In this document: one piece after another, positions 1 through 54,166 of the stretch
Layout: each line of letters starts with the position of its first letter
Position numbering within the stretch: position 1 is the stretch's first letter
Assembly (NCBI GenBank): GCA_937951615.1
Contig: CALFBH010000046.1
Location: 1 to 54,166 of the forward strand
Reading direction: 5' to 3'
Length of the DNA: 54,166 nucleotides
From: an uncultured Saprospiraceae bacterium
Lineage (GTDB): Bacteria; Bacteroidota; Bacteroidia; Chitinophagales; Saprospiraceae
Translations under genes and position numbers: made by a program
The notes under the pieces: generated by a model
Seen by the model: the letters and a program-made list of their open reading frames with translations, nothing else
Databases searched by the model: none
What the model was told of the DNA's origin: nothing

Positions 1-141
1 AGACGAAGGATTTGATTAAAATTAGTGGTTTGTCCCTGGAAATATGCTGTATTTTCAACTGAATTCGTCTGACGACAACGGAATTTGCTCAACGATGCTT
101 TGATAGAACACGACTAAAATTTTGATGCGTTTGCCCTGCTG
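1..141. repeat. Intergenic inverted-arm element, copy 1 (left end cut by window)
   Basis: Positions 1-141 match 38466-38606 with five substitutions and no gaps. The right arm TTCGTCTGACGAC is at 64-76; the last seven bases of the left arm (AGACGAA) are at 1-7, and the 56-nt spacer is 8-63. The rest of the left arm lies outside the window. The element ends just upstream of the toxin-antitoxin-like pair. Confidence 0.85.
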
Positions 142-203
142 ATATTGGATTAGACTGGCAACTCTCCCGTTTTTTGCTTATTTTTGGAGAAACAATAATT
201 TTT

Positions 204-482
204 ATGAGCGTAAATACAATTGACCAACAGGCATTAAAATCCGGACTTATCCAGTTATTTGAGCAGGATAAAGAATTTCTACGTAAAATGGTGTCATTTT
301 TTCAGGCAGAAGAAAAGCCTAAGAAAAAGAAGCTGCCGCAGGATATGACTGATGAAGAACATGCAGAGTTTATGAAGGAAATGGATAGCAAATATGCCAA
401 TAAATTGGAAGACTTCGAGCCGTTAAAAGAACTATTCAAGGATGAGAAATTGTCTGCGGAAGAAATCATAAATATGCTGTGA
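204..482 (+). CDS. Small acidic/lysine-rich protein, putative antitoxin partner of the PIN protein
   Basis: This gene encodes 92 residues if it starts at ATG 204; a TTG at 174 would add ten unlikely hydrophobic residues. GGAGA at 186-190 is a weak ribosome site. The sequence is helical and charged, with a lysine-rich stretch in the middle and an acidic second half ending in a typical helix. I do not recognise a VapB/AbrB, ribbon-helix-helix or HTH fold. The stop codon overlaps the start of the PIN-domain gene by one base (TGATG), so the two are translationally coupled. That coupling is the reason for proposing an antitoxin role; the function itself is inferred only from position. Confidence 0.6.
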   Translation: MSVNTIDQQALKSGLIQLFEQDKEFLRKMVSFFQAEEKPKKKKLPQDMTDEEHAEFMKEMDSKYANKLEDFEPLKELFKDEKLSAEEIINML

Positions 483-928
483 TGTTATATCTTCTTGATA
501 CCAATATCATTATACATTACGTCAGAGCGTCCGTGACTTTTGATAAAGTTAATGCAAATTTACGATTGTTATCAACCTCGTCTAAGTTGTATGTTTCGGA
601 AGTTAGTCGAGGTGAAATCTTATCTTTTACAAAGCGAAATCGTTGGGGAGAAAGAAAGATGGAACGACTTGAAGATTTTTTTTCAAACATCAGAATCACT
701 CCTATTTCCACCGAAGGCATCCACGAAGCATACGCCGACATTGACGCCTACAGCCAATCCCACCACCCAACCCTCTCCCTCCCACAAGGCATGACCGCCC
801 GAAACATGGGCAAAAACGACCTTTGGATAGCCGCTACCGCACACGTACTCCGCGCTACACTTATCACAACGGATAAAGATTTTGACCACCTACAGCACTT
901 TTTCAATTTGGAGTGGGTCAAACAATAG
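482..928 (+). CDS. vapC: PIN-domain protein (VapC-like toxin ribonuclease)
   Basis: The 148-residue product has the PIN fold layout. Asp6 lies in LLDTN, Glu45 in SRGEI, Asp113 in KNDLWIAATA and Asp131 in TTDKDF; together these are the acidic residues that bind Mg2+ or Mn2+ in VapC RNases. Length and motif order fit type II VapC toxins, which cleave tRNA or rRNA in the cytoplasm and are neutralised by a protein antitoxin. ATG 482 is preferred to GTG 479 because it gives the usual MLYLLDTN start, and it overlaps the stop of the upstream small gene. The partner is not a recognisable VapB, so the exact toxin-antitoxin class is uncertain. Confidence 0.85.
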   Translation: MLYLLDTNIIIHYVRASVTFDKVNANLRLLSTSSKLYVSEVSRGEILSFTKRNRWGERKMERLEDFFSNIRITPISTEGIHEAYADIDAYSQSHHPTLSLPQGMTARNMGKNDLWIAATAHVLRATLITTDKDFDHLQHFFNLEWVKQ

Positions 929-978
929 AGGACGTTCTACAAAAAACCACCATCCAAGCCAGCTAAAAAATATTTTTC

Positions 979-1009
979 TCTGCAAAATGTGCATAAATTA
1001 TTATCTTTG
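979..1009 (+). promoter_or_regulatory. Bacteroidota-type promoter upstream of fic
   Basis: TATCTTTG at 1002-1009 matches the -7 consensus TAnnTTTG. A weak -33 element (TCTG, 979-982) lies at the usual distance. Transcription would begin near 1015. A five-codon ORF (MQKEQ, 1032-1049) ends immediately before the fic ATG and may be a chance leader. Confidence 0.5.
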
Positions 1010-1049
1010 CATTGATTAACACACATTTTCTATGCAAAAAGAGCAATAA

Positions 1050-2153
1050 ATGCCACTTTATATCCATCAACGACCAAACTGGCCGAATTTTACCTGGGAT
1101 GACGAACAACTGGTAAAACTACTGGGCAGTGTTCGAAACCTACAGGGTAAAATAGTAGGGAGAATGGAAGCACTCGGATTTGATTTGAGGGCAGAGGCCT
1201 CCTTTAATAATTTGACGCTAGACATTTTAAAGACCAGTGAAATTGAAGGAGAAACCTTAAACCCGGAACAAGTTCGTTCTTCCCTTGCTAAAAGATTAGG
1301 CATTGAAATTGGTGGACTTATCAATACCGACAGACATGTAGATGGTGTTGTCGATATGCTGCTTGATGCTACTCAGAATGCTACAGCGGAGATTACAGAG
1401 GACAGATTTTTTGGCTGGCATTCCGCACTATTTCCGGGAGGGAGAAATAGTCTATTCAAAATCTTAGTGGGACAGTGGAGGAAAGATTTAAAGGGATCGA
1501 TGCAAGTTGTTTCTGGTACTGTTGGAAAAGAAAATGTTCACTTTGAAGCTCCACCGGCACATCTCGTGCCTGCCGAAATGAAATTACTTATAGATTGGCT
1601 CAATAATGAAATTAGCTTAGACCCTGTAGTCAAAGCCGGAATTGCGCACTTTTGGTTGATTAGCATTCATCCGTTTGAAGACGGAAATGGACGGATTGCC
1701 AGAGCTTTAACTGATTTATTATTAAGCAGAGCAGATGGAATTCAGCAAAGATTCTATTCCATGTCTGCTCAAATCAGAATTGAAAGAAAAGGCTATTACA
1801 AAATTTTGGAAAAAAGTCAGAAAGGATTATTAGATATTACGGATTGGTTGATTTGGTTTTTAACTTGCTTATTGAACGCTTTGATGAGCGCAGAACAAAC
1901 ACTTGAAAAAGTACTGGAGAAACATAATTTCTGGTTGAAACTAAAAGATATAACACTTAATGACCGACAAATCAAAGTTCTCAATAAATTACTTGATGGA
2001 TTTGACGGAAAATTAACGACCATCAAATGGGCAAAAATTACAAAAAGCTCAAGAGATAGTGCCTTGCGAGATATACAGAATTTGATGGAGAAAGGGATAC
2101 TTGAAAAAGACCTTGCAGGAGGACGTAGTTCTAATTATTTTCTGAAAAAGTAA
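1050..2153 (+). CDS. Fic-family protein (DUF4172 N-terminus, Fic core, winged-helix C-terminus)
   Basis: The 367-residue protein carries the complete Fic motif HPFEDGNGRIAR beginning at His207, the catalytic loop that transfers AMP (or another nucleotide moiety) from a nucleotide to a hydroxyl group on target proteins. The inhibitory motif (S/T)xxxE(G/N) is present as TSEIEG at 62-67, N-terminal to the core, so this is a self-inhibited class II Fic enzyme in which Glu66 would block ATP gamma-phosphate positioning. The N-terminal 100 residues match the DUF4172 type. The last 80 residues (RQIKVLNKLLDG to SSNYFLKK) look like a winged helix. The target is unknown. The gene lies in a run of accessory genes and has its own promoter-like sequence. 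Confidence 0.92.
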   Translation: MPLYIHQRPNWPNFTWDDEQLVKLLGSVRNLQGKIVGRMEALGFDLRAEASFNNLTLDILKTSEIEGETLNPEQVRSSLAKRLGIEIGGLINTDRHVDGVVDMLLDATQNATAEITEDRFFGWHSALFPGGRNSLFKILVGQWRKDLKGSMQVVSGTVGKENVHFEAPPAHLVPAEMKLLIDWLNNEISLDPVVKAGIAHFWLISIHPFEDGNGRIARALTDLLLSRADGIQQRFYSMSAQIRIERKGYYKILEKSQKGLLDITDWLIWFLTCLLNALMSAEQTLEKVLEKHNFWLKLKDITLNDRQIKVLNKLLDGFDGKLTTIKWAKITKSSRDSALRDIQNLMEKGILEKDLAGGRSSNYFLKK

Positions 2154-2183
2154 ATTCTATTTTTTTTTATAAAATTTGGAAAA

Positions 2184-2792
2184 ATGGACTTATTTAATAA
2201 TACACCAAATCCTAATATTTTGCCTTTTGATGGAGAGGTAAATTATTATGGAAAAATCCTGAATAGGGAAAACGCTCAACATTATTTCGACCAATTATTG
2301 CATAATATTCAATGGGATAATGACAAAGCCATCATTTTCGGAAAATTGATTATTACTAAACGTAAAGTAGCTTGGTATGGCGATAAACCTTATGATTATA
2401 CCTATTCAAAAACAACTAAATTTGCGCTGCCTTGGACTAAAGAACTTTTAGAACTAAAAGAAATTATAGAAAATAAGACAGGAGAAACTTTTAACTCTTG
2501 TCTGCTTAATCTATATCATAGCGGAGAAGAAGGAATGGCTTGGCATAGTGATGGCGAAAAAAAATTGAAAAAGAATGGTGCAATAGCTTCCTTAAGTTTT
2601 GGAGCTGAACGCAAATTTGCATTTAAACATAAAGTAACAAAACAAACCGTTTCCCTACATTTAGAAAAAGGCAGTTTATTACTTATGAAAGGAAAAACAC
2701 AAACAAACTGGCTGCACCGATTACCACCAACGAAAAAAGTAAAAAGTCCAAGAATAAATTTAACATTTAGAACGATCGAATCTATTTTCTGA
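2184..2792 (+). CDS. alkB: AlkB-like 2-oxoglutarate/Fe(II)-dependent dioxygenase
   Basis: The 202-residue product has the AlkB iron ligands His121 and Asp123 (WHSD) and His178 (NWLHRLPP), followed by the 2-oxoglutarate-binding RxNxTxR motif (Arg190, Asn192, Thr194, Arg196). These enzymes oxidatively remove alkyl groups such as 1-methyladenine and 3-methylcytosine from DNA or RNA. Length and the motif SxNxNLYHSGEEGMAWHSD-like region fit the ALKBH2/3-type bacterial branch. The gene follows fic by 30 bp and is 3 bp from the broken beta-barrel gene, so it may be cotranscribed with either. All catalytic residues are intact. Confidence 0.93.
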   Translation: MDLFNNTPNPNILPFDGEVNYYGKILNRENAQHYFDQLLHNIQWDNDKAIIFGKLIITKRKVAWYGDKPYDYTYSKTTKFALPWTKELLELKEIIENKTGETFNSCLLNLYHSGEEGMAWHSDGEKKLKKNGAIASLSFGAERKFAFKHKVTKQTVSLHLEKGSLLLMKGKTQTNWLHRLPPTKKVKSPRINLTFRTIESIF

Positions 2793-2795
2793 AAA

Positions 2796-3713
2796 ATGTT
2801 TAAACTTATGAAAAAAGCAACGCTATTTATATTCTTGTTTGTATACTTTTTTTGTTCCTACACAGCTGCTCAGGAAGTAAAAGAATACGAACGCCTGACC
2901 AAATTCACCGCAGCATCTCTTATTTATACCCAATATTCTACGAATAGTTTTGAATCTGATTTGGTTAAGGGGAAAGTGACCACTTCAGAATTAAAAGCGA
3001 CCCTTCAATATCCCCTTCAATTTAAGGAGCAGGGCTGGACTATTATTAATGGCTTAAATTTTATTCTGCTAAGTCCAAAGGTGGAAGAGGAAGTCAATGC
3101 AATTGAAATTAAAAGAAACTTTTATACGATTGCTTACCATACAGCAATAATCAAAGACATCGGTAAAAAAAACTGGAGAATAACCGCCTTTTTGTAACCG
3201 ACCCTGGCAAGTGATTTTCAGGAATCTTTTTCTGCTCAGGATTTTATTTTTCAGGCGGCAGGCTTCACCGAAAAAAGAGTGAATGAGTTCTGGGAATTCG
3301 GATTTGGACTAAGTCTCAATACCCGTTTTGGAAACGAACAATTACTACCACTGCTTTATTATTATAGAAAAAAAGATAAATGGGAAACCAATGTTTTTAT
3401 ACCTTCCTATATCCAGCAATTTTATGCTTTGGAAAAAGGTAAAATTGGTATTTCGCTCGCCATAGATGGGAATAATTATAATTTTGAGAATACCGTTATT
3501 CCCAATTTGGATTTAGATAAACTGAGTTATTCAAGAGTCAATATCGGGCCAATGTATGAGTTTAAATTGTGGGGCGATATCTATACAAATATTCAAGGCG
3601 GGGTGACCATTATGAATAAACAAAGCTGGAACGACCAATTCAAGGAAGAAGTATTAGACTTAGCACCAGAAGACAAATTATTCTTTCGAATAGGGCTGAA
3701 AATGTTGAAATAA
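2796..3713 (+). pseudogene. Outer-membrane beta-barrel-like gene interrupted by one in-frame TAA
   Basis: Two pieces, 2796-3197 (133 residues with a signal peptide, cleavage after AAQ) and 3279-3713 (144 residues), are in the same reading frame. Only the TAA at 3195-3197 separates them. Reading through it, the bridge encodes about 27 residues (PTLASDFQESFSAQDF and following) that look like normal coding sequence, giving one continuous barrel protein of about 305 residues. Alternating hydrophobic strands and a small final barrel strand suggest an outer-membrane protein, perhaps of the DUF6268 type (low certainty). The likely cause is a recent nonsense mutation in a serine or glutamine-like codon; a sequencing error or read-through is possible. 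The start may be ATG 2796 or ATG 2808. Confidence 0.75.
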
Positions 3714-3806
3714 GAACGTGTTGGAACTTCTCTGTTTACCTGCTCGGCAATATCTTTCATTGAGGTAGAATTTAAACCATTTTAAGTTGAAATAAGTTAT
3801 AATGGG

Positions 3807-3900
3807 TAGATTTAGCAATTTATAAATAAGCAAAAGTTGCTAAAAGGTATTATCTTTGAGTAGATTTAGCAATTTATAAATAAATGAAAGTTGCTAAAAG
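3807..3900 (+). promoter_or_regulatory. Duplicated dyad operator flanking a -7 promoter
   Basis: Two copies of TTTAGCAA-N18-TTGCTAAA occur at 3811-3844 and 3865-3898, exactly 54 bp apart, within a longer direct repeat (3807-3829 and 3861-3883). The promoter-like TATCTTTG (3851-3858) lies between them, so transcription would start near 3864 inside the second dyad. The arrangement resembles an autoregulatory operator pair for the ATPase gene starting at 3933. Confidence 0.6.
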
Positions 3901-3932
3901 TGAAAATAGATTTAATAACTCATTCAACAATC

Positions 3933-5384
3933 ATGGCAATTGAATTTATTGGTAGAAAGCTTGAAAAAGAAGTTTTAAAAGAGGCACTTGATTCTTCGGA
4001 AGCAGAAATGGTAGCAGTAATAGGAAGGCGTAGAATCGGTAAAACATTTTTGATTACTTCTGTTTATGAAAAGCAAATAAAATTTGAAATATCAGGACTG
4101 CAAACGGTGTCTTTAGAAGGGCAACTAAAAAATTTCGCAGCACAATTAACAAAGGTTATCAATCCCGATTTCCCTATTAAAACACCGACTGATTGGTTTG
4201 AGGCATTTCAATTATTGATAACTTACCTTAAACCATTAATGGGCAAAGACAAAAAGGTGGTGTTTTTTGATGAATTGCCTTGGTTGGCCACGGCTAAATC
4301 GGGTTTTTTAAGTGCTTTAGCCTATTTCTGGAATAGTTGGGCATCACGAGAAAATATCGTTGTGGTGATTTGTGGTTCTGCCGCCTCTTGGATGATTCGG
4401 AAGGTAGTGCATCATAAAGGCGGCTTGCACAATCGCATTACCAAACGAATTTACCTCCAAGCCTTTACTTTAGCGGAGACGGAAAAATACTTAAAAAGTC
4501 GCCATATTAATTTTGACCGTTATCAGATTATGCATTTATATATGGCGATGGGAGGCATTCCGCATTATTTAAAAGAAGTACGGGCTTCTCGAAGTGTCAT
4601 TCAAAATATTGATTACCTCTGTTTTTCCAATGCTGGGATTTTAACAGATGAATTTTCAAAATTATATCCATCTTTATTTGAAAAAGCGGATAATCATATT
4701 GCGGTGGTTAGAGCTTTAGCTAAAAAGCGAAAGGGATTGGTGAGGAAAGATATTATTGAAATAGCAAAAATCACCAATGGTGGAGGAACAACTAGAGTTT
4801 TAGAAGAATTGGAGCAATCTGGATTTATCACTTCCTATCATCCGTTTGGTAAAAAGAAAAAAGAAAAACTGTACCGTTTAACGGATGAATATTCTCTTTT
4901 TTATTTACAATTTATAGAAGATAAAGTAAATGCAGGCCCAGGGACTTGGCAGCACTTAAGCCAAAGCACTGGATATAAAAGTTGGAGCGGTTACACCTTT
5001 GAAAGTATATGTATGAAACACCTTTTACAAATCAAAAAAGCTTTAGGAATTGCTAATGTTTATACGATTCCTTACTCCTTTACAAAAAAAGGAACAGCGG
5101 ATGCTCAGGGTACACAGATAGATTTAGTTTTGGATAGAGCAGATTCAGTTATTAATTTGGTAGAAATGAAGTTCTATAATGAGGTTTATAGTCTTTCTAA
5201 GTCCTATGCAGCGCAGTTAAATCAAAAAAGAAGTGTTTTTCGAAGAATCACTAAAACGAAAAAACACCTCTCTTGGGCGATGATAACTGCTTTTGGTTTT
5301 AAGCCTAATACGCATAGTCTAGGTTTAATTGAAAATCATATTACTTTGGATGTTTTGTTTGAAGACATCTCTTTAAATTATTAA
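3933..5384 (+). CDS. Orphan AAA ATPase with C-terminal DUF234/PD-(D/E)XK-like domain
   Basis: The 483-residue product starts MAIEFIGRKLEKEVL and has a Walker A GRRRIGKT near residue 40, a Walker B VVFFDELPWL around 115 and the arginine-rich ATPase helices of the archaeal-type ATPase family. A winged-helix segment (AKKRKGLVRKDIIEIAKI) follows. The C-terminal third contains QIDLVLDRADSV then VEMKF, the D...ExK pattern of restriction-like nuclease folds seen in DUF234. The family is common and multicopy in Bacteroidota and Archaea, and its role is not established; a mobile-element or defence role has been suggested for relatives. ATG 3933 is chosen because the upstream extension crosses the dyad operator. 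A 19-codon ORF at 3884 overlaps the start and is probably chance. Confidence 0.85.
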   Translation: MAIEFIGRKLEKEVLKEALDSSEAEMVAVIGRRRIGKTFLITSVYEKQIKFEISGLQTVSLEGQLKNFAAQLTKVINPDFPIKTPTDWFEAFQLLITYLKPLMGKDKKVVFFDELPWLATAKSGFLSALAYFWNSWASRENIVVVICGSAASWMIRKVVHHKGGLHNRITKRIYLQAFTLAETEKYLKSRHINFDRYQIMHLYMAMGGIPHYLKEVRASRSVIQNIDYLCFSNAGILTDEFSKLYPSLFEKADNHIAVVRALAKKRKGLVRKDIIEIAKITNGGGTTRVLEELEQSGFITSYHPFGKKKKEKLYRLTDEYSLFYLQFIEDKVNAGPGTWQHLSQSTGYKSWSGYTFESICMKHLLQIKKALGIANVYTIPYSFTKKGTADAQGTQIDLVLDRADSVINLVEMKFYNEVYSLSKSYAAQLNQKRSVFRRITKTKKHLSWAMITAFGFKPNTHSLGLIENHITLDVLFEDISLNY

Positions 5385-5470
5385 TTATTTTTGAGACACA
5401 CTTGAGTAAACACTCTCTCTTTTTACGTTTCTAAGCCAGCCGGCTAAAAATGTACAATTGTTATATGCAC

Positions 5471-5515
5471 TGTGATGAATGTCACAAAATATAAAAAAAC
5501 CTTTCCGTAGCTTTG
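5471..5515 (+). promoter_or_regulatory. CRP/FNR-type palindrome and promoter for the yeeE pair
   Basis: TGTGA-N6-TCACA (5471-5486) is an exact CRP/FNR-family palindrome. The -7 box TAGCTTTG is at 5508-5515, giving a predicted start near 5521, so the palindrome is centred about 43 bp upstream: the classic class II activator position. No good -33 element is present, as expected for an activator-dependent promoter. Confidence 0.6.
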
Positions 5516-5603
5516 TACTTTCTAAAACTAAATAAGTAATTGAACAGAATCATCTATAATTTAAATTTTGAATAAAAACTAATTGCCAGCGTTTTATATC
5601 GTT

Positions 5604-5645
5604 TTAAACTTAAACTTAAACTTAAACTTAAACTTGCACTTAAAC
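5604..5645 (+). repeat. Hexanucleotide tandem repeat (TTAAAC) in the yeeE leader
   Basis: Five perfect TTAAAC units, one variant (TTGCAC) and one more perfect unit occupy the leader just before ATG 5652. Translated in frame they give an artificial Leu-Asn run, which is why the upstream start is rejected. Copy-number change would alter leader length in 6-nt steps without affecting frame. Confidence 0.85.
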
Positions 5646-5651
5646 TTACAG

Positions 5652-6239
5652 ATGAATATACTTGAATTTATTAGCCAACCCTGGCATTGGTCTGTCTCCG
5701 GTCTTATGATAGGACTAGTTATGTTTTTACTCATTTATTTTGGCGAGCGTTTTGGCGTTTCTAGTTCCTTCAAAGCAATATGCGCCATAGGAGGAGCAGG
5801 GAAGTGGTACGACTATTTCAACTATGATTGGAAAAAGCATGATTGGTTACTTACGTTTATTATTGGTGCAATCATTGGCGGCGGTATTGGTGTCGGTTTT
5901 TTAGCCAGCCCTGAACCGGTACAAATTTCTGCTGAGACGATAGCTGATTTGCAGGCATTGGGGGTAGAAGCTCCTAAGACGAATAGCGATGGAATGGGTT
6001 TTATCCCCCACGACTTATTTAATTTTCAGGCATTGACTAGCTTGAAAGGTTTCTTATTCATCGTATTGGGGGGCTTCCTGATTGGCTTCGGTACGCGCTA
6101 TGCGGGCGGCTGTACATCAGGGCATGCAATTACTGGCTTGTCCAATCTTCAATTGCCCTCCTTGGTGGCTGTCATTGGCTTTTTTATTGGTGGTCTGGTG
6201 GCTACTTTTTTCCTCTTACCCATTATTTTATCCCTATAA
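5652..6239 (+). CDS. YeeE/YedE family sulfur-compound transporter, first half
   Basis: The 195-residue membrane protein has about five hydrophobic segments and the family motif GGCTSGHAITG with Cys154. In YeeE proteins conserved cysteines pass thiosulfate through the membrane. It is about half the size of full-length YeeE and is paired with the next gene, 9 bp downstream, which carries the other cysteine motif; split pairs of this kind are typical of Bacteroidota and many proteobacteria. The start ATG 5652 gives MNILEFISQPWHW; the longer form reads through a hexamer repeat. Regulation by a CRP/FNR protein is suggested by the palindrome at 5471-5486. Substrate (thiosulfate or another sulfur species) is inferred from the family. 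Confidence 0.9.
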   Translation: MNILEFISQPWHWSVSGLMIGLVMFLLIYFGERFGVSSSFKAICAIGGAGKWYDYFNYDWKKHDWLLTFIIGAIIGGGIGVGFLASPEPVQISAETIADLQALGVEAPKTNSDGMGFIPHDLFNFQALTSLKGFLFIVLGGFLIGFGTRYAGGCTSGHAITGLSNLQLPSLVAVIGFFIGGLVATFFLLPIILSL

Positions 6240-6248
6240 AACTTCGCT

Positions 6249-6662
6249 ATGAAATTATTAAGATTTTTACTGGTCGGCATACTTTTCGGAATTGTGATGA
6301 CCAAATCGGAGGCAGTGTCCTGGTTTCGGATTCAGGAAATGTTCCGCTTTCAAAGTTTTCACATGTACGGCATCATTGGAGTGGCAGTTGGTACAGGTGT
6401 TTTGATGCACTTTTTAATCAAAAAAGGACAATTTAAAAACATTGCCGGAGATACCATTGCTTTTGCCGACAAACCCAAAACCTATACCGCCAGCATTCTA
6501 GGTGGCACTTTATTTGGGCTAGGCTGGGCGATGACTGGTGCTTGTCCTGGACCATTATATACACTGCTGGGGCAGGGCAACTGGATTATATTGGTCATTA
6601 TCATGAGTGCTTTATTAGGGGCTTTGGCTTATGGGGCTTTGCGGAGGAGCTTGCCACATTGA
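6249..6662 (+). CDS. YeeE/YedE (DUF6691-type) transporter, second half
   Basis: The 137-residue protein has four hydrophobic segments and the motif GACPGPLYTLLGQG, with Cys99 in the position of the second thiosulfate-relay cysteine. It follows the first half by 9 bp and almost certainly forms one transporter with it in the inner membrane. In Bacteroidota such pairs are often near Crp/Fnr regulators, rhodanese or persulfide dioxygenase genes; none is in this window, but the upstream CRP/FNR-type site fits that regulation. The gene ends 60 bp before a hairpin that would terminate convergent transcription. Confidence 0.9.
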   Translation: MKLLRFLLVGILFGIVMTKSEAVSWFRIQEMFRFQSFHMYGIIGVAVGTGVLMHFLIKKGQFKNIAGDTIAFADKPKTYTASILGGTLFGLGWAMTGACPGPLYTLLGQGNWIILVIIMSALLGALAYGALRRSLPH

Positions 6663-6721
6663 TGGGTAAAAAACAGAAAAGTAACAAAAGCGTGCCAAAA
6701 GTATAGTTTTGACATAAAAAA

Positions 6722-6759
6722 ACCGACATAACCTACTGAAAATCAATAGGAATGTCGGT
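6722..6759. terminator. Hairpin terminator between yeeE pair and tRNA-Leu
   Basis: ACCGACAT (6722-6729) pairs with ATGTCGGT (6752-6759), with additional pairing inside the loop. On the minus strand the stem is followed by seven T residues, giving a strong intrinsic terminator for the tRNA. On the plus strand the tail is weak (TCTTTG), so termination of yeeE is less certain. Confidence 0.8.
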
Positions 6760-6764
6760 CTTTG

Positions 6765-6846
6765 TACCTGAGGCGGGAATCGAACCCGCACTTCCGAAGA
6801 AACTGGATTTTGAATCCAGCGCGTCTACCAATTCCGCCACTCAGGC
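6765..6846 (-). tRNA. tRNA-Leu (anticodon CAA)
   Basis: The minus strand folds as a class II tRNA. Acceptor GCCTGAG pairs with CTCAGGT (one G-T), and the T arm GCGGG-TTCGATT-CCCGC is perfect. The anticodon stem CTGGA/TCCAG encloses TTCAAAA with anticodon CAA, which reads TTG. A long variable arm (TTTCTTCGGAAG region) is present. The discriminator is A, and the CCA end is not fully encoded. Confidence 0.97.
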
Positions 6847-6868
6847 TGGTAGAAATTATACGTTATCG

Positions 6869-7393
6869 CTAACGTGGGACAAATTTATCTAAATTTTCCC
6901 GAATCCGCAAAAGATAACGCTTTTTATAGTAATAACTTTTTACACTTTCTAATTCAGTGTCGGGTGTTAGACCATGTTTATAGCTGTTCAGTATTGGCTG
7001 TACCTGTTGGTACAAGGCTGTTTCTTTACTTGTAAGCGTATCTTGAAGTGCTGAAAACTGTCCAGCATCAAAATCAAATTCCAGTTCCATTAAGGCTTCA
7101 TTGACCTCCATCATCTCCATCAGAAAGTCTTGCGGGATTTGTGTTTTGCCTTCTTCGTCTAAAAGATGATTCAAATCTAAGACATACTTCATCCGCTGGT
7201 CATCGTCCGATAATACTTTATAAGCTTCATTATTGAGGGTCGATAATTCGAGTATTTCTGCCTGCTTTTCTTCACTTTCCAGCGTATAGAAATCGGGATG
7301 ATACTTTTTGCTTAAAGCATAAAACTTAGACCTCACTTCCTGTTTGTCCACAACAAACAAAACAGGCAATTCGTACAAGTCAAAATAATTCAT
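6869..7393 (-). CDS. hscB: Fe-S cluster assembly co-chaperone HscB
   Basis: The 174-residue product starts MNYFDLYELP and has an N-terminal J domain with the HPD motif (KKYHPDFYT) and a C-terminal helical domain, both matching HscB in order and length. HscB delivers the scaffold IscU to the Hsp70 HscA and stimulates its ATPase during Fe-S cluster transfer. The start at 7393 is chosen because the 93-residue upstream extension is translated from intergenic repeats (AAATTC repeats and the GC-rich dispersed repeat) and has no family counterpart. It lies downstream of rseP on the same strand, separated by 266 bp of repeats, so cotranscription is uncertain. Confidence 0.93.
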   Translation of the reverse strand: MNYFDLYELPVLFVVDKQEVRSKFYALSKKYHPDFYTLESEEKQAEILELSTLNNEAYKVLSDDDQRMKYVLDLNHLLDEEGKTQIPQDFLMEMMEVNEALMELEFDFDAGQFSALQDTLTSKETALYQQVQPILNSYKHGLTPDTELESVKSYYYKKRYLLRIRENLDKFVPR

Positions 7394-7524
7394 AGGCTGA
7401 AATTCAAATTCAAATAACAAATTCAAACACAAATAAGCACCGAATTTATTCAGATCGAAAGTCTCTCTGCTCTCTTTATAATGATAAAATTCCAAAAAGG
7501 AAAATTCCAAATTCCAAAATAACT

Positions 7525-7563
7525 CGCGCGCAAGGCTTCCTTTAGGATAGAGGCGCGGGGAGC
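7525..7563. repeat. GC-rich dispersed repeat, copy 1
   Basis: This copy reads GCGCAAGGCTTCCTTTAGG, then ATAGAGGCGCGGGGAG, and matches the copies at 43611-43649 and 52655-52694. The shared core is (C)TTCCTT(C/T)AGGATA(A)GAGG between two G-rich blocks. The flanking AT-rich sequence contains AAATTC-type short repeats (7398-7520). Confidence 0.65.
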
Positions 7564-7589
7564 AAATTGCAAATAGACCAAGACCACAA

Positions 7590-7660
7590 GTCTCTCTTCT
7601 CGCAATGCCGAAGGCATGGTCTCTCTTCTCGCAGCGAAGCGGTCTCTCCTCTCTTCTACT
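7590..7660. repeat. GTCTCTCTTCTCGCA tandem units with mini-hairpins
   Basis: GTCTCTCTTCTCGCA occurs at 7590-7604 and 7619-7633 and in decayed form from 7642. The units are separated by short hairpins: ATGCC-GAA-GGCAT (7605-7617) and a GCGAAGCG unit. The array abuts the 3' end of rseP. Confidence 0.75.
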
Positions 7661-9024
7661 TAACAAATACAAGCCGGCGCACCACTATCTGAATAAGCTC
7701 GCCAAGCGTCCATACCATTCGCATAAATCAGCAATCCAAAAACCAAGACCAGTCCTATATATTGTGAAACCTCCATAAACTTATCGCTCGGCGGACGTCC
7801 GACGACCATTTCATACAATAAAAACATAACGTGTCCACCATCCAGAAGAGGGATAGGGAGGATATTCATAAAGGCTAGAATAAGGGAAAGAATGGCTGTA
7901 ATTTTCCAAAACTGCGACCATTGCCAAGTACTCGGAAACAAACTGGCGATGGTGCCAAAGCCACCCAGACTTTCAGAGGCTTTGATCTTTCCTTTGAACA
8001 TCAAAGCAAAACCCTTGATATTGTCTGCCAGAAATTTGCAGCCCTTATTGAAACCTGCGGGTAAGGCTTCCGCCAGAGAATATTCCCGTGTGTTGTACTC
8101 CAGAAAATTACTATCTCCCATTGGAGGAACACCAATGCGTCCACAAGTATCCAGTTGAATAGGTTGTTGAGGTTCCCAAAGCTTGCCATCCCGAAGTACC
8201 TGAAGCGTAACGGCTTCGCCGCAATATTGCTTAGCTGTTTTCTGAAATTGATCTAAGTAATCAATGTTCGTTGTATCTCCGTTATGAATGACTTTGACAA
8301 TCTGGTCGCCAGCTTTTATGAGTCCTTTATTGGTATTATCTTCTGGTACTTCTGCAATAGTAAACGGCATACGTGGCAGGGCAAAAATACGCACCTCGTT
8401 ACTCGCCATTTTTTGAGCATTTTCAGTGGAAATGGGAATATCAATTTTCTGACCATTCCGCTCTATCTGCATATTCTCCGCTTCATTGAAAATAATTTCT
8501 GCCCGTAAACCATGAAAATTATCAAGTGGCTGACCAGCGACAGAGATAATCTTATCGCCGTTTTGCAAACCCATTTCTTCCGCAAATTTGCTGACCTGAA
8601 TACCGTCCTTCACATTGGCATTGGGCAGGTATTTTTCTCCCCAAATGAATAAAACCATGGCAAATAACAAAAAGCCCAGGATGAAATTGACCGTCACACC
8701 ACCCAGCATGATGATGAGCCGTTGCCAGGCAGGTTTGGAACGAAACTCCCAGGGTTGAGGTTCTTCTGCCAGTTGGTCTTTATCAAAACTCTCATCCATC
8801 ATCCCGGCTATCTTCACATAACCACCAAGCGGCAACCAGCCAATACCATATTCTGTCTCGCCAATTTTCTTTTTGAAAAGGGAAAACCAAGGATTAAAAA
8901 AGAGGTAGAATTTTTCGACACGTGTACCAAACAAACGAGCTGGGAAAAAATGTCCCCACTCGTGTAATACCACCAATATAGATAAACTTAAAATCAGTTG
9001 TGATGCTATGATTAAATATTCCAT
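7660..9024 (-). CDS. rseP: RIP metalloprotease RseP (site-2 protease)
   Basis: The 454-residue inner-membrane protein has the zinc motif HEWGH (His21-Glu22-His25) in the first transmembrane segment, one or two central PDZ-type domains, and the second catalytic motif NILPIPLLDGGH near residue 400, whose Asp is the third zinc ligand. The family cleaves transmembrane anti-sigma factors and leftover signal peptides within the membrane. Length is normal for the Bacteroidota branch. The minus-strand promoter-like TACTTTTG at 9058-9065 lies about 34 bp upstream of the ATG. The usual dxr neighbour is not present here; upstream is a terminated BON-LysM gene. Confidence 0.95.
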   Translation of the reverse strand: MEYLIIASQLILSLSILVVLHEWGHFFPARLFGTRVEKFYLFFNPWFSLFKKKIGETEYGIGWLPLGGYVKIAGMMDESFDKDQLAEEPQPWEFRSKPAWQRLIIMLGGVTVNFILGFLLFAMVLFIWGEKYLPNANVKDGIQVSKFAEEMGLQNGDKIISVAGQPLDNFHGLRAEIIFNEAENMQIERNGQKIDIPISTENAQKMASNEVRIFALPRMPFTIAEVPEDNTNKGLIKAGDQIVKVIHNGDTTNIDYLDQFQKTAKQYCGEAVTLQVLRDGKLWEPQQPIQLDTCGRIGVPPMGDSNFLEYNTREYSLAEALPAGFNKGCKFLADNIKGFALMFKGKIKASESLGGFGTIASLFPSTWQWSQFWKITAILSLILAFMNILPIPLLDGGHVMFLLYEMVVGRPPSDKFMEVSQYIGLVLVFGLLIYANGMDAWRAYSDSGAPACIC

Positions 9025-9057
9025 TTATTTATTTACTATTTTGAAAATTTTGGGTTG

Positions 9058-9065
9058 CAAAAGTA
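9058..9065 (-). promoter_or_regulatory. -7 promoter element of rseP
   Basis: TACTTTTG on the minus strand matches TAnnTTTG and gives a leader of about 28 nt to the rseP ATG at 9024. The -33 region is not clear. Confidence 0.45.
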
Positions 9066-9126
9066 CACAAATTTCAAGACCAAATACCTGCTTTTAACAG
9101 CCTTTTAACCAATATGGTTGAATGGC

Positions 9127-9155
9127 ACAAAAAAAGCCGGACAAAAGCCCGGCTT
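9127..9155 (-). terminator. Intrinsic terminator after the BON-LysM gene
   Basis: AAGCCGG (9134-9140) pairs with CCGGCTT (9149-9155). On the minus strand the stem is followed by a run of seven T residues. It lies about 150 bp beyond the BON-LysM stop codon and before rseP. Confidence 0.85.
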
Positions 9156-9240
9156 ATCACATTCAATTCTAACGAGTAAAACTCGTTTCCATATTTGTTT
9201 TGTTCGTTGAGTGTTGCTAAGCAATTACATCATTATCATC

Positions 9241-9300
9241 CATTTTGCGCAGCAAAATGTAAAAACAACCCGCAACCCGCAACCCGCAACTCGCAACTCA
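9241..9300. repeat. Hairpin CATTTTGC-GCA-GCAAAATG followed by CAACCCG tandem repeats
   Basis: A perfect 8-bp stem with loop GCA (9241-9259) is followed by five 7-nt units of CAACCCG or CAACTCG (about 9265-9300). The array touches the BON-LysM stop codon. Another perfect hairpin, AACGAGT-AAA-ACTCGTT, lies nearby at 9171-9187. The same hairpin-plus-array layout recurs at 38614 and 39949. Confidence 0.8.
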
Positions 9301-9301
9301 A

Positions 9302-9835
9302 TTAAGCATCCAGTGGTGGAATACGCAATACCTGTCCTGGATAAATTTTATTCGGATCAGTCAGCATCGGCTTATTGGCTTCAAAGATAACAGGGTACTT
9401 CATTGCATTGCCATAATAAGACTTCGCAATTTTACCCAGTGTGTCACCTTTTGCAACAGTATGAAACTGCGCTTCACCATCATAGCGTCTGTAACCATCA
9501 TCACCTGCTTCAACTTCCATGTCCAGTACATTGACATAATCATCGACGGTAGCAATGCCATCAACATTTCCCAAAATAAGTATCAGCTTTTCCTTGTCGG
9601 AAAGCGTTGCTGCATTACCATAAATAGTCACCATGTCACCATCTACTGTAATATCTAAGTCGCTAACATCTAATTTCATGTTATTGACCAACTCTTCCAG
9701 CATTTGTGCTTTTTGCTCATTCAGCAATGCTTCTACATCTACATCAGATGTTTGTGGCATTGGAACAGCTTCTTCTTTTTTCTTAAAATTGAAGGCTTTC
9801 GCCCCAGCGTTCTTAATAAACGAAAATAATCCCAT
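9302..9835 (-). CDS. BON and LysM domain protein (Kbp/YgaU-like)
   Basis: The 177-residue protein begins MGLFSFIKNAGAKAF, has a BON domain at roughly residues 30-100 and a LysM domain at about 125-175 (FHTVAKGDTLGKIAKSYYG to GQVLRIPPL). This order is that of Escherichia coli Kbp (YgaU), a small cytoplasmic or periplasmic potassium-binding protein; there is no signal peptide. The first 30 residues are Lys-rich. It is transcribed from a -7 box at 9888-9895 and ends in a strong terminator, so it is monocistronic. Potassium binding is inferred from the family. Confidence 0.9.
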   Translation of the reverse strand: MGLFSFIKNAGAKAFNFKKKEEAVPMPQTSDVDVEALLNEQKAQMLEELVNNMKLDVSDLDITVDGDMVTIYGNAATLSDKEKLILILGNVDGIATVDDYVNVLDMEVEAGDDGYRRYDGEAQFHTVAKGDTLGKIAKSYYGNAMKYPVIFEANKPMLTDPNKIYPGQVLRIPPLDA

Positions 9836-9887
9836 TTTTATAAATAAATTGAAAGTTTTAAAATGTGTGATTTCCTTGATTTGACGG

Positions 9888-9895
9888 CAAAGGTA
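9888..9895 (-). promoter_or_regulatory. -7 promoter element of the BON-LysM gene
   Basis: TACCTTTG on the minus strand matches TAnnTTTG and implies a leader of about 45 nt. No Shine-Dalgarno sequence is visible before the ATG at 9835. Confidence 0.5.
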
Positions 9896-9925
9896 ATTAT
9901 AGTAACTTGAATATCATAATACTAA

Positions 9926-10056
9926 TTGGTTGAATTGGTTGAATTGGGTGTGTTGTGGTGTTGATGTGTTGTGGTGTTGAAGTTCACCTTCGTTATTCGA
10001 TATTCCATTTTATTTTGTTGAAGTAATTCATTCATCATTCATAGTTCATCATTTAT
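9926..10056. repeat. Short tandem repeats in the gap before the epimerase-type gene
   Basis: The gap holds two TTGGTTGAA units, then two GTGTTGTGGTGTTGA units, then degenerate TTCATCATT units. No gene or hairpin is apparent in it. It is one of many locus-specific short-repeat tracts in this window. Confidence 0.7.
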
Positions 10057-10058
10057 CA

Positions 10059-11018
10059 TTATTTCCCTCGCCAATACTCAATCATATCCAGAATAGTCGT
10101 CCGAATATCATAAGTTTGTTTCCAATTGGTATCTCGTTTGAGTCGGGAAGCATCGCCATAGATGATCGGTTCATCGGAAGGACGGAGTAGGGCAGGATCG
10201 ACATCATTTTCAAAATCTTTCCCAATAATTTCTTTCAAAATAGGAATCAGGTCTTTGATGAGGTAGGCTTTTTCGCCGCTGATATTATACACTTCACCCC
10301 ATTTTCCCCGTTCCGATAAAGCGACCAAAGCCAGAATCAAATCTCGGACATCGGTGATGGCTCGACGGGTTTCGATATTACCGACGCGGAGTTTAGTGGT
10401 TTGTCCGCGCTCTATTTGTACAGCGCGTTGTGTGAAATCGGAGAGTACATCATTCACTTTGCGCGGGCCAGTAGTATTGAAAATACGGGCGCGAATGCTA
10501 CGAATTTTATCATTATGAAAATACTGATAAGACAATAAATCCTGCGATACCTTACTGACCCCATAAGGATGCAAAGGAAGCAGTGCCACCTCTTCGTTCA
10601 CAGGCGTATTTTCAGGCGTCAACGATGCACCATACTCTGCACTCGAACAAGCCACCACAACTACTGGGTCATAATCCGGGCGACTTTTACGCACTTGTTT
10701 GATTGCTTCAAAAACATGTATCGTACCATTGACATTGGTGTCCATCGTCTCAGTAGGGCGTTGCCAGGAGACGGTCGGATAGCTTTGTGCAGCCAGATGA
10801 TAAATGACTTCCGGCTGATGACTTTGTATAATATCCAATACACCCTGATAATAACGAACATCACATTCTACGAGTAGGGCTTTGTCTTGAATTTCTCGAA
10901 TATCAGTCGTCGGCTTGAAATAAGAACCAATAATCTGTCCTTCATAGCCCTTGTCATAATAATAATCCGTGAGGTGCGAGCCGACCATGCCGCCTACGCC
11001 AGTGATGTATATCTTCAT
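10059..11018 (-). CDS. NAD(P)-dependent SDR, GDP-mannose 4,6-dehydratase-like
   Basis: The 319-residue product has the Rossmann motif TGVGGMVGSHL at its N-terminus, a DV dinucleotide-site region (ECDVRYYQ), the catalytic YGVSK (Tyr and Lys of YxxxK) and SSAEYG with the active-site Ser. RARIFNTTGPRKVNDV and NIETRRAITDVRD fit the GDP-mannose 4,6-dehydratase/epimerase branch, which makes GDP-4-keto-6-deoxymannose for fucose or rhamnose-type sugars. The start at 11018 gives MKIYITG and sits four bases after a -7 box, suggesting a leaderless transcript; 16 extra upstream residues are rejected. There are no sugar-pathway neighbours, so the exact substrate is uncertain. Confidence 0.85.
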   Translation of the reverse strand: MKIYITGVGGMVGSHLTDYYYDKGYEGQIIGSYFKPTTDIREIQDKALLVECDVRYYQGVLDIIQSHQPEVIYHLAAQSYPTVSWQRPTETMDTNVNGTIHVFEAIKQVRKSRPDYDPVVVVACSSAEYGASLTPENTPVNEEVALLPLHPYGVSKVSQDLLSYQYFHNDKIRSIRARIFNTTGPRKVNDVLSDFTQRAVQIERGQTTKLRVGNIETRRAITDVRDLILALVALSERGKWGEVYNISGEKAYLIKDLIPILKEIIGKDFENDVDPALLRPSDEPIIYGDASRLKRDTNWKQTYDIRTTILDMIEYWRGK

Positions 11019-11030
11019 GGCGCAAATATA
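11019..11030 (-). promoter_or_regulatory. Promoter fused to the start codon (likely leaderless)
   Basis: On the minus strand TATATTTG (11030-11023) is followed by CGCC and then ATG (11018). Transcription from a -7 box starts about 5-7 nt after its G, so the RNA would begin at or next to the start codon. The nuclease gene at 53917 has the same arrangement. Confidence 0.55.
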
Positions 11031-11405
11031 GGGATAAAATGAATGAATTGACAACAACTCTTTCACCTGGGCTTAGAACAAATTGCACCGTTTTGCCGCA
11101 ACATTCGTCCAGGGTTTAAAATCATGGGCGAAAGAGTAAGGTGTTCAAAATGCCATGTTATAAGTTGCGACCTTCTTTATATTAAACCAGTCCTGAAGGG
11201 ACGATATATGTCAGCAATGGAAGTATTCCACCGGAAATGAATACACAAATATCATCCAAGCCCTGAATGGGCAACATAGAACGTGTTTAAATCTAAAATA
11301 ATCCCAATAAGCTAGCTTTTTAAGCTATATTAGCTAAAAATACCACTTGAAAACCTATTTGGGACTAGGACAATTACCTTTCTCTCATTTTGATTTTAGT
11401 GAAAT
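11031..11405. other. Gene-free region with CCTGAAGGG-type repeats and a regulatory dyad
   Basis: No gene is seen in this stretch. It holds two degenerate units, CCTGAAGGG with GACGATATATG (11192-11210) and CCCTGAATGGG with CAACATAG (11261-11279), and the motif AGAACGTGTTTAAA (11278-11291). Nearer the kinase gene, TAGCTT-TTT-AAGCTA (11313-11327) is a perfect palindrome followed by another TAGCT half-site. Confidence 0.6.
11313..11327 (+). promoter_or_regulatory. AGCT dyad upstream of the hybrid kinase gene
   Basis: TAGCTT-TTT-AAGCTA is a perfect 6-bp dyad, with further AGCT half-sites at about 11310 and 11331. It is 85 bp upstream of the kinase start and could be an operator, possibly for the kinase's own AraC domain. 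Confidence 0.35.
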
Positions 11406-11411
11406 GTGAAT

Positions 11412-14222
11412 ATGATAGAACATAATGCCAGCTTAAAAGCACTTAAAGCTCAATTATTATCTTTGAAAGGTGAAAGACGGCTTACATGTTTGTCCGAAAT
11501 ACTTGATAAGAATAAAATTGGTAATAATGACATTGATATAGAGCAAGGCTATGTCGATGAGATGATTCAATTGGCGAAACAGTATGATCAAAAAGATAAA
11601 CTGGCATGGGCTTATCTGCATCAGGCTGAAATTCACAGATTAAAAGCAAACTCGACAGCTTGTTTTGAAAATACTGAAAAAGCACTTCAAATTAGTCGAC
11701 AAATTGCTCACCCTATACTGCTCACGCACACGTTAAAATTTCTTGGATTTTACCATTCATTATTCCATAACGATTACGATAAAGCAAAGGAATGTTACGA
11801 GGAAACACTTAAGCTAGCCCAAACGCACAAGCTTCAGCTTTACGAAGCCCGTATTTTTAATGATATGGGAGCGACTTTTTTGGGAGAAGAGAAACAGTAT
11901 AAAGCGAGAATCTTTTTTCAAAAAGCAATCAAAGTTTTCAAAAGCATTGATAAAGAGGAATATATTGGAGGCACGCTCAATAATATGGCACTTTTGTATA
12001 ATGACAAACAAAAGGCAGTTGAATTGCTAAATGAGGCTATTCGGATCAATCTAAAATATAGCGAACATGATAGACTTACGATGAGTTATCTATTGATGTC
12101 AGGGGCTTATAAAGAACTTGGGGATAATGAGCAGAGTTTATATTATGCTTTGGCATCAGCAAAAAGTGCCGAGCAAATAAATTCTCCAATGCATAAAGCC
12201 TTGAGTTGGCACCTTTCAGGGCAACAAACGCTTCAAAAAGCTATCTCATCAAAGAGTGGAGTAGATACTCAACTATTAAAAGACGCGGAGAAATGGTCGG
12301 AAAAACTCGAACCACTCGTAGAAAAACTCGGTATAGCGGATTTCAAAGCGAGGTCGTTTTCTCTCAAGGGAAAAATCCAATATCACAAAGGGCAAGCTGA
12401 GCAGGCTTTAGCTAATCTGCATAAAGCAAGTGAGATTGCAAATCATGGAACTTATATAGATAATGGTGTCAAACTCGAAATTGCCAGGTTTTTGCCCCTC
12501 ATTTATGAAAAAATAGAGAAGCCCGGAGAGGCACTTCATTATTTTAAAGCATACCACGAATTAGAAAAAAGACTGACTACTGAAGCGACTCACAAAAATG
12601 TAAAAGAACTCGAAACCCAATTTGAAACCCAGCAAAAAGAAGCAGAGGTGAGTCGCTTGCAGGAATTGGAAAAGATAAAGAATCGCTTCTTCGCTCAAAT
12701 CACGCATGAATTACGTACCCCGCTCACGCTTATCGGGGGGGCTGCTCATCAAATATATGACCTGACAAGTACAAATCCAGGAATACATTATCGCGCCGAC
12801 ATGATAGGGCGCAATACAGAACGAATGTTGCTACTCGTTAATCAACTCCTCGATATAGGAAAACTCGAAGCTGGAAAAATGCCTGTATGGAAAAGTCATG
12901 GTTCGTTTACGCTATTCATCGAAACCATTGTAAATGCCTTTCAGAGTTTGGGAGAACAAGAGGGAATTCAACTCGATTTTGTAAGTGATATGGATGAATT
13001 TATCGCCGACTTTGATACCGATAAAATCGAAAAAATTCTCTATAATCTCCTCTCCAATGCCTTTAAATTTACACCAGCTAAGGGGCGAATTGTCTGCAAT
13101 TTATCTTTTTTTTCTAGCTTGGAAAAACAAAAAATAATTGCGGAAATGAGTGTCTCCGATACTGGAAAAGGCATTCGTGAAGCAGATCAGCCACATATTT
13201 TTGACCGCTTTTATCGGGCGGATGATAGTGACACACGAGAAACTGAAGGAACAGGTATTGGGCTTTCCTTAGCCAAGGAACTCACGCTGCTTATGGGAGG
13301 TACAATAGAAGTGGACTCCACGCTCGGAAAGGGCAGTACTTTTATCGTGACGCTTCCATTGGATTTGATAGAAGGAAACAAACAGCTAAGCGATGGGAAG
13401 CCGATAAAACTCCGGCAGCCGATACCACAACATCAACAAAAACAAAGCTCAGACAAAGCCCAAAAAGCTGAAGATGTCCCAATCTTGTTACTTATAGAAG
13501 ACAATAAGGATATGCACACTTATATTCGCAGCATATTTGAGCAGGATTATATTGTATTGGAAGCTTATGATGGAGAGCAGGGCTTGATGATCGCTGATGA
13601 ACGCATTCCCGACCTCATCATTTGTGACGTAATGATGCCTAAAAAAAACGGCTATGAAGTCTGTCAAGCACTTAAAAGCAATTTCCGTACAGGACATATT
13701 CCTGTGATATTACTTACGGCTAAAGCAGCGCTTAATAGCGAAATTAAAGGCTTGGAACATGGAGCAGATGCCTATATGTCTAAACCATTTAGCCCAGATA
13801 TACTCAGCAAACAAGTCAAGAACCTAATCACACTCCGCAACAAATTGCAAAAAAAATACAGCGAGTCAATATTGAGCGATACTGCCAATGTTAATTTCGA
13901 AAATGAAGATGCTATTTTTTTGAAAAAAACCATACAAATCATTGAAAACAGCCTCATAGATTCCGAATTTAATGTGGAGCATCTTAGTGACGCATTACAT
14001 ATAAGTCGCTCGCAGCTTCACCGAAAATTACGTACATTACTTCACTGCACAGCTTCCGATTTGATTCGACAGACTCGCCTCATTAAAGCCAAAAAAATAC
14101 TCGAAAACAAAGGCGGCAATGTCTCTTCTGTAGCCTACGATGTAGGGTTTAGTAGCCCCAACTACTTCTCTAAAGCCTTTATACGATACTACGGATATAG
14201 CCCAAAATCATTATTGAAGTAA
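11412..14222 (+). CDS. Cytosolic TPR hybrid histidine kinase with response regulator and AraC-type output
   Basis: The 936-residue protein combines all two-component parts in one chain. Residues 1-400 are TPR-like helices. A coiled-coil (THKNVKELETQFETQQKE) leads into HisKA, with the phosphoacceptor His432 in THELRTP. The HATPase follows (N box NLLSNAFKF, G1 DTGKGI, G2 GTGIGL). A receiver domain carries Asp739 in CDVMMP and the Lys of SKPF. Two HTH helices of the AraC family end the protein. No signal peptide or membrane segment is present, so it senses an intracellular signal or partner through the TPRs, unlike the periplasm-sensing hybrid regulators of gut Bacteroides. It lies immediately upstream of the giant secreted protein gene, a possible target. 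ATG 11412 or GTG 11406 could be the start. Confidence 0.92.
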   Translation: MIEHNASLKALKAQLLSLKGERRLTCLSEILDKNKIGNNDIDIEQGYVDEMIQLAKQYDQKDKLAWAYLHQAEIHRLKANSTACFENTEKALQISRQIAHPILLTHTLKFLGFYHSLFHNDYDKAKECYEETLKLAQTHKLQLYEARIFNDMGATFLGEEKQYKARIFFQKAIKVFKSIDKEEYIGGTLNNMALLYNDKQKAVELLNEAIRINLKYSEHDRLTMSYLLMSGAYKELGDNEQSLYYALASAKSAEQINSPMHKALSWHLSGQQTLQKAISSKSGVDTQLLKDAEKWSEKLEPLVEKLGIADFKARSFSLKGKIQYHKGQAEQALANLHKASEIANHGTYIDNGVKLEIARFLPLIYEKIEKPGEALHYFKAYHELEKRLTTEATHKNVKELETQFETQQKEAEVSRLQELEKIKNRFFAQITHELRTPLTLIGGAAHQIYDLTSTNPGIHYRADMIGRNTERMLLLVNQLLDIGKLEAGKMPVWKSHGSFTLFIETIVNAFQSLGEQEGIQLDFVSDMDEFIADFDTDKIEKILYNLLSNAFKFTPAKGRIVCNLSFFSSLEKQKIIAEMSVSDTGKGIREADQPHIFDRFYRADDSDTRETEGTGIGLSLAKELTLLMGGTIEVDSTLGKGSTFIVTLPLDLIEGNKQLSDGKPIKLRQPIPQHQQKQSSDKAQKAEDVPILLLIEDNKDMHTYIRSIFEQDYIVLEAYDGEQGLMIADERIPDLIICDVMMPKKNGYEVCQALKSNFRTGHIPVILLTAKAALNSEIKGLEHGADAYMSKPFSPDILSKQVKNLITLRNKLQKKYSESILSDTANVNFENEDAIFLKKTIQIIENSLIDSEFNVEHLSDALHISRSQLHRKLRTLLHCTASDLIRQTRLIKAKKILENKGGNVSSVAYDVGFSSPNYFSKAFIRYYGYSPKSLLK

Positions 14223-14346
14223 GTGCCTAAGCTCTCCTTTACTTCGACATTCTACATTCCTTGTTCGATATTCCTCTTTTTATTGCGATGCGACATAATT
14301 ACCCATTTCTGACACATATTTACCCGTAGTGTAGTGTATTTTAACG

Positions 14347-14354
14347 TATTTTTG
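14347..14354 (+). promoter_or_regulatory. -7 promoter element of the giant surface protein gene
   Basis: TATTTTTG followed by CATT matches TAnnTTTG. The same extended string TATTTTTGCATT occurs upstream of the M43 protease gene at 46389-46400, so these two secreted-protein genes may share promoter recognition. Confidence 0.5.
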
Positions 14355-14430
14355 CATTAAATAATTTTGTAATGTGAAGTTCTTAAATACAATTGGTATT
14401 TCACAGAACATAAAATTAAATAGCACAGTA

Positions 14431-17400
14431 ATGAGAAATTCACAACAACAACAACAACGCTTTTCTAGTGGTCTACAGCACCTGGAAATTCCGACTGCTT
14501 TTGTAAAAGCAGGACTCACCTATTTGCTCATTTTGTTCTTACCTTTTATTGGACTGAGCCAATATAGCGATTGGATAATGGAGTATGATGATTGTGAAGG
14601 TACAATCACCGTAACGATGAAGGTCGTAGAGACGGCTGGGAACGATGATGATATGGATTGGTTTAAATTATGGCATTCACCTAGTGGTGGTGTAGGATAC
14701 CAATTTTTCCAGTACGACGACAATTATAGTCAGGCTTCAGTAACGGGTTGGACGACTTCATACGTTGGTGAGTTTGATGATGATGCCCATTATGCAAGCC
14801 ATCCGGCTTCGGTATCTTATGTTCTGTCTGGAGAAAATTTAATAATAACATTTAGGAATGCTCCTGATGATGATTTTGGAGCAACCACAACTGTTCGAGC
14901 TTTAGGCTATTGGGAAGGAGATGGAGACCCCGATGTAGATATAAATGATAACAAGACAACCTCAGTCCAATTGGGGGCTGGAAGCCCAAGCCAACTTACT
15001 GCTACAGCAGGTGAATATTGTAGTAAGGTACGCTTGGCCTGGACAAATGACAATATAAGTTGCGATGCCTCAAAAACAAGTACACAGATTCAGAGAAAAT
15101 TAGCATCAGGAAATAATTGGATAAATTTACCGAATCAAAGTATTTCTACTAGTTTTTATGATGATTCAAATATTATCATTGGTTCTGAATATGACTATAG
15201 AATCCGCCATATATTTAGACCAAATCCCTATAGAGTAGATTACTCAAACTGGGTGACCACAAATGTAGCTGGAAGCTCAATCGGCTATCCTGATACGCCT
15301 AATAGTTTAGTGGCAAGTACAGCAAACTGCGACGGCACTATTGATTTATCTTGGGCTTTTGGTCTTGGGGTAGAAAATTATGAAATTTATAATGCAGCGT
15401 ATAGTTTGCTCACTACTTTAGATGGCAATATTACAAATTATACCATAGAAAATGTACCTGCGAATCAAAACCTGACTTATCGCATTCGGGCGAAAAATGA
15501 GTGCAATCGTTATAGTGCTTATGGAAGTGTAACGGGGAGTACTATCGCAGATCCAGCGCCACCTACCGGCTTAGTACTGGCATTGGGTACAGATGGAGAA
15601 AGTGTTGAAGTATCTTGGGATTTGGTGCCTTATGCTTCAGCTTACAGAATTGAACGGACGCTGCTTGGCGGTGGCGGGTCTTTCTTTTTTGATATAAATC
15701 CGTCCAATGCAGGTGCAGCTCCACCTACTGAATATGTAGATACTTCTATATTACCTTGCCAAACCTACGAGTACCGGATTCGGGCAGTCAATGAGTGTTC
15801 GCCAAACGGGATTGTGGGCGGACAGGTAGAAACCATTCAACTCGTTCCCGAGCTTAATAATACCTTTAACACAGCATTCCTTGGAGCTTCGGAGTCTTTG
15901 GTAGGCTCTAAGGGATTTTACCCTAATCGGGTAGAACTGACCTGGGCAGTCGAAAATAATACCAATTTTATCAATGGCTTTAAAATCTATCGCCGACAAC
16001 TTGGCGACCCGAATGACTCCACCGTCATTGCAACTTTAAATGCAGGAAGCAATATTTATGTGGATAATCTGGTCGATGCCGGAGTTTTATACGAGTATTT
16101 TATTACAGCCGAAGCACCCTGTGAAAGTGATGTCTTATATTCTAATGTAAGTAGGACGATAGGCTTTAGAAATCCTTTTGGTACAGTGACCGGAAATGTT
16201 CATTACCTCGGAAACTTTCCTGTAGAAGGAGCGCGGATTACGGCAGAAAGCAGTTCAAACACAGGACAAAGTCTTGAGTTTGATGGAAACAGCCTGCTCC
16301 AAATAGCCCACCAATCCAGCTTAAATGTTAAAGATAGTTTATTACTGGAAACCTGGATACAACCAGATAATTACACGAATGATTTTACCGTAATCAGAAA
16401 ATCAAACGCTTACGATTTAAGCTATTCAGCAGCTGATGATGAATATCTCTTTGAAGTTCAAGATGCTAGCGGGGCATTGGCATTGGCATTTTTTGATGGT
16501 AGTGAATTGCCTACGGGGGATTTCAGCCATCTTGCCGCTCAATTCTATCAGGACACACTGCGCTTATTTGTCAATGGAGCATTAAAAGCAAGTACAGCTG
16601 CGGCATATATAAACGATATCGCTGACTCGCCTACAGATGTAGAAATAGGAATTGGTTTTACAGGTATTTTGGACGAAGTACGTATCTGGAATAGAGGAAA
16701 AACCAATGAAGAAATTCAACTGGATCATTCTAGAATTATGATTGGAAATGAGCCGGGGCTGAAAGCTTATCTCCGTATGGACGAGGGACTGCCTAGTAAT
16801 TTTAGTTACGATATTTCCAAGGGACCTAATAGTTATAATGGCAATCATGCTCGACTTGTAAATGATGTAGCATGGAGTACGACTACCCCGACAAATGCTC
16901 AACTTGGTGTTATCGCTTATACTGGGCAAAATGGTAGTTATACAATGGATATACCTTATAGTGGTATAGGAGAAGTCTTTACACTCACGCCAGCTTTTCT
17001 TAGTCATGCGCCTTTTATCCCGCCAAATGAAGCTTTATATATTGGAGACGGTTCTTTTATTCACAATAATGTGGATTTTCTGGACGAGTCTTCTTTTTCC
17101 GTATCAGGTACGGTGTTTTATGCAGCACCTTTTAATAATTGCCCAGTAGGAGGTGCTTCTTTCAGAATAGATGGAAACATAGTGACGGATCCCAGCGGAC
17201 AACCCGTGGTGACGAATAATCTAGGCGTGTATGAGATACGAGTACCTATAGGCGACCATTGGATAGAAGTGGAAAAAAACGGGCATGTTTTTTCGGTTGG
17301 GCGCTTTCCTGAAACAGGCAATTATAATTTTCAAGCGCCATTAGCAGATATTGATTTTACAGACAGTACGCTAATCAAAGTCGTGGGAAGAGTCGTAGGC

Positions 17401-20400
17401 GGGCTGCGCGAAGCGCAAAAAGTACCAGGCATGGGCAGGTCGAAAAACAATATAGGACAGGCGCAGGTCGTCTTAGCATCACAACTCGGCAATGGATGTG
17501 CAACAGCTACCATTATTACCGACCAAACTACAGGAGAATATGAAAGCTATCTGCCTCCTTTGAAATATGTGCCTAGCGTGGATATTCTTTCCAATCCAGC
17601 AATTGATTTTGGAACTTTAAATCTTGTTGATTTATCGGCTCCTTTACCAGAACAAACCATCATTGATACTCTTTTGGCAATCAATTATCTCGGTGGGGAT
17701 TCTATTGTCAGTATCGACACAGCGATGTTTCATTTAAACCTGCCTTATACTTACAGAGTACCAGCACCGACCCTTATCGTAAAAGATGATAATGGCGTAG
17801 ATGACTTTGTTGGAGATACAACTTATGCCTACATCAACTCAGTGACAGGCGATACGACAAGCGTAGATCTGCGCAGCACCCCTTTCAATATGCCCATCTT
17901 TCACCAGGGCGATGATAAGTTTTTCTATAATTGCAAAATTGTAATTTTTGAAGAATATACGAACCTAGATGGCGGAGTCGGACAAGAAGTAAGAGATAGT
18001 GTCCCCACAACAGATGGCATACTAAGAATCAATAATGAACTATCTCACGCTCCAGTATTTAATGTTGATTTGTCGAAAGCGGGCTTGTCTATAGATACAT
18101 TGGAAGCAATCCGATATAAATTCAAACCAGGAATACCTAGTTTCTTAGAAAATCTGAACAATCCAGAATACAGTTTTACGAAAACATTTGTACTTGAATT
18201 GGAAACAAGTTCAGGGCAAGTAATCGCCTGGGATCCACCTGGACCGCAAACGGTCTTTCGAGGTATTTTATTGGGCGGACATTCTGTGAGTAGTGGTCAT
18301 CTGACTTCAGGTCCGCAAATCGTAGATTATGTATTGCGAGATCCACCAGGCAGCAATAGCTCTGCGACAAGAGAATCCGGAACGACAACAACAGAAAACC
18401 GATCCTGGAGCTGGAATCTTGGCGGGGCACTACATGTTGAAAATAAAATAAAATTAGGGACAGCGTTTTCAACAGGACTGGGCGTATCAACGGAAACAAC
18501 ATTTGTGAATAACATATCTACTGGAATTGAGACAGAAATCAGTGGTGGAAATAGTGGTACACAGGCTTATTCTGATGTGACCACACAGTCCTGGACGACA
18601 AATCAAGGGACAGATCAGGTAGGCGCAGGCAGCGACCGATTTATAGCACAGGCGTTCAATGTAGAAGTAGGCAAAGCGAGCTATCTTACGCTTGTACCCA
18701 ATACTATTTGTGCTGATGTAGAATGTATAGGAATGATGGGCATCGGCAATGGATTTAATCCAGCAAAAACGGTGAGTGTTGCCGTTGTGCCGGGTGGTTA
18801 TGAAACTAAAGTTATTTATAACCAAAATCAGATCGTTAATTATCTGATTCCTGGTTTATTGGAAGGCAGAAATGGTATTTTACAATCCGATCCCAGATAC
18901 ACGTCTAATTTACCAACAAGTGACCCTAATTATGGGCTAAATAATGATGATCCAGTTTTTGGAGCATCAGTCTCCTCTGCCGATTCTACGCTGACAGAAG
19001 CAACGGACACAACTGGACTAAGTTATACATTCATATCTACAGGAGCTTTTGAAACCGATACCGTAAGGTGGTTAAATGACCAAGTAAGAATATGGAAAGA
19101 CGCACTGAAACTCAATGAATGGGAAAAAGTGAATATTGGTAAGGAGTCGGTCATAGATAGCTTAAAGACAATAGAGCTGGAAAAATTAGACGAAGAATAT
19201 TCAGGGGTAGAAGCGGCTTATCTTGCCATTGGCGTAACTGGTGGAATTGTATCTACCGTAACCACCCTAGCTGCTAATGCGCTCATACCAGGGCCAGGAA
19301 CGGCAATTGTAGGTTATGCAGCTTTTGCCACGACATCAATAACGGGCATTGCCACCACAGAACTTTACGAAGAATATCAAGCCTATCAAATAGAAAAACA
19401 GCGATTAGAAGATAAATTTGCAGCACTTGGAACACCGGTAAATCGTTCTTTTAATGGTGCTGACGGGCCGTATACCAATACGATTACCCACGATAAATCA
19501 GTGACCCGAAATCATTCTTATAATGTGAATATGTCCGCAGGACTGGCATTCGAAGTCGCAGCGGATATTGGAGGAGCAGGGGCTGGATTTACAAATGGAC
19601 TCAAACTCAATTTCTCACAGGAAAGAGATTGGGGACATGAAACCACCAATACAGAAAGCATAAGTTATACTTTGGAAGATGCTGATCAAGGAGACTTCTA
19701 TTCTGTAGATGTATATCCTTCTATGTTGGGCTGGGGACCCGTATTCAAAGTCCGTGCAGGTGGACAAACTTCCTGCCCACATGAGCTAGCTGATTCCACT
19801 AATTATTATGTAAATAATGGAACACCTTATGAACTCAATGCAGCTACGCTACAAAGACAAAAACCAAGCATCAGTTCTGCACAGACCTTTATCACAAATG
19901 TTCCGACAGCCGAAGCAGCAGTCTTCAACCTCACGCTTGGCAATGAATCGGAAAGCGGAGATCCACAGATATATGATGTACACATTTCCAGTATTAGCAA
20001 CCCCGATGGAGCGATTGTACGCATTGATGGGCTGGCAACGACCTCGGTATCCATACCTGGCGGTGCTGCTGTAAATAAAGTACTGACCGTAGAGAAAGGT
20101 CCCGGACCCGTTTATAATTACGATAGCCTGCTGCTGGTCATCTATCCGCCTTGTCAATATGAAGCAGGTTCTACCGATAATGTGGATATAGGCGACTCAC
20201 TTTATATCTCGGCACATTTTCTGCCAAGTTGCACAGAAGTTGCGCTGGCAAGTCCTGAAGACCAGTGGGTGCTGAATAATGCTTTCAATGACACGATGCC
20301 CGTTGCTATAGTAGATTATAATATCAATTTCTTTGATTTTGAAAAAATGCGCTTCGATTATAAGCCTTCCAATGAACCCAACTGGATTGGTCTGCAAACA

Positions 20401-23400
20401 TTTTGGAGAGACACGGCAGGACTAAATGATCCCACTCTTGTGGAAATTCCGTCGGGGACACCCTTTACACTCTACGACTGGGATGCCGCCCAGCTTGTTG
20501 ATGGAGAATACGACCTGAGGGTCACCACCCAATGTGCGCTAGTAGATAATTTTTCACAAACTTATAGCGGCGTGATGGATAGAATAAATCCACATCCTTT
20601 TGGCAACCCAACACCAGCAGATGGTATTCTCGATCCAAATGATGAGATTTCCATCAAATTTAATGAACCGATTGACTTAGGCTCACTGACCTCCATGAAT
20701 TTTGACATTCGAGGCGTACTCAACGGAACGCCTACGAATCATTATACCAGCCTTTATTTCGACGGACTGGATGATTATGTGGAAGTGACCGGAGGCGCAG
20801 CACTGCAAAACAGAGACTTTACCATTGAGTTTGCCGTCAGGCGTAATACAACTGGAGAAGAAGCAATTATGAGTCAGGGAACCGACCCTTCCGAGCATCT
20901 TTTTATTGGCTTTAATGCTAATAATCAACTGCTGTTCAGAATTGGAGCAGAAGAAGCCATTTCTACGACAACTTTTGCAGATAATGACTGGCATAATTTC
21001 GCGATTAGTTATAATTATGACAATGAAACCGTCGAAATGTTCCTCGCTGGTGGAAATACGACACCGCAAATCATTAATACAGGAAGCACGACAATTTACA
21101 CAGATTATAAAGGAGCAGGCAAGTTGTTTATAGGTAAAAATTCTTCTAATAACGGCAATTTCTTTAATGGAAATCTGCACGATATCAGAGTCTGGAGCGA
21201 ATCAAGAAGCCTGTCTGATTTTAGTACGAATTTAAATCGACTACTCGGAAATGAACTGGGGCTGCTCTATAACTGGCGCATGGATGAAGCGGAAGGTGAC
21301 CTCCTCGTGGATCATGTCAGAAGGAGAGATGGAACAAATCAGGGCGCAAGCTGGCAGATTGACCCTTCTGGTTTTGCTGCATCTTTTGATGGCGCGGATG
21401 ACTACCTCGACGTATTCACAGGTGATGTGAATATTACGGAAGAAATGGACTTCACGCTGGAGTTTTGGTTCAATTCTACACAAGCAGGAGCGGCTACCTT
21501 ATTCTCAAATGGAACAGGGGATGGACTAGAAGTAGATTCTCTGACGTCCTGGAATATTAATAAAGATGCCCTCGGACAAATACATGTTAAACATTACGGA
21601 CTGGATTTTATCGCTGTTACAGATGATTATTTTGATGGCGAATGGCATCATTTTGCAATCGTCTTACAACGGAGCGGAAACCTATCGGCTTATATAGATG
21701 GCAATTTCCAAAACTCGACGCAGGCACTTCCTTACCAAGAGCTTGGTGGAAGCAATATGTATCTAGGTGCACGAGCTTATCAGCTAGGTGTTAATCCTTT
21801 TTCTGTCTCCAATTATTTCGATGGCGAACTGGATGAATTTCGCTTTTGGAATACCGCCAGAAAAGTAGAACAAATTAAGCGTGATAAGCAAAATCGGATG
21901 AAAGCCGATGAGCTTGGACTGGAAATTTATCTGCCTTTCGAAGATTACCAACTCGACCCAACTGGTATCCCGATTCTTACTGCATCATTTAATGAACAGA
22001 TTGACCCAGTCATTCATATAGTGACGAATCCCAACGGCATACAGAATGTAGGACAGACACCAACGATTAAAATACAACGCCCGGTAGGAGGGATTGCATT
22101 TACCTATTCGGTCAATGGAGATGAAATTATCTTCACACCAACCACCTCACAAGAGTTGATAGAAAATGTCACCTTGGATATTACGGTAGATGGCGTGAAA
22201 GACCTGCAAGGCAATGTGATGGCTTCGCCCAAAACATGGATTGCTTATATCAATAAAAATCAGGTCTTATGGCAGGATGAGTCCTTACAGTTTGATATGG
22301 AATCTGGAGAGACATTGACGTTCAACTCAGGTATTATCAATGAAGGTGGTGCAGCAAAAGCTTTTGAAATATTGAATATCCCCGACTGGCTGACGGTCAG
22401 CCCCTCTTCCGGTACGATTGCACCGAATAGTAGCATAAGTGTAGATTTTGAAGTAGATCCACTAGTCAGTATTGGCGATTATGTGGAAGACCTGCAACTG
22501 ATGACGGATTTCAATTATCCAGAACGATTGACCATCAACCTGAAGGTCAGATCGGAAGAACCAGCATGGTCTATAGACCCAATTGATTTCCAATATTCTA
22601 TGGGTATTATCGGTCTGCTGGAAATTCAGAATGTGGTGTCCTCAGATACCGAAGACAAACTCGCCGCCTTTGTAGATGGTGAGCTTCGGGGCACACAATA
22701 TTTGCAATATATTCCACAGGCTGATGCTTATCTCGTCTTTATGGACGTGTACGGCAATGAAGCTTCAGGAGAATCGCTGAGCTTCCAGATTTGGGATGCT
22801 AGCGCAGGAATTGTTTACTCGGAAATAGAACCGACCTTAATGCCTTTTGTCTCCGATACGCTGATAGGTAGCACGGATATACCCGAGATATTTAAAACCA
22901 ATTACGAAATTGCACACAGCATACCAGTATATCAGGGCTGGAACTGGATCAGCGACTTCCTGTATAATGTGGATTCAACCAACCTGGATCTTACACTGGA
23001 AAGTCTAAGTCCAACAACAGGCGATGAGTTGAAAGGACAGTATGAATATTCCGACTTTTCTCTAGCGAATGGCTGGACAGGAGCACTCAACGAGGCGGGT
23101 ATCCGACCAGAGCAGTTGTACAAATTGAAAGTCAGTGCAGATGATCTGCTTGTACTCAAAGGAAATGTCATCAATCCAACAGAAAGAACCATCAGCCTGG
23201 TGGATAACTGGAACTGGATTGGATTCATCTCCGTCAGAAACCAGCCACTAGAACAGGCACTCGGAAACCTGAACGCAATAGAAGGCGACCTGATAAAAGG
23301 ACAGGCTGAGTTTGCGGTATATGATGATTCATGGGGCTGGATTGGTAGTCTGGAAACAATGATTCCCGGCAGAGGATATATGTACAATTCTATTGGTAAT

Positions 23401-24102
23401 AAGTCATTTGTTTACCCGATTGCAGGTTACTTCAATAAGCTAACAACAGAAACAGAGGACCCAGATAACGGATTCTGGACAGTCGAATATGGAGAGTATA
23501 CTTCCAATATGACCGCGATTATTTCGGTGAACAGCCTTTGTGAAAACGACTTACCTGCTGGAGAATTTTCTATCGGTTTGTTTGATGAATTTGGACGCAT
23601 CAGAAGTTTGGCGGACATCAATGACTTTGAAGGCAATGTCGCTTCTTTCCTAACCATCGCAGGTAGTACGGGGGAGGTTTTGACCCCTCGTATTCTGAAT
23701 ATGGAAACAGGGGAAGAGTTTGGCATCAATAGCAGTATTGAGTACGCATCGGATGCACATATTGGAAGCTTGGATGATCCTTATAAAATCAATATTTCGG
23801 GTGCAGCCTGTCAGTTACTAGAAGGTCCAATGCCTGAAGGACAAACCTTTGCTGTTTATCCTTCTTTATTTGAAAATGAAATTACGGTACACTACATGTC
23901 ACCTGCCGTGGACGAACAGGCTTCTATTCGCTTGTTTAATTCTATCGGACAATTGGTGTTTAGTACCGAATTGAAAGTCGAAAAAGGAGATAATAAACTT
24001 CAACTGGATTTCTCGAAAGAAAAGCTAAGTCCGGGCGTTTATTTGCTCGAATTGAATGCAAACGACGAGAAAGGAACGGTAAAAGTGATGAAAGGATTAT
24101 AA
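14431..24102 (+). CDS. Giant secreted LamG/FN3 protein with T9SS type A sorting domain
   Basis: About 3,223 residues from ATG 14431 (GTG 14374 would add 19). A signal segment (YLLILFLPFIGLSQ) is followed by FN3-like repeats, a LamG-like jellyroll (about 613-780), carboxypeptidase-regulatory-like modules, and two Thr/Ser-rich beta modules (about 1313-1420 and 1655-1785). The beta modules flank a hydrophobic stretch at about 1594-1645. Two more LamG-like domains follow (2107-2280 and 2318-2507), then a BACON-like domain (about 2636-2709), a W-x-P module (2711-2830) also found in the next gene, two GWNW repeats, and a type A sorting domain (about 3136-3223). The protein is exported by T9SS and probably anchored at the surface; adhesion or carbohydrate binding is inferred from LamG and FN3. 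It starts the secretion block. Confidence 0.9.
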   Translation: MRNSQQQQQRFSSGLQHLEIPTAFVKAGLTYLLILFLPFIGLSQYSDWIMEYDDCEGTITVTMKVVETAGNDDDMDWFKLWHSPSGGVGYQFFQYDDNYSQASVTGWTTSYVGEFDDDAHYASHPASVSYVLSGENLIITFRNAPDDDFGATTTVRALGYWEGDGDPDVDINDNKTTSVQLGAGSPSQLTATAGEYCSKVRLAWTNDNISCDASKTSTQIQRKLASGNNWINLPNQSISTSFYDDSNIIIGSEYDYRIRHIFRPNPYRVDYSNWVTTNVAGSSIGYPDTPNSLVASTANCDGTIDLSWAFGLGVENYEIYNAAYSLLTTLDGNITNYTIENVPANQNLTYRIRAKNECNRYSAYGSVTGSTIADPAPPTGLVLALGTDGESVEVSWDLVPYASAYRIERTLLGGGGSFFFDINPSNAGAAPPTEYVDTSILPCQTYEYRIRAVNECSPNGIVGGQVETIQLVPELNNTFNTAFLGASESLVGSKGFYPNRVELTWAVENNTNFINGFKIYRRQLGDPNDSTVIATLNAGSNIYVDNLVDAGVLYEYFITAEAPCESDVLYSNVSRTIGFRNPFGTVTGNVHYLGNFPVEGARITAESSSNTGQSLEFDGNSLLQIAHQSSLNVKDSLLLETWIQPDNYTNDFTVIRKSNAYDLSYSAADDEYLFEVQDASGALALAFFDGSELPTGDFSHLAAQFYQDTLRLFVNGALKASTAAAYINDIADSPTDVEIGIGFTGILDEVRIWNRGKTNEEIQLDHSRIMIGNEPGLKAYLRMDEGLPSNFSYDISKGPNSYNGNHARLVNDVAWSTTTPTNAQLGVIAYTGQNGSYTMDIPYSGIGEVFTLTPAFLSHAPFIPPNEALYIGDGSFIHNNVDFLDESSFSVSGTVFYAAPFNNCPVGGASFRIDGNIVTDPSGQPVVTNNLGVYEIRVPIGDHWIEVEKNGHVFSVGRFPETGNYNFQAPLADIDFTDSTLIKVVGRVVGGLREAQKVPGMGRSKNNIGQAQVVLASQLGNGCATATIITDQTTGEYESYLPPLKYVPSVDILSNPAIDFGTLNLVDLSAPLPEQTIIDTLLAINYLGGDSIVSIDTAMFHLNLPYTYRVPAPTLIVKDDNGVDDFVGDTTYAYINSVTGDTTSVDLRSTPFNMPIFHQGDDKFFYNCKIVIFEEYTNLDGGVGQEVRDSVPTTDGILRINNELSHAPVFNVDLSKAGLSIDTLEAIRYKFKPGIPSFLENLNNPEYSFTKTFVLELETSSGQVIAWDPPGPQTVFRGILLGGHSVSSGHLTSGPQIVDYVLRDPPGSNSSATRESGTTTTENRSWSWNLGGALHVENKIKLGTAFSTGLGVSTETTFVNNISTGIETEISGGNSGTQAYSDVTTQSWTTNQGTDQVGAGSDRFIAQAFNVEVGKASYLTLVPNTICADVECIGMMGIGNGFNPAKTVSVAVVPGGYETKVIYNQNQIVNYLIPGLLEGRNGILQSDPRYTSNLPTSDPNYGLNNDDPVFGASVSSADSTLTEATDTTGLSYTFISTGAFETDTVRWLNDQVRIWKDALKLNEWEKVNIGKESVIDSLKTIELEKLDEEYSGVEAAYLAIGVTGGIVSTVTTLAANALIPGPGTAIVGYAAFATTSITGIATTELYEEYQAYQIEKQRLEDKFAALGTPVNRSFNGADGPYTNTITHDKSVTRNHSYNVNMSAGLAFEVAADIGGAGAGFTNGLKLNFSQERDWGHETTNTESISYTLEDADQGDFYSVDVYPSMLGWGPVFKVRAGGQTSCPHELADSTNYYVNNGTPYELNAATLQRQKPSISSAQTFITNVPTAEAAVFNLTLGNESESGDPQIYDVHISSISNPDGAIVRIDGLATTSVSIPGGAAVNKVLTVEKGPGPVYNYDSLLLVIYPPCQYEAGSTDNVDIGDSLYISAHFLPSCTEVALASPEDQWVLNNAFNDTMPVAIVDYNINFFDFEKMRFDYKPSNEPNWIGLQTFWRDTAGLNDPTLVEIPSGTPFTLYDWDAAQLVDGEYDLRVTTQCALVDNFSQTYSGVMDRINPHPFGNPTPADGILDPNDEISIKFNEPIDLGSLTSMNFDIRGVLNGTPTNHYTSLYFDGLDDYVEVTGGAALQNRDFTIEFAVRRNTTGEEAIMSQGTDPSEHLFIGFNANNQLLFRIGAEEAISTTTFADNDWHNFAISYNYDNETVEMFLAGGNTTPQIINTGSTTIYTDYKGAGKLFIGKNSSNNGNFFNGNLHDIRVWSESRSLSDFSTNLNRLLGNELGLLYNWRMDEAEGDLLVDHVRRRDGTNQGASWQIDPSGFAASFDGADDYLDVFTGDVNITEEMDFTLEFWFNSTQAGAATLFSNGTGDGLEVDSLTSWNINKDALGQIHVKHYGLDFIAVTDDYFDGEWHHFAIVLQRSGNLSAYIDGNFQNSTQALPYQELGGSNMYLGARAYQLGVNPFSVSNYFDGELDEFRFWNTARKVEQIKRDKQNRMKADELGLEIYLPFEDYQLDPTGIPILTASFNEQIDPVIHIVTNPNGIQNVGQTPTIKIQRPVGGIAFTYSVNGDEIIFTPTTSQELIENVTLDITVDGVKDLQGNVMASPKTWIAYINKNQVLWQDESLQFDMESGETLTFNSGIINEGGAAKAFEILNIPDWLTVSPSSGTIAPNSSISVDFEVDPLVSIGDYVEDLQLMTDFNYPERLTINLKVRSEEPAWSIDPIDFQYSMGIIGLLEIQNVVSSDTEDKLAAFVDGELRGTQYLQYIPQADAYLVFMDVYGNEASGESLSFQIWDASAGIVYSEIEPTLMPFVSDTLIGSTDIPEIFKTNYEIAHSIPVYQGWNWISDFLYNVDSTNLDLTLESLSPTTGDELKGQYEYSDFSLANGWTGALNEAGIRPEQLYKLKVSADDLLVLKGNVINPTERTISLVDNWNWIGFISVRNQPLEQALGNLNAIEGDLIKGQAEFAVYDDSWGWIGSLETMIPGRGYMYNSIGNKSFVYPIAGYFNKLTTETEDPDNGFWTVEYGEYTSNMTAIISVNSLCENDLPAGEFSIGLFDEFGRIRSLADINDFEGNVASFLTIAGSTGEVLTPRILNMETGEEFGINSSIEYASDAHIGSLDDPYKINISGAACQLLEGPMPEGQTFAVYPSLFENEITVHYMSPAVDEQASIRLFNSIGQLVFSTELKVEKGDNKLQLDFSKEKLSPGVYLLELNANDEKGTVKVMKGL

Positions 24103-24219
24103 AATATTAGCTACCTGCAAGTCAAAACTCTTTCGAGAATTTGATTTACAGGCATGCTTAAATAAATGGTTCTTAGGTAAATTCCGTGATTGTCTTTTCG
24201 CCCATGAATAAGTTCATTG

Positions 24220-24314
24220 GCTACCAAACTGAATCGTGTCTATGACACTTTACAACTATTCAGGCAATGAGATAGCGACGGACTATTTGGTAGCGTGGGA
24301 ATTTATTCCCACGC
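24220..24314. repeat. Inverted-arm element with nested hairpins, plus a GCGTGGGAAT palindrome
   Basis: GCTACCAAA (24220-24228) pairs with TTTGGTAGC (24286-24294) across a 57-nt spacer. Inside, CTGAAT/ATTCAG and GTGTC-TAT-GACAC nest. The right arm overlaps a perfect 10-bp palindrome, GCGTGGGAAT/ATTCCCACGC (24293-24314), with no T tract after it. This is the only structure in the 260-bp gap after the giant gene. Confidence 0.75.
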
Positions 24315-24362
24315 GTTAAAGGGCGTTTTCGAGATTGTTATTCAAATTTAAAAACGAAACAG

Positions 24363-25676
24363 ATGACTTATTATATAAAATACACCAACATCATGCTGGC
24401 CTTTTTACTGCTCTGTTTGGGCAGTGAAGCAATAGCCCAGCCCAACTGGTCAGTCAATCCCCCAGAATACCAATACACGATGACCATGACAGGTGTCGGC
24501 TTGTTCTCCTGCGAGGAGACCATTGACGAGAATGACCTTGTCGCGGCTTTTGTCAATGGAGAATGTAGAGGCGTCCAGTCCTTCGGAACAGATATTAATG
24601 GACGTAAATTCGCCTACCTGATTGTTTATGATAATTTGGCAAGTGGAAATGAAGTGACTTTCAAACTCTACGATGCCTCGGAAGATATGGTAGAGGAAAC
24701 CGTTTTTAGCGCCGTATTTGAAGAGAATTCTTCATTTGGAAATAGTGAAACTCCTTATGAATTTAATACAGCATATAATCTGGTAGATTTGTTTATTACC
24801 AATGATACGATTTATGAAAATGCCCAGCAAGGTGATTTGGTCACAGAGGTTTTCGCCATCAATGAAATAGGAGATACCTTGTCCTTGGGTATTGGTTTTG
24901 AAAATGATATGCTGGGACTTGATAACGATTATTTCACCGCATCCAATAATACACTCATACTGGATGTCGATGTCGATTATCCGGAGAAAGACAGCTATCA
25001 GATACACCTGAATATTGCATCTCTGGCTACGAATTGTAATGTTACAGGGGATTTTACCATCACCGTATTCAATACAAATGTTCCGCCAATAGGTTTAGCT
25101 GAACCAGTGGTCAGCATACCCGAAAATGAGCCTGTAGGTACGCTTATTAGCACACTGATAGCCTTAGACGATTCGCCTAATGACAACCATACTTTTGAAC
25201 TGACAGGAAGTCTAGAAAACTGGCCCGACCAGGAAGCGTTTGATATTGTCGGAGCGGAGTTGCAGAGCCTTATGAGTTTCGATTATGAGACAAAAGATGA
25301 ATACACCATTCAAGTCAAGATTACAGATAACATCGGCAATAGCTACGTAGAAACCATGAGCATTAATATTTTGGATGTCATTGAATTTGATGATTTAAAA
25401 GCATCCAATCTCATTACGCCAAATGAAGATGGTTTTAATGATTATTTCGAGTTGCCCAATGTTTCTCTTTTTGAAAATTATCGTTTAATGATTTATAATG
25501 ATAATGGAAACGAGGTGTTTTCAGTAGAGCAGAGTTATGATAATTCATGGAATGGCTTGAATAATAATGGGAAAGAATTGCCCTCTGGAACGTATTATTT
25601 TCTGTTGAGAGACAGAGACGATACCCGCAATTCATTTGTTGGTGACCTGCATTTATATCGGGAAAATAAATTTTAA
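24363..25676 (+). CDS. Secreted protein with W-x-P module, cadherin-like domains and T9SS type B (CHU_C) sorting domain
   Basis: The 437-residue protein has a signal peptide ending EAIAQ. The W-x-P module (residues about 22-150: WSVNPPEYQYTMTMTG and AAFVNGECRG) is homologous to the module at 2711-2830 of the giant protein. Two cadherin-like beta domains follow (IYENAQQGDLV, NVPPIGLAEP and IPENEPVGTLI). The last 90 residues form a CHU_C gliding-motility-associated domain (LITPNEDGFNDYFEL to SGTYYFLL), the type B T9SS sorting signal, which is usually paired with a PorP/SprF protein encoded next door. Here the PorP/SprF-like gene follows by 4 bp. The shared module suggests the two secreted proteins act in one surface complex. 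Confidence 0.9.
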   Translation: MTYYIKYTNIMLAFLLLCLGSEAIAQPNWSVNPPEYQYTMTMTGVGLFSCEETIDENDLVAAFVNGECRGVQSFGTDINGRKFAYLIVYDNLASGNEVTFKLYDASEDMVEETVFSAVFEENSSFGNSETPYEFNTAYNLVDLFITNDTIYENAQQGDLVTEVFAINEIGDTLSLGIGFENDMLGLDNDYFTASNNTLILDVDVDYPEKDSYQIHLNIASLATNCNVTGDFTITVFNTNVPPIGLAEPVVSIPENEPVGTLISTLIALDDSPNDNHTFELTGSLENWPDQEAFDIVGAELQSLMSFDYETKDEYTIQVKITDNIGNSYVETMSINILDVIEFDDLKASNLITPNEDGFNDYFELPNVSLFENYRLMIYNDNGNEVFSVEQSYDNSWNGLNNNGKELPSGTYYFLLRDRDDTRNSFVGDLHLYRENKF

Positions 25677-25680
25677 AATC

Positions 25681-26397
25681 ATGAAAACAGGAATTAATTA
25701 TATACTCGTTCTGGCGATGCTCTTAGCCAGTCTATCTACTCAAGGACAGGATGTTCTGACGGCAAATGACCTAAATTTTGGCTTAGCCAATTATAACACT
25801 GCCCTTATTGCAGATAGCGATGCGCCATACAACCTGAGCTTTGGTTCTTCGCTTGGTAGTGGCATCCAAAACACAGGGAAAATCAACTTTCTGGCCTATG
25901 GTGTAGTGGATAAATATGGAATTGGACTAGGTGTAAAAGTGAACACAAAATTCTACGGATTTTTCAAGTCAAATACTGGAGAATTCCTATATGCCAAAAA
26001 GCTAAAGCTTAATAATCAGCACGCACTTTATGGCGGACTTAGCATAGGATTGCATCAGGTCGCGTTGAATACAGGTATGCTGAATGATTATGTCAATGGA
26101 GAAGATCCTTTCCTAATGGAAAATGCTTTTCCGGAAAGACGATTTACCGCAGGATTTGGACTTGCTTACGTGATGAAAGATGCCTTAAAATTAGGTTTTT
26201 CTTTGCCGAGTATTGTAAAGACCAAAAACGAATTTCATCCCAGCTATGTTGGGAATGCTTCCTATCGTTTCCCCGTTTCCAGTGAATTGAACATCACGCC
26301 TGCCGCAATACCAGTCGGGCATTGTGCCAATGCATTGCAGGTGTACAACATTAGCATGATTGGAATAAGCTGTTTCATGATGTTAGCGTTTTTTTGA
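25681..26397 (+). CDS. PorP/SprF-family outer-membrane protein, C-terminally truncated
   Basis: A signal peptide (MKTGINYILVLAMLLASLSTQG) is followed by about 210 residues of PorP/SprF-like barrel: FGLANYNTALI, FGSSLGSGI, LAYGVVDKYGIG, LYGGLSIGLHQ. The last 25-30 residues (AIPVGHCANALQVYNIS onward) do not look like barrel strands. In the adjacent frame the sequence reads ITPAAIYQSGIVP, which does, then stops after about 20 codons. A frameshift near 26310 plus loss of the C-terminal strands is therefore likely; the protein is 238 residues against about 335 for the intact paralogue at 27641. ATG 25681 gives the signal peptide, and the upstream extension overlaps the CHU_C gene. Its 4-bp spacing from that gene marks it as the partner of the type B cargo. 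It may be non-functional. Confidence 0.75.
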   Translation: MKTGINYILVLAMLLASLSTQGQDVLTANDLNFGLANYNTALIADSDAPYNLSFGSSLGSGIQNTGKINFLAYGVVDKYGIGLGVKVNTKFYGFFKSNTGEFLYAKKLKLNNQHALYGGLSIGLHQVALNTGMLNDYVNGEDPFLMENAFPERRFTAGFGLAYVMKDALKLGFSLPSIVKTKNEFHPSYVGNASYRFPVSSELNITPAAIPVGHCANALQVYNISMIGISCFMMLAFF

Positions 26398-26491
26398 AAA
26401 ATATAGAATATCTCCAAATATACGATAAAAAATAAATTTAAATCTCCAACATGTCCTTAATCTTTCTGCCAATGTAATTTTTTTAGAGATA

Positions 26492-26499
26492 TAACTTTG
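26492..26499 (+). promoter_or_regulatory. -7 promoter element upstream of the second type B protein gene
   Basis: TAACTTTG matches TAnnTTTG and lies about 110 bp upstream of ATG 26607. A promoter here would start a separate transcription unit for the second cargo gene and the intact PorP/SprF. Confidence 0.4.
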
Positions 26500-26606
26500 G
26501 GGCTTTACAAATTAGCTTTACCTTTACTTTTTTACCGGAAATCGGTAACAATACCATGAAACCATTACAACGCCAAAATTTAATTAGTATTAAAATAAGA
26601 ATAAGC

Positions 26607-27536
26607 ATGAGAAAATTATGCTGTGTATGTTTGCTGCTCTGCTTTTTGTTTGCTCAAAAAGCCTACAGTTTTCATATAGCACCCACTGATATTCAGTCGA
26701 TTGAACGTGTGTCGTCCTTTGCGCCGGACACAATCATCCCGCCAAGCATCCAACTGATGGAAAACGAATCTCGACTGATTTGTCCGGATGTTCCTGGCTT
26801 CAATACACCACTTAACATCACCAATCTGGCTTGTGAGCAGTTGTCTTTTGGAGGTGCTGCCTTTAATCCAGGCGAAAGCTGTTTTACCTATACTTCTGGT
26901 TTTAATGCCGGTACAGACGTGATTTGTGTAGAAGCCTGTGATCCGGTCACTTTTGTTTGCGATACCTTGATTTACACCATCATCATAGACCCTACACCAC
27001 TGCCATCGCCCACAGCAGGCGACGATCTGGTGAGCGTTCCACAGAATGACAGCATAGCGATTGATGTATTGGCAAATGATACGATAACAGGTTTTCCAAG
27101 CATCACGATAACGATCAATCCGGTAAACGGAACGGCGAGTGTGAATAATGACAATACCATTCAATATGTTCCTATACCAGGCTTTTGTGGTGTGGACTCA
27201 CTGACTTATGTAGTCTGCGACCAAGTGGACTGTGTGGCTGCTAATGTAAGTATTGCTATCATTTGTAGCGAAGCACCCTTCACTTTATATAATGGCTTTT
27301 CGCCAAATAATGATGGCATCAACGATGAACTGGTCATAGATAATCTGGATAGAATTCCCGACCATAAGATTAATATTTTTAATCGCTGGGGAAATCTTGT
27401 ATTTTCGGGTACGAATTACCAGAGTGACTGGGATGGAAGATGGAATGGAGAAGACCTCCCCGATGGCACTTATTTTTATGTCGTCGATGATGGAAATGGA
27501 AACAGTTATCACGGTTATATACAATTGCAAAGATAG
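26607..27536 (+). CDS. Secreted Ig-like protein with T9SS type B (CHU_C) sorting domain
   Basis: ATG 26607 gives a clean signal peptide (MRKLCCVCLLLCFLF, cleavage near AYS); ATG 26556 is possible. The 309-residue product has a Cys-rich Ig-like segment (about 60-140), then a tandem beta domain of the cadherin/VCBS type (DDLVSVPQNDSIAIDVLAND and SLTYVVCDQ). A CHU_C sorting domain closes it (NGFSPNNDGINDEL, NIFNRWGNLV, PDGTYFYVV). CHU_C domains direct cargo through T9SS in a PorP/SprF-dependent way, and a full-length PorP/SprF gene follows by 104 bp. It is probably surface-exposed or secreted; the binding partner is unknown. Confidence 0.9.
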   Translation: MRKLCCVCLLLCFLFAQKAYSFHIAPTDIQSIERVSSFAPDTIIPPSIQLMENESRLICPDVPGFNTPLNITNLACEQLSFGGAAFNPGESCFTYTSGFNAGTDVICVEACDPVTFVCDTLIYTIIIDPTPLPSPTAGDDLVSVPQNDSIAIDVLANDTITGFPSITITINPVNGTASVNNDNTIQYVPIPGFCGVDSLTYVVCDQVDCVAANVSIAIICSEAPFTLYNGFSPNNDGINDELVIDNLDRIPDHKINIFNRWGNLVFSGTNYQSDWDGRWNGEDLPDGTYFYVVDDGNGNSYHGYIQLQR

Positions 27537-27552
27537 TTAAGTTGATTAGGTG

Positions 27553-27597
27553 ATTAAGTTATTGAGTGTATTAAGTAACTAAACTCAATAACTTAAT
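27553..27597. repeat. 14-bp inverted repeat made of ATTAAGTTATTGAG units
   Basis: ATTAAGTTATTGAG (27553-27566) pairs perfectly with CTCAATAACTTAAT (27584-27597), loop 17 nt. Further CTCAATAACT copies continue to about 27620. It separates the second type B gene from porP/sprF. Confidence 0.8.
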
Positions 27598-27640
27598 TAA
27601 CTCAATAACTCAATCAACTCAATTTACAAAAAGATTCACT

Positions 27641-28654
27641 ATGAAAAATGCGCTGATACTATTTTTAGCGATATTCACAATAAGCTCGAATAGCTACGGG
27701 CAGCAAGACCCGATGCTGACGCAATATATGTTCAACACCTTGTCTTATAATCCAGCTTATGCAGGTAGCAAGGAGTACATGAGTTTCAGTATCCTGCACC
27801 GCGACCAGTGGCTGGGCTTCAATGATAACGAAGGAAAACCAATCACGCAGATTTTTTCCATGCATACACCTATTCGCGGCAAGCGGGTCGGTTTTGGACT
27901 TTCTGCCAGCATGGATCAATTGGGACCAACTAAGGAAGTTGGTGTTCACGGACATTATGCTTATCGCATTCCTGTAGGAAAAGGCAAATTGGCTTTTGGA
28001 TTGCAGGGTGGTGTATATAACTGGCGGGCTGATTTTTCCAAGCTGAATTTGCAAAGCCCAACTGACCCGGCATTTAACGGAGATGAAAATGGTGTGCGCA
28101 ATTTGTGGTTGCCCAATTTTGGAGCAGGCATGTACTTCTCTACGAAGTCCTTATATTTTGGATTTTCTGCACCACATATTTTGGATACAGACTTGCGTCG
28201 AGACAATATTGACCCAGCTTCCGAAGAGTTGTTTGCACGTAAATATCGGCATTATTATGCAATGGGTGGTATCGTGATTCGTTTGAGTCAGGCTGTTCAC
28301 TTCAAGCCTTCTTTCCTGATTAAAAATGTAGGACTATTTGGGGAATTTCGTGAAACAGGAACAGGCGTATCTGCTCCAACGGAGTTTGATATTGACGGTT
28401 CTTTGCTCTTCCACGAAAAATTATGGCTGGGTGCTTCTTTCCGTTCTGCCTTTGAAGGTTTTTCAGATGAAAGCTCTTATGATTCAGTAGATGTCTGGAT
28501 GCAAATCATGCTGAAAAATGGTTTGAGAATTGGCGGAGCGTATGATTTTCCGATCAACCGTATCATGGATGCGAGTTCTGGTTCTTATGAAGTCATGATA
28601 GGCTATGACCTGGATTATACAAAAGATAAAATTGTAACACCAAGATACTTTTAA
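27641..28654 (+). CDS. Type IX secretion PorP/SprF-family membrane protein
   Basis: The 337-residue protein has a signal peptide (cut near YGQ) and the family start QQDPMLTQYMFNTLSYNPAYAG. Repeated barrel strands follow, and the C-terminal strand ends YDLDYTKDKIVTPRYF. PorP/SprF proteins are outer-membrane partners of CHU_C cargo and of the T9SS PorK/N/M ring, and help secrete and attach adhesins such as SprB. It is full length and lies 21 bp before an OmpA-family gene, so both probably form one operon. It contrasts with the truncated paralogue at 25681. Confidence 0.94.
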   Translation: MKNALILFLAIFTISSNSYGQQDPMLTQYMFNTLSYNPAYAGSKEYMSFSILHRDQWLGFNDNEGKPITQIFSMHTPIRGKRVGFGLSASMDQLGPTKEVGVHGHYAYRIPVGKGKLAFGLQGGVYNWRADFSKLNLQSPTDPAFNGDENGVRNLWLPNFGAGMYFSTKSLYFGFSAPHILDTDLRRDNIDPASEELFARKYRHYYAMGGIVIRLSQAVHFKPSFLIKNVGLFGEFRETGTGVSAPTEFDIDGSLLFHEKLWLGASFRSAFEGFSDESSYDSVDVWMQIMLKNGLRIGGAYDFPINRIMDASSGSYEVMIGYDLDYTKDKIVTPRYF

Positions 28655-28675
28655 AAACATAACTGAGAAATTAAA

Positions 28676-30937
28676 ATGAGATTCAAAATCTTAATCATCA
28701 CCTGCTTAATGTGCTTTGTGTTTGTAAGCAACACGCAGGCTCAGCGAGCCAAGTTGGAGCGGGCAAACAAATTTTATAAAGCCCTGAATTATCAAAAAGC
28801 CATTCAGTATTATCTGGATGTGCTGGATAAAAGAGAAATTCCGCAGGCAAAAATAAGAGTCGCCAATAGCTATCGCAAGATTGGAAATATGAGTGAAGCG
28901 GCGTTTTGGTACGGACAAGTTGTGCGTTTGCCAGAAGCCCAGCCCAGGCATAAATTGTATTATGCACAGGCACTTCAGGCAACAGGTAAATGCGAGCAGG
29001 CAGACAAGTGGTTCAAAGAATACGCAGATGAATCTCCAGATGACGAGCGTGGACAATTGCTGAGAAATGCCTGCGAAGAAGCAGTCGTCAATGAGTTCAA
29101 AACCAGCAGCGCAGATTATTATCGCACAGAACAGGTAGGCGATGTGAATACCACACTGGATGAATTTGGCGCAAGTTTTTTCCGTCAGGGTATCGTGTTT
29201 ACTTCCGAGCGAGACAGAGGAGCAGCGATTCGTCGTATTCATACTTGGACAGGTGATCCATTTCTGGAATTATACTATGCCGAAATTGAGCCAATCGTAG
29301 GCGGAGAAAGTTACTCCTTTAAAGTTCCTGTGAAGTACTCGTCCAAAATCAATACAAAATTTCACGATGGACCGGTGAGTTTTAATAAAAAACAAAACCG
29401 CATCTATTTTACCAGAAATGATGTCAGTAAAAAAGGCAAACGCGGTAAAGATAATGAAGGAGTCACCCGACTGAAAATATTCACTGCTCGCCTAGAAAAT
29501 AATGAATGGAGCAATCTCAAAGGAATGCCATTCAATAGTAGCGAGTATTCTGTAGCGCACCCCTCAATCACACCTGATGGTACTAAAATGTATTTTACTT
29601 CTGATATGCCAGGTGGTACGGGGGGAATGGATTTGTATGTGACCGATTTGGAAAACGGACGCTGGGGACCAGCCATCAATATGAATGCCTATGTGCCAGG
29701 AATGAATACAGAAGGCAACGAAATATTCCCATTTATTCACGATGACGGAACGCTTTATTTTGCTTCTGACGGACATGCAGGATTGGGTGGATTAGACATC
29801 CATTATGCCAAACAAGTCAATAACTCCTGGAGTCCGGTAATCAATATGGGCGCACCAATCAATAGTATCAACGATGATTTTAGTTTGGTACTCAGCGAAG
29901 ACAAAAAAATAGGTTTTTATTCTTCTAATCGCGAGGGCGGTGTAGGGAATGACGACCTCTATATGTTCCAGCGTCAGGCAGTAGATGTAGAATTGCTGGT
30001 ATATGATAAAAACTCTGGTCAGCCATTAGCGGATGCTGTGGTGGATATGAATTGTAGCAAGCGCGGTCCTATTACTACAGGCGGCGACGGCAAAGTATAT
30101 TTTGAAATGCCAGTAGATCGTACCTGTCGTTTTGAAGCAGACAAGGACAGCTATACTGGAAATTCTGCTTCGGGTTCTACCAAAGGTTTCAAAAGTGGTG
30201 ACCGCTTATTTGTCAATATTCCTTTGGATCGTCCATTAGAGTTTGACCTGATAGGTAAGGTAACTGGCGGAGCAACCGTGCTAGGCGGTGCCAACTTAAT
30301 AGTAACCAATGATTGCGGCGAGCCTGTACAAACCATGAAAACAGATATAGCTGGACAATATGCTTTCGATTTGAAACCGAATTGCTGTTATTTAATCAAA
30401 GCTGAAAAAGCGGGTTATTTGGTGAATACCAATAATGTATGTACCAGAGGACGTACATCTTCGGAGTCTATCAACTCTACTATCATACTCGCACCAGTTC
30501 CAGTAGCTACACAAGATCCAGTTGTTATTGTAGAGGAAGGACCAAGTACGCCAAATTTCCCAAATCCACCGCCACGTCCATTGTCTTTCCCGAAATTATA
30601 CCACGATTTTGATAAAGCACCGATACAGGAATTATACAAAGACGAGTTGTACATTATTTATAATTTATTAGAAGTTAATCCGACTGTACTGGTAGAAGTT
30701 GCTTCTTTCACAGATGCGCGAGGCCCTGCTGAATACAACCAAATCTTATCAGATCGTCGTGCAAAAGAAACTAAAAAAGCATTAGAGACTAGAGGTATAG
30801 ACGGCAGCCGCATCGAAGCCAGAGGATATGGAGAGTCACAACCCATCAATGAATGTATAGACGGTGTAAAATGCTCAGAATTGAAGCATCAGGAAAACCG
30901 TAGAACAGAGGTCAAAGTAGTCGGTTCATCCAACTGA
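28676..30937 (+). CDS. TPR-PD40-CNA_B-OmpA protein (PorE-like)
   Basis: The 753-residue protein has a signal peptide (to NTQAQ), N-terminal TPR helices (about 25-125), then WD40/PD40-type propeller repeats (YFTSDMPGGTGGMDLYVTD, YFASDGHAGLGGLDI, FYSSNREGGVGNDDLY). Two carboxypeptidase-regulatory-like beta domains follow (about 435-620), and a C-terminal OmpA domain ends it (SFTDARGPAEYNQILSDRRA and RIEARGYGESQP), which binds peptidoglycan. P. gingivalis PorE has a similar TPR, propeller, CNA_B and OmpA order and links the T9SS to the cell wall. Following porP/sprF by 21 bp, it may tether that complex. Several paralogues per genome are normal, so a core T9SS role is not proven. Confidence 0.9.
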   Translation: MRFKILIITCLMCFVFVSNTQAQRAKLERANKFYKALNYQKAIQYYLDVLDKREIPQAKIRVANSYRKIGNMSEAAFWYGQVVRLPEAQPRHKLYYAQALQATGKCEQADKWFKEYADESPDDERGQLLRNACEEAVVNEFKTSSADYYRTEQVGDVNTTLDEFGASFFRQGIVFTSERDRGAAIRRIHTWTGDPFLELYYAEIEPIVGGESYSFKVPVKYSSKINTKFHDGPVSFNKKQNRIYFTRNDVSKKGKRGKDNEGVTRLKIFTARLENNEWSNLKGMPFNSSEYSVAHPSITPDGTKMYFTSDMPGGTGGMDLYVTDLENGRWGPAINMNAYVPGMNTEGNEIFPFIHDDGTLYFASDGHAGLGGLDIHYAKQVNNSWSPVINMGAPINSINDDFSLVLSEDKKIGFYSSNREGGVGNDDLYMFQRQAVDVELLVYDKNSGQPLADAVVDMNCSKRGPITTGGDGKVYFEMPVDRTCRFEADKDSYTGNSASGSTKGFKSGDRLFVNIPLDRPLEFDLIGKVTGGATVLGGANLIVTNDCGEPVQTMKTDIAGQYAFDLKPNCCYLIKAEKAGYLVNTNNVCTRGRTSSESINSTIILAPVPVATQDPVVIVEEGPSTPNFPNPPPRPLSFPKLYHDFDKAPIQELYKDELYIIYNLLEVNPTVLVEVASFTDARGPAEYNQILSDRRAKETKKALETRGIDGSRIEARGYGESQPINECIDGVKCSELKHQENRRTEVKVVGSSN

Positions 30938-31021
30938 TGTAGTGATTGGTTATTAGTTGATTAGTAATTGGTATAATACTGTGCTATATATCGGCAATTC
31001 TGTTACTTTTTTATAAATCAA

Positions 31022-31160
31022 AACCACTAAGAAACTAAGCAAACAACTTAGTGCCCCTTAGTTTCTTAGTGGTTCAATCCCTCTCTAGATGCGCAATCCA
31101 GTATAAAAACCAAATTCCAAAACATCTAGTAAACCCCTTAGTGGTTCAAAAAAACACCCC
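31022..31160. repeat. 18-bp palindrome CCACTAAG-type and a further direct copy
   Basis: AACCACTAAGAAACTAAG (31022-31039) pairs perfectly with CTTAGTTTCTTAGTGGTT (31057-31074), loop 17 nt. CTTAGTGGTTCAAAAAAAC recurs once more at about 31136-31154, followed by ATGCGCAGCC. The same string with small changes is at about 44838-44870. The gap before it (30938-30975) has TGATTGGTTATTAG-like short repeats. No gene is visible. Confidence 0.85.
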
Positions 31161-31212
31161 AATGCGCAGCCAAATTCAGCTTCCTTAATATTAAACCGAT
31201 AAGCAGCAAGCC

Positions 31213-33726
31213 ATGTCATACTCGGTTCATCAAATCATAAAAATAACCAAAGCAAAGCCACTCAATTCGGCTATTCACAACACACAAATCACCCAACTCT
31301 TATTCGACAGCCGCAAAGTATCCCTATCTAGCGGAGCTTTATTTTTTGCCATCAAAGGGACTCGGCACGACGGACATGATTACATCCAGGACGCTTACGC
31401 AAAAGGTGTTCGCAACTTCATCATCAGCCATCCCGATCCATCATTTCCAACAGCTTATCCAAACGCCAATTTCTTACAAGTTGCCGACTCACTTATAGCC
31501 TTGCAAGAACTGGCCCGCTATCACCGCCAGCAATTTCATTTAAAAACAATAGCCATAACGGGCAGCAATGGTAAAACCATCATCAAAGAATGGCTGTACG
31601 AACTACTTCGCCCCGAACTAAATATCGTGCGAAGCCCTAAAAGCTATAATTCACAAATTGGCGTTCCTCTTTCCGTCTGGCAAATCGACAAAACACATCA
31701 ACTGGGCATTTTTGAAGCAGGTATTTCCCGAAAGGGAGAGATGGCAAAACTAGCAGATATTATCTGTCCCAAAATTGGTTTGCTGACCAATATCGGAGAA
31801 GCACACAGCGAAGGCTTTGCCGATAAAAAAGAAAAACTGCGCGAAAAACTGCTGCTCTTTGATGCTTGCGAAACCCTCATTTACCGCAAAGGTCATCCCT
31901 TAGTAGAAGAGACGATTGCAGCCTGGCAAACCGGGCAGAAAATGTTTACCTGGAGTACAACGGGAGCAGCCAATTTAAAGATCACCCAAGTCAAAAAAGG
32001 GACTAACACCACTACGCTCCATGCCATTTACACCCCACTTGATAAGCCCGATATTCAACAACAACTTAGCATTCAGGTCGCTTTTGTAGATGATGCTTAT
32101 CTGGAAAATATTGTACATTGCTGGGCAATGATGTTGTATTTGGGCTATGATAATGACACGATAGCCGAGCGTATGAAAGACTTGGAAGCAGTTGCGCTGC
32201 GGCTCGAACTTAAGGCAGCATTTAACAACTGCACATTGGTCAATGATAGCTACAGCAATGATTTCAACTCCCTGAGCATTGCCTTAGATTTTCTGAAACA
32301 ACAAGGAGGAAGTAAGTCGGCTACTTTGATTCTGTCAGATATTTTGCAAAGCAAAAAAACACCTCAGATTTTATATCAACAGGTTGCCGAATTGCTCAAA
32401 GAAAAAGGCATTCAGCGACTCATCGGAGTAGGGGAGGAGATTCCAATTATTCAGGAATACCTGTCGGATATAGCGATGGAATTTTATCCGACCACAGCCG
32501 CTTTGCAGCAGAATATTTCTACATTGGAATTTAAGAATGAAAGCATTTTACTCAAGGGAGCAAGAAGCTATGCCTTTGAGCGAATTGCGGCTCTATTGGA
32601 ACAAAAAGCCCACCGCACTGTCCTGGAAATCAACCTCAATGCACTGACGCACAACCTAAATGTATTTAGCCAATATCTGAAACCATCGACCAAAGTAATG
32701 GCAATGGTCAAAGCTGCTGCTTATGGTACGGGGAGTTTTGAAGTAGCACGACTGCTGGAGTTTAAACAAGTGGATTACCTTGCGGTGGCTTATACGGATG
32801 AAGGCGTGGAACTGAGGCAGGCGGGCATCCGTTTACCGATATTGGTACTGAATCCTGAAGAAGCAGGGCTGGAAACTTTGATTCGCCACCAACTCGAACC
32901 AGAGGTATTTAGTTTTGCTAACCTGAATACGCTGGCGCAGGTACTTAGATATTCGAAGAAAAATGAAGGCCAATTGGCAACAGCCTATCCGATTCATATC
33001 AATCTAAATACTGGTATGAATCGCTTGGGGTTTGAAGCAAAAGATATAGAGGCTTTGGGAGAATTGCTACATGAAAATAAATGGCTGCGAGTCGCTTCCA
33101 TTTTTTCACACCTAGCAGCCAGCGAGGATGCTCGGCACGATGATTTTACTCGACAACAAATCGCTGCATTTGAAAAATTAGCTGAAAAATTGAGTACTTA
33201 TTTGGGATATAAACCCATAAGTCATATCTTAAATTCTGCAGGAATTGTCCGTTTTGCAGAACATCAGATGGACATGGTGCGTTTAGGAATTGGCTTGTAT
33301 GGAATCGGCGGACAGGAAATTCAGGATAAACTGGAAGTCGTCAGTACTTTGAAAGCCACAATTTCGCAGATTAAAATCATTCAGAAAGGTGAAACCATCG
33401 GCTACAGTCGGGCTGGAAAAGCGGATGCAGATACGCGCCTTGCGACCATCAGTATTGGCTATGCAGATGGCTACCTGCGCCAACTCAGCAAAGGGAAAGG
33501 CAGTGTCGTCATTCGTGGCAAACATGCCCACACCGTCGGCAATGTCTGTATGGATATGTGCATGGTGGATGTGACCCATATTCCCGAAGCACAGGAAGGA
33601 GACGAGGTCATTATTTTTGGAAAAGAAAAACCGATAGCAGAACTGGCAACCGAACTAAAAACAATACCCTACGAAGTACTAACAAATATCTCCGGACGGG
33701 TAAAGCGTATATATTTTGAAGAATAA
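31213..33726 (+). CDS. murF-alr: Bifunctional UDP-MurNAc-tripeptide:D-Ala-D-Ala ligase / alanine racemase
   Basis: The 837-residue fusion has an N-terminal MurF part with the ATP loop TGSNGKT near residue 118, the central Mur-ligase domain and a C-terminal Mur domain (about 330-460). From about residue 475 a complete alanine racemase follows, with VLEINLNALTHNLNVF, the PLP lysine in AMVKAAAYGTG, and the catalytic region SIGYADGYLR with VGNVCMDMCMVDV. Alr makes D-alanine, D-Ala-D-Ala is formed by Ddl, and MurF attaches it to the peptidoglycan precursor in the cytoplasm. The fusion is characteristic of Bacteroidota and supports the taxonomic call. All key motifs are intact. Confidence 0.95.
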   Translation: MSYSVHQIIKITKAKPLNSAIHNTQITQLLFDSRKVSLSSGALFFAIKGTRHDGHDYIQDAYAKGVRNFIISHPDPSFPTAYPNANFLQVADSLIALQELARYHRQQFHLKTIAITGSNGKTIIKEWLYELLRPELNIVRSPKSYNSQIGVPLSVWQIDKTHQLGIFEAGISRKGEMAKLADIICPKIGLLTNIGEAHSEGFADKKEKLREKLLLFDACETLIYRKGHPLVEETIAAWQTGQKMFTWSTTGAANLKITQVKKGTNTTTLHAIYTPLDKPDIQQQLSIQVAFVDDAYLENIVHCWAMMLYLGYDNDTIAERMKDLEAVALRLELKAAFNNCTLVNDSYSNDFNSLSIALDFLKQQGGSKSATLILSDILQSKKTPQILYQQVAELLKEKGIQRLIGVGEEIPIIQEYLSDIAMEFYPTTAALQQNISTLEFKNESILLKGARSYAFERIAALLEQKAHRTVLEINLNALTHNLNVFSQYLKPSTKVMAMVKAAAYGTGSFEVARLLEFKQVDYLAVAYTDEGVELRQAGIRLPILVLNPEEAGLETLIRHQLEPEVFSFANLNTLAQVLRYSKKNEGQLATAYPIHINLNTGMNRLGFEAKDIEALGELLHENKWLRVASIFSHLAASEDARHDDFTRQQIAAFEKLAEKLSTYLGYKPISHILNSAGIVRFAEHQMDMVRLGIGLYGIGGQEIQDKLEVVSTLKATISQIKIIQKGETIGYSRAGKADADTRLATISIGYADGYLRQLSKGKGSVVIRGKHAHTVGNVCMDMCMVDVTHIPEAQEGDEVIIFGKEKPIAELATELKTIPYEVLTNISGRVKRIYFEE

Positions 33727-33740
33727 AAAATGTCGATGGT

Positions 33741-33777
33741 AATTCATTCGTAATTCGTAATTGACTAATTCGTAATT
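33741..33777. repeat. TTCGTAA tandem repeats
   Basis: AATTCATTCGTAATTCGTAA followed by CTAATTCGTAATT fills the 61-bp gap between murF-alr and the next gene. No promoter is apparent, so the downstream gene may be cotranscribed. Confidence 0.7.
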
Positions 33778-33787
33778 AAACCATTCT

Positions 33788-35836
33788 ATGACTAAAAAAA
33801 TCCTACATCTTGCCAACGACCATGTTTTTGACCGGGACTTTCCAGCTTCGGCAGTCTTGGATATTTTACGAAAAACCGCTGTTCAGTTATATGGAGAGGA
33901 TGAAGATTTATTTACCGTAGATGTCACTACACTGGATGAAGATTTTTTCCACAACCTCACCTTTAGTGAACTGGATCGTTATTTTAAGATATTTAAAAAT
34001 GTCATCAACAGCATTACGCTGACAGAGAAGCAGCCTCAGCATCCTGGCATCAATCGTTCTATTGTTTTGTACCTCAATACGACCGTTGCTGAAAACGATC
34101 TGACCTTTACCATCATCACAGCATCTGAAGAAGAACACCTGGTGATGGAAATGTATGTGGAAGAATTGCTGAAAAAGCACACCAAAGCTGCCAAGAAAAC
34201 AGGCAAATATCGACAGCATGAAGAGTTTCTTTTTGATAATCAATTTGATCATGCTGCGATTGTCGATATTCTGCAACAAATAGATGAGACTTTTCTGGAA
34301 GACACGCCTTTACAATTGGATGTTTATCTGACTTATGATGAGATTTTGGTCTTGGTGGATAAAGAAATGACGCAGTTTCGCCAGCGATTCCAATCAGGCG
34401 AATATCGAATGTTGACCGTCAGAAAACAAGGACTGAATGGCAGTGGGTTTGAATTGTTTTTGCATTTTAATATTGCTTTGCCAGGCTTTGCTTATTATAC
34501 TTTAAATGCGGATAAAGCCAAATCTACGAAAGCATTTAAAGAGAAGTTAAACGATATTTTTGGGCTGGATGCAAATCAACAAAAACAACTAAAAGCCCGC
34601 TTTGGCAGACTGCCAGTCTTGCAGGGTAGCTTTCTGTTGGATAGCTCGCTCACACCTGCCCAGATTGCTGACTTTGCGGAGATGCTGGGCGACCGATTTC
34701 TGCCGAATGATGCACTTCAGTTGCGCTACATCAATGCTGATAATTCCTGTTACAGCCACGAAAAACCGGATTTTGACAGGGTGCATCGACTGTTTCAGAG
34801 CAGTGGTTCGGGGAGTTTGTACCTGACGAAACGGGCGGGCAAAAACAGATTTTTCAGACTAGTCTTATCTTGTCGGAATGGACGGTATCGCACGGGCTTT
34901 TATTATATTGCTTCGGGTAATCCTTCCGAAAATGAAGTCATGGAAACACTGATGTTGAGTTGTTTTCAGCCACAACAAGCAGAACTTCAAACAAAGCAAC
35001 AAACAGGCGTGCGACCGCAATTGCAAGGCTCTTTTTTCTTTCCAACTTCCATTGATGCCGATGCTTTTGTTGGTTTTCTCGACAAATTATCAAAGCGTGT
35101 TTTCCCAGATGATTTTATTGCCCTGCGGCTCAATTGCGCCAACGGCGACAAACATTTATACTACGATGAAGACTATTCAGCCCTGAAAAATTATATCAAT
35201 AAGGATGAACATCAGGTCATTTACATCAATAAAAAAACAAAAAGCGGAGCGAGCCTGAGTGTTCATTTACAATTTAAAAATACAGATGCCGGCACGCCCA
35301 ATGCCTATTATTCTATTGTCGCAAATAATGATCGCGATAATATAGCGATACGGGAGTTTCTACAGGAACAACTGCGCAGAACGGTGCAGCAGAAAAATGG
35401 AGAGGAAGAAGAAGAGCAGGAAATGCAAAGTACTGGAAAAGCCATTTTTAAAAAGAAGCATTTTAATCTGAAAAAGCAGTGTTATGTTCGTATTGCGCCG
35501 AACGAAAAAGAACTGCTCGCTGCCTTATCGGAGGTCTTGGGTACGTATAAGCTAGACTGTGTGCATCAGGAAGGTTTGGAAGGCTTTGGAATATTGGACA
35601 CACTCTGGCAGGCGATGAATGAATCGGAATTGCTAATTTTGGATATTAGCGGACAAAATTCAACTGCTTTTTATGAGCTGGGCATAGCGCACACCTTGAA
35701 GAAAGATGTGATTTTGCTCGTGCAGGATGCGAAGTCTTTACCTTTTGATTTTAAGCCATTCAGGCACATTATTTACGAGGCTGATGAAATTGGTTTGAAG
35801 CGACTAAAAGCTGAATTGGCGGCTTATTTGAAATGA
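33788..35836 (+). CDS. Four-repeat protein with C-terminal TIR/deoxyribosyltransferase-like domain, novel architecture
   Basis: The 682-residue cytosolic protein (no signal peptide or membrane segment) has two parts. Residues about 13-540 hold four divergent repeats of about 115-130 residues, starting near 13, 147, 279 and 413. Each begins with a GSF(F/L)L...A..I.D.L-like segment and is rich in beta strands ending FYYIAS or YYSIVAN. An acidic linker (GEEEEEQEM) follows. Residues 562-682 are a Rossmann-like domain with LLILDISGQNSTAFYELGIAH then DVILLVQ and LPFDFKPFRHIIYE. Glu630 sits where TIR-like and nucleoside 2-deoxyribosyltransferase-like enzymes have their catalytic Glu, suggesting cleavage of a nucleotide glycosidic bond. 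The repeats could be a sensor or scaffold. It lies 61 bp after murF-alr. The family of the repeats is not recognised; a defence or signalling role is inference. Confidence 0.7.
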   Translation: MTKKILHLANDHVFDRDFPASAVLDILRKTAVQLYGEDEDLFTVDVTTLDEDFFHNLTFSELDRYFKIFKNVINSITLTEKQPQHPGINRSIVLYLNTTVAENDLTFTIITASEEEHLVMEMYVEELLKKHTKAAKKTGKYRQHEEFLFDNQFDHAAIVDILQQIDETFLEDTPLQLDVYLTYDEILVLVDKEMTQFRQRFQSGEYRMLTVRKQGLNGSGFELFLHFNIALPGFAYYTLNADKAKSTKAFKEKLNDIFGLDANQQKQLKARFGRLPVLQGSFLLDSSLTPAQIADFAEMLGDRFLPNDALQLRYINADNSCYSHEKPDFDRVHRLFQSSGSGSLYLTKRAGKNRFFRLVLSCRNGRYRTGFYYIASGNPSENEVMETLMLSCFQPQQAELQTKQQTGVRPQLQGSFFFPTSIDADAFVGFLDKLSKRVFPDDFIALRLNCANGDKHLYYDEDYSALKNYINKDEHQVIYINKKTKSGASLSVHLQFKNTDAGTPNAYYSIVANNDRDNIAIREFLQEQLRRTVQQKNGEEEEEQEMQSTGKAIFKKKHFNLKKQCYVRIAPNEKELLAALSEVLGTYKLDCVHQEGLEGFGILDTLWQAMNESELLILDISGQNSTAFYELGIAHTLKKDVILLVQDAKSLPFDFKPFRHIIYEADEIGLKRLKAELAAYLK

Positions 35837-35904
35837 TGTTTGAAATTGTGAAATTATATGCTTGTGAAATTAAAATGTAAATTGATAAAATAAAATTAAA
35901 CGCT

Positions 35905-37032
35905 ATGAAAAAAAATTACTTATTAGTTTTTGCTATTTGTCTATTATGCCAACACGTTCAGGCGCAAAGCATCAATAAAAGCTTCACCTATGATGGACAA
36001 ACAAGAGAATACATCATGTATTTACCTGCTGGATACACCCCTTCCGCCCAGATGCCGCTGTTATTATGCCTACACGGACTAGGAGATACGCCAGCAAATT
36101 TTCAGGGAGTAGGTTTTGATGCTATCGCCGATTTGGAAGGTTTTATCCCTGTTTATCCGGCTGCATTGGGTTCCTTTCTGGGAAATGCCTGGAATAGTGG
36201 TACGCCACTGAATACCACAGTGGATGATGTAGGTTTTTTATCGACTTTAATTGATTCGATGGTTGTCAATTATAATGTTGATCCAAGTCGGGTTTATTCT
36301 ACTGGTTTTTCTATGGGTGGGATTATGAGCAACCGCTTAGGTTGCGAATTGTCTGACAAAATAGCTGCTATCGCATCAGGTTCAGGAACAATAGCGATAG
36401 GAGTAGGCGATAATTGTAATCCATCGCGCAAAGTGCCAATGTTGCATGTACACGGCACAGATGATGGTACAGTTCCTTATGCTGGCTCTAGTACTTATGG
36501 ACTAAAATCAGTCGATGAAACGATTGCTTTATGGCAGCAACTCAATGGGAGTCCGGCAACAGCAGATTATACCATGCTACCAGATATTGCCAATGACGGC
36601 ATCACAGTAGAACGCTTTGATTACGGTAACTGCTCCGATCCTAGTGAAGTGGTGCTATACAAAGCCACCGGAATGGCACATAGCTGGATGTTTATCCCTA
36701 ATAATGACATGCATCAAAGTCTGGTCATCTGGGATTTTCTAAGTTGCCACAGCCTCTTGCCTACCAATATCGAAGGAACAATCAGCAGTATAGATATAGC
36801 GCTTTTTCCCAATCCGGTAAACGCTGATTTGCATATCCAATTTAGCCAGCCACAAAGCGGAACAGTACAGATTTTTGATGCCTTAGGGCAATCGGTACTC
36901 AGTCCACGTCCATTTGCAGAGACGAGCAATATTGATTTACCTGTACAAGACTTGGCGGATGGCGTATATTTTTTGACTGTATTTACAGGAAACGATTCAC
37001 ACAGCCGAATTTTTGTCAAGTCTGCTTATTAG
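35905..37032 (+). CDS. Secreted PHB depolymerase/feruloyl-esterase-type esterase with T9SS type A domain
   Basis: The 375-residue protein has a signal peptide ending QAQS, then an alpha/beta-hydrolase of the LpqC/CE1 type. It has the oxyanion region LLCLHGLGDTP, nucleophile Ser136 in TGFSMGG, Asp in HVHGTDDGTVPY and His in GMAHSWM. The last 75 residues (LFPNPVNADLHIQF, YFLTVFTG, IFVKSAY) are a T9SS type A sorting domain, so the enzyme is secreted or displayed. Substrates in this fold range from polyhydroxybutyrate to feruloyl or acetyl esters on polysaccharides; the exact one cannot be read from the sequence. Confidence 0.88.
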   Translation: MKKNYLLVFAICLLCQHVQAQSINKSFTYDGQTREYIMYLPAGYTPSAQMPLLLCLHGLGDTPANFQGVGFDAIADLEGFIPVYPAALGSFLGNAWNSGTPLNTTVDDVGFLSTLIDSMVVNYNVDPSRVYSTGFSMGGIMSNRLGCELSDKIAAIASGSGTIAIGVGDNCNPSRKVPMLHVHGTDDGTVPYAGSSTYGLKSVDETIALWQQLNGSPATADYTMLPDIANDGITVERFDYGNCSDPSEVVLYKATGMAHSWMFIPNNDMHQSLVIWDFLSCHSLLPTNIEGTISSIDIALFPNPVNADLHIQFSQPQSGTVQIFDALGQSVLSPRPFAETSNIDLPVQDLADGVYFLTVFTGNDSHSRIFVKSAY

Positions 37033-37057
37033 GTGGGTTCGAGTAAAGTATGGAATA

Positions 37058-37139
37058 GTCGCAAGGCGAATGTTTTTATAAAACTCTGGTGTTAGATTGT
37101 CCAATCCTGCACTTTCAATAGAAGAATTCGCCTTGCGAC
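37058..37139. repeat. Inverted-arm element, copy 2
   Basis: GTCGCAAGGCGAA (37058-37070) and TTCGCCTTGCGAC (37127-37139) pair perfectly over 13 bp, spacer exactly 56 nt. The flanks resemble copy 4: TATGGAATA before the left arm and CCGACTTTA about 20 bp after the right arm. The core CAAGG differs from the other copies, but pairing is kept. Confidence 0.85.
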
Positions 37140-37211
37140 TCTTGCGCTGCATTTATCCGACTTTAGCCTAACACTACCGCTTATTAGGGTTAGACTTTTT
37201 ATTACAACATT

Positions 37212-38273
37212 ATGAAATTACTCAAAATACTTCTGCTGCCCCTCCTTATTTTACTGGCTTACCTACTGTTTTATCCTGTACCCATCAAGCCGGGAACATG
37301 GACGCCACCCACGCCACCTGCCCTGACGGGAGATTACGCGCCTAATGATAAACTGGCTGCCATTCAGCATGTTTTTGATGGCGATTGTAAACATTGTGAA
37401 GATGTAGCCGTGGACAGTGCCGGCGTGATTTATGGCGGCAGTGAAAATGGAGATATTATTCGTATGACAGCAGATGGAAAGTCTATGGTTTTGGCAAATA
37501 CAGGGGGACGCCCACTTGGTTTGCATATTGACAAGGATAAAAATATACTGGTGGCGGATGCGGTCAAAGGGCTATTATCCGTTTCACCGCAGGGGGAAAT
37601 TAGAGTACTGGCAACAGAGTATGGCGGCTTGCCTTTTTTGTTTACAGATGATTTGGAAACAGGAAGTGATGGAATGATTTATTTCTCTGATGCTTCACAT
37701 CGCTTTGGTTTTGAAGATTATAAACTTGATTTATTTGAACATCAGCCCAATGGAAGATTACTTGCCTATAATCCAGAAACAAAAAAGACTAGCTTATTAT
37801 TAGATGGACTTTATTTTGCAAATGGTGTCGCAGTCAGCCCCGACAATTCATTTGTATTGGTCAATGAAACTGGAAAATATCGGGTCACTCGCTACTGGCT
37901 GACGGGTGAAAAACAAGGCACATCAGAAGTATTTATTGATAATCTGCCGGGCTTTCCGGATGGTATTTCGGCAGGTAAGGACGGCATTTTCTGGTTGACA
38001 CTAATCTCGCCCCGCACAACAGCTCTTGATGATATTCTGGATAAACCTTTTCTACGAAAAATAGTAGTCAGGTTACCTGATGGACTACAACCTGCACCAG
38101 AACATTATGGCTTTATCTTAGGTTTGGATGCGGATGGTAAAATTGTGTATAATCTGCAAGATCCGAAAGGCGGCTTTGCACAAATTGCCAGCGTTCAGCA
38201 GTTTGGAGATAGCTTGTATTTTGGTTCGCTTGGAGCAGAGGATGCAGTCGGAATTTTGAAATTGACGGACTGA
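37212..38273 (+). CDS. APMAP/strictosidine synthase-like six-bladed propeller protein
   Basis: The 353-residue protein has an N-terminal signal anchor (LLKILLLPLLILLAYLLF) and a periplasmic-facing beta-propeller. VAVDSAGVIYGGSENGDI, IYFSDASHRF, GRLLAYNP, FANGVAVSPDNSFVLV and ENLPGFPDGISA-like strings are the blade motifs of the SMP-30/strictosidine synthase-like (APMAP) family, which includes lactonases and arylesterases that often bind calcium. There is no Pictet-Spenglerase signature, so strictosidine synthesis is not implied. The gene is bracketed by inverted-arm elements: copy 2 upstream, copies 3 and 4 downstream. It is not part of an obvious operon. Confidence 0.85.
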   Translation: MKLLKILLLPLLILLAYLLFYPVPIKPGTWTPPTPPALTGDYAPNDKLAAIQHVFDGDCKHCEDVAVDSAGVIYGGSENGDIIRMTADGKSMVLANTGGRPLGLHIDKDKNILVADAVKGLLSVSPQGEIRVLATEYGGLPFLFTDDLETGSDGMIYFSDASHRFGFEDYKLDLFEHQPNGRLLAYNPETKKTSLLLDGLYFANGVAVSPDNSFVLVNETGKYRVTRYWLTGEKQGTSEVFIDNLPGFPDGISAGKDGIFWLTLISPRTTALDDILDKPFLRKIVVRLPDGLQPAPEHYGFILGLDADGKIVYNLQDPKGGFAQIASVQQFGDSLYFGSLGAEDAVGILKLTD

Positions 38274-38321
38274 TTTTCACTGTTTCACTAGGGCAAACGC
38301 ATCAAATTAAAAAGCAACCTA

Positions 38322-38404
38322 GTCGTCTGACGATTCAATTTATTCAGGAGTTCATCATCCTGAAAATCATCATACGTGTGGATAAGCAACCATCGTCAGC
38401 CGAC
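38322..38404. repeat. Inverted-arm element, copy 3
   Basis: GTCGTCTGACGAT (38322-38334) pairs with ATCGTCAGCCGAC (38392-38404), 12 of 13 bp, spacer 57 nt. Inside, TTCAGGA (38343-38349) pairs with TCCTGAA (38358-38364), so the spacer carries a nested hairpin. Confidence 0.8.
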
Positions 38405-38459
38405 TTTTCTTCTTCATTTTCCAAATTTAAATTTAATGCGGTGTTCAAAGTATGAAATA

Positions 38460-38606
38460 GTCGGCAGACGAAGGATTTGATTAAAAAAAGTGGTTTGTCC
38501 CCGGAAATATGCTGTATTTTCAACTGAATTCGTCTGACGACAACGGAATTTGCTCAACGATGCTTTGATAGAACACGACTAAAATTTGGATGCGTTTACC
38601 CTGCTG
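38460..38606. repeat. Inverted-arm element, copy 4, with conserved right flank
   Basis: GTCGGCAGACGAA (38460-38472) pairs with TTCGTCTGACGAC (38529-38541), 12 of 13 bp, spacer 56 nt. From 38466 to 38606 the sequence matches 1-141 of the window with five substitutions, so this copy and copy 1 were duplicated recently, including 65 bp beyond the right arm. Confidence 0.85.
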
Positions 38607-38613
38607 TTTCACT

Positions 38614-38740
38614 GTTTTTTTTTGCGTAGCAAAAAAAAACAACCATCGAACAATGCAGCAATGAAACCATCGAACAATGAAACCATCTAGCGAAACCATG
38701 AAACAATGCAGCAATGAAACCATCTAGGCAATCGAACAAT
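38614..38740. repeat. Perfect T-tract hairpin followed by GAAACCATC/GAACAATG array
   Basis: GTTTTTTTTTGC-GTA-GCAAAAAAAAAC (38614-38640) is a perfect 12-bp hairpin with a 3-nt loop. It is followed by about 100 bp of short interspersed units (GAAACCATC, GAACAATG, GCAGCAAT). Layout matches 9241 and 39949. Confidence 0.8.
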
Positions 38741-38743
38741 GAA

Positions 38744-39160
38744 TTAAAGTCCGCCTCGTCCCTCGCCTAATGGCGTTCTTGCGTTCTTAATTTCTTCCAG
38801 GTATTTTCTGAACATTTTGTATTGAGTCTGATCTAACAACTCATTGATTTCTTTGTCTTGCTCAACTCTTAGTGCAGACATAGCCGTTTTCATAGCCCCT
38901 TTATCGTCCTGATGCTCCTTACGCGCAGCCCTTATTTTTTGACGATATTTAGCCTTCATTTCTTCGTAAATAGCCATTTGATCGCCTGTGAGTTCTACCT
39001 TTTTCATGGCTTGATCTATGTACGTTTGCATATTTCCTGGTCGTGGAGCTTGTGTTTGTGTCGTTTCTTCTTGCATATCTTCGGAAACGGTTTTTGTTCC
39101 GCTACAGGCAAAAAGCAGAAAGCTGACAGAGATTAAGGTGAAATAAAGAAACTTGGACAT
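38744..39160 (-). CDS. Lipoprotein with LTxxQ-like helical domain
   Basis: The 138-residue product has a lipobox FLLFAC (Cys19), so it is a lipoprotein. The mature part is helical and charged (LTGDQMAIYEEMKAKYRQKIRA, EINELLDQTQYKMFRKYLEE), with spacing like Spy/CpxP-type LTxxQ stress proteins; the match is weak. It starts 7 bp after the stop of the upstream lipoprotein gene and shares with it the post-lipobox string SGTKxVS, so the two form an operon and may be related by partial duplication. No metal-binding or catalytic motif is visible. Function is unknown, and an envelope-stress role is only suggested by the fold. Confidence 0.65.
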   Translation of the reverse strand: MSKFLYFTLISVSFLLFACSGTKTVSEDMQEETTQTQAPRPGNMQTYIDQAMKKVELTGDQMAIYEEMKAKYRQKIRAARKEHQDDKGAMKTAMSALRVEQDKEINELLDQTQYKMFRKYLEEIKNARTPLGEGRGGL

Positions 39161-39167
39161 GGTATGA

Positions 39168-39851
39168 TTATTTAAGTTTTTTAAGAACAGTTTCGGGGAT
39201 TATTTTTTTGAGCATTGCCTTTTTGGAGTCATCTTTTTCGATAAATTTCCATCCACTATTGGCTGGATCATTGGAGGCATACATATCTTTTTCAGTCGTG
39301 ATGTGAACGATGTTTTTAGCTTGGTCAAGTTCGACAGCATCATCGCCATATTGTGCTTTGAAGATATTGAGCATAAATTCGGCAGAATTAAATTCGTCCT
39401 CAGCTTCTTCTTCGCTATCTTCCTCGTCTTGAAATGTTGATAAATCCATACTCATCTTCATAGAATACGACATCAACTGATACGTTATTCCATCATGGAC
39501 ATAAGGCTCAGATTTTTCTTCTACACCCAGTAATTCCATAGACATGCCATCCATACTTTCATCATTCATGGCTTGATCCAAAGCCATTTTCATCATATCG
39601 CGGGAAACGATTTCAAAAAGATTCGGATTCATATAATTGAGTAGGGTTTCAAAATCCTTATCGGCAGTAGCCTGAAACATGGCTTTGGTCGCTTCAATCA
39701 CCGATTCCGTTGCACCATTATCTGCCGCTGCCTCAACGACAGTTGCAGGTCTTGTGTTTTTAGGCAAGTCTTGTGAAACTTTTTTCGTCCCGCTACAACC
39801 GATAGAAATCATTATAGCCATGAGCAATGACAGGTAGTATATTTTTTTCAT
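39168..39851 (-). CDS. Lipoprotein of unknown function
   Basis: The 227-residue product has a lipobox SIGC (Cys19) followed by SGTKKVSQDLPKNT, similar to the start of the next lipoprotein (SGTKTVSEDMQEET). The mature part is mostly helical, then a strand-rich segment (EPYVHDGITYQLMSYSMKMSMDLS) and an acidic loop (DEEDSEEEAEDE). The early helical block (ESVIEATKAMFQATADKDFETLLNY) resembles SnoaL/NTF2-like folds, but I cannot confirm it. It is the first gene of a two-gene operon with the 138-residue lipoprotein. No enzyme motif is visible. Confidence 0.55.
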   Translation of the reverse strand: MKKIYYLSLLMAIMISIGCSGTKKVSQDLPKNTRPATVVEAAADNGATESVIEATKAMFQATADKDFETLLNYMNPNLFEIVSRDMMKMALDQAMNDESMDGMSMELLGVEEKSEPYVHDGITYQLMSYSMKMSMDLSTFQDEEDSEEEAEDEFNSAEFMLNIFKAQYGDDAVELDQAKNIVHITTEKDMYASNDPANSGWKFIEKDDSKKAMLKKIIPETVLKKLK

Positions 39852-39893
39852 GTTTATTTTTTAAAAATTAGAGTTGTGCGTCAGTTGTTTTTC

Positions 39894-40030
39894 TCGCAAA
39901 GCCGCGAAGCCGCAAAGTTGATTTGAAGGTTCCTTAGTTTCTAAAGATTTTTTTGCGAAGCAAAAAAGACAATCCCACAATCCCACAATCCCACAATTTT
40001 TTGAATTTGAGTTTGAGTTTGACATTTAAA
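39894..40030. repeat. Hairpin TTTTTTGC-GAA-GCAAAAAA with AATCCCAC and TTTGAG arrays
   Basis: A perfect hairpin (39949-39967) is followed by three and a half AATCCCAC units (39970-39997) and then TTTGAG units (40002-40022). GCAAAGCCGCGAAGCCGCAAAG (a degenerate 9-nt repeat) lies before it at about 39897. Confidence 0.75.
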
Positions 40031-40031
40031 T

Positions 40032-41036
40032 TTAACCTTCAATATAAGCCATACAAAGATCAATAGTCGCTTCAATGCCCAGCTTATGTGTGCGCTCCAC
40101 ACCATGCGAGGCAGACACACCAGGACCAATCAGTCCAACGCGAAAATCCTGTCCAGAACGAAGTGCGGCAGAACCATCAGATTGATAGAAAGGGTAAATA
40201 TCTAAGGCATAAGGAATCTTATGTTGTTCAGCCAATTCAACCAGCTTTTTCCTGAAGGCATAATCGTAAGGTCCAGAAGCATCCTTCGCACAAATCGAGC
40301 AATGGGTTTCTTTGCCTTCACAATCATCACCAACAACGCCCATATCTATGACTAATAATTCCAGTAAAGTATCAGCATATCCTGAAGAACCTCCATGTCC
40401 GACCTCCTCGTAATTGGAAAATAACAACTCTACCGGAAATACTTTGCCCATTTCTTTTACTCGGCGGGCAATTTCAAATAATACAAAACACCCAGCTTTA
40501 TTGTCCATGAATTTGGATTTAATGAAGCCAGAAGGTAGTTCTTGATAATTGGTTTCAAAACAGACAAAATCACCAGGACGTATGCCAAGAGCGGCAATAT
40601 TTTCCCGATTATTAACAATTTCATCTAGACGAATATGCATATTATAAACACTTCGACGCAATGCATTCTCTTCTTTATTGACGTGAATTGAAGGATTGTC
40701 GAGGAGCAATGTACCCGTATAAATCTGGTCATTCAGGGTATATAATCGACAATAGCTTCCTTCATAACTGTTGAGCGAAGGTCCACCCACTTTTGAAATG
40801 CGTAGCGTCCCTTCTTTGGTTACCGACGATACAATTCCGCCAAGCGTATCCGTATGGGCAGCAATACCTAGTTTGGGTGTCTCGCCCAGGGCGCATTTTA
40901 CCAAGCCTTTATTGGTGTATTCGGGCTGGTAGCCGAGGCTTTTTAAATAGTTGAAAATATACTGACTGGCTTTTTCTGTGAATCCAGACGGGGAGTCTAT
41001 TGCCACTAATTCACTCAATGGCTTATAATCTATCAT
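40032..41036 (-). CDS. M42-family metallo-aminopeptidase/glutamyl-type peptidase
   Basis: The 334-residue enzyme has all M42 metal-site motifs: His-Asp in AAHTDTLGG, Asp in FMDNKAGC, the Glu pair in NYEEVGHGG, Asp in LVIDMGVV and a final His in SASHGVERTH. The family forms large cytosolic tetrahedral dodecamers that trim peptides after the proteasome or other proteases. Start and length are normal. A minus-strand -7 box (TATATTTG) lies at 41142-41149, about 110 nt upstream. No functional neighbours are evident. A role in peptide turnover is inferred from the family. Confidence 0.92.
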   Translation of the reverse strand: MIDYKPLSELVAIDSPSGFTEKASQYIFNYLKSLGYQPEYTNKGLVKCALGETPKLGIAAHTDTLGGIVSSVTKEGTLRISKVGGPSLNSYEGSYCRLYTLNDQIYTGTLLLDNPSIHVNKEENALRRSVYNMHIRLDEIVNNRENIAALGIRPGDFVCFETNYQELPSGFIKSKFMDNKAGCFVLFEIARRVKEMGKVFPVELLFSNYEEVGHGGSSGYADTLLELLVIDMGVVGDDCEGKETHCSICAKDASGPYDYAFRKKLVELAEQHKIPYALDIYPFYQSDGSAALRSGQDFRVGLIGPGVSASHGVERTHKLGIEATIDLCMAYIEG

Positions 41037-41141
41037 ACTGAAATTTTATATATAGAACCTGTGTGAGTATGAAGATGGTTTGTTCTAAATGATTTGTAAT
41101 AAGTATCGTTTTGCAGCTTAACAAGTTTTTTTATCTCTAAG

Positions 41142-41149
41142 CAAATATA
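41142..41149 (-). promoter_or_regulatory. -7 promoter element of the M42 peptidase gene
   Basis: TATATTTG on the minus strand matches TAnnTTTG; the implied leader is about 100 nt. Confidence 0.4.
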
Positions 41150-41200
41150 AGCAAAATATGCCCTTTTAAAAGAGATTTTAAAACTTTTGTAAGATAAGAA

Positions 41201-41656
41201 TTACTTACAATCGCATTCGTACTTATTATCAAGGTCTATGACGGTGATAATTTTTACTACATCCCTACAATCTGCGATAACGACCCTGACAGTCTGTTTG
41301 TCTCTGGATTGTCCTTCAAGGGAATACGTAGGGCAGGGTTTTGCACCCGGAGAGCTTTTGCGCTGATTGATGCGTCCATCATCCAAAATCTCTCCGACTT
41401 CATAGCCGTCAATCTTACGGCAATCCATTCGACATTTTGCATGTTTGGTCAAGATTATTTTTTTACCTTTGTAACGGATTTCATCAACATCATAATAGTC
41501 GGACGATTTCTGCCTGGTGTCTTGTTGATTGCGATGATCTACAACCTCGGCATCTCCTGTACTGAACTGAATGAAACCTACCAAAGCCAGCAATAATAGC
41601 GCGAATGCGCCTGCTATGGACTTTTTGCTAAATAAACTGTGAGATTTATTACTCAT
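41201..41656 (-). CDS. DUF4258-domain protein with N-terminal signal anchor
   Basis: From ATG 41656 the product has 151 residues. A signal-anchor segment (IAGAFALLLLALVGFIQF) leads into a periplasmic DUF4258-type domain: ILTKHAKCRMDCRKID, GEILDDGRINQRKSSP, VRVVIADCRDVVKIITV and a final ECDCK. The HAxxRM-like start is preserved, but the domain also carries extra Cys residues (six to seven), suggesting disulfides in the periplasm. DUF4258 proteins are small and of unknown role, and some resemble BrnT/HicA-like RNase folds. Its -7 box TACATTTG is at 41700-41707. It is divergently transcribed from the MORN protein gene. Confidence 0.8.
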   Translation of the reverse strand: MSNKSHSLFSKKSIAGAFALLLLALVGFIQFSTGDAEVVDHRNQQDTRQKSSDYYDVDEIRYKGKKIILTKHAKCRMDCRKIDGYEVGEILDDGRINQRKSSPGAKPCPTYSLEGQSRDKQTVRVVIADCRDVVKIITVIDLDNKYECDCK

Positions 41657-41699
41657 GACAAACTGATTTGTTGTTTGTATATTGTGCTTGAATGTTGCA

Positions 41700-41707
41700 C
41701 AAATGTA
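41700..41707 (-). promoter_or_regulatory. -7 promoter element of the DUF4258 gene
   Basis: TACATTTG on the minus strand matches TAnnTTTG and would give a leader of about 40 nt to ATG 41656. Confidence 0.5.
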
Positions 41708-41754
41708 CAAAATTGCAGGAAAACAGACTTTAATTCATTTTTTTAATATAAATT

Positions 41755-42858
41755 ATGAAACAACTCAAACCAGAACATAAGCTATTTAGACTTACAATAT
41801 TACTGCTCTTTATTGCAGTTTCACTTCAGGCTCAACCTTCTAATGACCTGAATATACCTACAGAACGAGGTTGTGTGAAAGGAGATTGTGAAAACGGAAA
41901 TGGTATTTTTATTTATAAAAATGGCAATGTATATAAAGGGAAATGGAAAGACAACCAACGCCATGGAAAAGGGATACTATACTATCAGGGAAGCACCCGC
42001 AAAGGTGATATTTATGATGGAGAATGGAATAATAATGTAAAAGATGGAATCGGTACTTATTCTTGGGCAAATGGAGATATTTATCATGGTGAATGGGGAG
42101 AGAATAAGAGAAACGGGCAAGGGCAATTATACAAGAAAGACAACGAGTGGTATAAAGGAGAATGGCGAAATGGATTAAGAGAAGGACTAGGAACCTATAA
42201 GTTCAACAAAACGGATGAACAAAAAGAACAGTTATATATAGGAGAATGGGAAAATGGCAAACCTTGTTGTGAAGGTTCTTACCAAAATGTAGATGGAACT
42301 ATAATCGCTAGAAATGAAAACATTGTAAAAACAGGTTGTCAGTCTGGCGATTGTAGAAATGATTATGGAGTATATATTTATTCTAAAGATCGTCGCTATG
42401 AAGGCAACTGGAAAAACAGTCGCTTCGATGGAGAAGGAACGTTTTATTATGAAACAGGAGAAAAATACGTTGGCAACTGGAAAAACAATAAACGGCATGG
42501 GAAAGGACAATTTTATCGCCAAACTGGTGAACTGATTTATGAAGGACAATGGGGGAATGATCTTCAAACAGGTACTGGAGTGTATTTTTATAAAAATAAT
42601 ACCAGCTATGAAGGAGAATGGAAGGCTGGAGTAAGAAGTGGTCAGGGCAAATTCATCATTCCAGGTGTTGGGTATTATCAAGGTACATTTTCCAAAGACC
42701 GTTTCAATGGATTTGGAGTATTTCGGTATTCAGACAAGTCGCGCTATGAAGGAGAATGGCAGGACAATATCAAGCATGGAGAAGGAAAAGAATACGACCC
42801 TGATGGCAATGTTTACCGTGAAGGAACATGGCTTGATGGTCGTTTTCAGGGAGAATAA
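41755..42858 (+). CDS. Secreted MORN-repeat protein
   Basis: The 367-residue protein has a signal peptide (to LQAQ) and about a dozen MORN repeats (YxGxWKxxxxHGKGxxxx), for example YKGKWKDNQRHGKG, YEGNWKNSRFDGEG and YEGEWQDNIKHGEG. It falls into two blocks, each opened by a Cys pair: CVKGDCENGNGIFIYKNG and CQSGDCRNDYGVYIYSKD. MORN arrays form extended beta-hairpin surfaces that bind lipids or proteins. It sits 8 bp before the acyl-ACP thioesterase gene, suggesting cotranscription. Function is unknown. Confidence 0.9.
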   Translation: MKQLKPEHKLFRLTILLLFIAVSLQAQPSNDLNIPTERGCVKGDCENGNGIFIYKNGNVYKGKWKDNQRHGKGILYYQGSTRKGDIYDGEWNNNVKDGIGTYSWANGDIYHGEWGENKRNGQGQLYKKDNEWYKGEWRNGLREGLGTYKFNKTDEQKEQLYIGEWENGKPCCEGSYQNVDGTIIARNENIVKTGCQSGDCRNDYGVYIYSKDRRYEGNWKNSRFDGEGTFYYETGEKYVGNWKNNKRHGKGQFYRQTGELIYEGQWGNDLQTGTGVYFYKNNTSYEGEWKAGVRSGQGKFIIPGVGYYQGTFSKDRFNGFGVFRYSDKSRYEGEWQDNIKHGEGKEYDPDGNVYREGTWLDGRFQGE

Positions 42859-42866
42859 AAACAGGC

Positions 42867-43577
42867 ATGGAAAACAGCGATATATGGGAAAATAGCTATC
42901 CTATCCAGACGTTCATGTGTGGTGCAGCTCGCAAAATCAGACTTACTGCCATTGCGCATTGTTTGCAAGAATGCGCAGGACGACATGCAGCTCATTATCA
43001 TCTGGGGTATGAAGGGATGAAGAAAAATAAGCAGGCCTGGGTCTTGAATCGCTTGCGCATACAGGTACATCGTTATCTGGAATGGCAGGCTACGCTTCAC
43101 GTCAGGACTTGGGTACAGTTGATGCGCGGCCCGTTCTCGCAACGCATGTTCTTATTGCTGGATGACAAAGAAGAAGTAATAGGTTCGGCGAGTTCTTTCT
43201 GGGTCGTGCTGGATACTGAATCGCACAAGCCACAACGTCTTAAAGCCAGTATAGATAACCTTCCTGTTCTGCCCGATGAAACCGCACCCTGCGGAATGGC
43301 AGGCAAACTAATAGAGCCGGAAGGCTTATCGCTAATAGGAAAACATACCGTAAAACCCAGTGATCTGGATTTGTTGCACCACGTCAATAATGTAAAATAC
43401 CTGGAATGGATACTGGATACAAAATCGCCAGATCGTCAAAATCCTACGCAGGTTGATTTGAATTTCACGCATGAAACTCAACTAGACGAAGTGGTCGAAA
43501 TATATAAATCAGACAAAGCCTACCAACTCACATCTGATAAAGGACAGGAAATTTGCAAGGCGCAATTTGTATTTTAG
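42867..43577 (+). CDS. Acyl-ACP thioesterase (double hotdog)
   Basis: The 236-residue protein has two hotdog halves. The first carries RLTAIAHCLQECAGRHAAHY, the second DLDLLHHVNNVKYLEW, which corresponds to the D-x-N/L-H-VNN-x-Y catalytic region of FatA/FatB-type thioesterases; the catalytic His and Asn appear present. These enzymes release free fatty acids from acyl-carrier protein at the end of fatty-acid synthesis. Length fits the bacterial type (about 240). It follows the MORN gene by 8 bp. Chain-length preference cannot be read from the sequence. Confidence 0.9.
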   Translation: MENSDIWENSYPIQTFMCGAARKIRLTAIAHCLQECAGRHAAHYHLGYEGMKKNKQAWVLNRLRIQVHRYLEWQATLHVRTWVQLMRGPFSQRMFLLLDDKEEVIGSASSFWVVLDTESHKPQRLKASIDNLPVLPDETAPCGMAGKLIEPEGLSLIGKHTVKPSDLDLLHHVNNVKYLEWILDTKSPDRQNPTQVDLNFTHETQLDEVVEIYKSDKAYQLTSDKGQEICKAQFVF

Positions 43578-43610
43578 GTTTTTTAAACACGTTCTAAATC
43601 CCATATCCCT

Positions 43611-43649
43611 GCGGGAGGGGCGTCCTTCAGGATAAGAGGCGTGGGAGGG
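43611..43649. repeat. GC-rich dispersed repeat, copy 2
   Basis: GCGGGAGGGGCGTCCTTCAG and GATAAGAGGCGTGGGAGGG match 52655-52694 and, less well, 7525-7563. A TTTAAACACGTTCT motif (reverse of AGAACGTGTTTAAA) precedes it at 43582-43595. Confidence 0.8.
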
Positions 43650-43677
43650 CAATACTAAATCTGCTCAAATCCAAGTT

Positions 43678-44781
43678 CTAAAACCTAGACGACTGCTTCG
43701 CATCTTCAGCACCCGAATCGGGTAGAGCAGAAAAACCAGTTCCTGCACCCATTTCCACATAAGCCCGCAAATCTTCAATCTGTTGATCTGATAATTTTTC
43801 CAGCGTATACAATGGCATATATTCCTGATGTCCCAAAACATCATAAGTGCCATGCCGGATGACTTCGTACATGGATAGCTGTGAATTATCGGTGATATGC
43901 CTTTTTAGCCACTTAAAAGAAGACTTTGATTTATCCAAAATGACCTCACTTTCTCCATTTGCCCGATGACAATGCATACAACTCAATCTGTAAACGGCTT
44001 CACCCATTTCCGGTCTGCCTTTGTGGGTATAGCCTGCCCGTTTGTCTTTCGGTGGGTCAGCAAAAGTAGCAGGAGATTTATCGAGATATTTGGAATTGAC
44101 CAATTGTACCAGTTCAGCTTGTTTGCTTTTATCGCTGGCATGCTCATTCAGGTAAGCCAAGTCTTCGTCAGATACATCCAAATCACCCATTTTCATCTGT
44201 ATGCTCCACAAGTAAGCCAGTGTGGCATCTACTTCCCATTTTTTCATCTTTCTGCCCTGTGAACAATATACGGCACAAACCTGAATACTTTCTTTCAAAT
44301 CATTCCGAGCCTTGTCCAGCAAATCACCATATTTTTTCACATAATCATCATTATACCAGGTTTTACGATTGACAATACCCCAAAAAGTAGAACCTTGCAG
44401 AAAAGGAATATTATTGTCTTTGGCATATTCTAGTCGAGACTCCGGCGATACTTTAGTCAGGTCAGGATCTTCTCGAACAACATTATGGCAACTAGTGCAA
44501 GCATAATATTTACTGATAAATTTAGCCTTCCGACCTTTGGGAGAAGTTGTTTTACCAATTTTGACCAACTCTTCGCCTTTCTTGATTTGCTCCGCACTCA
44601 TATCTTTCACAAAATGAGCAGGTTGTTTTTCACCAAGGTCATTCAAAACAACTGAAAGCGGTGTGTCTTTATTCCACTTTTTTGCAGCAGCAATTTGGTC
44701 CTTATCAGAAAACCCTGAAATGACGAGGAACGAGAGAAAAACGACAGTAATCAGAACACTAAAATTAATGACAGCCCTCAT
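43678..44781 (-). CDS. Diheme c-type cytochrome
   Basis: The 367-residue protein has a signal peptide and two heme-attachment motifs, CTSCH (Cys95-Cys98-His99) and CMHCH (Cys268-Cys271-His272). Between them, CAVYCSQGRKMKKWEVDA lies in a helical region similar to that of SoxA-like diheme cytochromes, though without heme. The protein is periplasmic and would carry electrons in respiration; a role in sulfur compound oxidation is suggested only by the SoxA-like segment. It is the third gene of a minus-strand group with a DUF5777 barrel and a small cytochrome-like lipoprotein, separated from the barrel gene by 157 bp of repeats. Confidence 0.85.
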   Translation of the reverse strand: MRAVINFSVLITVVFLSFLVISGFSDKDQIAAAKKWNKDTPLSVVLNDLGEKQPAHFVKDMSAEQIKKGEELVKIGKTTSPKGRKAKFISKYYACTSCHNVVREDPDLTKVSPESRLEYAKDNNIPFLQGSTFWGIVNRKTWYNDDYVKKYGDLLDKARNDLKESIQVCAVYCSQGRKMKKWEVDATLAYLWSIQMKMGDLDVSDEDLAYLNEHASDKSKQAELVQLVNSKYLDKSPATFADPPKDKRAGYTHKGRPEMGEAVYRLSCMHCHRANGESEVILDKSKSSFKWLKRHITDNSQLSMYEVIRHGTYDVLGHQEYMPLYTLEKLSDQQIEDLRAYVEMGAGTGFSALPDSGAEDAKQSSRF

Positions 44782-44835
44782 ATTATTATGCTTTGAAATA
44801 AATTATTTAATTCGTTTCACTTAGTGACCTTTCGT

Positions 44836-44938
44836 CGCTTAGTGGTTGAAAAAACGCCGCGATGCGCAACCTTAAGAACGTGTTTAGCCACGAATCACCA
44901 ATCAACTAATCACCAGTCACCAATACCCCAATCACCAA
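44836..44938. repeat. CTTAGTGGTT unit, AGAACGTGTT motif and AATCACC tandem repeats
   Basis: CTTAGTGGTTGAAAAAAC and GATGCGCAACC (about 44838-44870) match the 31136-31172 copy. AGAACGTGTTTA follows at 44875-44886, then about eight CAATCACC-type units up to the DUF5777 stop codon. The unit array reads like short tandem repeats seen elsewhere in the window. Confidence 0.75.
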
Positions 44939-45796
44939 TCACTTCCCCTCCCGATACTTCCTACCCGTAAGTTTGAAATCGCGGCTGACATTAAATCCAA
45001 AATGTACATCTCCATCCAGCCAGTTGCCTGTAGTTTGTGTCATAAAAGGCAATTCGGCCATGCCCCGACTATTGGTCAGGTGCATTTGAAATACATGCCC
45101 TTTTGTTTTCACATCGAAGCCAAGTGAAAGTGCATTTTTATAATTATCAGCCAGTTGATTGGGCAAGGCATGATAATATTCTATATTGAATGTAAAATGT
45201 TTAGTAATCAAAACTCGGGCAGCCGCGCCCATAACATACACATCATTTTTTTCCGCAATGGTTTCGACCAGATTTCGATGTACCAGTGTAGGCATAAGCT
45301 GCAAACTAAATCGGTCGTGAAATTTCCGGGCAATCAATAATTGATAAGAATAACCAAACCTTGAACGCACTAAATTTTCACGTTCAGGCTCTGACCACTT
45401 AGTCGTGTTAATTGCCATGCTGGTAAATAAGGTGGCAGAAACAGGCATGTTTTTATCTCCACTACTTTGGGAAAGAAATTTGGCTTTCGCCGAAAAATCA
45501 TATAATTTCTGGAAAGAACTTCTGGCAAAACCAAGCGTCAACCATTTCGTTGCGCCATAATCAAAAGCAAGTCGGACATTGGAATCATCCAGTCCAAATA
45601 ATTCGTAAACACCGCCATTCAATTGACCAAATCGATGCGAAATGACCATTTTCATCACACCTTTATCATTGGTCTCTATAGATTGTCCATTGACAATTCG
45701 AGTATCATAGAACGTTTGATAAGTCCAGTTGGTTTGTGCAAAAGCCAGCACACTGAGTACAATAAAGCAAGTGGTCAGTAGTATTATCTTTTTCAT
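44939..45796 (-). CDS. DUF5777-family outer-membrane beta-barrel protein
   Basis: The 285-residue protein has a signal peptide ending AFAQ and strand-rich sequence with the family features: MKMVISHRFGQLNGGVYELFGLDDSNVRLAFDY and a periodic barrel up to the C-terminal GFNVSRDFKL. DUF5777 proteins are Bacteroidota outer-membrane barrels that often lie beside c-type cytochromes. Here the upstream gene, 2 bp away, is a CxxCH lipoprotein, and a diheme cytochrome follows, so the three probably form an envelope redox operon. What crosses the barrel is unknown. Confidence 0.88.
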   Translation of the reverse strand: MKKIILLTTCFIVLSVLAFAQTNWTYQTFYDTRIVNGQSIETNDKGVMKMVISHRFGQLNGGVYELFGLDDSNVRLAFDYGATKWLTLGFARSSFQKLYDFSAKAKFLSQSSGDKNMPVSATLFTSMAINTTKWSEPERENLVRSRFGYSYQLLIARKFHDRFSLQLMPTLVHRNLVETIAEKNDVYVMGAAARVLITKHFTFNIEYYHALPNQLADNYKNALSLGFDVKTKGHVFQMHLTNSRGMAELPFMTQTTGNWLDGDVHFGFNVSRDFKLTGRKYREGK

Positions 45797-45798
45797 AT

Positions 45799-46191
45799 TT
45801 AATTATTTGGTGCGCCATTATTGACCCAGCTATTAATCAATGCGAGGTTACATGTACTCAGTTGTTCGCCACTTGGTGGCATAGCCGAACATCCGGCAGC
45901 AAACTCGACAACGCAAACCAATGTGCCACTGTCTGCATAAGGCAGTATCGCAGCATGTGAATCAAATATATTCCCCCCGCCAATAAGTATCCCAGTATCC
46001 TCAGTATGACAGGTATAACAAACACTTTCCAGTATAGGCACAATCTGCATGGAATAAGAAACGGCAACTGTATCACAGTCATTTTGTGTGGGATATAACT
46101 CTTCTTCTACATTATATGCACATCCTGATAACAATAGATTTAAACCCGCAACAACAGCTAAAGCCAGCAATGATTTTATCATAATTTTCAT
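45799..46191 (-). CDS. Small lipoprotein cytochrome c-like protein
   Basis: The 130-residue protein has a lipobox LLSGC (Cys24) and one heme motif CYTCH (YTCHTEDTG), with a possible axial Met in SAMPPSGEQL near the C-terminus. It also has several extra Cys (CDT, CVV, AGCS, STCNL), some of which may form disulfides. It resembles the c-type cytochrome domain found at the end of PSD1/DUF1549-type proteins. It would be anchored in the outer or inner membrane and pass electrons to or from the diheme cytochrome downstream. It starts a tight operon with the DUF5777 barrel. Confidence 0.8.
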   Translation of the reverse strand: MKIMIKSLLALAVVAGLNLLLSGCAYNVEEELYPTQNDCDTVAVSYSMQIVPILESVCYTCHTEDTGILIGGGNIFDSHAAILPYADSGTLVCVVEFAAGCSAMPPSGEQLSTCNLALINSWVNNGAPNN

Positions 46192-46668
46192 AAGTAAATA
46201 TTTTCAGTATTCAAGTTATACAACTTTTTGATAAAAATGGAAAAAATGTAATATAAGTGAGGATAAAAATGAATTTTAATTGAAAAACGCTTTTCAGAAA
46301 ATACAAGAGTCTTTATTTCTACATCTATAATAATGCACTGGTCAGTAAACTAATACATGTCGTGTATTAATAGGTGTTAATCGTGTCATATTTTTGCATT
46401 TTTTGGTTTGTAAAACTTAAATTTGTTGGAATTATAGAAGCTCTCCGCTTTATTATATGACCAAAATATAAAGATTAGCTATCTCTTTTTTTGAGTAAAA
46501 GAGTTGATTATTATTTGTTTATAATAAAGCGTGAGGGTATTTTTTATGTCTGTTACTTTCGGATTCTAACAAAGTTGTTCCAATGAATATTGCTGGTTCA
46601 TTGCGAAATTTTATAGGGACTTGTTAACATCTTTTGTAACAAATTACCAAACAAGTAAACTAAATAAC
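46192..46668 (+). promoter_or_regulatory. Long control region of the M43 protease gene with TAATACA dyad and -7 boxes
   Basis: No gene is present in this 477-bp stretch. It holds a perfect dyad TAATACA-TGTCG-TGTATTA (46351-46369) just upstream of TATTTTTG (46389-46396). A second -7 box, TAAATTTG, is at 46418-46425. The implied leader is about 240-270 nt, long for this genome. The rest is AT-rich without other structure. Confidence 0.5.
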
Positions 46669-49539
46669 ATGAAAAGAATCCTTTCCTATGCCCTGATATT
46701 CCTATGCGGATTCGGGAATACAAGCAATGCGCAGGACTTATACAAGTCTGGCAAACCCATGAAAACCAATGTATCTCAAGCAGACTTTCCCGATTTTACA
46801 GATCCTGCAATAGCTAATGATTCAAGGTGTGGCACGGTGCCAGGAGTGGAGCATCGTGTAGCCAATGATCCGAGATACGCGAATTTTTACAGAGCAGCAC
46901 GAGAAATTCCCAAACAAGGGAATAGCAGACAATTACAGATTGCCTGCGATGGAAACAACACAATTGTTGTACCTGTCGCATTTCACTTTGCAAATAATGC
47001 GGTTACTGGTAATTGTGCTGGCGAACAATGCTTATTAACAGAAATGCAGGATCAGTTAGATGCTTTAAATCTTGCTTTTGGAGATAATACAGGAACAACT
47101 CAAGAAGCAGCCTGCCCAGCCGCTTATCAAGATGGAAATGGAAATAGTGTGGCTTCTACAGGTACTTGTATTGTTTTCTGTTTGGCTATTCCGCCGACAG
47201 GAAATGCTGAAGGACTTGATCCTGCCTGCGATCCGCCTATTACCATTGGCTCCTTTACAGGAGGACTTAATGGTGGTGGAAATGGTGCGCCAGGATGGGG
47301 AGGCATTTTAAATATATTTATCACGAATGGAAATTGTCTTGGTGTTGCTGATGGTATTCCTGGAGCTGGTAATGGCGACGGAGTAACAGTATGTTCAGAG
47401 GCTTTTGGTGGTTTTGACGGCCCTGCCGGATGTAACTTGGATGATAATAACACTTTCGGATTGGGTGCAACTTTAGTGCATGAAGTAGGGCATTATCTTG
47501 GTTTATACCATGTATGGGGCGACGGAGGCTGTGGAGCTACAGATGCAAACCCTCCAGGACCTATTAATGTAGATGATACACCGGATGCCAGTGGTTCTAG
47601 TGGTGGTTGCCCTACGGCCTGCCAAAGCACTTGTGGAACACCTAATCCTTGGGCGAATTTCATGGATTACACTGATGATGCCTGCATGTCTATGTTTACC
47701 GAAGATCAGGCAGCTGTAATGAATTATTGGGCGAATCAGTTATTTGGAGCTACAGCAAGTCAATGTAGCAATCCCAATCCTACTCAATTGACAACCGTTT
47801 GTCAGGCACAGTCCTGTGTCCTGGTTTGCCCTGCCGCTGTAACAACACCTTTGAATATTACAGAAGATATTTGTGCAGGAATAGGAACATATACATTGCC
47901 TGTCAATCCGACTTCAGTAGGTTTGGTTGTAGATGAGGCTTCCGATGCCGTTTATTCTTGGAGTACAGGAAATTATTTAAGTGCAGGAGGAGTTGCCGCA
48001 ACTAGTCCTGTTGCATTAACTTCACCAGCAGGATGCGCACCAGTAGCCCTTGTGCTGTATTTGAATGTAGATTGTGGTACGACACCACTTGGGACTACTT
48101 TGGACGGGGGAACAGTTACGCTTAATGTTTACCCAGATCCGGCACAATTGTCGGTAACAGACCTGGTAACGGTAAGCGGTGAAAATACTTGTGGCGAACC
48201 AATTATAACACCAATAGCTGACTGTGCCGGAGCGGTTACGATCATGGCAGATGCTGGTAATCCTGCATTCCCGGTAGCAGCAGGTGTAAGTGGCACAGCT
48301 AATTATACCGTTACTTATAATGGTATGGCAGGTGCGCCTAATTGTTGTTTAATAGATAATGGTTCTGGTGAATTGGTTGCCAATGGTGATTTAGAAGCAG
48401 GCACCGTATCCTGGACTGAAATAGAAGAAGTTCCCGCAGGTACGCCTAATCCTAATCCATTTGGTGTCATCGGTGTTTCCAATCCCCCGGTTATCAATGG
48501 TACAAATGATGCCTGGTTTGGAGGCTGGGGACAGAGTTCTTATATCGCTATGTCGCAGGATATCACCATTCCGGCTGGTTGTACTTCAGTGGAGTTGACC
48601 TATGATTACATTACGGATTGTAGCAATAATACTGCAATGGATTTTAGTGTGGTAATAGGAGGAGTAACAGTTTCTTCACAAACTTGTGGCGTAACTACCT
48701 CTACTACTGTAGGTCCGATAGATCTTATTGCGGCAGGTGTACCGACAGGAAATGTAACAATGCTATTTCAGGGAACGGAAACTATATCAGGAGGTGGGCA
48801 GATTTCTGCTAGTCTGTACGTTGATAATATATCTATCAATGCGCTTTGTCAGGTAGATGCTAACTGTGATTTTCCGGTAACGGCAAGCTATGCCTGTGCA
48901 GCCGCAAATTATGACTTTAGCATCACAGATCCTTGTACTTGTAATAATGATGGAAATAATGTCACAGCCGATGGCACAGGTACATTTAACGAACTGGTAA
49001 CAGTAGGCAGCACAACTGCCGGAGAAACCTGGACAGTGCAAGCGATAACAGGCGCGAATGGAATCAGTGTGGGAGATGCTCTGACAGATAATGGAGCGAC
49101 ATTCGATTTGATGTTTACACATAATGATGGAATAGGTTACACTGTGACAGTCGAAGGCCCAGGTGCGCCAGGTGCTGCTGGTAATGTTACTCAAACGGTC
49201 AGTAATATCTGTGCGTATCCGCAAATAGCTTTTGCACCAGCAATCAGTATTTGCACAGATGCAGCAAGCTTTAGCCTAAGTGCTACTGAAACGACAGCCG
49301 CCGTAGATGGTTCATTTACTTATTCTCCTGCGGGAACAATTGATCCGACAACCTACGCTGTAGGAGCAACGGAGACTTTCATTGCTACTTATACAGGTAT
49401 AGACGATGGATTGATGGGCGTTTCAGCAGATGGCGTGACGCCTGCTTATCCGGCTTGTAATGAATCGACAAGTGTAGGGGCTACTTTTATAAATTGTGCG
49501 CCAGCTTGTAATGCAACTATGGGAACATGGAATGATTAA
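46669..49539 (+). CDS. Secreted M43 (pappalysin-type) metalloprotease with Ig-like C-terminus
   Basis: From ATG 46669 (956 residues) the protein has a signal peptide ending NAQ and a pro-region. The catalytic domain has the zinc motif HEVGHYLGLYH at His271-His281 and a Met-turn (NFMDYTDDACMSMF). The C-terminal half (about 400-956) is Cys- and Thr-rich Ig-like or CUB-like repeats. The chain ends at CNATMGTWND with no type A or B sorting domain, although M43 proteases of this type normally have one, so the gene may be truncated or use another exit. The following 80 bp before the terminator encode no continuation I can see. Substrate is unknown; extracellular protein degradation is likely. Confidence 0.85.
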   Translation: MKRILSYALIFLCGFGNTSNAQDLYKSGKPMKTNVSQADFPDFTDPAIANDSRCGTVPGVEHRVANDPRYANFYRAAREIPKQGNSRQLQIACDGNNTIVVPVAFHFANNAVTGNCAGEQCLLTEMQDQLDALNLAFGDNTGTTQEAACPAAYQDGNGNSVASTGTCIVFCLAIPPTGNAEGLDPACDPPITIGSFTGGLNGGGNGAPGWGGILNIFITNGNCLGVADGIPGAGNGDGVTVCSEAFGGFDGPAGCNLDDNNTFGLGATLVHEVGHYLGLYHVWGDGGCGATDANPPGPINVDDTPDASGSSGGCPTACQSTCGTPNPWANFMDYTDDACMSMFTEDQAAVMNYWANQLFGATASQCSNPNPTQLTTVCQAQSCVLVCPAAVTTPLNITEDICAGIGTYTLPVNPTSVGLVVDEASDAVYSWSTGNYLSAGGVAATSPVALTSPAGCAPVALVLYLNVDCGTTPLGTTLDGGTVTLNVYPDPAQLSVTDLVTVSGENTCGEPIITPIADCAGAVTIMADAGNPAFPVAAGVSGTANYTVTYNGMAGAPNCCLIDNGSGELVANGDLEAGTVSWTEIEEVPAGTPNPNPFGVIGVSNPPVINGTNDAWFGGWGQSSYIAMSQDITIPAGCTSVELTYDYITDCSNNTAMDFSVVIGGVTVSSQTCGVTTSTTVGPIDLIAAGVPTGNVTMLFQGTETISGGGQISASLYVDNISINALCQVDANCDFPVTASYACAAANYDFSITDPCTCNNDGNNVTADGTGTFNELVTVGSTTAGETWTVQAITGANGISVGDALTDNGATFDLMFTHNDGIGYTVTVEGPGAPGAAGNVTQTVSNICAYPQIAFAPAISICTDAASFSLSATETTAAVDGSFTYSPAGTIDPTTYAVGATETFIATYTGIDDGLMGVSADGVTPAYPACNESTSVGATFINCAPACNATMGTWND

Positions 49540-49616
49540 GAATAGATAACTGCTTAGCAGTTATGTACTTGGTCCTTTATGGATTGATGACTAAAATAGT
49601 ATTTATATGATTTGTA

Positions 49617-49650
49617 GGGGCTTGGAGGAAACTTCAAGCCCCGCTTTTAT
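49617..49650 (+). terminator. Intrinsic terminator after the M43 gene
   Basis: GGGGCTTG (49617-49624) pairs with CAAGCCCC (49635-49642), followed by GCTTTTAT. A second perfect hairpin, ATAACTGC-TTA-GCAGTTAT (49546-49564), lies just after the stop codon. Confidence 0.8.
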
Positions 49651-49774
49651 ATCTGAAAAGATGACTTATTCATAACATAAAAATGTTTATATAAAGAACA
49701 CCTAATGTCGAAGCATCATTAGACTTCGATATTCGGTGTTCAATATTCTTCTGTTCGATATTTTTTTACGCTGC

Positions 49775-50767
49775 CTATACGCCGTCAACCTCCAAAATCA
49801 AAGTTTCAGCTTTATGAACCATATCTGGCGAGCCCATGAATACAGGTGTTTTTTGATGCAATTTAGTAGCTGGAATATCCAATATGCGGTTTTTGCCATC
49901 AGAAGCTAATCCGCCTGCTTCTTCGATGAGTAGGGCTAAGGGATTGCATTCGTATAATAAACGTAATTTACCATTAGGCTTACTTGTAGTGCCAGGATAG
50001 AAAAATATGCCTCCCTTAATCAGGGTGCGATGAACATCTGCTACCATCGAGCCAATATAACGCTGTGTATAGCCACTATTCATACAATGCATAATATAAG
50101 TCTGAGCACCTTTGGGATAGTTATTGAAATTTGCCTGATTGACGGAGTAGATTTTGCCAGTTTTCGGGATTTGAATATTTTCATGCGATAAGCAAAATTC
50201 TCCAATAGAAGGGTCGAGCGTAAAACCATTGACGCCTTGTTTTGTGGTGTAAACCAACATGGTAGAAGAGCCATATAGAACATAACCTGCCGCGACTTGA
50301 TCTGCACCCTTTTGTAAAAAATCGTCCAATGTACACTCGCCCTCAAAAGAGCGTCGGCGATAAATGGCGAAAATGGTACCAATAGATACATTCACATCAA
50401 TATTGGAAGAACCGTCCAGCGGATCGAATAAGACGATATATTTAGCAAATTTGTAGGGCGTTTTGATTGGTTTAAAATTGTCTTCTTCTTCCGAAGCAAT
50501 ACCACAACACTCACCACTGTTTCGCAGGCAGGAAATTAGCAAATCATTTGCCAGCATATCCAGTTTCTGCACATCATCGCCCGATGAATTTTCAACATCT
50601 GCTCGGCCTGCAATGTCCACTAAACCGGCTTTGTTTACTTCTCGGCTTACAATTTTTGCTGCCAGCCCAATGTCGCGTAGTAGACTGGACAACTCACCCG
50701 TAGCATAGGGTAGATTGCGCTGACTCTGAATGATGTGTTCATCTAATGAAATGATTTTATGTGTCAT
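49775..50767 (-). CDS. fbp: Class I fructose-1,6-bisphosphatase
   Basis: The 330-residue enzyme has the class I metal and substrate motifs: [19 protein letters not shown], the Glu-rich loop SEEEDNFKP and the C-terminal [27 protein letters not shown]. It removes the 1-phosphate in gluconeogenesis in the cytoplasm. Length and motifs match typical Bacteroidota Fbp. A minus-strand -7 box, TATATTTG, lies at 50789-50796, giving a leader of about 20 nt. Confidence 0.97.
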
Positions 50768-50788
50768 GGCTTAGGTATTTTCGATGGG

Positions 50789-50796
50789 CAAATATA
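50789..50796 (-). promoter_or_regulatory. -7 promoter element of fbp
   Basis: TATATTTG on the minus strand matches TAnnTTTG, followed by CCC; the leader to ATG 50767 is about 15-20 nt. Confidence 0.5.
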
Positions 50797-50859
50797 GGGG
50801 ATAATGAACTGAATTAGCGAATTTTCACTAATAAAGTATAGTATAGCAAGGAAATATTT

Positions 50860-50921
50860 TCCCGCAGATAACGCAGATTTACGTTGATGTTTTTCTGCGC
50901 CTATCTGCGTTATCTGCGGGA
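50860..50921. repeat. 19-bp perfect inverted repeat (CCCGCAGATAACGCAGAT type)
   Basis: TCCCGCAGATAACGCAGAT (50860-50878) pairs perfectly with its reverse complement at 50903-50921, loop 24 nt. It sits between divergent genes and is followed by short repeats TTATTGC(C/G)ACTGAAA (about 50960-50998). Similar GCAGATNACGCAGAT strings are known from many unrelated bacterial intergenic regions. Confidence 0.85.
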
Positions 50922-51011
50922 GAAAATTAAAACAAAGTTACTATGAGTGGAATTGCTATATTATTGCCACTGAAACTGCCACTGTTATTGCGACTGAAAT
51001 TGAATTTTCCG

Positions 51012-51019
51012 TACATTTG
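51012..51019 (+). promoter_or_regulatory. -7 promoter element of the DUF4349 gene
   Basis: TACATTTG matches TAnnTTTG, with TTG at 50988-50990 as a possible -33 element (spacer 21 nt). The start codon is 12 nt downstream. Confidence 0.55.
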
Positions 51020-51030
51020 TAAAAAAGAAC

Positions 51031-51900
51031 ATGAAACGCAATATAAAAAGAGGGCTATTCTACTTCATCTTGGGCTTTGCAGGCTTGTTTCTGCTGCGCC
51101 TGATTTATGGTTTTATTGCTTATCCAAATGGTGTTGAGCATCAGGTTTACAGGAATGTGGGTGGCTTGGCAAGTACTTCATTTAAAGGTTATTCCAAGCG
51201 TAATATCGCTAGCAAAAAAGTTCAACGCTCCAATGGTACACAGTTGGGGAATATCGACCAGAAGTATGAAAAGGTAGCTGCCATTCATGCAAAATCATCC
51301 GTATTTGATAAAGACGAGGTAGCTACGCGAAGGGTCATCAAAGATTTTAATGCCCTGATACAGTTTGAACAAAGTTCTGGACTGCGGGGCAATCGAGTGC
51401 TTAGTCTGGCAATTGGTGTTGATCCAACAAAGTTTGATGCTATAACGGATACCTTGAGCAAAATCGGTACACTGACTTCCGTTCGTATTGATAAATCAGA
51501 CAAAACCAGTGAGTTTAAAGAACTGAATGCGAAAAAAGCAGCCTTAGAAAAGATTCGAGATAATCTAGTCGCACTAAAGAAACGAGGCGGTAAAATAGAT
51601 GAGTTTGTAACGCTGGAAAATCGAATTTTTGAAATAGAAGAAAAGATACAGACATTTGGTTTAAATTTGGGCGAATTTGATGAAGAAAACGAATTTTGCA
51701 CCGTCAAATACGCCTTGAAAGAAGTAGCAAAAAGCAAAACAAGCATTCCATTGAGCAGTCGCCTGAAAACTGCTTTTGAGTGGACGGTCAAATTTTACTT
51801 TGGCTTGGTGAGTATCTTGTTTTTCGCGGCTTTGTGCAGTTTGATCATTGTAGTTTTGATAGAAAAATTGACACCGGTAGTACGAAGATATTGGAGATGA
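51031..51900 (+). CDS. DUF4349-domain membrane protein
   Basis: The 289-residue protein has an N-terminal membrane anchor (GLFYFILGFAGLFLLRLIYGFIAY), a periplasmic DUF4349 domain with a coiled coil (KKAALEKIRDNLVALKKRGGKIDEFVTLENRIFEIEEKIQ) and a C-terminal membrane segment (FYFGLVSILFFAALCSLIIVVLIEKL). DUF4349 proteins are widespread; their function is unknown. The stop overlaps the ATG of the pseudouridine synthase gene (ATGA), so translation is coupled. Confidence 0.88.
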   Translation: MKRNIKRGLFYFILGFAGLFLLRLIYGFIAYPNGVEHQVYRNVGGLASTSFKGYSKRNIASKKVQRSNGTQLGNIDQKYEKVAAIHAKSSVFDKDEVATRRVIKDFNALIQFEQSSGLRGNRVLSLAIGVDPTKFDAITDTLSKIGTLTSVRIDKSDKTSEFKELNAKKAALEKIRDNLVALKKRGGKIDEFVTLENRIFEIEEKIQTFGLNLGEFDEENEFCTVKYALKEVAKSKTSIPLSSRLKTAFEWTVKFYFGLVSILFFAALCSLIIVVLIEKLTPVVRRYWR

Positions 51901-52628
51901 AAACACAAAAAATAGAAATTATATACGAAGACGAGTCCATTGTCATTGTCAATAAACCCCCTGTATTTCTGACTGTGCCGGATCGCTTTGCGCATAAATT
52001 GCCCAACTTATACACCTTCTTGAAAAAGAAATACGGAGAAATATTCATCGTACATCGACTGGATAAAGAAACGAGTGGAATTATTTGTTTTGCAAAGACC
52101 AGTGAAAGTCATAAAGATTTGTGTCGCCAGTTTGAGCATCGCGAAACAGATAAAGTTTATCTGACGCTGGTGGAAGGTACATTGTCCAATAAAACGGGAG
52201 TCATTGATCGAGCATTAGCTAAAAATGAATTTCTACCAGGACAAATGGTGGTCGCAAAAAAAGGCAAACCCTCCAGAACAGAGTATAAGGTAGTCGAAGA
52301 GTTTCAGCGATATTCTTTGATTGAGGCCAACATCAAGACCGGACGACAGCACCAGATAAGAGTGCATTTCAAATACATTGGGCATCCGCTTGCCGTAGAT
52401 TCTTTGTATAATAATAAAAAAACAGGCATCCACCTGTCAGAAATTAAAAGAAAATATACAACATCCGGCCGTGGAAAAGAAGAGCGTCCACTAATGAGCC
52501 GGACGGCCTTGCATGCACATCGCCTGACTTTAAGGCATCCTGAAACTGGTGAAGTTATGAGTTTTGAGGCAGGCTTGCCAAAGGATTTTAATGCGGTTGT
52601 GAAGCAACTAAGAAAGTGGGGCGTTTAA
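51897..52628 (+). CDS. RluA-family pseudouridine synthase
   Basis: The 243-residue enzyme has the family motif HRLDKETSG with catalytic Asp56, plus GRxHQIR (TGRQHQIRVH) and TALHAHRLTLRHP. It isomerises uridine in rRNA or tRNA in the cytoplasm. There is no S4 domain, so it belongs to the RluA rather than the RluC/RluD type. ATG 51897 overlaps the stop of the DUF4349 gene by four bases, with GGAG directly upstream; a longer start inside that gene is rejected. The exact target position is unknown. Confidence 0.93.
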   Translation: MKTQKIEIIYEDESIVIVNKPPVFLTVPDRFAHKLPNLYTFLKKKYGEIFIVHRLDKETSGIICFAKTSESHKDLCRQFEHRETDKVYLTLVEGTLSNKTGVIDRALAKNEFLPGQMVVAKKGKPSRTEYKVVEEFQRYSLIEANIKTGRQHQIRVHFKYIGHPLAVDSLYNNKKTGIHLSEIKRKYTTSGRGKEERPLMSRTALHAHRLTLRHPETGEVMSFEAGLPKDFNAVVKQLRKWGV

Positions 52629-53008
52629 AAAACGATTCGACCGAATGTATTTATGCGGGAGTGGCTTCCTTCAGGATAAGAGGTGCGGGAGGGGCAAAAA
52701 AAATAAGGCATTCCACCGAAGTGGAACACCTTTCTCTACTTAAGCACTCATGAAGCCTCTTGTGTGCATTATTTGAGGATGATGAATAATGCAACGTATC
52801 ATTTTTTGGCAATCATTTCTCAATGTTGATTGATTGGATTGTCCGTGTATTTTTTATATTTGTGTTTTTTGAATACGGAAAAATAGTACTAACATTTAAT
52901 TCTTAATTTCCTGTACTCATAATTTGAGACGGGACAGGTTTGGAAAGTCACGAAACTAGAGAGGTAAAAAAGTAATTGCAAGAGAAAAAGAGTTTAATTT
53001 ATTGATTA
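52629..53008. other. Gene-free region with GC-rich repeat and hairpins
   Basis: This 380-bp stretch has the GC-rich dispersed repeat (52655-52694), TTCCAC-CGAA-GTGGAA (about 52712-52727), GCATTATT/AATAATGC (52766-52792) and a TATATTTG at about 52855-52862 on the plus strand with no gene after it. I see no coding sequence. Confidence 0.6.
52655..52694. repeat. GC-rich dispersed repeat, copy 3
   Basis: GCGGGAGTGGCTTCCTTCAG and GATAAGAGGTGCGGGAGGGG closely match 43611-43649, and share the TTCCTT(C/T)AGGATA core with 7525-7563. Confidence 0.8.
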
Positions 53009-53917
53009 TCAGAATTCATTCCACTCTTTAACCCTCGCGCGGAAACGCTCTTCATCAAAAGGCCAGCGACCTACACTATAGGTTTTTTCCAATTTATCTT
53101 CAATTCGGTCAGGGAGATCTGCGAAAAAATCTATGCCTGTGATGTCTTCTGCTTCATCGACACTCATAGCATAATAATCGAGTGGTTTTCCACTTTTCTC
53201 GTTGGGAATGACAAAGGCAACAGCTTTCTGTTCGGGACCTTCATAGTCTAGTAGTATTTTGTAAAAAGCAGCGGGTACAGTGACGTCATTGACCTCTCCA
53301 ATTCTGGCTTTTGCCCGCTTGGTGAGCACAGGCCCGGTGACGATATACAGGTGCTTATATCCACGTGTCCAGTCGCGCACCTGCTCTTCCAGTTCTCGCC
53401 ATATTCCGCGATTAAAACTGCGTTCCTGCGGACAGACATTGCTCATCAAAAAACTGCTGTACATGGCATCCGACGAAAATTGCATGTCAGCAGCAGGCAC
53501 AAGATGCCCTCGGTCATAGCCACTACCATAATAATCATCCACTGAAGCCGAGCCAGTTGGAATGTCCTTATCCTGCCGAAAATTGTCTCCCCGCTCTACA
53601 TTTTTGACCAGCCTTCTGACGTCCATTTCATAAGTTACCCACTCTGCCTGTTCGTGTTTTTCTGAATAAGAAAGTGTATAATAATGATGGTCAATCAGCT
53701 TATCATTTCCATAATACGGTAAAAAATCCTGGTAAGTACTTTCTATGTCGTCAAACTCAATGACTTCTTCTTCTGTTGTTTCTTCCTCGTCAAAAAAATC
53801 GGGCATTTCTTCGCCGCCGGAAAGGAGTTTATACGCATAGCCCATGATTGCAATAACTGCTGCCAATAAAGCAACCTGAATACCAACTTTTGAACTGCTT
53901 GATGATGTATCTGCCAT
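53009..53917 (-). CDS. Membrane-anchored NucA/DRGH-type DNA/RNA non-specific endonuclease
   Basis: The 302-residue protein has an N-terminal membrane anchor (VGIQVALLAAVIAIMGYAY), an acidic stalk (EEETTEEEVIEFDD) and a beta-beta-alpha-metal nuclease domain with the DRGHLVPAAD motif (Asp135-Arg136-Gly137-His138; His138 is the general base), SNVCPQERSFNRGIW with the Mg2+-binding Asn169, and IVTGPVL. These enzymes cut DNA and RNA without specificity, in the periplasm or on the surface, usually for nutrient recovery or defence. Its -7 box lies four bases before the ATG. Confidence 0.93.
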   Translation of the reverse strand: MADTSSSSSKVGIQVALLAAVIAIMGYAYKLLSGGEEMPDFFDEEETTEEEVIEFDDIESTYQDFLPYYGNDKLIDHHYYTLSYSEKHEQAEWVTYEMDVRRLVKNVERGDNFRQDKDIPTGSASVDDYYGSGYDRGHLVPAADMQFSSDAMYSSFLMSNVCPQERSFNRGIWRELEEQVRDWTRGYKHLYIVTGPVLTKRAKARIGEVNDVTVPAAFYKILLDYEGPEQKAVAFVIPNEKSGKPLDYYAMSVDEAEDITGIDFFADLPDRIEDKLEKTYSVGRWPFDEERFRARVKEWNEF

Positions 53918-53929
53918 AGCGCAAATGTA
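53918..53929 (-). promoter_or_regulatory. Promoter fused to the start codon (likely leaderless)
   Basis: On the minus strand TACATTTG (53929-53922) is followed by CGCT and ATG (53917), the same layout as the SDR gene at 11018. Confidence 0.55.
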
Positions 53930-53945
53930 GGCATTTTATTTTATT

Positions 53946-53984
53946 GTGTTATGGTGTTATAGTGTTATAGTGTTATAGTGTTGA
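53946..53984. repeat. GTGTTATA tandem repeats
   Basis: GTGTTAT(A/G) occurs four to five times in a row, with a GTGTTGAT end. It fills the gap after the nuclease promoter. Confidence 0.8.
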
Positions 53985-54050
53985 TGATAAAATAAGTGCT
54001 TGGACTCAGCTAAACGCCACTTTCAATTTAGGGAAGGCGAAAAAAATAAA

Positions 54051-54166
54051 CTACCCGTCGGGTGAATATTTAATCAGAATGTCCCATTTATGTAAATCTG
54101 GATTTCGGATAATTGATTTTCCAAGTTCTTTGAATTCTTTGTAAGTTACTTTTACCCCTTTTTGAT
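54051..54166 (-). CDS. 3' end of an unidentified gene (partial)
   Basis: Reading minus strand from the window edge, 37 codons run without a stop until TAG at 54051-54053. The peptide includes KGVKVTYKEFKELGKSIIRN and PDLHKWDILIKYSPDG. I do not recognise the family. The start lies beyond the window, so only the C-terminus is described. Confidence 0.45.
   Translation of the reverse strand, partial: QKGVKVTYKEFKELGKSIIRNPDLHKWDILIKYSPDG

Follow-up and report, generated by a model that had tools for sequence, protein, structure and literature searches.

A probable MITE family built around a REPIN-like inverted-repeat core in an uncultured Saprospiraceae bacterium

The window analysed here, a 54,166-nt stretch of DNA from an uncultured Saprospiraceae bacterium, contains two complete inverted-repeat elements, MITE-1 and the composite MITE-2. 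MITE-1 (A type) occupies positions 37032..37178 on the forward strand (147 bp), with boundaries read from the sequence around a match of covariance model R1 at 37031-37178 (130.5 bits). Its IS1-like outer ends, GGTGGGTTCGAG and GGTAGTGTTAGG, are flanked by identical copies of an 8-bp target-site duplication, GCTTATTA, at 37024..37031 on the left and 37179..37186 on the right. The element lies at the stop codon of the open reading frame at 35905-37032; this codon (37030-37032) is still TAG, made up of TA from the duplication and the first G of MITE-1. Inside lies an 84-nt module (37057..37140, forward strand; 86 bits with the inner-module model R2), whose arms, AGTCGCAAGGCGAAT and ATTCGCCTTGCGACT, pair over all 15 bp across a 54-nt spacer.

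MITE-2 spans 315 bp (38289..38603, forward strand) and has outer ends NAGGGCAAACGCATC and a 9-bp target-site duplication, CTGTTTCAC, at 38280..38288 and 38604..38612. Of its two modules, C (38459..38542, forward strand; 85.8 bits with R2) has arms GTCGGCAGACGAA and GTCGTCAGACGAA with one conserved mismatch and is enclosed by degenerate MITE-1 ends at 38437-38580 (R1, 111.7 bits). The B module (38321..38405, reverse strand) has arms GTCGGCTGACGAT and GTCGTCTGACGAT, read on that strand, around a 57-nt spacer, and gave no match to R2 at E ≤ 1. Similarity between the B and C spacers was 7.0, compared with 2.7 (standard deviation 1.4) after shuffling, and one of 300 shuffles scored as high; B is probably a diverged cousin in reverse orientation. 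By a simple pairwise score, the B and A spacers showed no similarity over shuffles, and the A and C spacers of the window resembled each other no better than shuffles did (67 of 300 as high). Short direct repeats, AACCATCGAACAATGCAGCAATG, lie directly to the right of MITE-2 at 38641-38724.

Positions 1..138 on the forward strand hold the right-hand portion of another MITE-2, truncated at the end of the contig; it includes most of a C module (1-77; 70.1 bits with R2, 5' end missing) and an end repeat at 124-137, and is 96% identical over 141 bp to 38466-38606. The first-pass annotation had described four separate elements of one architecture, each bounded by 13-bp complementary arms at a fixed distance. 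Reading of the sequence agreed with the arms, spacers and pairing given for the three complete ones (13 of 13 bp at 37058-37139 and 12 of 13 at both 38322-38404 and 38460-38541). The left arm of the fourth, at 1-76, is reduced to its final 7 bases by the contig end, and the identity of this copy to 38466-38606 means that it is not an independent example. Nor are the four separate, as 38322-38404 and 38460-38541 are parts of one composite and 1-76 belongs to a truncated copy of it, and boundaries set at the arms are too small, the modules being parts of larger elements that have outer inverted repeats and are flanked by target-site duplications. In this assembly, contigs repeatedly start or stop inside these MITEs (e.g. 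C1, C14, C34, C39, C44, C59, C65, C99 and C102), which are a likely cause of the assembly breaks.

Further copies were found by a genome scan. The arm-spacer-arm pattern occurs 59 times on the forward and 62 times on the reverse strand of the bacterium's own genome (6.96 Mb in 142 contigs), with some of these matches being CATCGACC tandem repeats, and a reversed control gave none. Tandem CATCGAC repeats lie beside AGTCGAGTGCCGAAAGGCACTCGAC hairpins in contigs C6, C11, C23, C26, C34 and C41 of this genome; although picked up by the pattern, they seem to have nothing to do with the MITEs. The pattern search covered 198 genomes of the class, this one included, and gave a match in one other, of unrelated sequence. 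With model R1, counting both strands and scoring at most 150 candidates, at least 129 matches were found in the own genome and at least 146 in each of two further Saprospiraceae MAGs, CALIZI (G198) and CALHBW (G199); a further 12 genomes of the class gave no match. When model R2 was run on 395 genomes of the class, scoring just 11 candidates in each, the own genome alone gave matches, a shallow search that does not make absence from the other 394 firm. An exact 17-base part of the MITE-1 end occurred in 10 stretches of the genome_contigs collection: seven came from CALIZI and CALHBW, six of these with a whole MITE and its arms and one (L126) with one end and one arm, and the element was missing from the remaining three, which belong to other taxa (L125, L128, L129). 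Two 15-base patterns matched 35 and 99 stretches of viral contigs.

Alignment A2 comprised 18 of 26 MITEs; A3 comprised 150 of 183 matches, representing 106 distinct places of which 105 were complete (L245 and L079 being the same); and A4 comprised 35 of 36 nonredundant modules, L076 being excluded for its 13-nt insert. The fixed spacer suggested by the window extends to the family, since 104 of the 105 distinct complete modules, drawn from three genomes, have spacers of 52-55 nt under a 15-nt arm definition, and the one outlier has 67 nt.

Copies outside the composite are bounded by the outer inverted repeat GGTAGTGTTCGAYTAAAGTATG, which gives elements of ~148 bp, and the commonest outer ends, GGTAGTGTTCGA (GGTAGTGTTCGAYTAAAG), accompanied by an 8-bp duplication, resemble those of the IS1 family. 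Exact 8-bp duplications were present at 29 of the 59 copies, out of 106 distinct ones, that passed an end filter (two are inner parts of composites), compared with 4 when flanks were swapped in all 3422 combinations; allowing one mismatch, the counts were 40 of 59 and 51 of 3422. MITE-1 of the window was scored as a miss by this automatic count because of its altered left end. Among 13 elements with MITE-2-type ends, eight showed exact 9-bp duplications, which never arose in 500 swapped draws. In five of the 13 elements the interior is different and lacks the B/C arm core, and MITE-2-type ends therefore serve other MITEs too. Other MITEs with AGGGCAAACGCATC ends, at L100 (2978-3229), L101 (2921-3173) and L102 (2376-2575), have 200-253 bp of unrelated sequence inside and likewise lack the B/C arm core.

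The elements thus have the terminal inverted repeats and fixed-length target-site duplications of MITEs, and like them are short (~148 and ~315 bp), multicopy, mostly intergenic and devoid of a transposase gene; no open reading frame of 80 aa or more spans the element in the 66 rows assessed, and a neighbouring reading-frame call enters it in 11. The outer repeats, the 8- or 9-bp duplications and the matches counted in the own genome bear out the earlier suggestion of a mobile unit, and the duplications support movement by transposases acting on the outer ends.

Searches for a parent pointed to the IS1 family in one of the three genomes. In the own genome there was no match to NF033558 (IS1-family transposase) among the best 10 of 12 candidates, and one protein query found no IS1-family transposase in G199. 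In G198, a weak PF12762 match led to an IS1-family element (NF033558, 202 bits with a cut-off of 100; PF03400, 88.6 bits with a cut-off of 24.1) with ends GGTAGTGTTACAG and GGTAGTGTATCGG and the 8-bp duplication AATTTTTC. Relatives of IS1 on a Nitrosococcus plasmid (GGTAGTGTTCAAAAAGTA) and from Waddlia (GGTAGTCCTAAACATGTA) also have 8-bp duplications. Terminal GGTAGTGTT(C) and exact 8-bp duplications are common to the MITE-1 type and the IS1-family elements of G198 and the Nitrosococcus plasmid, which suggests that the MITE-1 outer end belongs to the IS1-family type, even though the match covers just 9-10 bases. The likeness to the single-ORF type of the IS1 family consists of these terminal bases and duplications, as at L133 and L135, and the rest of the ends differ. 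Unlike IS1 elements, the MITEs have no transposase ORF, and the arms (five types tried, up to three mismatches) were absent from the terminal 120 bases of the three IS1 elements. Elsewhere in the class, 20 loci with IS1-like genes (L141-L159, L161) showed no clear end pairs of this type, and four IS1-like copies on cyanobacterial plasmids have GGTAGT or GGTGGT ends without a clear duplication.

An autonomous partner with matching ends was not found in the own genome with PF01609, PF12762 and NF033558, nor, with Y1_Tnp also searched there, were transposases for the other outer-end types. Many MITEs outlive their autonomous partner. A DDE_Tnp_1 parent was rejected as these ends are missing from the single PF01609 gene in the own genome, and an IS1595 parent as PF12762 gave no match over the cut-off in three genomes.

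The module occurs within three unrelated kinds of outer ends and in a fourth, composite case. Besides its occurrence within MITE-1, it lies within GGCTATCCGTCTAAGTTTGC (GGCTATCCGTCTAAG) ends in eight elements of G199, four of which have an exact 8-bp duplication (a count without swapped control); in the same genome, 15 of 43 modules have no recognisable GGTAGTGTTCGA- or CCCAAGTTGAATATGTAG-type end, and several of them look like decayed MITE-1. In G198 the module is found within CCCAAGTTGAATATGTAG ends, in two complete elements (L453, L445) and two cut by contig ends (L437, L454), with no clear long duplication at these elements. The composite MITE-2 is explainable by simple nesting, since its C module retains remnants of MITE-1 ends. 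The own genome also holds a CCCAAGTTGAATATGTAG-ended element without arms (L013), and at L034 (1342-1679) MITE-1 is inserted into a CCCAAGTTGAATATGTAG-ended MITE, a nested insertion.

Comparison of the parts of the element showed that the arms vary least. In 86 of the 106 copies (type groups of at least five, smaller groups being excluded), the arms were off consensus in 21 of 2230 cells (0.9%), compared with 542 of 4809 (11%) in the spacer, 413 of 3000 (14%) in the outer repeats and 282 of 2381 in the linkers, with a possible bias to intact arms as most copies were gathered by models that include them. Private changes numbered 19 in the arms, 102 in the spacer, 89 in the outer repeats and 67 in the linkers, and Fisher p values against the arms were 7e-5, 3e-8 and 6e-7 for the spacer, outer repeats and linkers, respectively. 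When copies were instead fetched by their outer ends (30 loci of the own genome), 18 elements had both ends, of which 15 had perfect arms and two had one change; the remaining one, L089, has an unrelated interior and no arms. A spacer-only search of a 0.5-Mb sample of contigs gave eight matches at E < 0.01, mostly of one type, among which no armless copy was found, the arms being seen as far as the contigs extend. Exact arms in the same sample plus the window occurred 28 times as pairs; a further four lacked an exact partner, and two of those four lie at contig ends.

Arms also change in concert. The arm types include GTCGCAAGGCGAA and GTTGCAAGGCGAA, each with both arms alike, GTTGTCAGACGAA, likewise alike, GTCGGCAGACGAA paired with GTCGTCAGACGAA, and CTCG variants, and by reading of the sequence the arms are themselves imperfect palindromes (TCGTC-A-GACGA). 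In the 35 nonredundant modules, the 13-bp arm helix was paired in 93.6% of cells, compared with 85.2 after shuffling, two-sided changes affected 33 cells (10.6 shuffled) and one-sided changes three, and the covariation score was 0.212, compared with 0.086 shuffled and at most 0.083 when slid. No excess was seen in the pairs with two-sided change (5 versus 4.0, with 97 of 500 shuffles as high) or in further pair types (8 versus 9.6), so that the helix lies above shuffles on three of five measures; the first alignment, of outer and inner helices, behaved in the same way. The claim that sequence changes while pairing is kept is upheld and extends to the two further MAGs, and the covariation rests on few independent events. 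Because G-U intermediates are scarce, DNA symmetry, a paired binding site or template switching fit better than RNA pairing.

We consider it likely that these elements are a MITE family with a REPIN-like inverted-repeat core and that DDE transposases mobilise them in trans. As MITEs, they would be non-autonomous relatives of insertion sequences, with the transposases recognising the outer ends and acting in trans. Each carries an 84-nt REPIN-like module with two near-identical inverted arms of 13-15 bp at a fixed distance, and these arms may be two copies of one DNA site needed for amplification, either bound by a protein at both arms or folding into a hairpin in single-stranded DNA. Selection on the arms, perhaps aided by template switching between them, would then keep them alike. 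The arms most likely provide a site required for amplification, a role suggested by sequence conservation that exceeds that of the outer ends and is kept across different ends, and the inner hairpin may itself be under selection.

The usual definition of a MITE rests on its ends, between which lies filler. In the present elements the interior is conserved and the ends differ. Bacterial MITEs such as NEMIS, ERIC and Nezha, which are listed in PMC3733652, are similar in belonging to a 70-300-bp non-coding class with end inverted repeats, target-site duplications and many copies; what sets the present elements apart is a further inverted repeat in the interior, which varies less than the outer ends and is common to elements with unrelated ends. 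No published description of this element was found among titles and abstract openings in the open literature, which does not prove its absence from print. If confirmed, the family would be a naturally occurring and testable example in which a structural or protein-binding core helps elements without genes to spread under several transposases, and would connect MITE biology with a REPIN-like architecture that lies outside the context of RAYTs.

A further-reaching version, which we regard as possible and put forward tentatively, is that selection acts on the 84-nt inverted-repeat core as a replicator in itself, one that has been captured by, or has exchanged, up to four unrelated sets of transposon ends (GGTAGTGTTCGA, GGCTATCCGTCTAAG, CCCAAGTTGAATATGTAG and composite AGGGCAAACGCATC) and so parasitises different DDE transposases in turn, with its arms near-invariant.

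Mutation rather than selection could also keep the arms complementary, if template switching copied one quasi-palindromic arm onto the other, a process that the accessible text of PMC8794818 proposes to create and maintain hairpins. The preponderance of two-sided over one-sided changes would be expected from it. However, such copying accounts for the identity of arms within a copy and not for their near-invariance across copies when the spacer varies far more, and the C type retains one arm mismatch, at arm position 5, in all three genomes, making template switching on its own an unlikely explanation.

The resemblance of the module to REPINs raises the question of whether it is a REPIN proper, that is, whether a RAYT-type tyrosine transposase moved a REP doublet that was later trapped in DDE-type MITEs. 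REPINs are described in the available part of PMC3116915 as 71 bp long, with two invariant 16-mers, compensatory changes and a critical spacer length, and the arm-spacer form of the module parallels this account: the first bases of two conserved inverted arms lie ~69 nt apart (~70 nt in both systems), the spacer is of fixed length and less conserved, and changes are two-sided. The imperfect palindromy of the arms points the same way. Nevertheless, we doubt this origin. None of the four Y1_Tnp genes of the own genome has paired arms within ~1.5 kb, a lone arm-like site with two mismatches near one of them (L058) being the sole trace and the other three having none, so that a RAYT gene flanked by the repeats was not seen there. 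The arms begin with GTCG, GTTG or CTCG and not with the GTAG-type tetranucleotide, the modules are surrounded by transposon-type ends with duplications, and no bare module with a clean boundary of its own has come to light. CGTC-tagged REPs, for which PMC3733652 finds no transposase devoted to them and mentions Bacteroidetes as one of the phyla, share with many of the arms here the motif CGTC; those REPs have 8-9-bp stems, 4-5-nt loops and mostly CCA-type tails as described there, which is not the form of our module.

Still less probable, in our assessment, is that the module serves the host as a hairpin in transcribed RNA, for example by protecting mRNA ends or in processing or termination, even though both strands of four folded MITEs were more stable than shuffles (z -4.0 to -8.1; for the whole of MITE-1, -5.66 on the forward and -4.00 on the reverse strand) and the copy in the window lies at the 3' end of an open reading frame. 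Any good inverted repeat folds well, and RNAalifold predicted no helix beyond the arms and none in the loop. The first-pass annotation had offered an RNA hairpin as a selected feature; the arms do pair, but the scarcity of one-sided changes, and with them of G-U intermediates, counts against a simple RNA hairpin. No Rfam family exceeded its gathering score at the modules of the window or of L171, L173, L205 and L233, where only tRNAs were reported. Gene context showed no marked preference, with 40 tandem, 13 convergent and 13 divergent placements in a rough count of 66 of 107 rows in which one copy was entered twice (as tandem and as divergent). An intrinsic terminator was rejected as no T-run is read after the stem.

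Protein coding was not supported, since the two partly open frames of the module contained stops in 9 and 11 of 28 rows (those of the 35 that are exactly 84 nt), 24 and 40 of 500 column shuffles performed equally well, and variation at codon positions 1, 2 and 3 (0.439, 0.361 and 0.386 in one frame; 0.386, 0.361 and 0.439 in the other) showed no clear third-position excess.

Apart from the MITEs, a 51-nt repeat, TGCGGGAGNGGC..., occurs in the window at 43610-43660 and 52654-52704, the two copies being 82% identical.

Follow-up and report, generated by a model that had tools for sequence, protein, structure and literature searches.

A hairpin core shared by miniature transposable elements with unrelated ends in an uncultured Saprospiraceae bacterium

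The hairpins described here are probably the internal core of non-autonomous MITEs (miniature inverted-repeat transposable elements) of one Saprospiraceae genus, a module separate from the ends of these elements and one whose arms would be kept either for their pairing or as matched sites. The two elements that carry the core in the DNA we analyzed, M1 and M2, are MITEs by their structure, and the core is common to at least three shells (M1, M2 and one with ends GGCTAYCCGTCTAACTTTGCC) whose ends are unrelated.

Hairpin cores and the elements that carry them

The window, by which we mean the whole stretch of 54,166 nt that was analyzed, is the entire contig C46 of its genome (G000). The pattern GTCG-N5-CGA followed by TCG-N5-CGAC has three exact places in it and none in 100 shuffles, and the three complete hairpins are not due to chance. 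They are 82, 83 and 82 nt long, with spacers of 56, 57 and 56 nt and arms that pair at 13, 12 and 12 of 13 positions. The first-pass annotation had described four such elements, and all four are real: three are complete, and the other (1-76) is cut by the contig start, which falls 6 nt into its left arm and leaves 7 nt of that arm visible. The window start is 96.5% identical to 38466-38606 across 141 bp, and elements 1 and 4 are therefore copies of one larger repeat. The features of the window that concern us are as follows.

1..138, forward strand: right part of a second M1 copy, truncated by the contig end and similar to 38466-38606
37024..37031, no strand assigned: left target duplication of M2, GCTTATTA, 8 bp, repeated exactly at 37179-37186
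37032..37178, forward strand: M2-type MITE of 147 bp, ends GGTGGGTTCGAGTAAAGTATG / ACTTTAGCCTAACACTACC, holding the C-type core
37058..37139, forward strand: C-type hairpin core, arms GTCGCAAGGCGAA / TTCGCCTTGCGAC, 56-nt spacer, a match to the pattern
37179..37186, no strand assigned: right target duplication of M2, GCTTATTA, 8 bp, an exact repeat of 37024-37031
38280..38288, no strand assigned: left target duplication of M1, CTGTTTCAC, 9 bp, repeated exactly at 38604-38612
38289..38603, forward strand: M1-type MITE of 315 bp, ends TAGGGCAAACGCATC / GATGCGTTTACCCTG, with two cores inside
38322..38404, reverse strand: B-type hairpin core within M1, reversed relative to the A-type core
38460..38541, forward strand: A-type hairpin core within M1, inside a degenerate M2 unit
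38604..38612, no strand assigned: right target duplication of M1, CTGTTTCAC, 9 bp, an exact repeat of 38280-38288

M1 has ends of the type YAGGGCAAACGCATC, and its two cores face opposite ways. Allowing one mismatch, its end motif is found 78 times in the own genome, 41 times forward and 37 times reverse, against 2 and 2 for the reversed control. For twelve of the 78 the distance to a contig start is 116-127 bases, which is what a break of the assembly within the repeat would produce. Among 14 elements of 161-315 bp with M1-type ends, 10 are flanked by a duplication of 8-11 bases, a count made without shuffle control, and the core lies inside eight and is absent from six, which makes it an optional passenger of the M1 shell.

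M2 elements have GGTRGTGTTCGAYTAAAGTATG-like ends and a typical length of about 148 bp. The window copy went into the TAG stop codon with which an esterase-like gene ends at 37032, leaving the codon intact. Of 40 rows with two recognisable ends, 28 have an 8-bp duplication with no more than one mismatch; because L050 and L065 each appear once per strand, this amounts to 27 of 38 distinct elements, and with shuffled partners the rate is 3.9%. With at most three mismatches the M2 end occurs at 90 places in the own genome, 44 forward and 46 reverse, and its reversed control at 5 and 6. A scan of a genome contig collection, from which records near the window's genome were perhaps excluded, gave 16 stretches with this end, 15 of them labelled Saprospiraceae and one Gammaproteobacteria.

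Both M1 and M2 thus show what defines a MITE, namely terminal inverted repeats with a target duplication in a short, multi-copy element that lacks a transposase gene. Judged from these ends and duplications, their insertion would be due to transposases working in trans at the outer ends, and their movement can be explained without any recognition of structure. The earlier suggestion of a mobile unit recognised by its structure therefore stands as to mobility, which the target duplications record; the hairpin is not the entire element, and the outer ends can account for M1 and M2.

Several further features lie along the window. Adjoining the cut M1 copy, positions 174-928 hold a 102-aa ORF, unmatched in Pfam and NCBIfam, and a 149-aa PIN-domain protein whose start it overlaps, a pair resembling a putative VapBC toxin-antitoxin system with VapC matches below the NCBIfam cut-offs; a Fic/DOC-domain protein with DUF4172 at its N-terminus is encoded at 1050-2153. 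A 3242-aa ORF (14374-24102) combines laminin-G-like domains with a Por secretion tail, and upstream of it 11406-14222 encodes a hybrid histidine kinase that also has an AraC-type domain. Repeats of other kinds comprise a 44-bp direct repeat of 91% identity (3803-3846 and 3857-3900), an imperfect AT-rich palindrome of about 77-80 bp (27540-27623) and a 44-bp repeat of 88.6% identity around CCTTCAGGATAAGAGG (43610-43652 and 52654-52697). Next to M1, a T-run/A-run hairpin (38613-38641) stands ahead of degenerate ACCATCGAACAATG / AACCATC repeats (38641-38745). Elsewhere in the genome there is a GTCGATG-type 7-bp satellite with a GAGTGCC hairpin, at several places near contig ends.

Shells and distribution of the core

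Besides M1 and M2, the core sits in the third shell at L300 and at L163/L189 (one place), and this shell is cut or degenerate at L256 and L314; no target duplication was found at the GGCTAYCCGTCTAACTTTGCC loci inspected. L118 has a possible fourth shell, AATTCTACTTTGGCACTTT, on both sides, and L085 has it on one. L182 carries, from position 1353, a short coreless hairpin whose ends GGCTATCCGATTAAGTTTGTCC are M3-like and whose small central palindrome is CTCGC-CAA-GCGAG.

Further copies had been expected, and the pattern is indeed spread across the own genome and present in all six genus genomes searched with it. A stricter form of the pattern occurs, forward and reverse, at 69 and 64 places in the own genome, which still include some of the GTCGATG-type satellite, and at 8 and 8 in G001, 3 and 3 in G002, 23 and 23 in G003, 29 and 29 in G004 and 6 and 6 in G005. 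The 122 own-genome places given by the first pattern include that unrelated satellite and are not a copy number. Of 34 other relatives searched, only G016 and G018 matched the pattern, each once and on a single strand, which is the level of the reversed control. The covariance-model scan that had been proposed was run on 150 family genomes with strict filters and no more than 30 candidates scored per genome. It recovered cores in G000, G001 and G005 among the genomes listed, which do not include G002, G003 and G004, and gave one weak match in G019 (E 8.8e-4), which was inspected and judged to be chance.

The fixed spacing claimed for the hairpins was borne out by a nearly constant core length. 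Where 71-90 nt were permitted, 117 cores differing in genome or sequence were obtained, of which 68 are 82 nt long, 21 are 83 nt, 13 are 81 nt and the remainder 78-80 or 84 nt; this set comes from loci L001-L196 and the window, is part of all places, and includes L088 twice and nine B-type cores. Two or three cores stand in tandem at L079, L084, L086, L139 and L146. Among 80 cores whose gene neighbours could be classified, 18 lie between convergent, 16 between divergent and 46 between tandem genes (16 more were unclear); orientation relative to genes looks random, and the terminator-like placement that we considered was not borne out.

Conservation and pairing of the arms

The arms are better conserved than the spacer. 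In G003, where the flanks are unrelated (24 rows for 23 cores, L088 being read twice), the mean pairwise identity is 0.89 and 0.88 for the two N5 blocks, which lie outside the search pattern, 0.52 for the spacer, 0.38 and 0.35 for the 10 bases adjoining the core and 0.28-0.29 for the outer flanks. The G004 values, from 25 of 30 rows kept, are 0.85 and 0.86 for the N5 blocks and 0.58 for the spacer. Ortholog pairs keep most of their 26 arm bases: 26 in L122/L078, 24 in L088/L145, 24 in L112/L300, 26 in L085/L128 and 25 in L107/L294, where about 247 nt separate the arms in G002. Pooling L122/L078, L088/L145 and L112/L300 gives 74 of 78 aligned bases for the arms, 111 of 163 for the spacer and 211 of 269 for the flanks; L085/L128 is little informative because its spacer is identical at 55 of 56 positions. 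Arm conservation is partly built into these figures, since the copies, and two of the three pooled pairs, were located through fixed arm bases. The two pairs found by their flanks alone (L112/L300 and L107/L294) keep 49 of 52 arm bases, with p 0.0005 against the L112/L300 spacer and 0.07 against its flanks. From these alignments constraint on the arms is well supported relative to the spacer and only suggestive relative to the nearest flanks.

Two alignments bear on the earlier claim that the arms vary yet still pair. The first, A1, has 54 rows after removal of near-duplicates and contains neither the B-type cores nor L088 as read in reverse. In it the 13 arm pairs are standard in 93.3% of cells, and changes on both sides number 29 against 6.4 in shuffles; the pairs with both-side changes number four, a value reached by 94 of 500 shuffles and so not above them. 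Arm position 5 is unpaired in 36 of the 54 rows (31 G.A, 4 G.G and 1 T.C), and a position so commonly mismatched means that perfect pairing is not the conserved feature. The second, A2, consists of 40 rows hand-picked to show the subfamilies, including GTTG/CAAC and CTCG/CGAG, and its percentages come from a non-random sample. Pairing is kept in 94.6% of its 520 cells, with 47 both-side cells against 13.9 in shuffles, and both-side changes affect 7 of 13 pairs (arm positions 1, 3, 5, 6, 7, 9 and 13), a number reached by 3 of 500 shuffles. In this sense the claim was upheld, with the reservation that the shuffle tests ignore the relatedness of the copies and overstate covariation. Palindromy within each arm was tried as the kept feature and rejected, at 87.5% paired and two both-side pairs against seven arm-to-arm, a comparison that favours matching from arm to arm.

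Transposase partners, related repeats and alternative readings

No autonomous element sharing the MITE ends was found among the matches listed in a near-exact end search of draft genomes, and M1 and M2 are accordingly filed as MITEs on their structure. The ISAs1 family was set aside as a partner of M1, PF13808 not having been found in the own genome. For M2, the end sequence and the duplication length suggest that it was moved by an IS1-family transposase. IS1-family elements of the same order have target duplications of 8-9 bp and ends like GGTAGTGT; M2 resembles them in its GGTAGTG-like ends and a duplication in that range but encodes no transposase. Across the order, 40 of 396 genomes match the IS1 profile PF03400; within the genus G005 matches it and G002 has a fragment, and it was not found in the own genome, G001, G003 or G004. 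Six of 31 IS1 loci (L217-L247) were candidates by ends and duplication, five of them (L217, L226, L230, L237 and L240) with an exact 8-9 bp duplication and GGYDGTG ends and one (L229) weak; as the script demanded GG[TC] at both ends, agreement counts only past those letters. The IS1 element of G005 starts with GGTAGTGTTAC, has the duplication AATTTTTC and encodes a transposase matching NF033558 (IS1) at 202 bits against an NCBIfam cut-off of 100. The full M2 end was on none of the 31 IS1 loci scanned, and for that reason we say that M2 resembles IS1 and do not file it as a member. Ten of the 16 M2-end stretches are M2 copies. In the remaining six no good partner lies within 3 kb of the end; a candidate with three mismatches is present at 415 bp in L257. 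Of 13 ORFs of at least about 100 aa inward of the six unpartnered ends, 10 were scanned and none is a transposase.

A transposase gene beside a copy, which the first-pass annotation had proposed to look for, was not encountered: Pfam identified no transposase among 11 window proteins, and no core lies by a Y1 transposase in the 17 Y1_Tnp loci from four of the six genomes. A loose arm pattern occurs in two of these loci, neither instance resembling a core arm, and the Y1_Tnp profile has no match in G001 and G004, which carry the core. A RAYT/REPIN origin was rejected on the lack of core arms near the 17 loci, 13 of which were also searched with the model and held no core.

The annotation knew no named element with this pattern. 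Our literature search of open-licence PMC papers likewise gave no description of this repeat family, but its kind, a MITE with an internal palindrome, is known. Correia/NEMIS, ERIC and Bcr1 are short, gene-less, intergenic and hairpin-forming, with terminal inverted repeats and a target duplication. M1 and M2 share all of these traits and differ in that one hairpin module is common to unrelated shells and its arms outlast the shell. All three families are bacterial MITEs with internal stem-loops and are named in PMC3733652. In anatomy the core is a REPIN-like inverted doublet: it shares with REPINs (PMC3116915) short conserved arms, a less conserved spacer and dispersal between genes. It fails the defining RAYT test, with no adjoining RAYT gene found; it also differs in lacking a GTAG tag and in being nested in MITEs with target duplications. 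CGTC-tagged REPs, which PMC3733652 reports from Bacteroidetes among other phyla, resemble it in forming opposed dimers without a dedicated transposase, sometimes within longer palindromes. Their stems measure 8-9 bp and their loops 4-5 nt, and they carry a CCA-like tail. Core arms, with an internal palindrome of at most 5 bp and no constant CGTC tag, do not fit this definition of stem, loop, tag and tail as given there, and membership was rejected.

A rival account makes the core itself mobile, a REPIN-like doublet moved by a hairpin-recognising enzyme that prefers palindrome centres, hence the unrelated shells. The same core within shells of unrelated ends would be expected of it, and REP dimers within longer palindromes (PMC3733652) offer a precedent. 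M2 ends are also mostly unrecognised around G003 cores: a score of at least 11, which some shuffles reach (largest 10-13 by genome), was obtained for the left end in 3 of 24 rows and for the right in 0 of 24, compared with 10 of 30 and 6 of 30 in G004. We compared the flanks of eight G003 loci with G004, G002 and G005 to find empty sites. L111 is empty in G002 and G004, with the G003 junction exactly at the right arm and a 16-bp direct repeat, and L123 is empty in both, with G003 roughly 240-300 bp longer and the junction at most 8 nt from the right arm. An aligned G005 sequence lacks the core of L083; L112 is filled in G004 and unrecognisable in G002; L107 is filled in G002, the G004 match spanning one flank only; L124 and L125 each matched by one flank, and no match is listed for L118. 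The L111 and L123 junctions may hint at core-related mobility, at too few sites to decide, and the left boundary at both differs from the left arm. Direct repeats of at least nine bases occur at the right arm in 6 of 72 rows and at the left in 3 of 72, and the controls gave 1.5% and 2.4%. Of the six at the right arm, however, five sit in multi-core loci (L084 twice, L086, L139 and L146). Since decay of the outer ends would equally yield shell-less copies, and no Y1 transposase lies by a core at the 17 loci, we consider this account distinctly unlikely.

That the core works at the RNA level, as a hairpin affecting the stability, processing or termination of transcripts from adjacent genes, seems more improbable still. 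All three window cores give stable RNA folds on both strands (z -2.4 to -6.8), the C-type core at 37058-37139 reaching z = -6.8 on its own strand and -5.1 on the opposite strand; arm changes preserve pairing, and no open frame of at least 70 codons crosses 21 of the 23 cores in G003. Against this stand the near-random orientation of neighbouring genes, unlike that of 3'-end elements, the recurrent G.A mismatch, and a search of the whole window with Rfam at gathering score that returned tRNA only and no family for the hairpins. It is possible, if on balance doubtful, that a host protein or a transposase binds the arms as a pair of matched sites, in which case the likeness of the arms and not base pairing would be conserved: each subfamily has one shared arm sequence, as in other inverted repeats, and many arms are near-palindromic, but positions 1 and 3 change in step between the arms and not within an arm, and within-arm symmetry is thus not kept. 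On these sequences, matched sites and pairing are hard to separate. In the reading that we prefer, a core internal to MITEs, the 82-nt core is a separate module that also persists in copies without a recognisable shell; the property kept would be either the pairing of one arm with the other, in a hairpin or cruciform, or a pair of matched sites for binding, and the core would act on the DNA level and not as a mature RNA. We regard as unlikely the stronger proposal that the core is an independent unit, recognised by its paired arms, that enters or is recruited to palindromic MITE centres, is selected after the shell decays and is served by an undescribed enzyme.

The mobility of these elements is ordinary; the shared and constrained interior is unusual. 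MITEs are usually held together by their ends, with an interior free to drift, and here the interior is common to unrelated ends and its arms change in step. For the own genome, M1 repeats account for a number of contig breaks. More widely, the finding bears on the spread of palindromic repeats that lack a transposase, such as the CGTC REPs. Two possibilities can be put to the test here, a hairpin parasite nested in other parasites or a structural part needed by several transposons.
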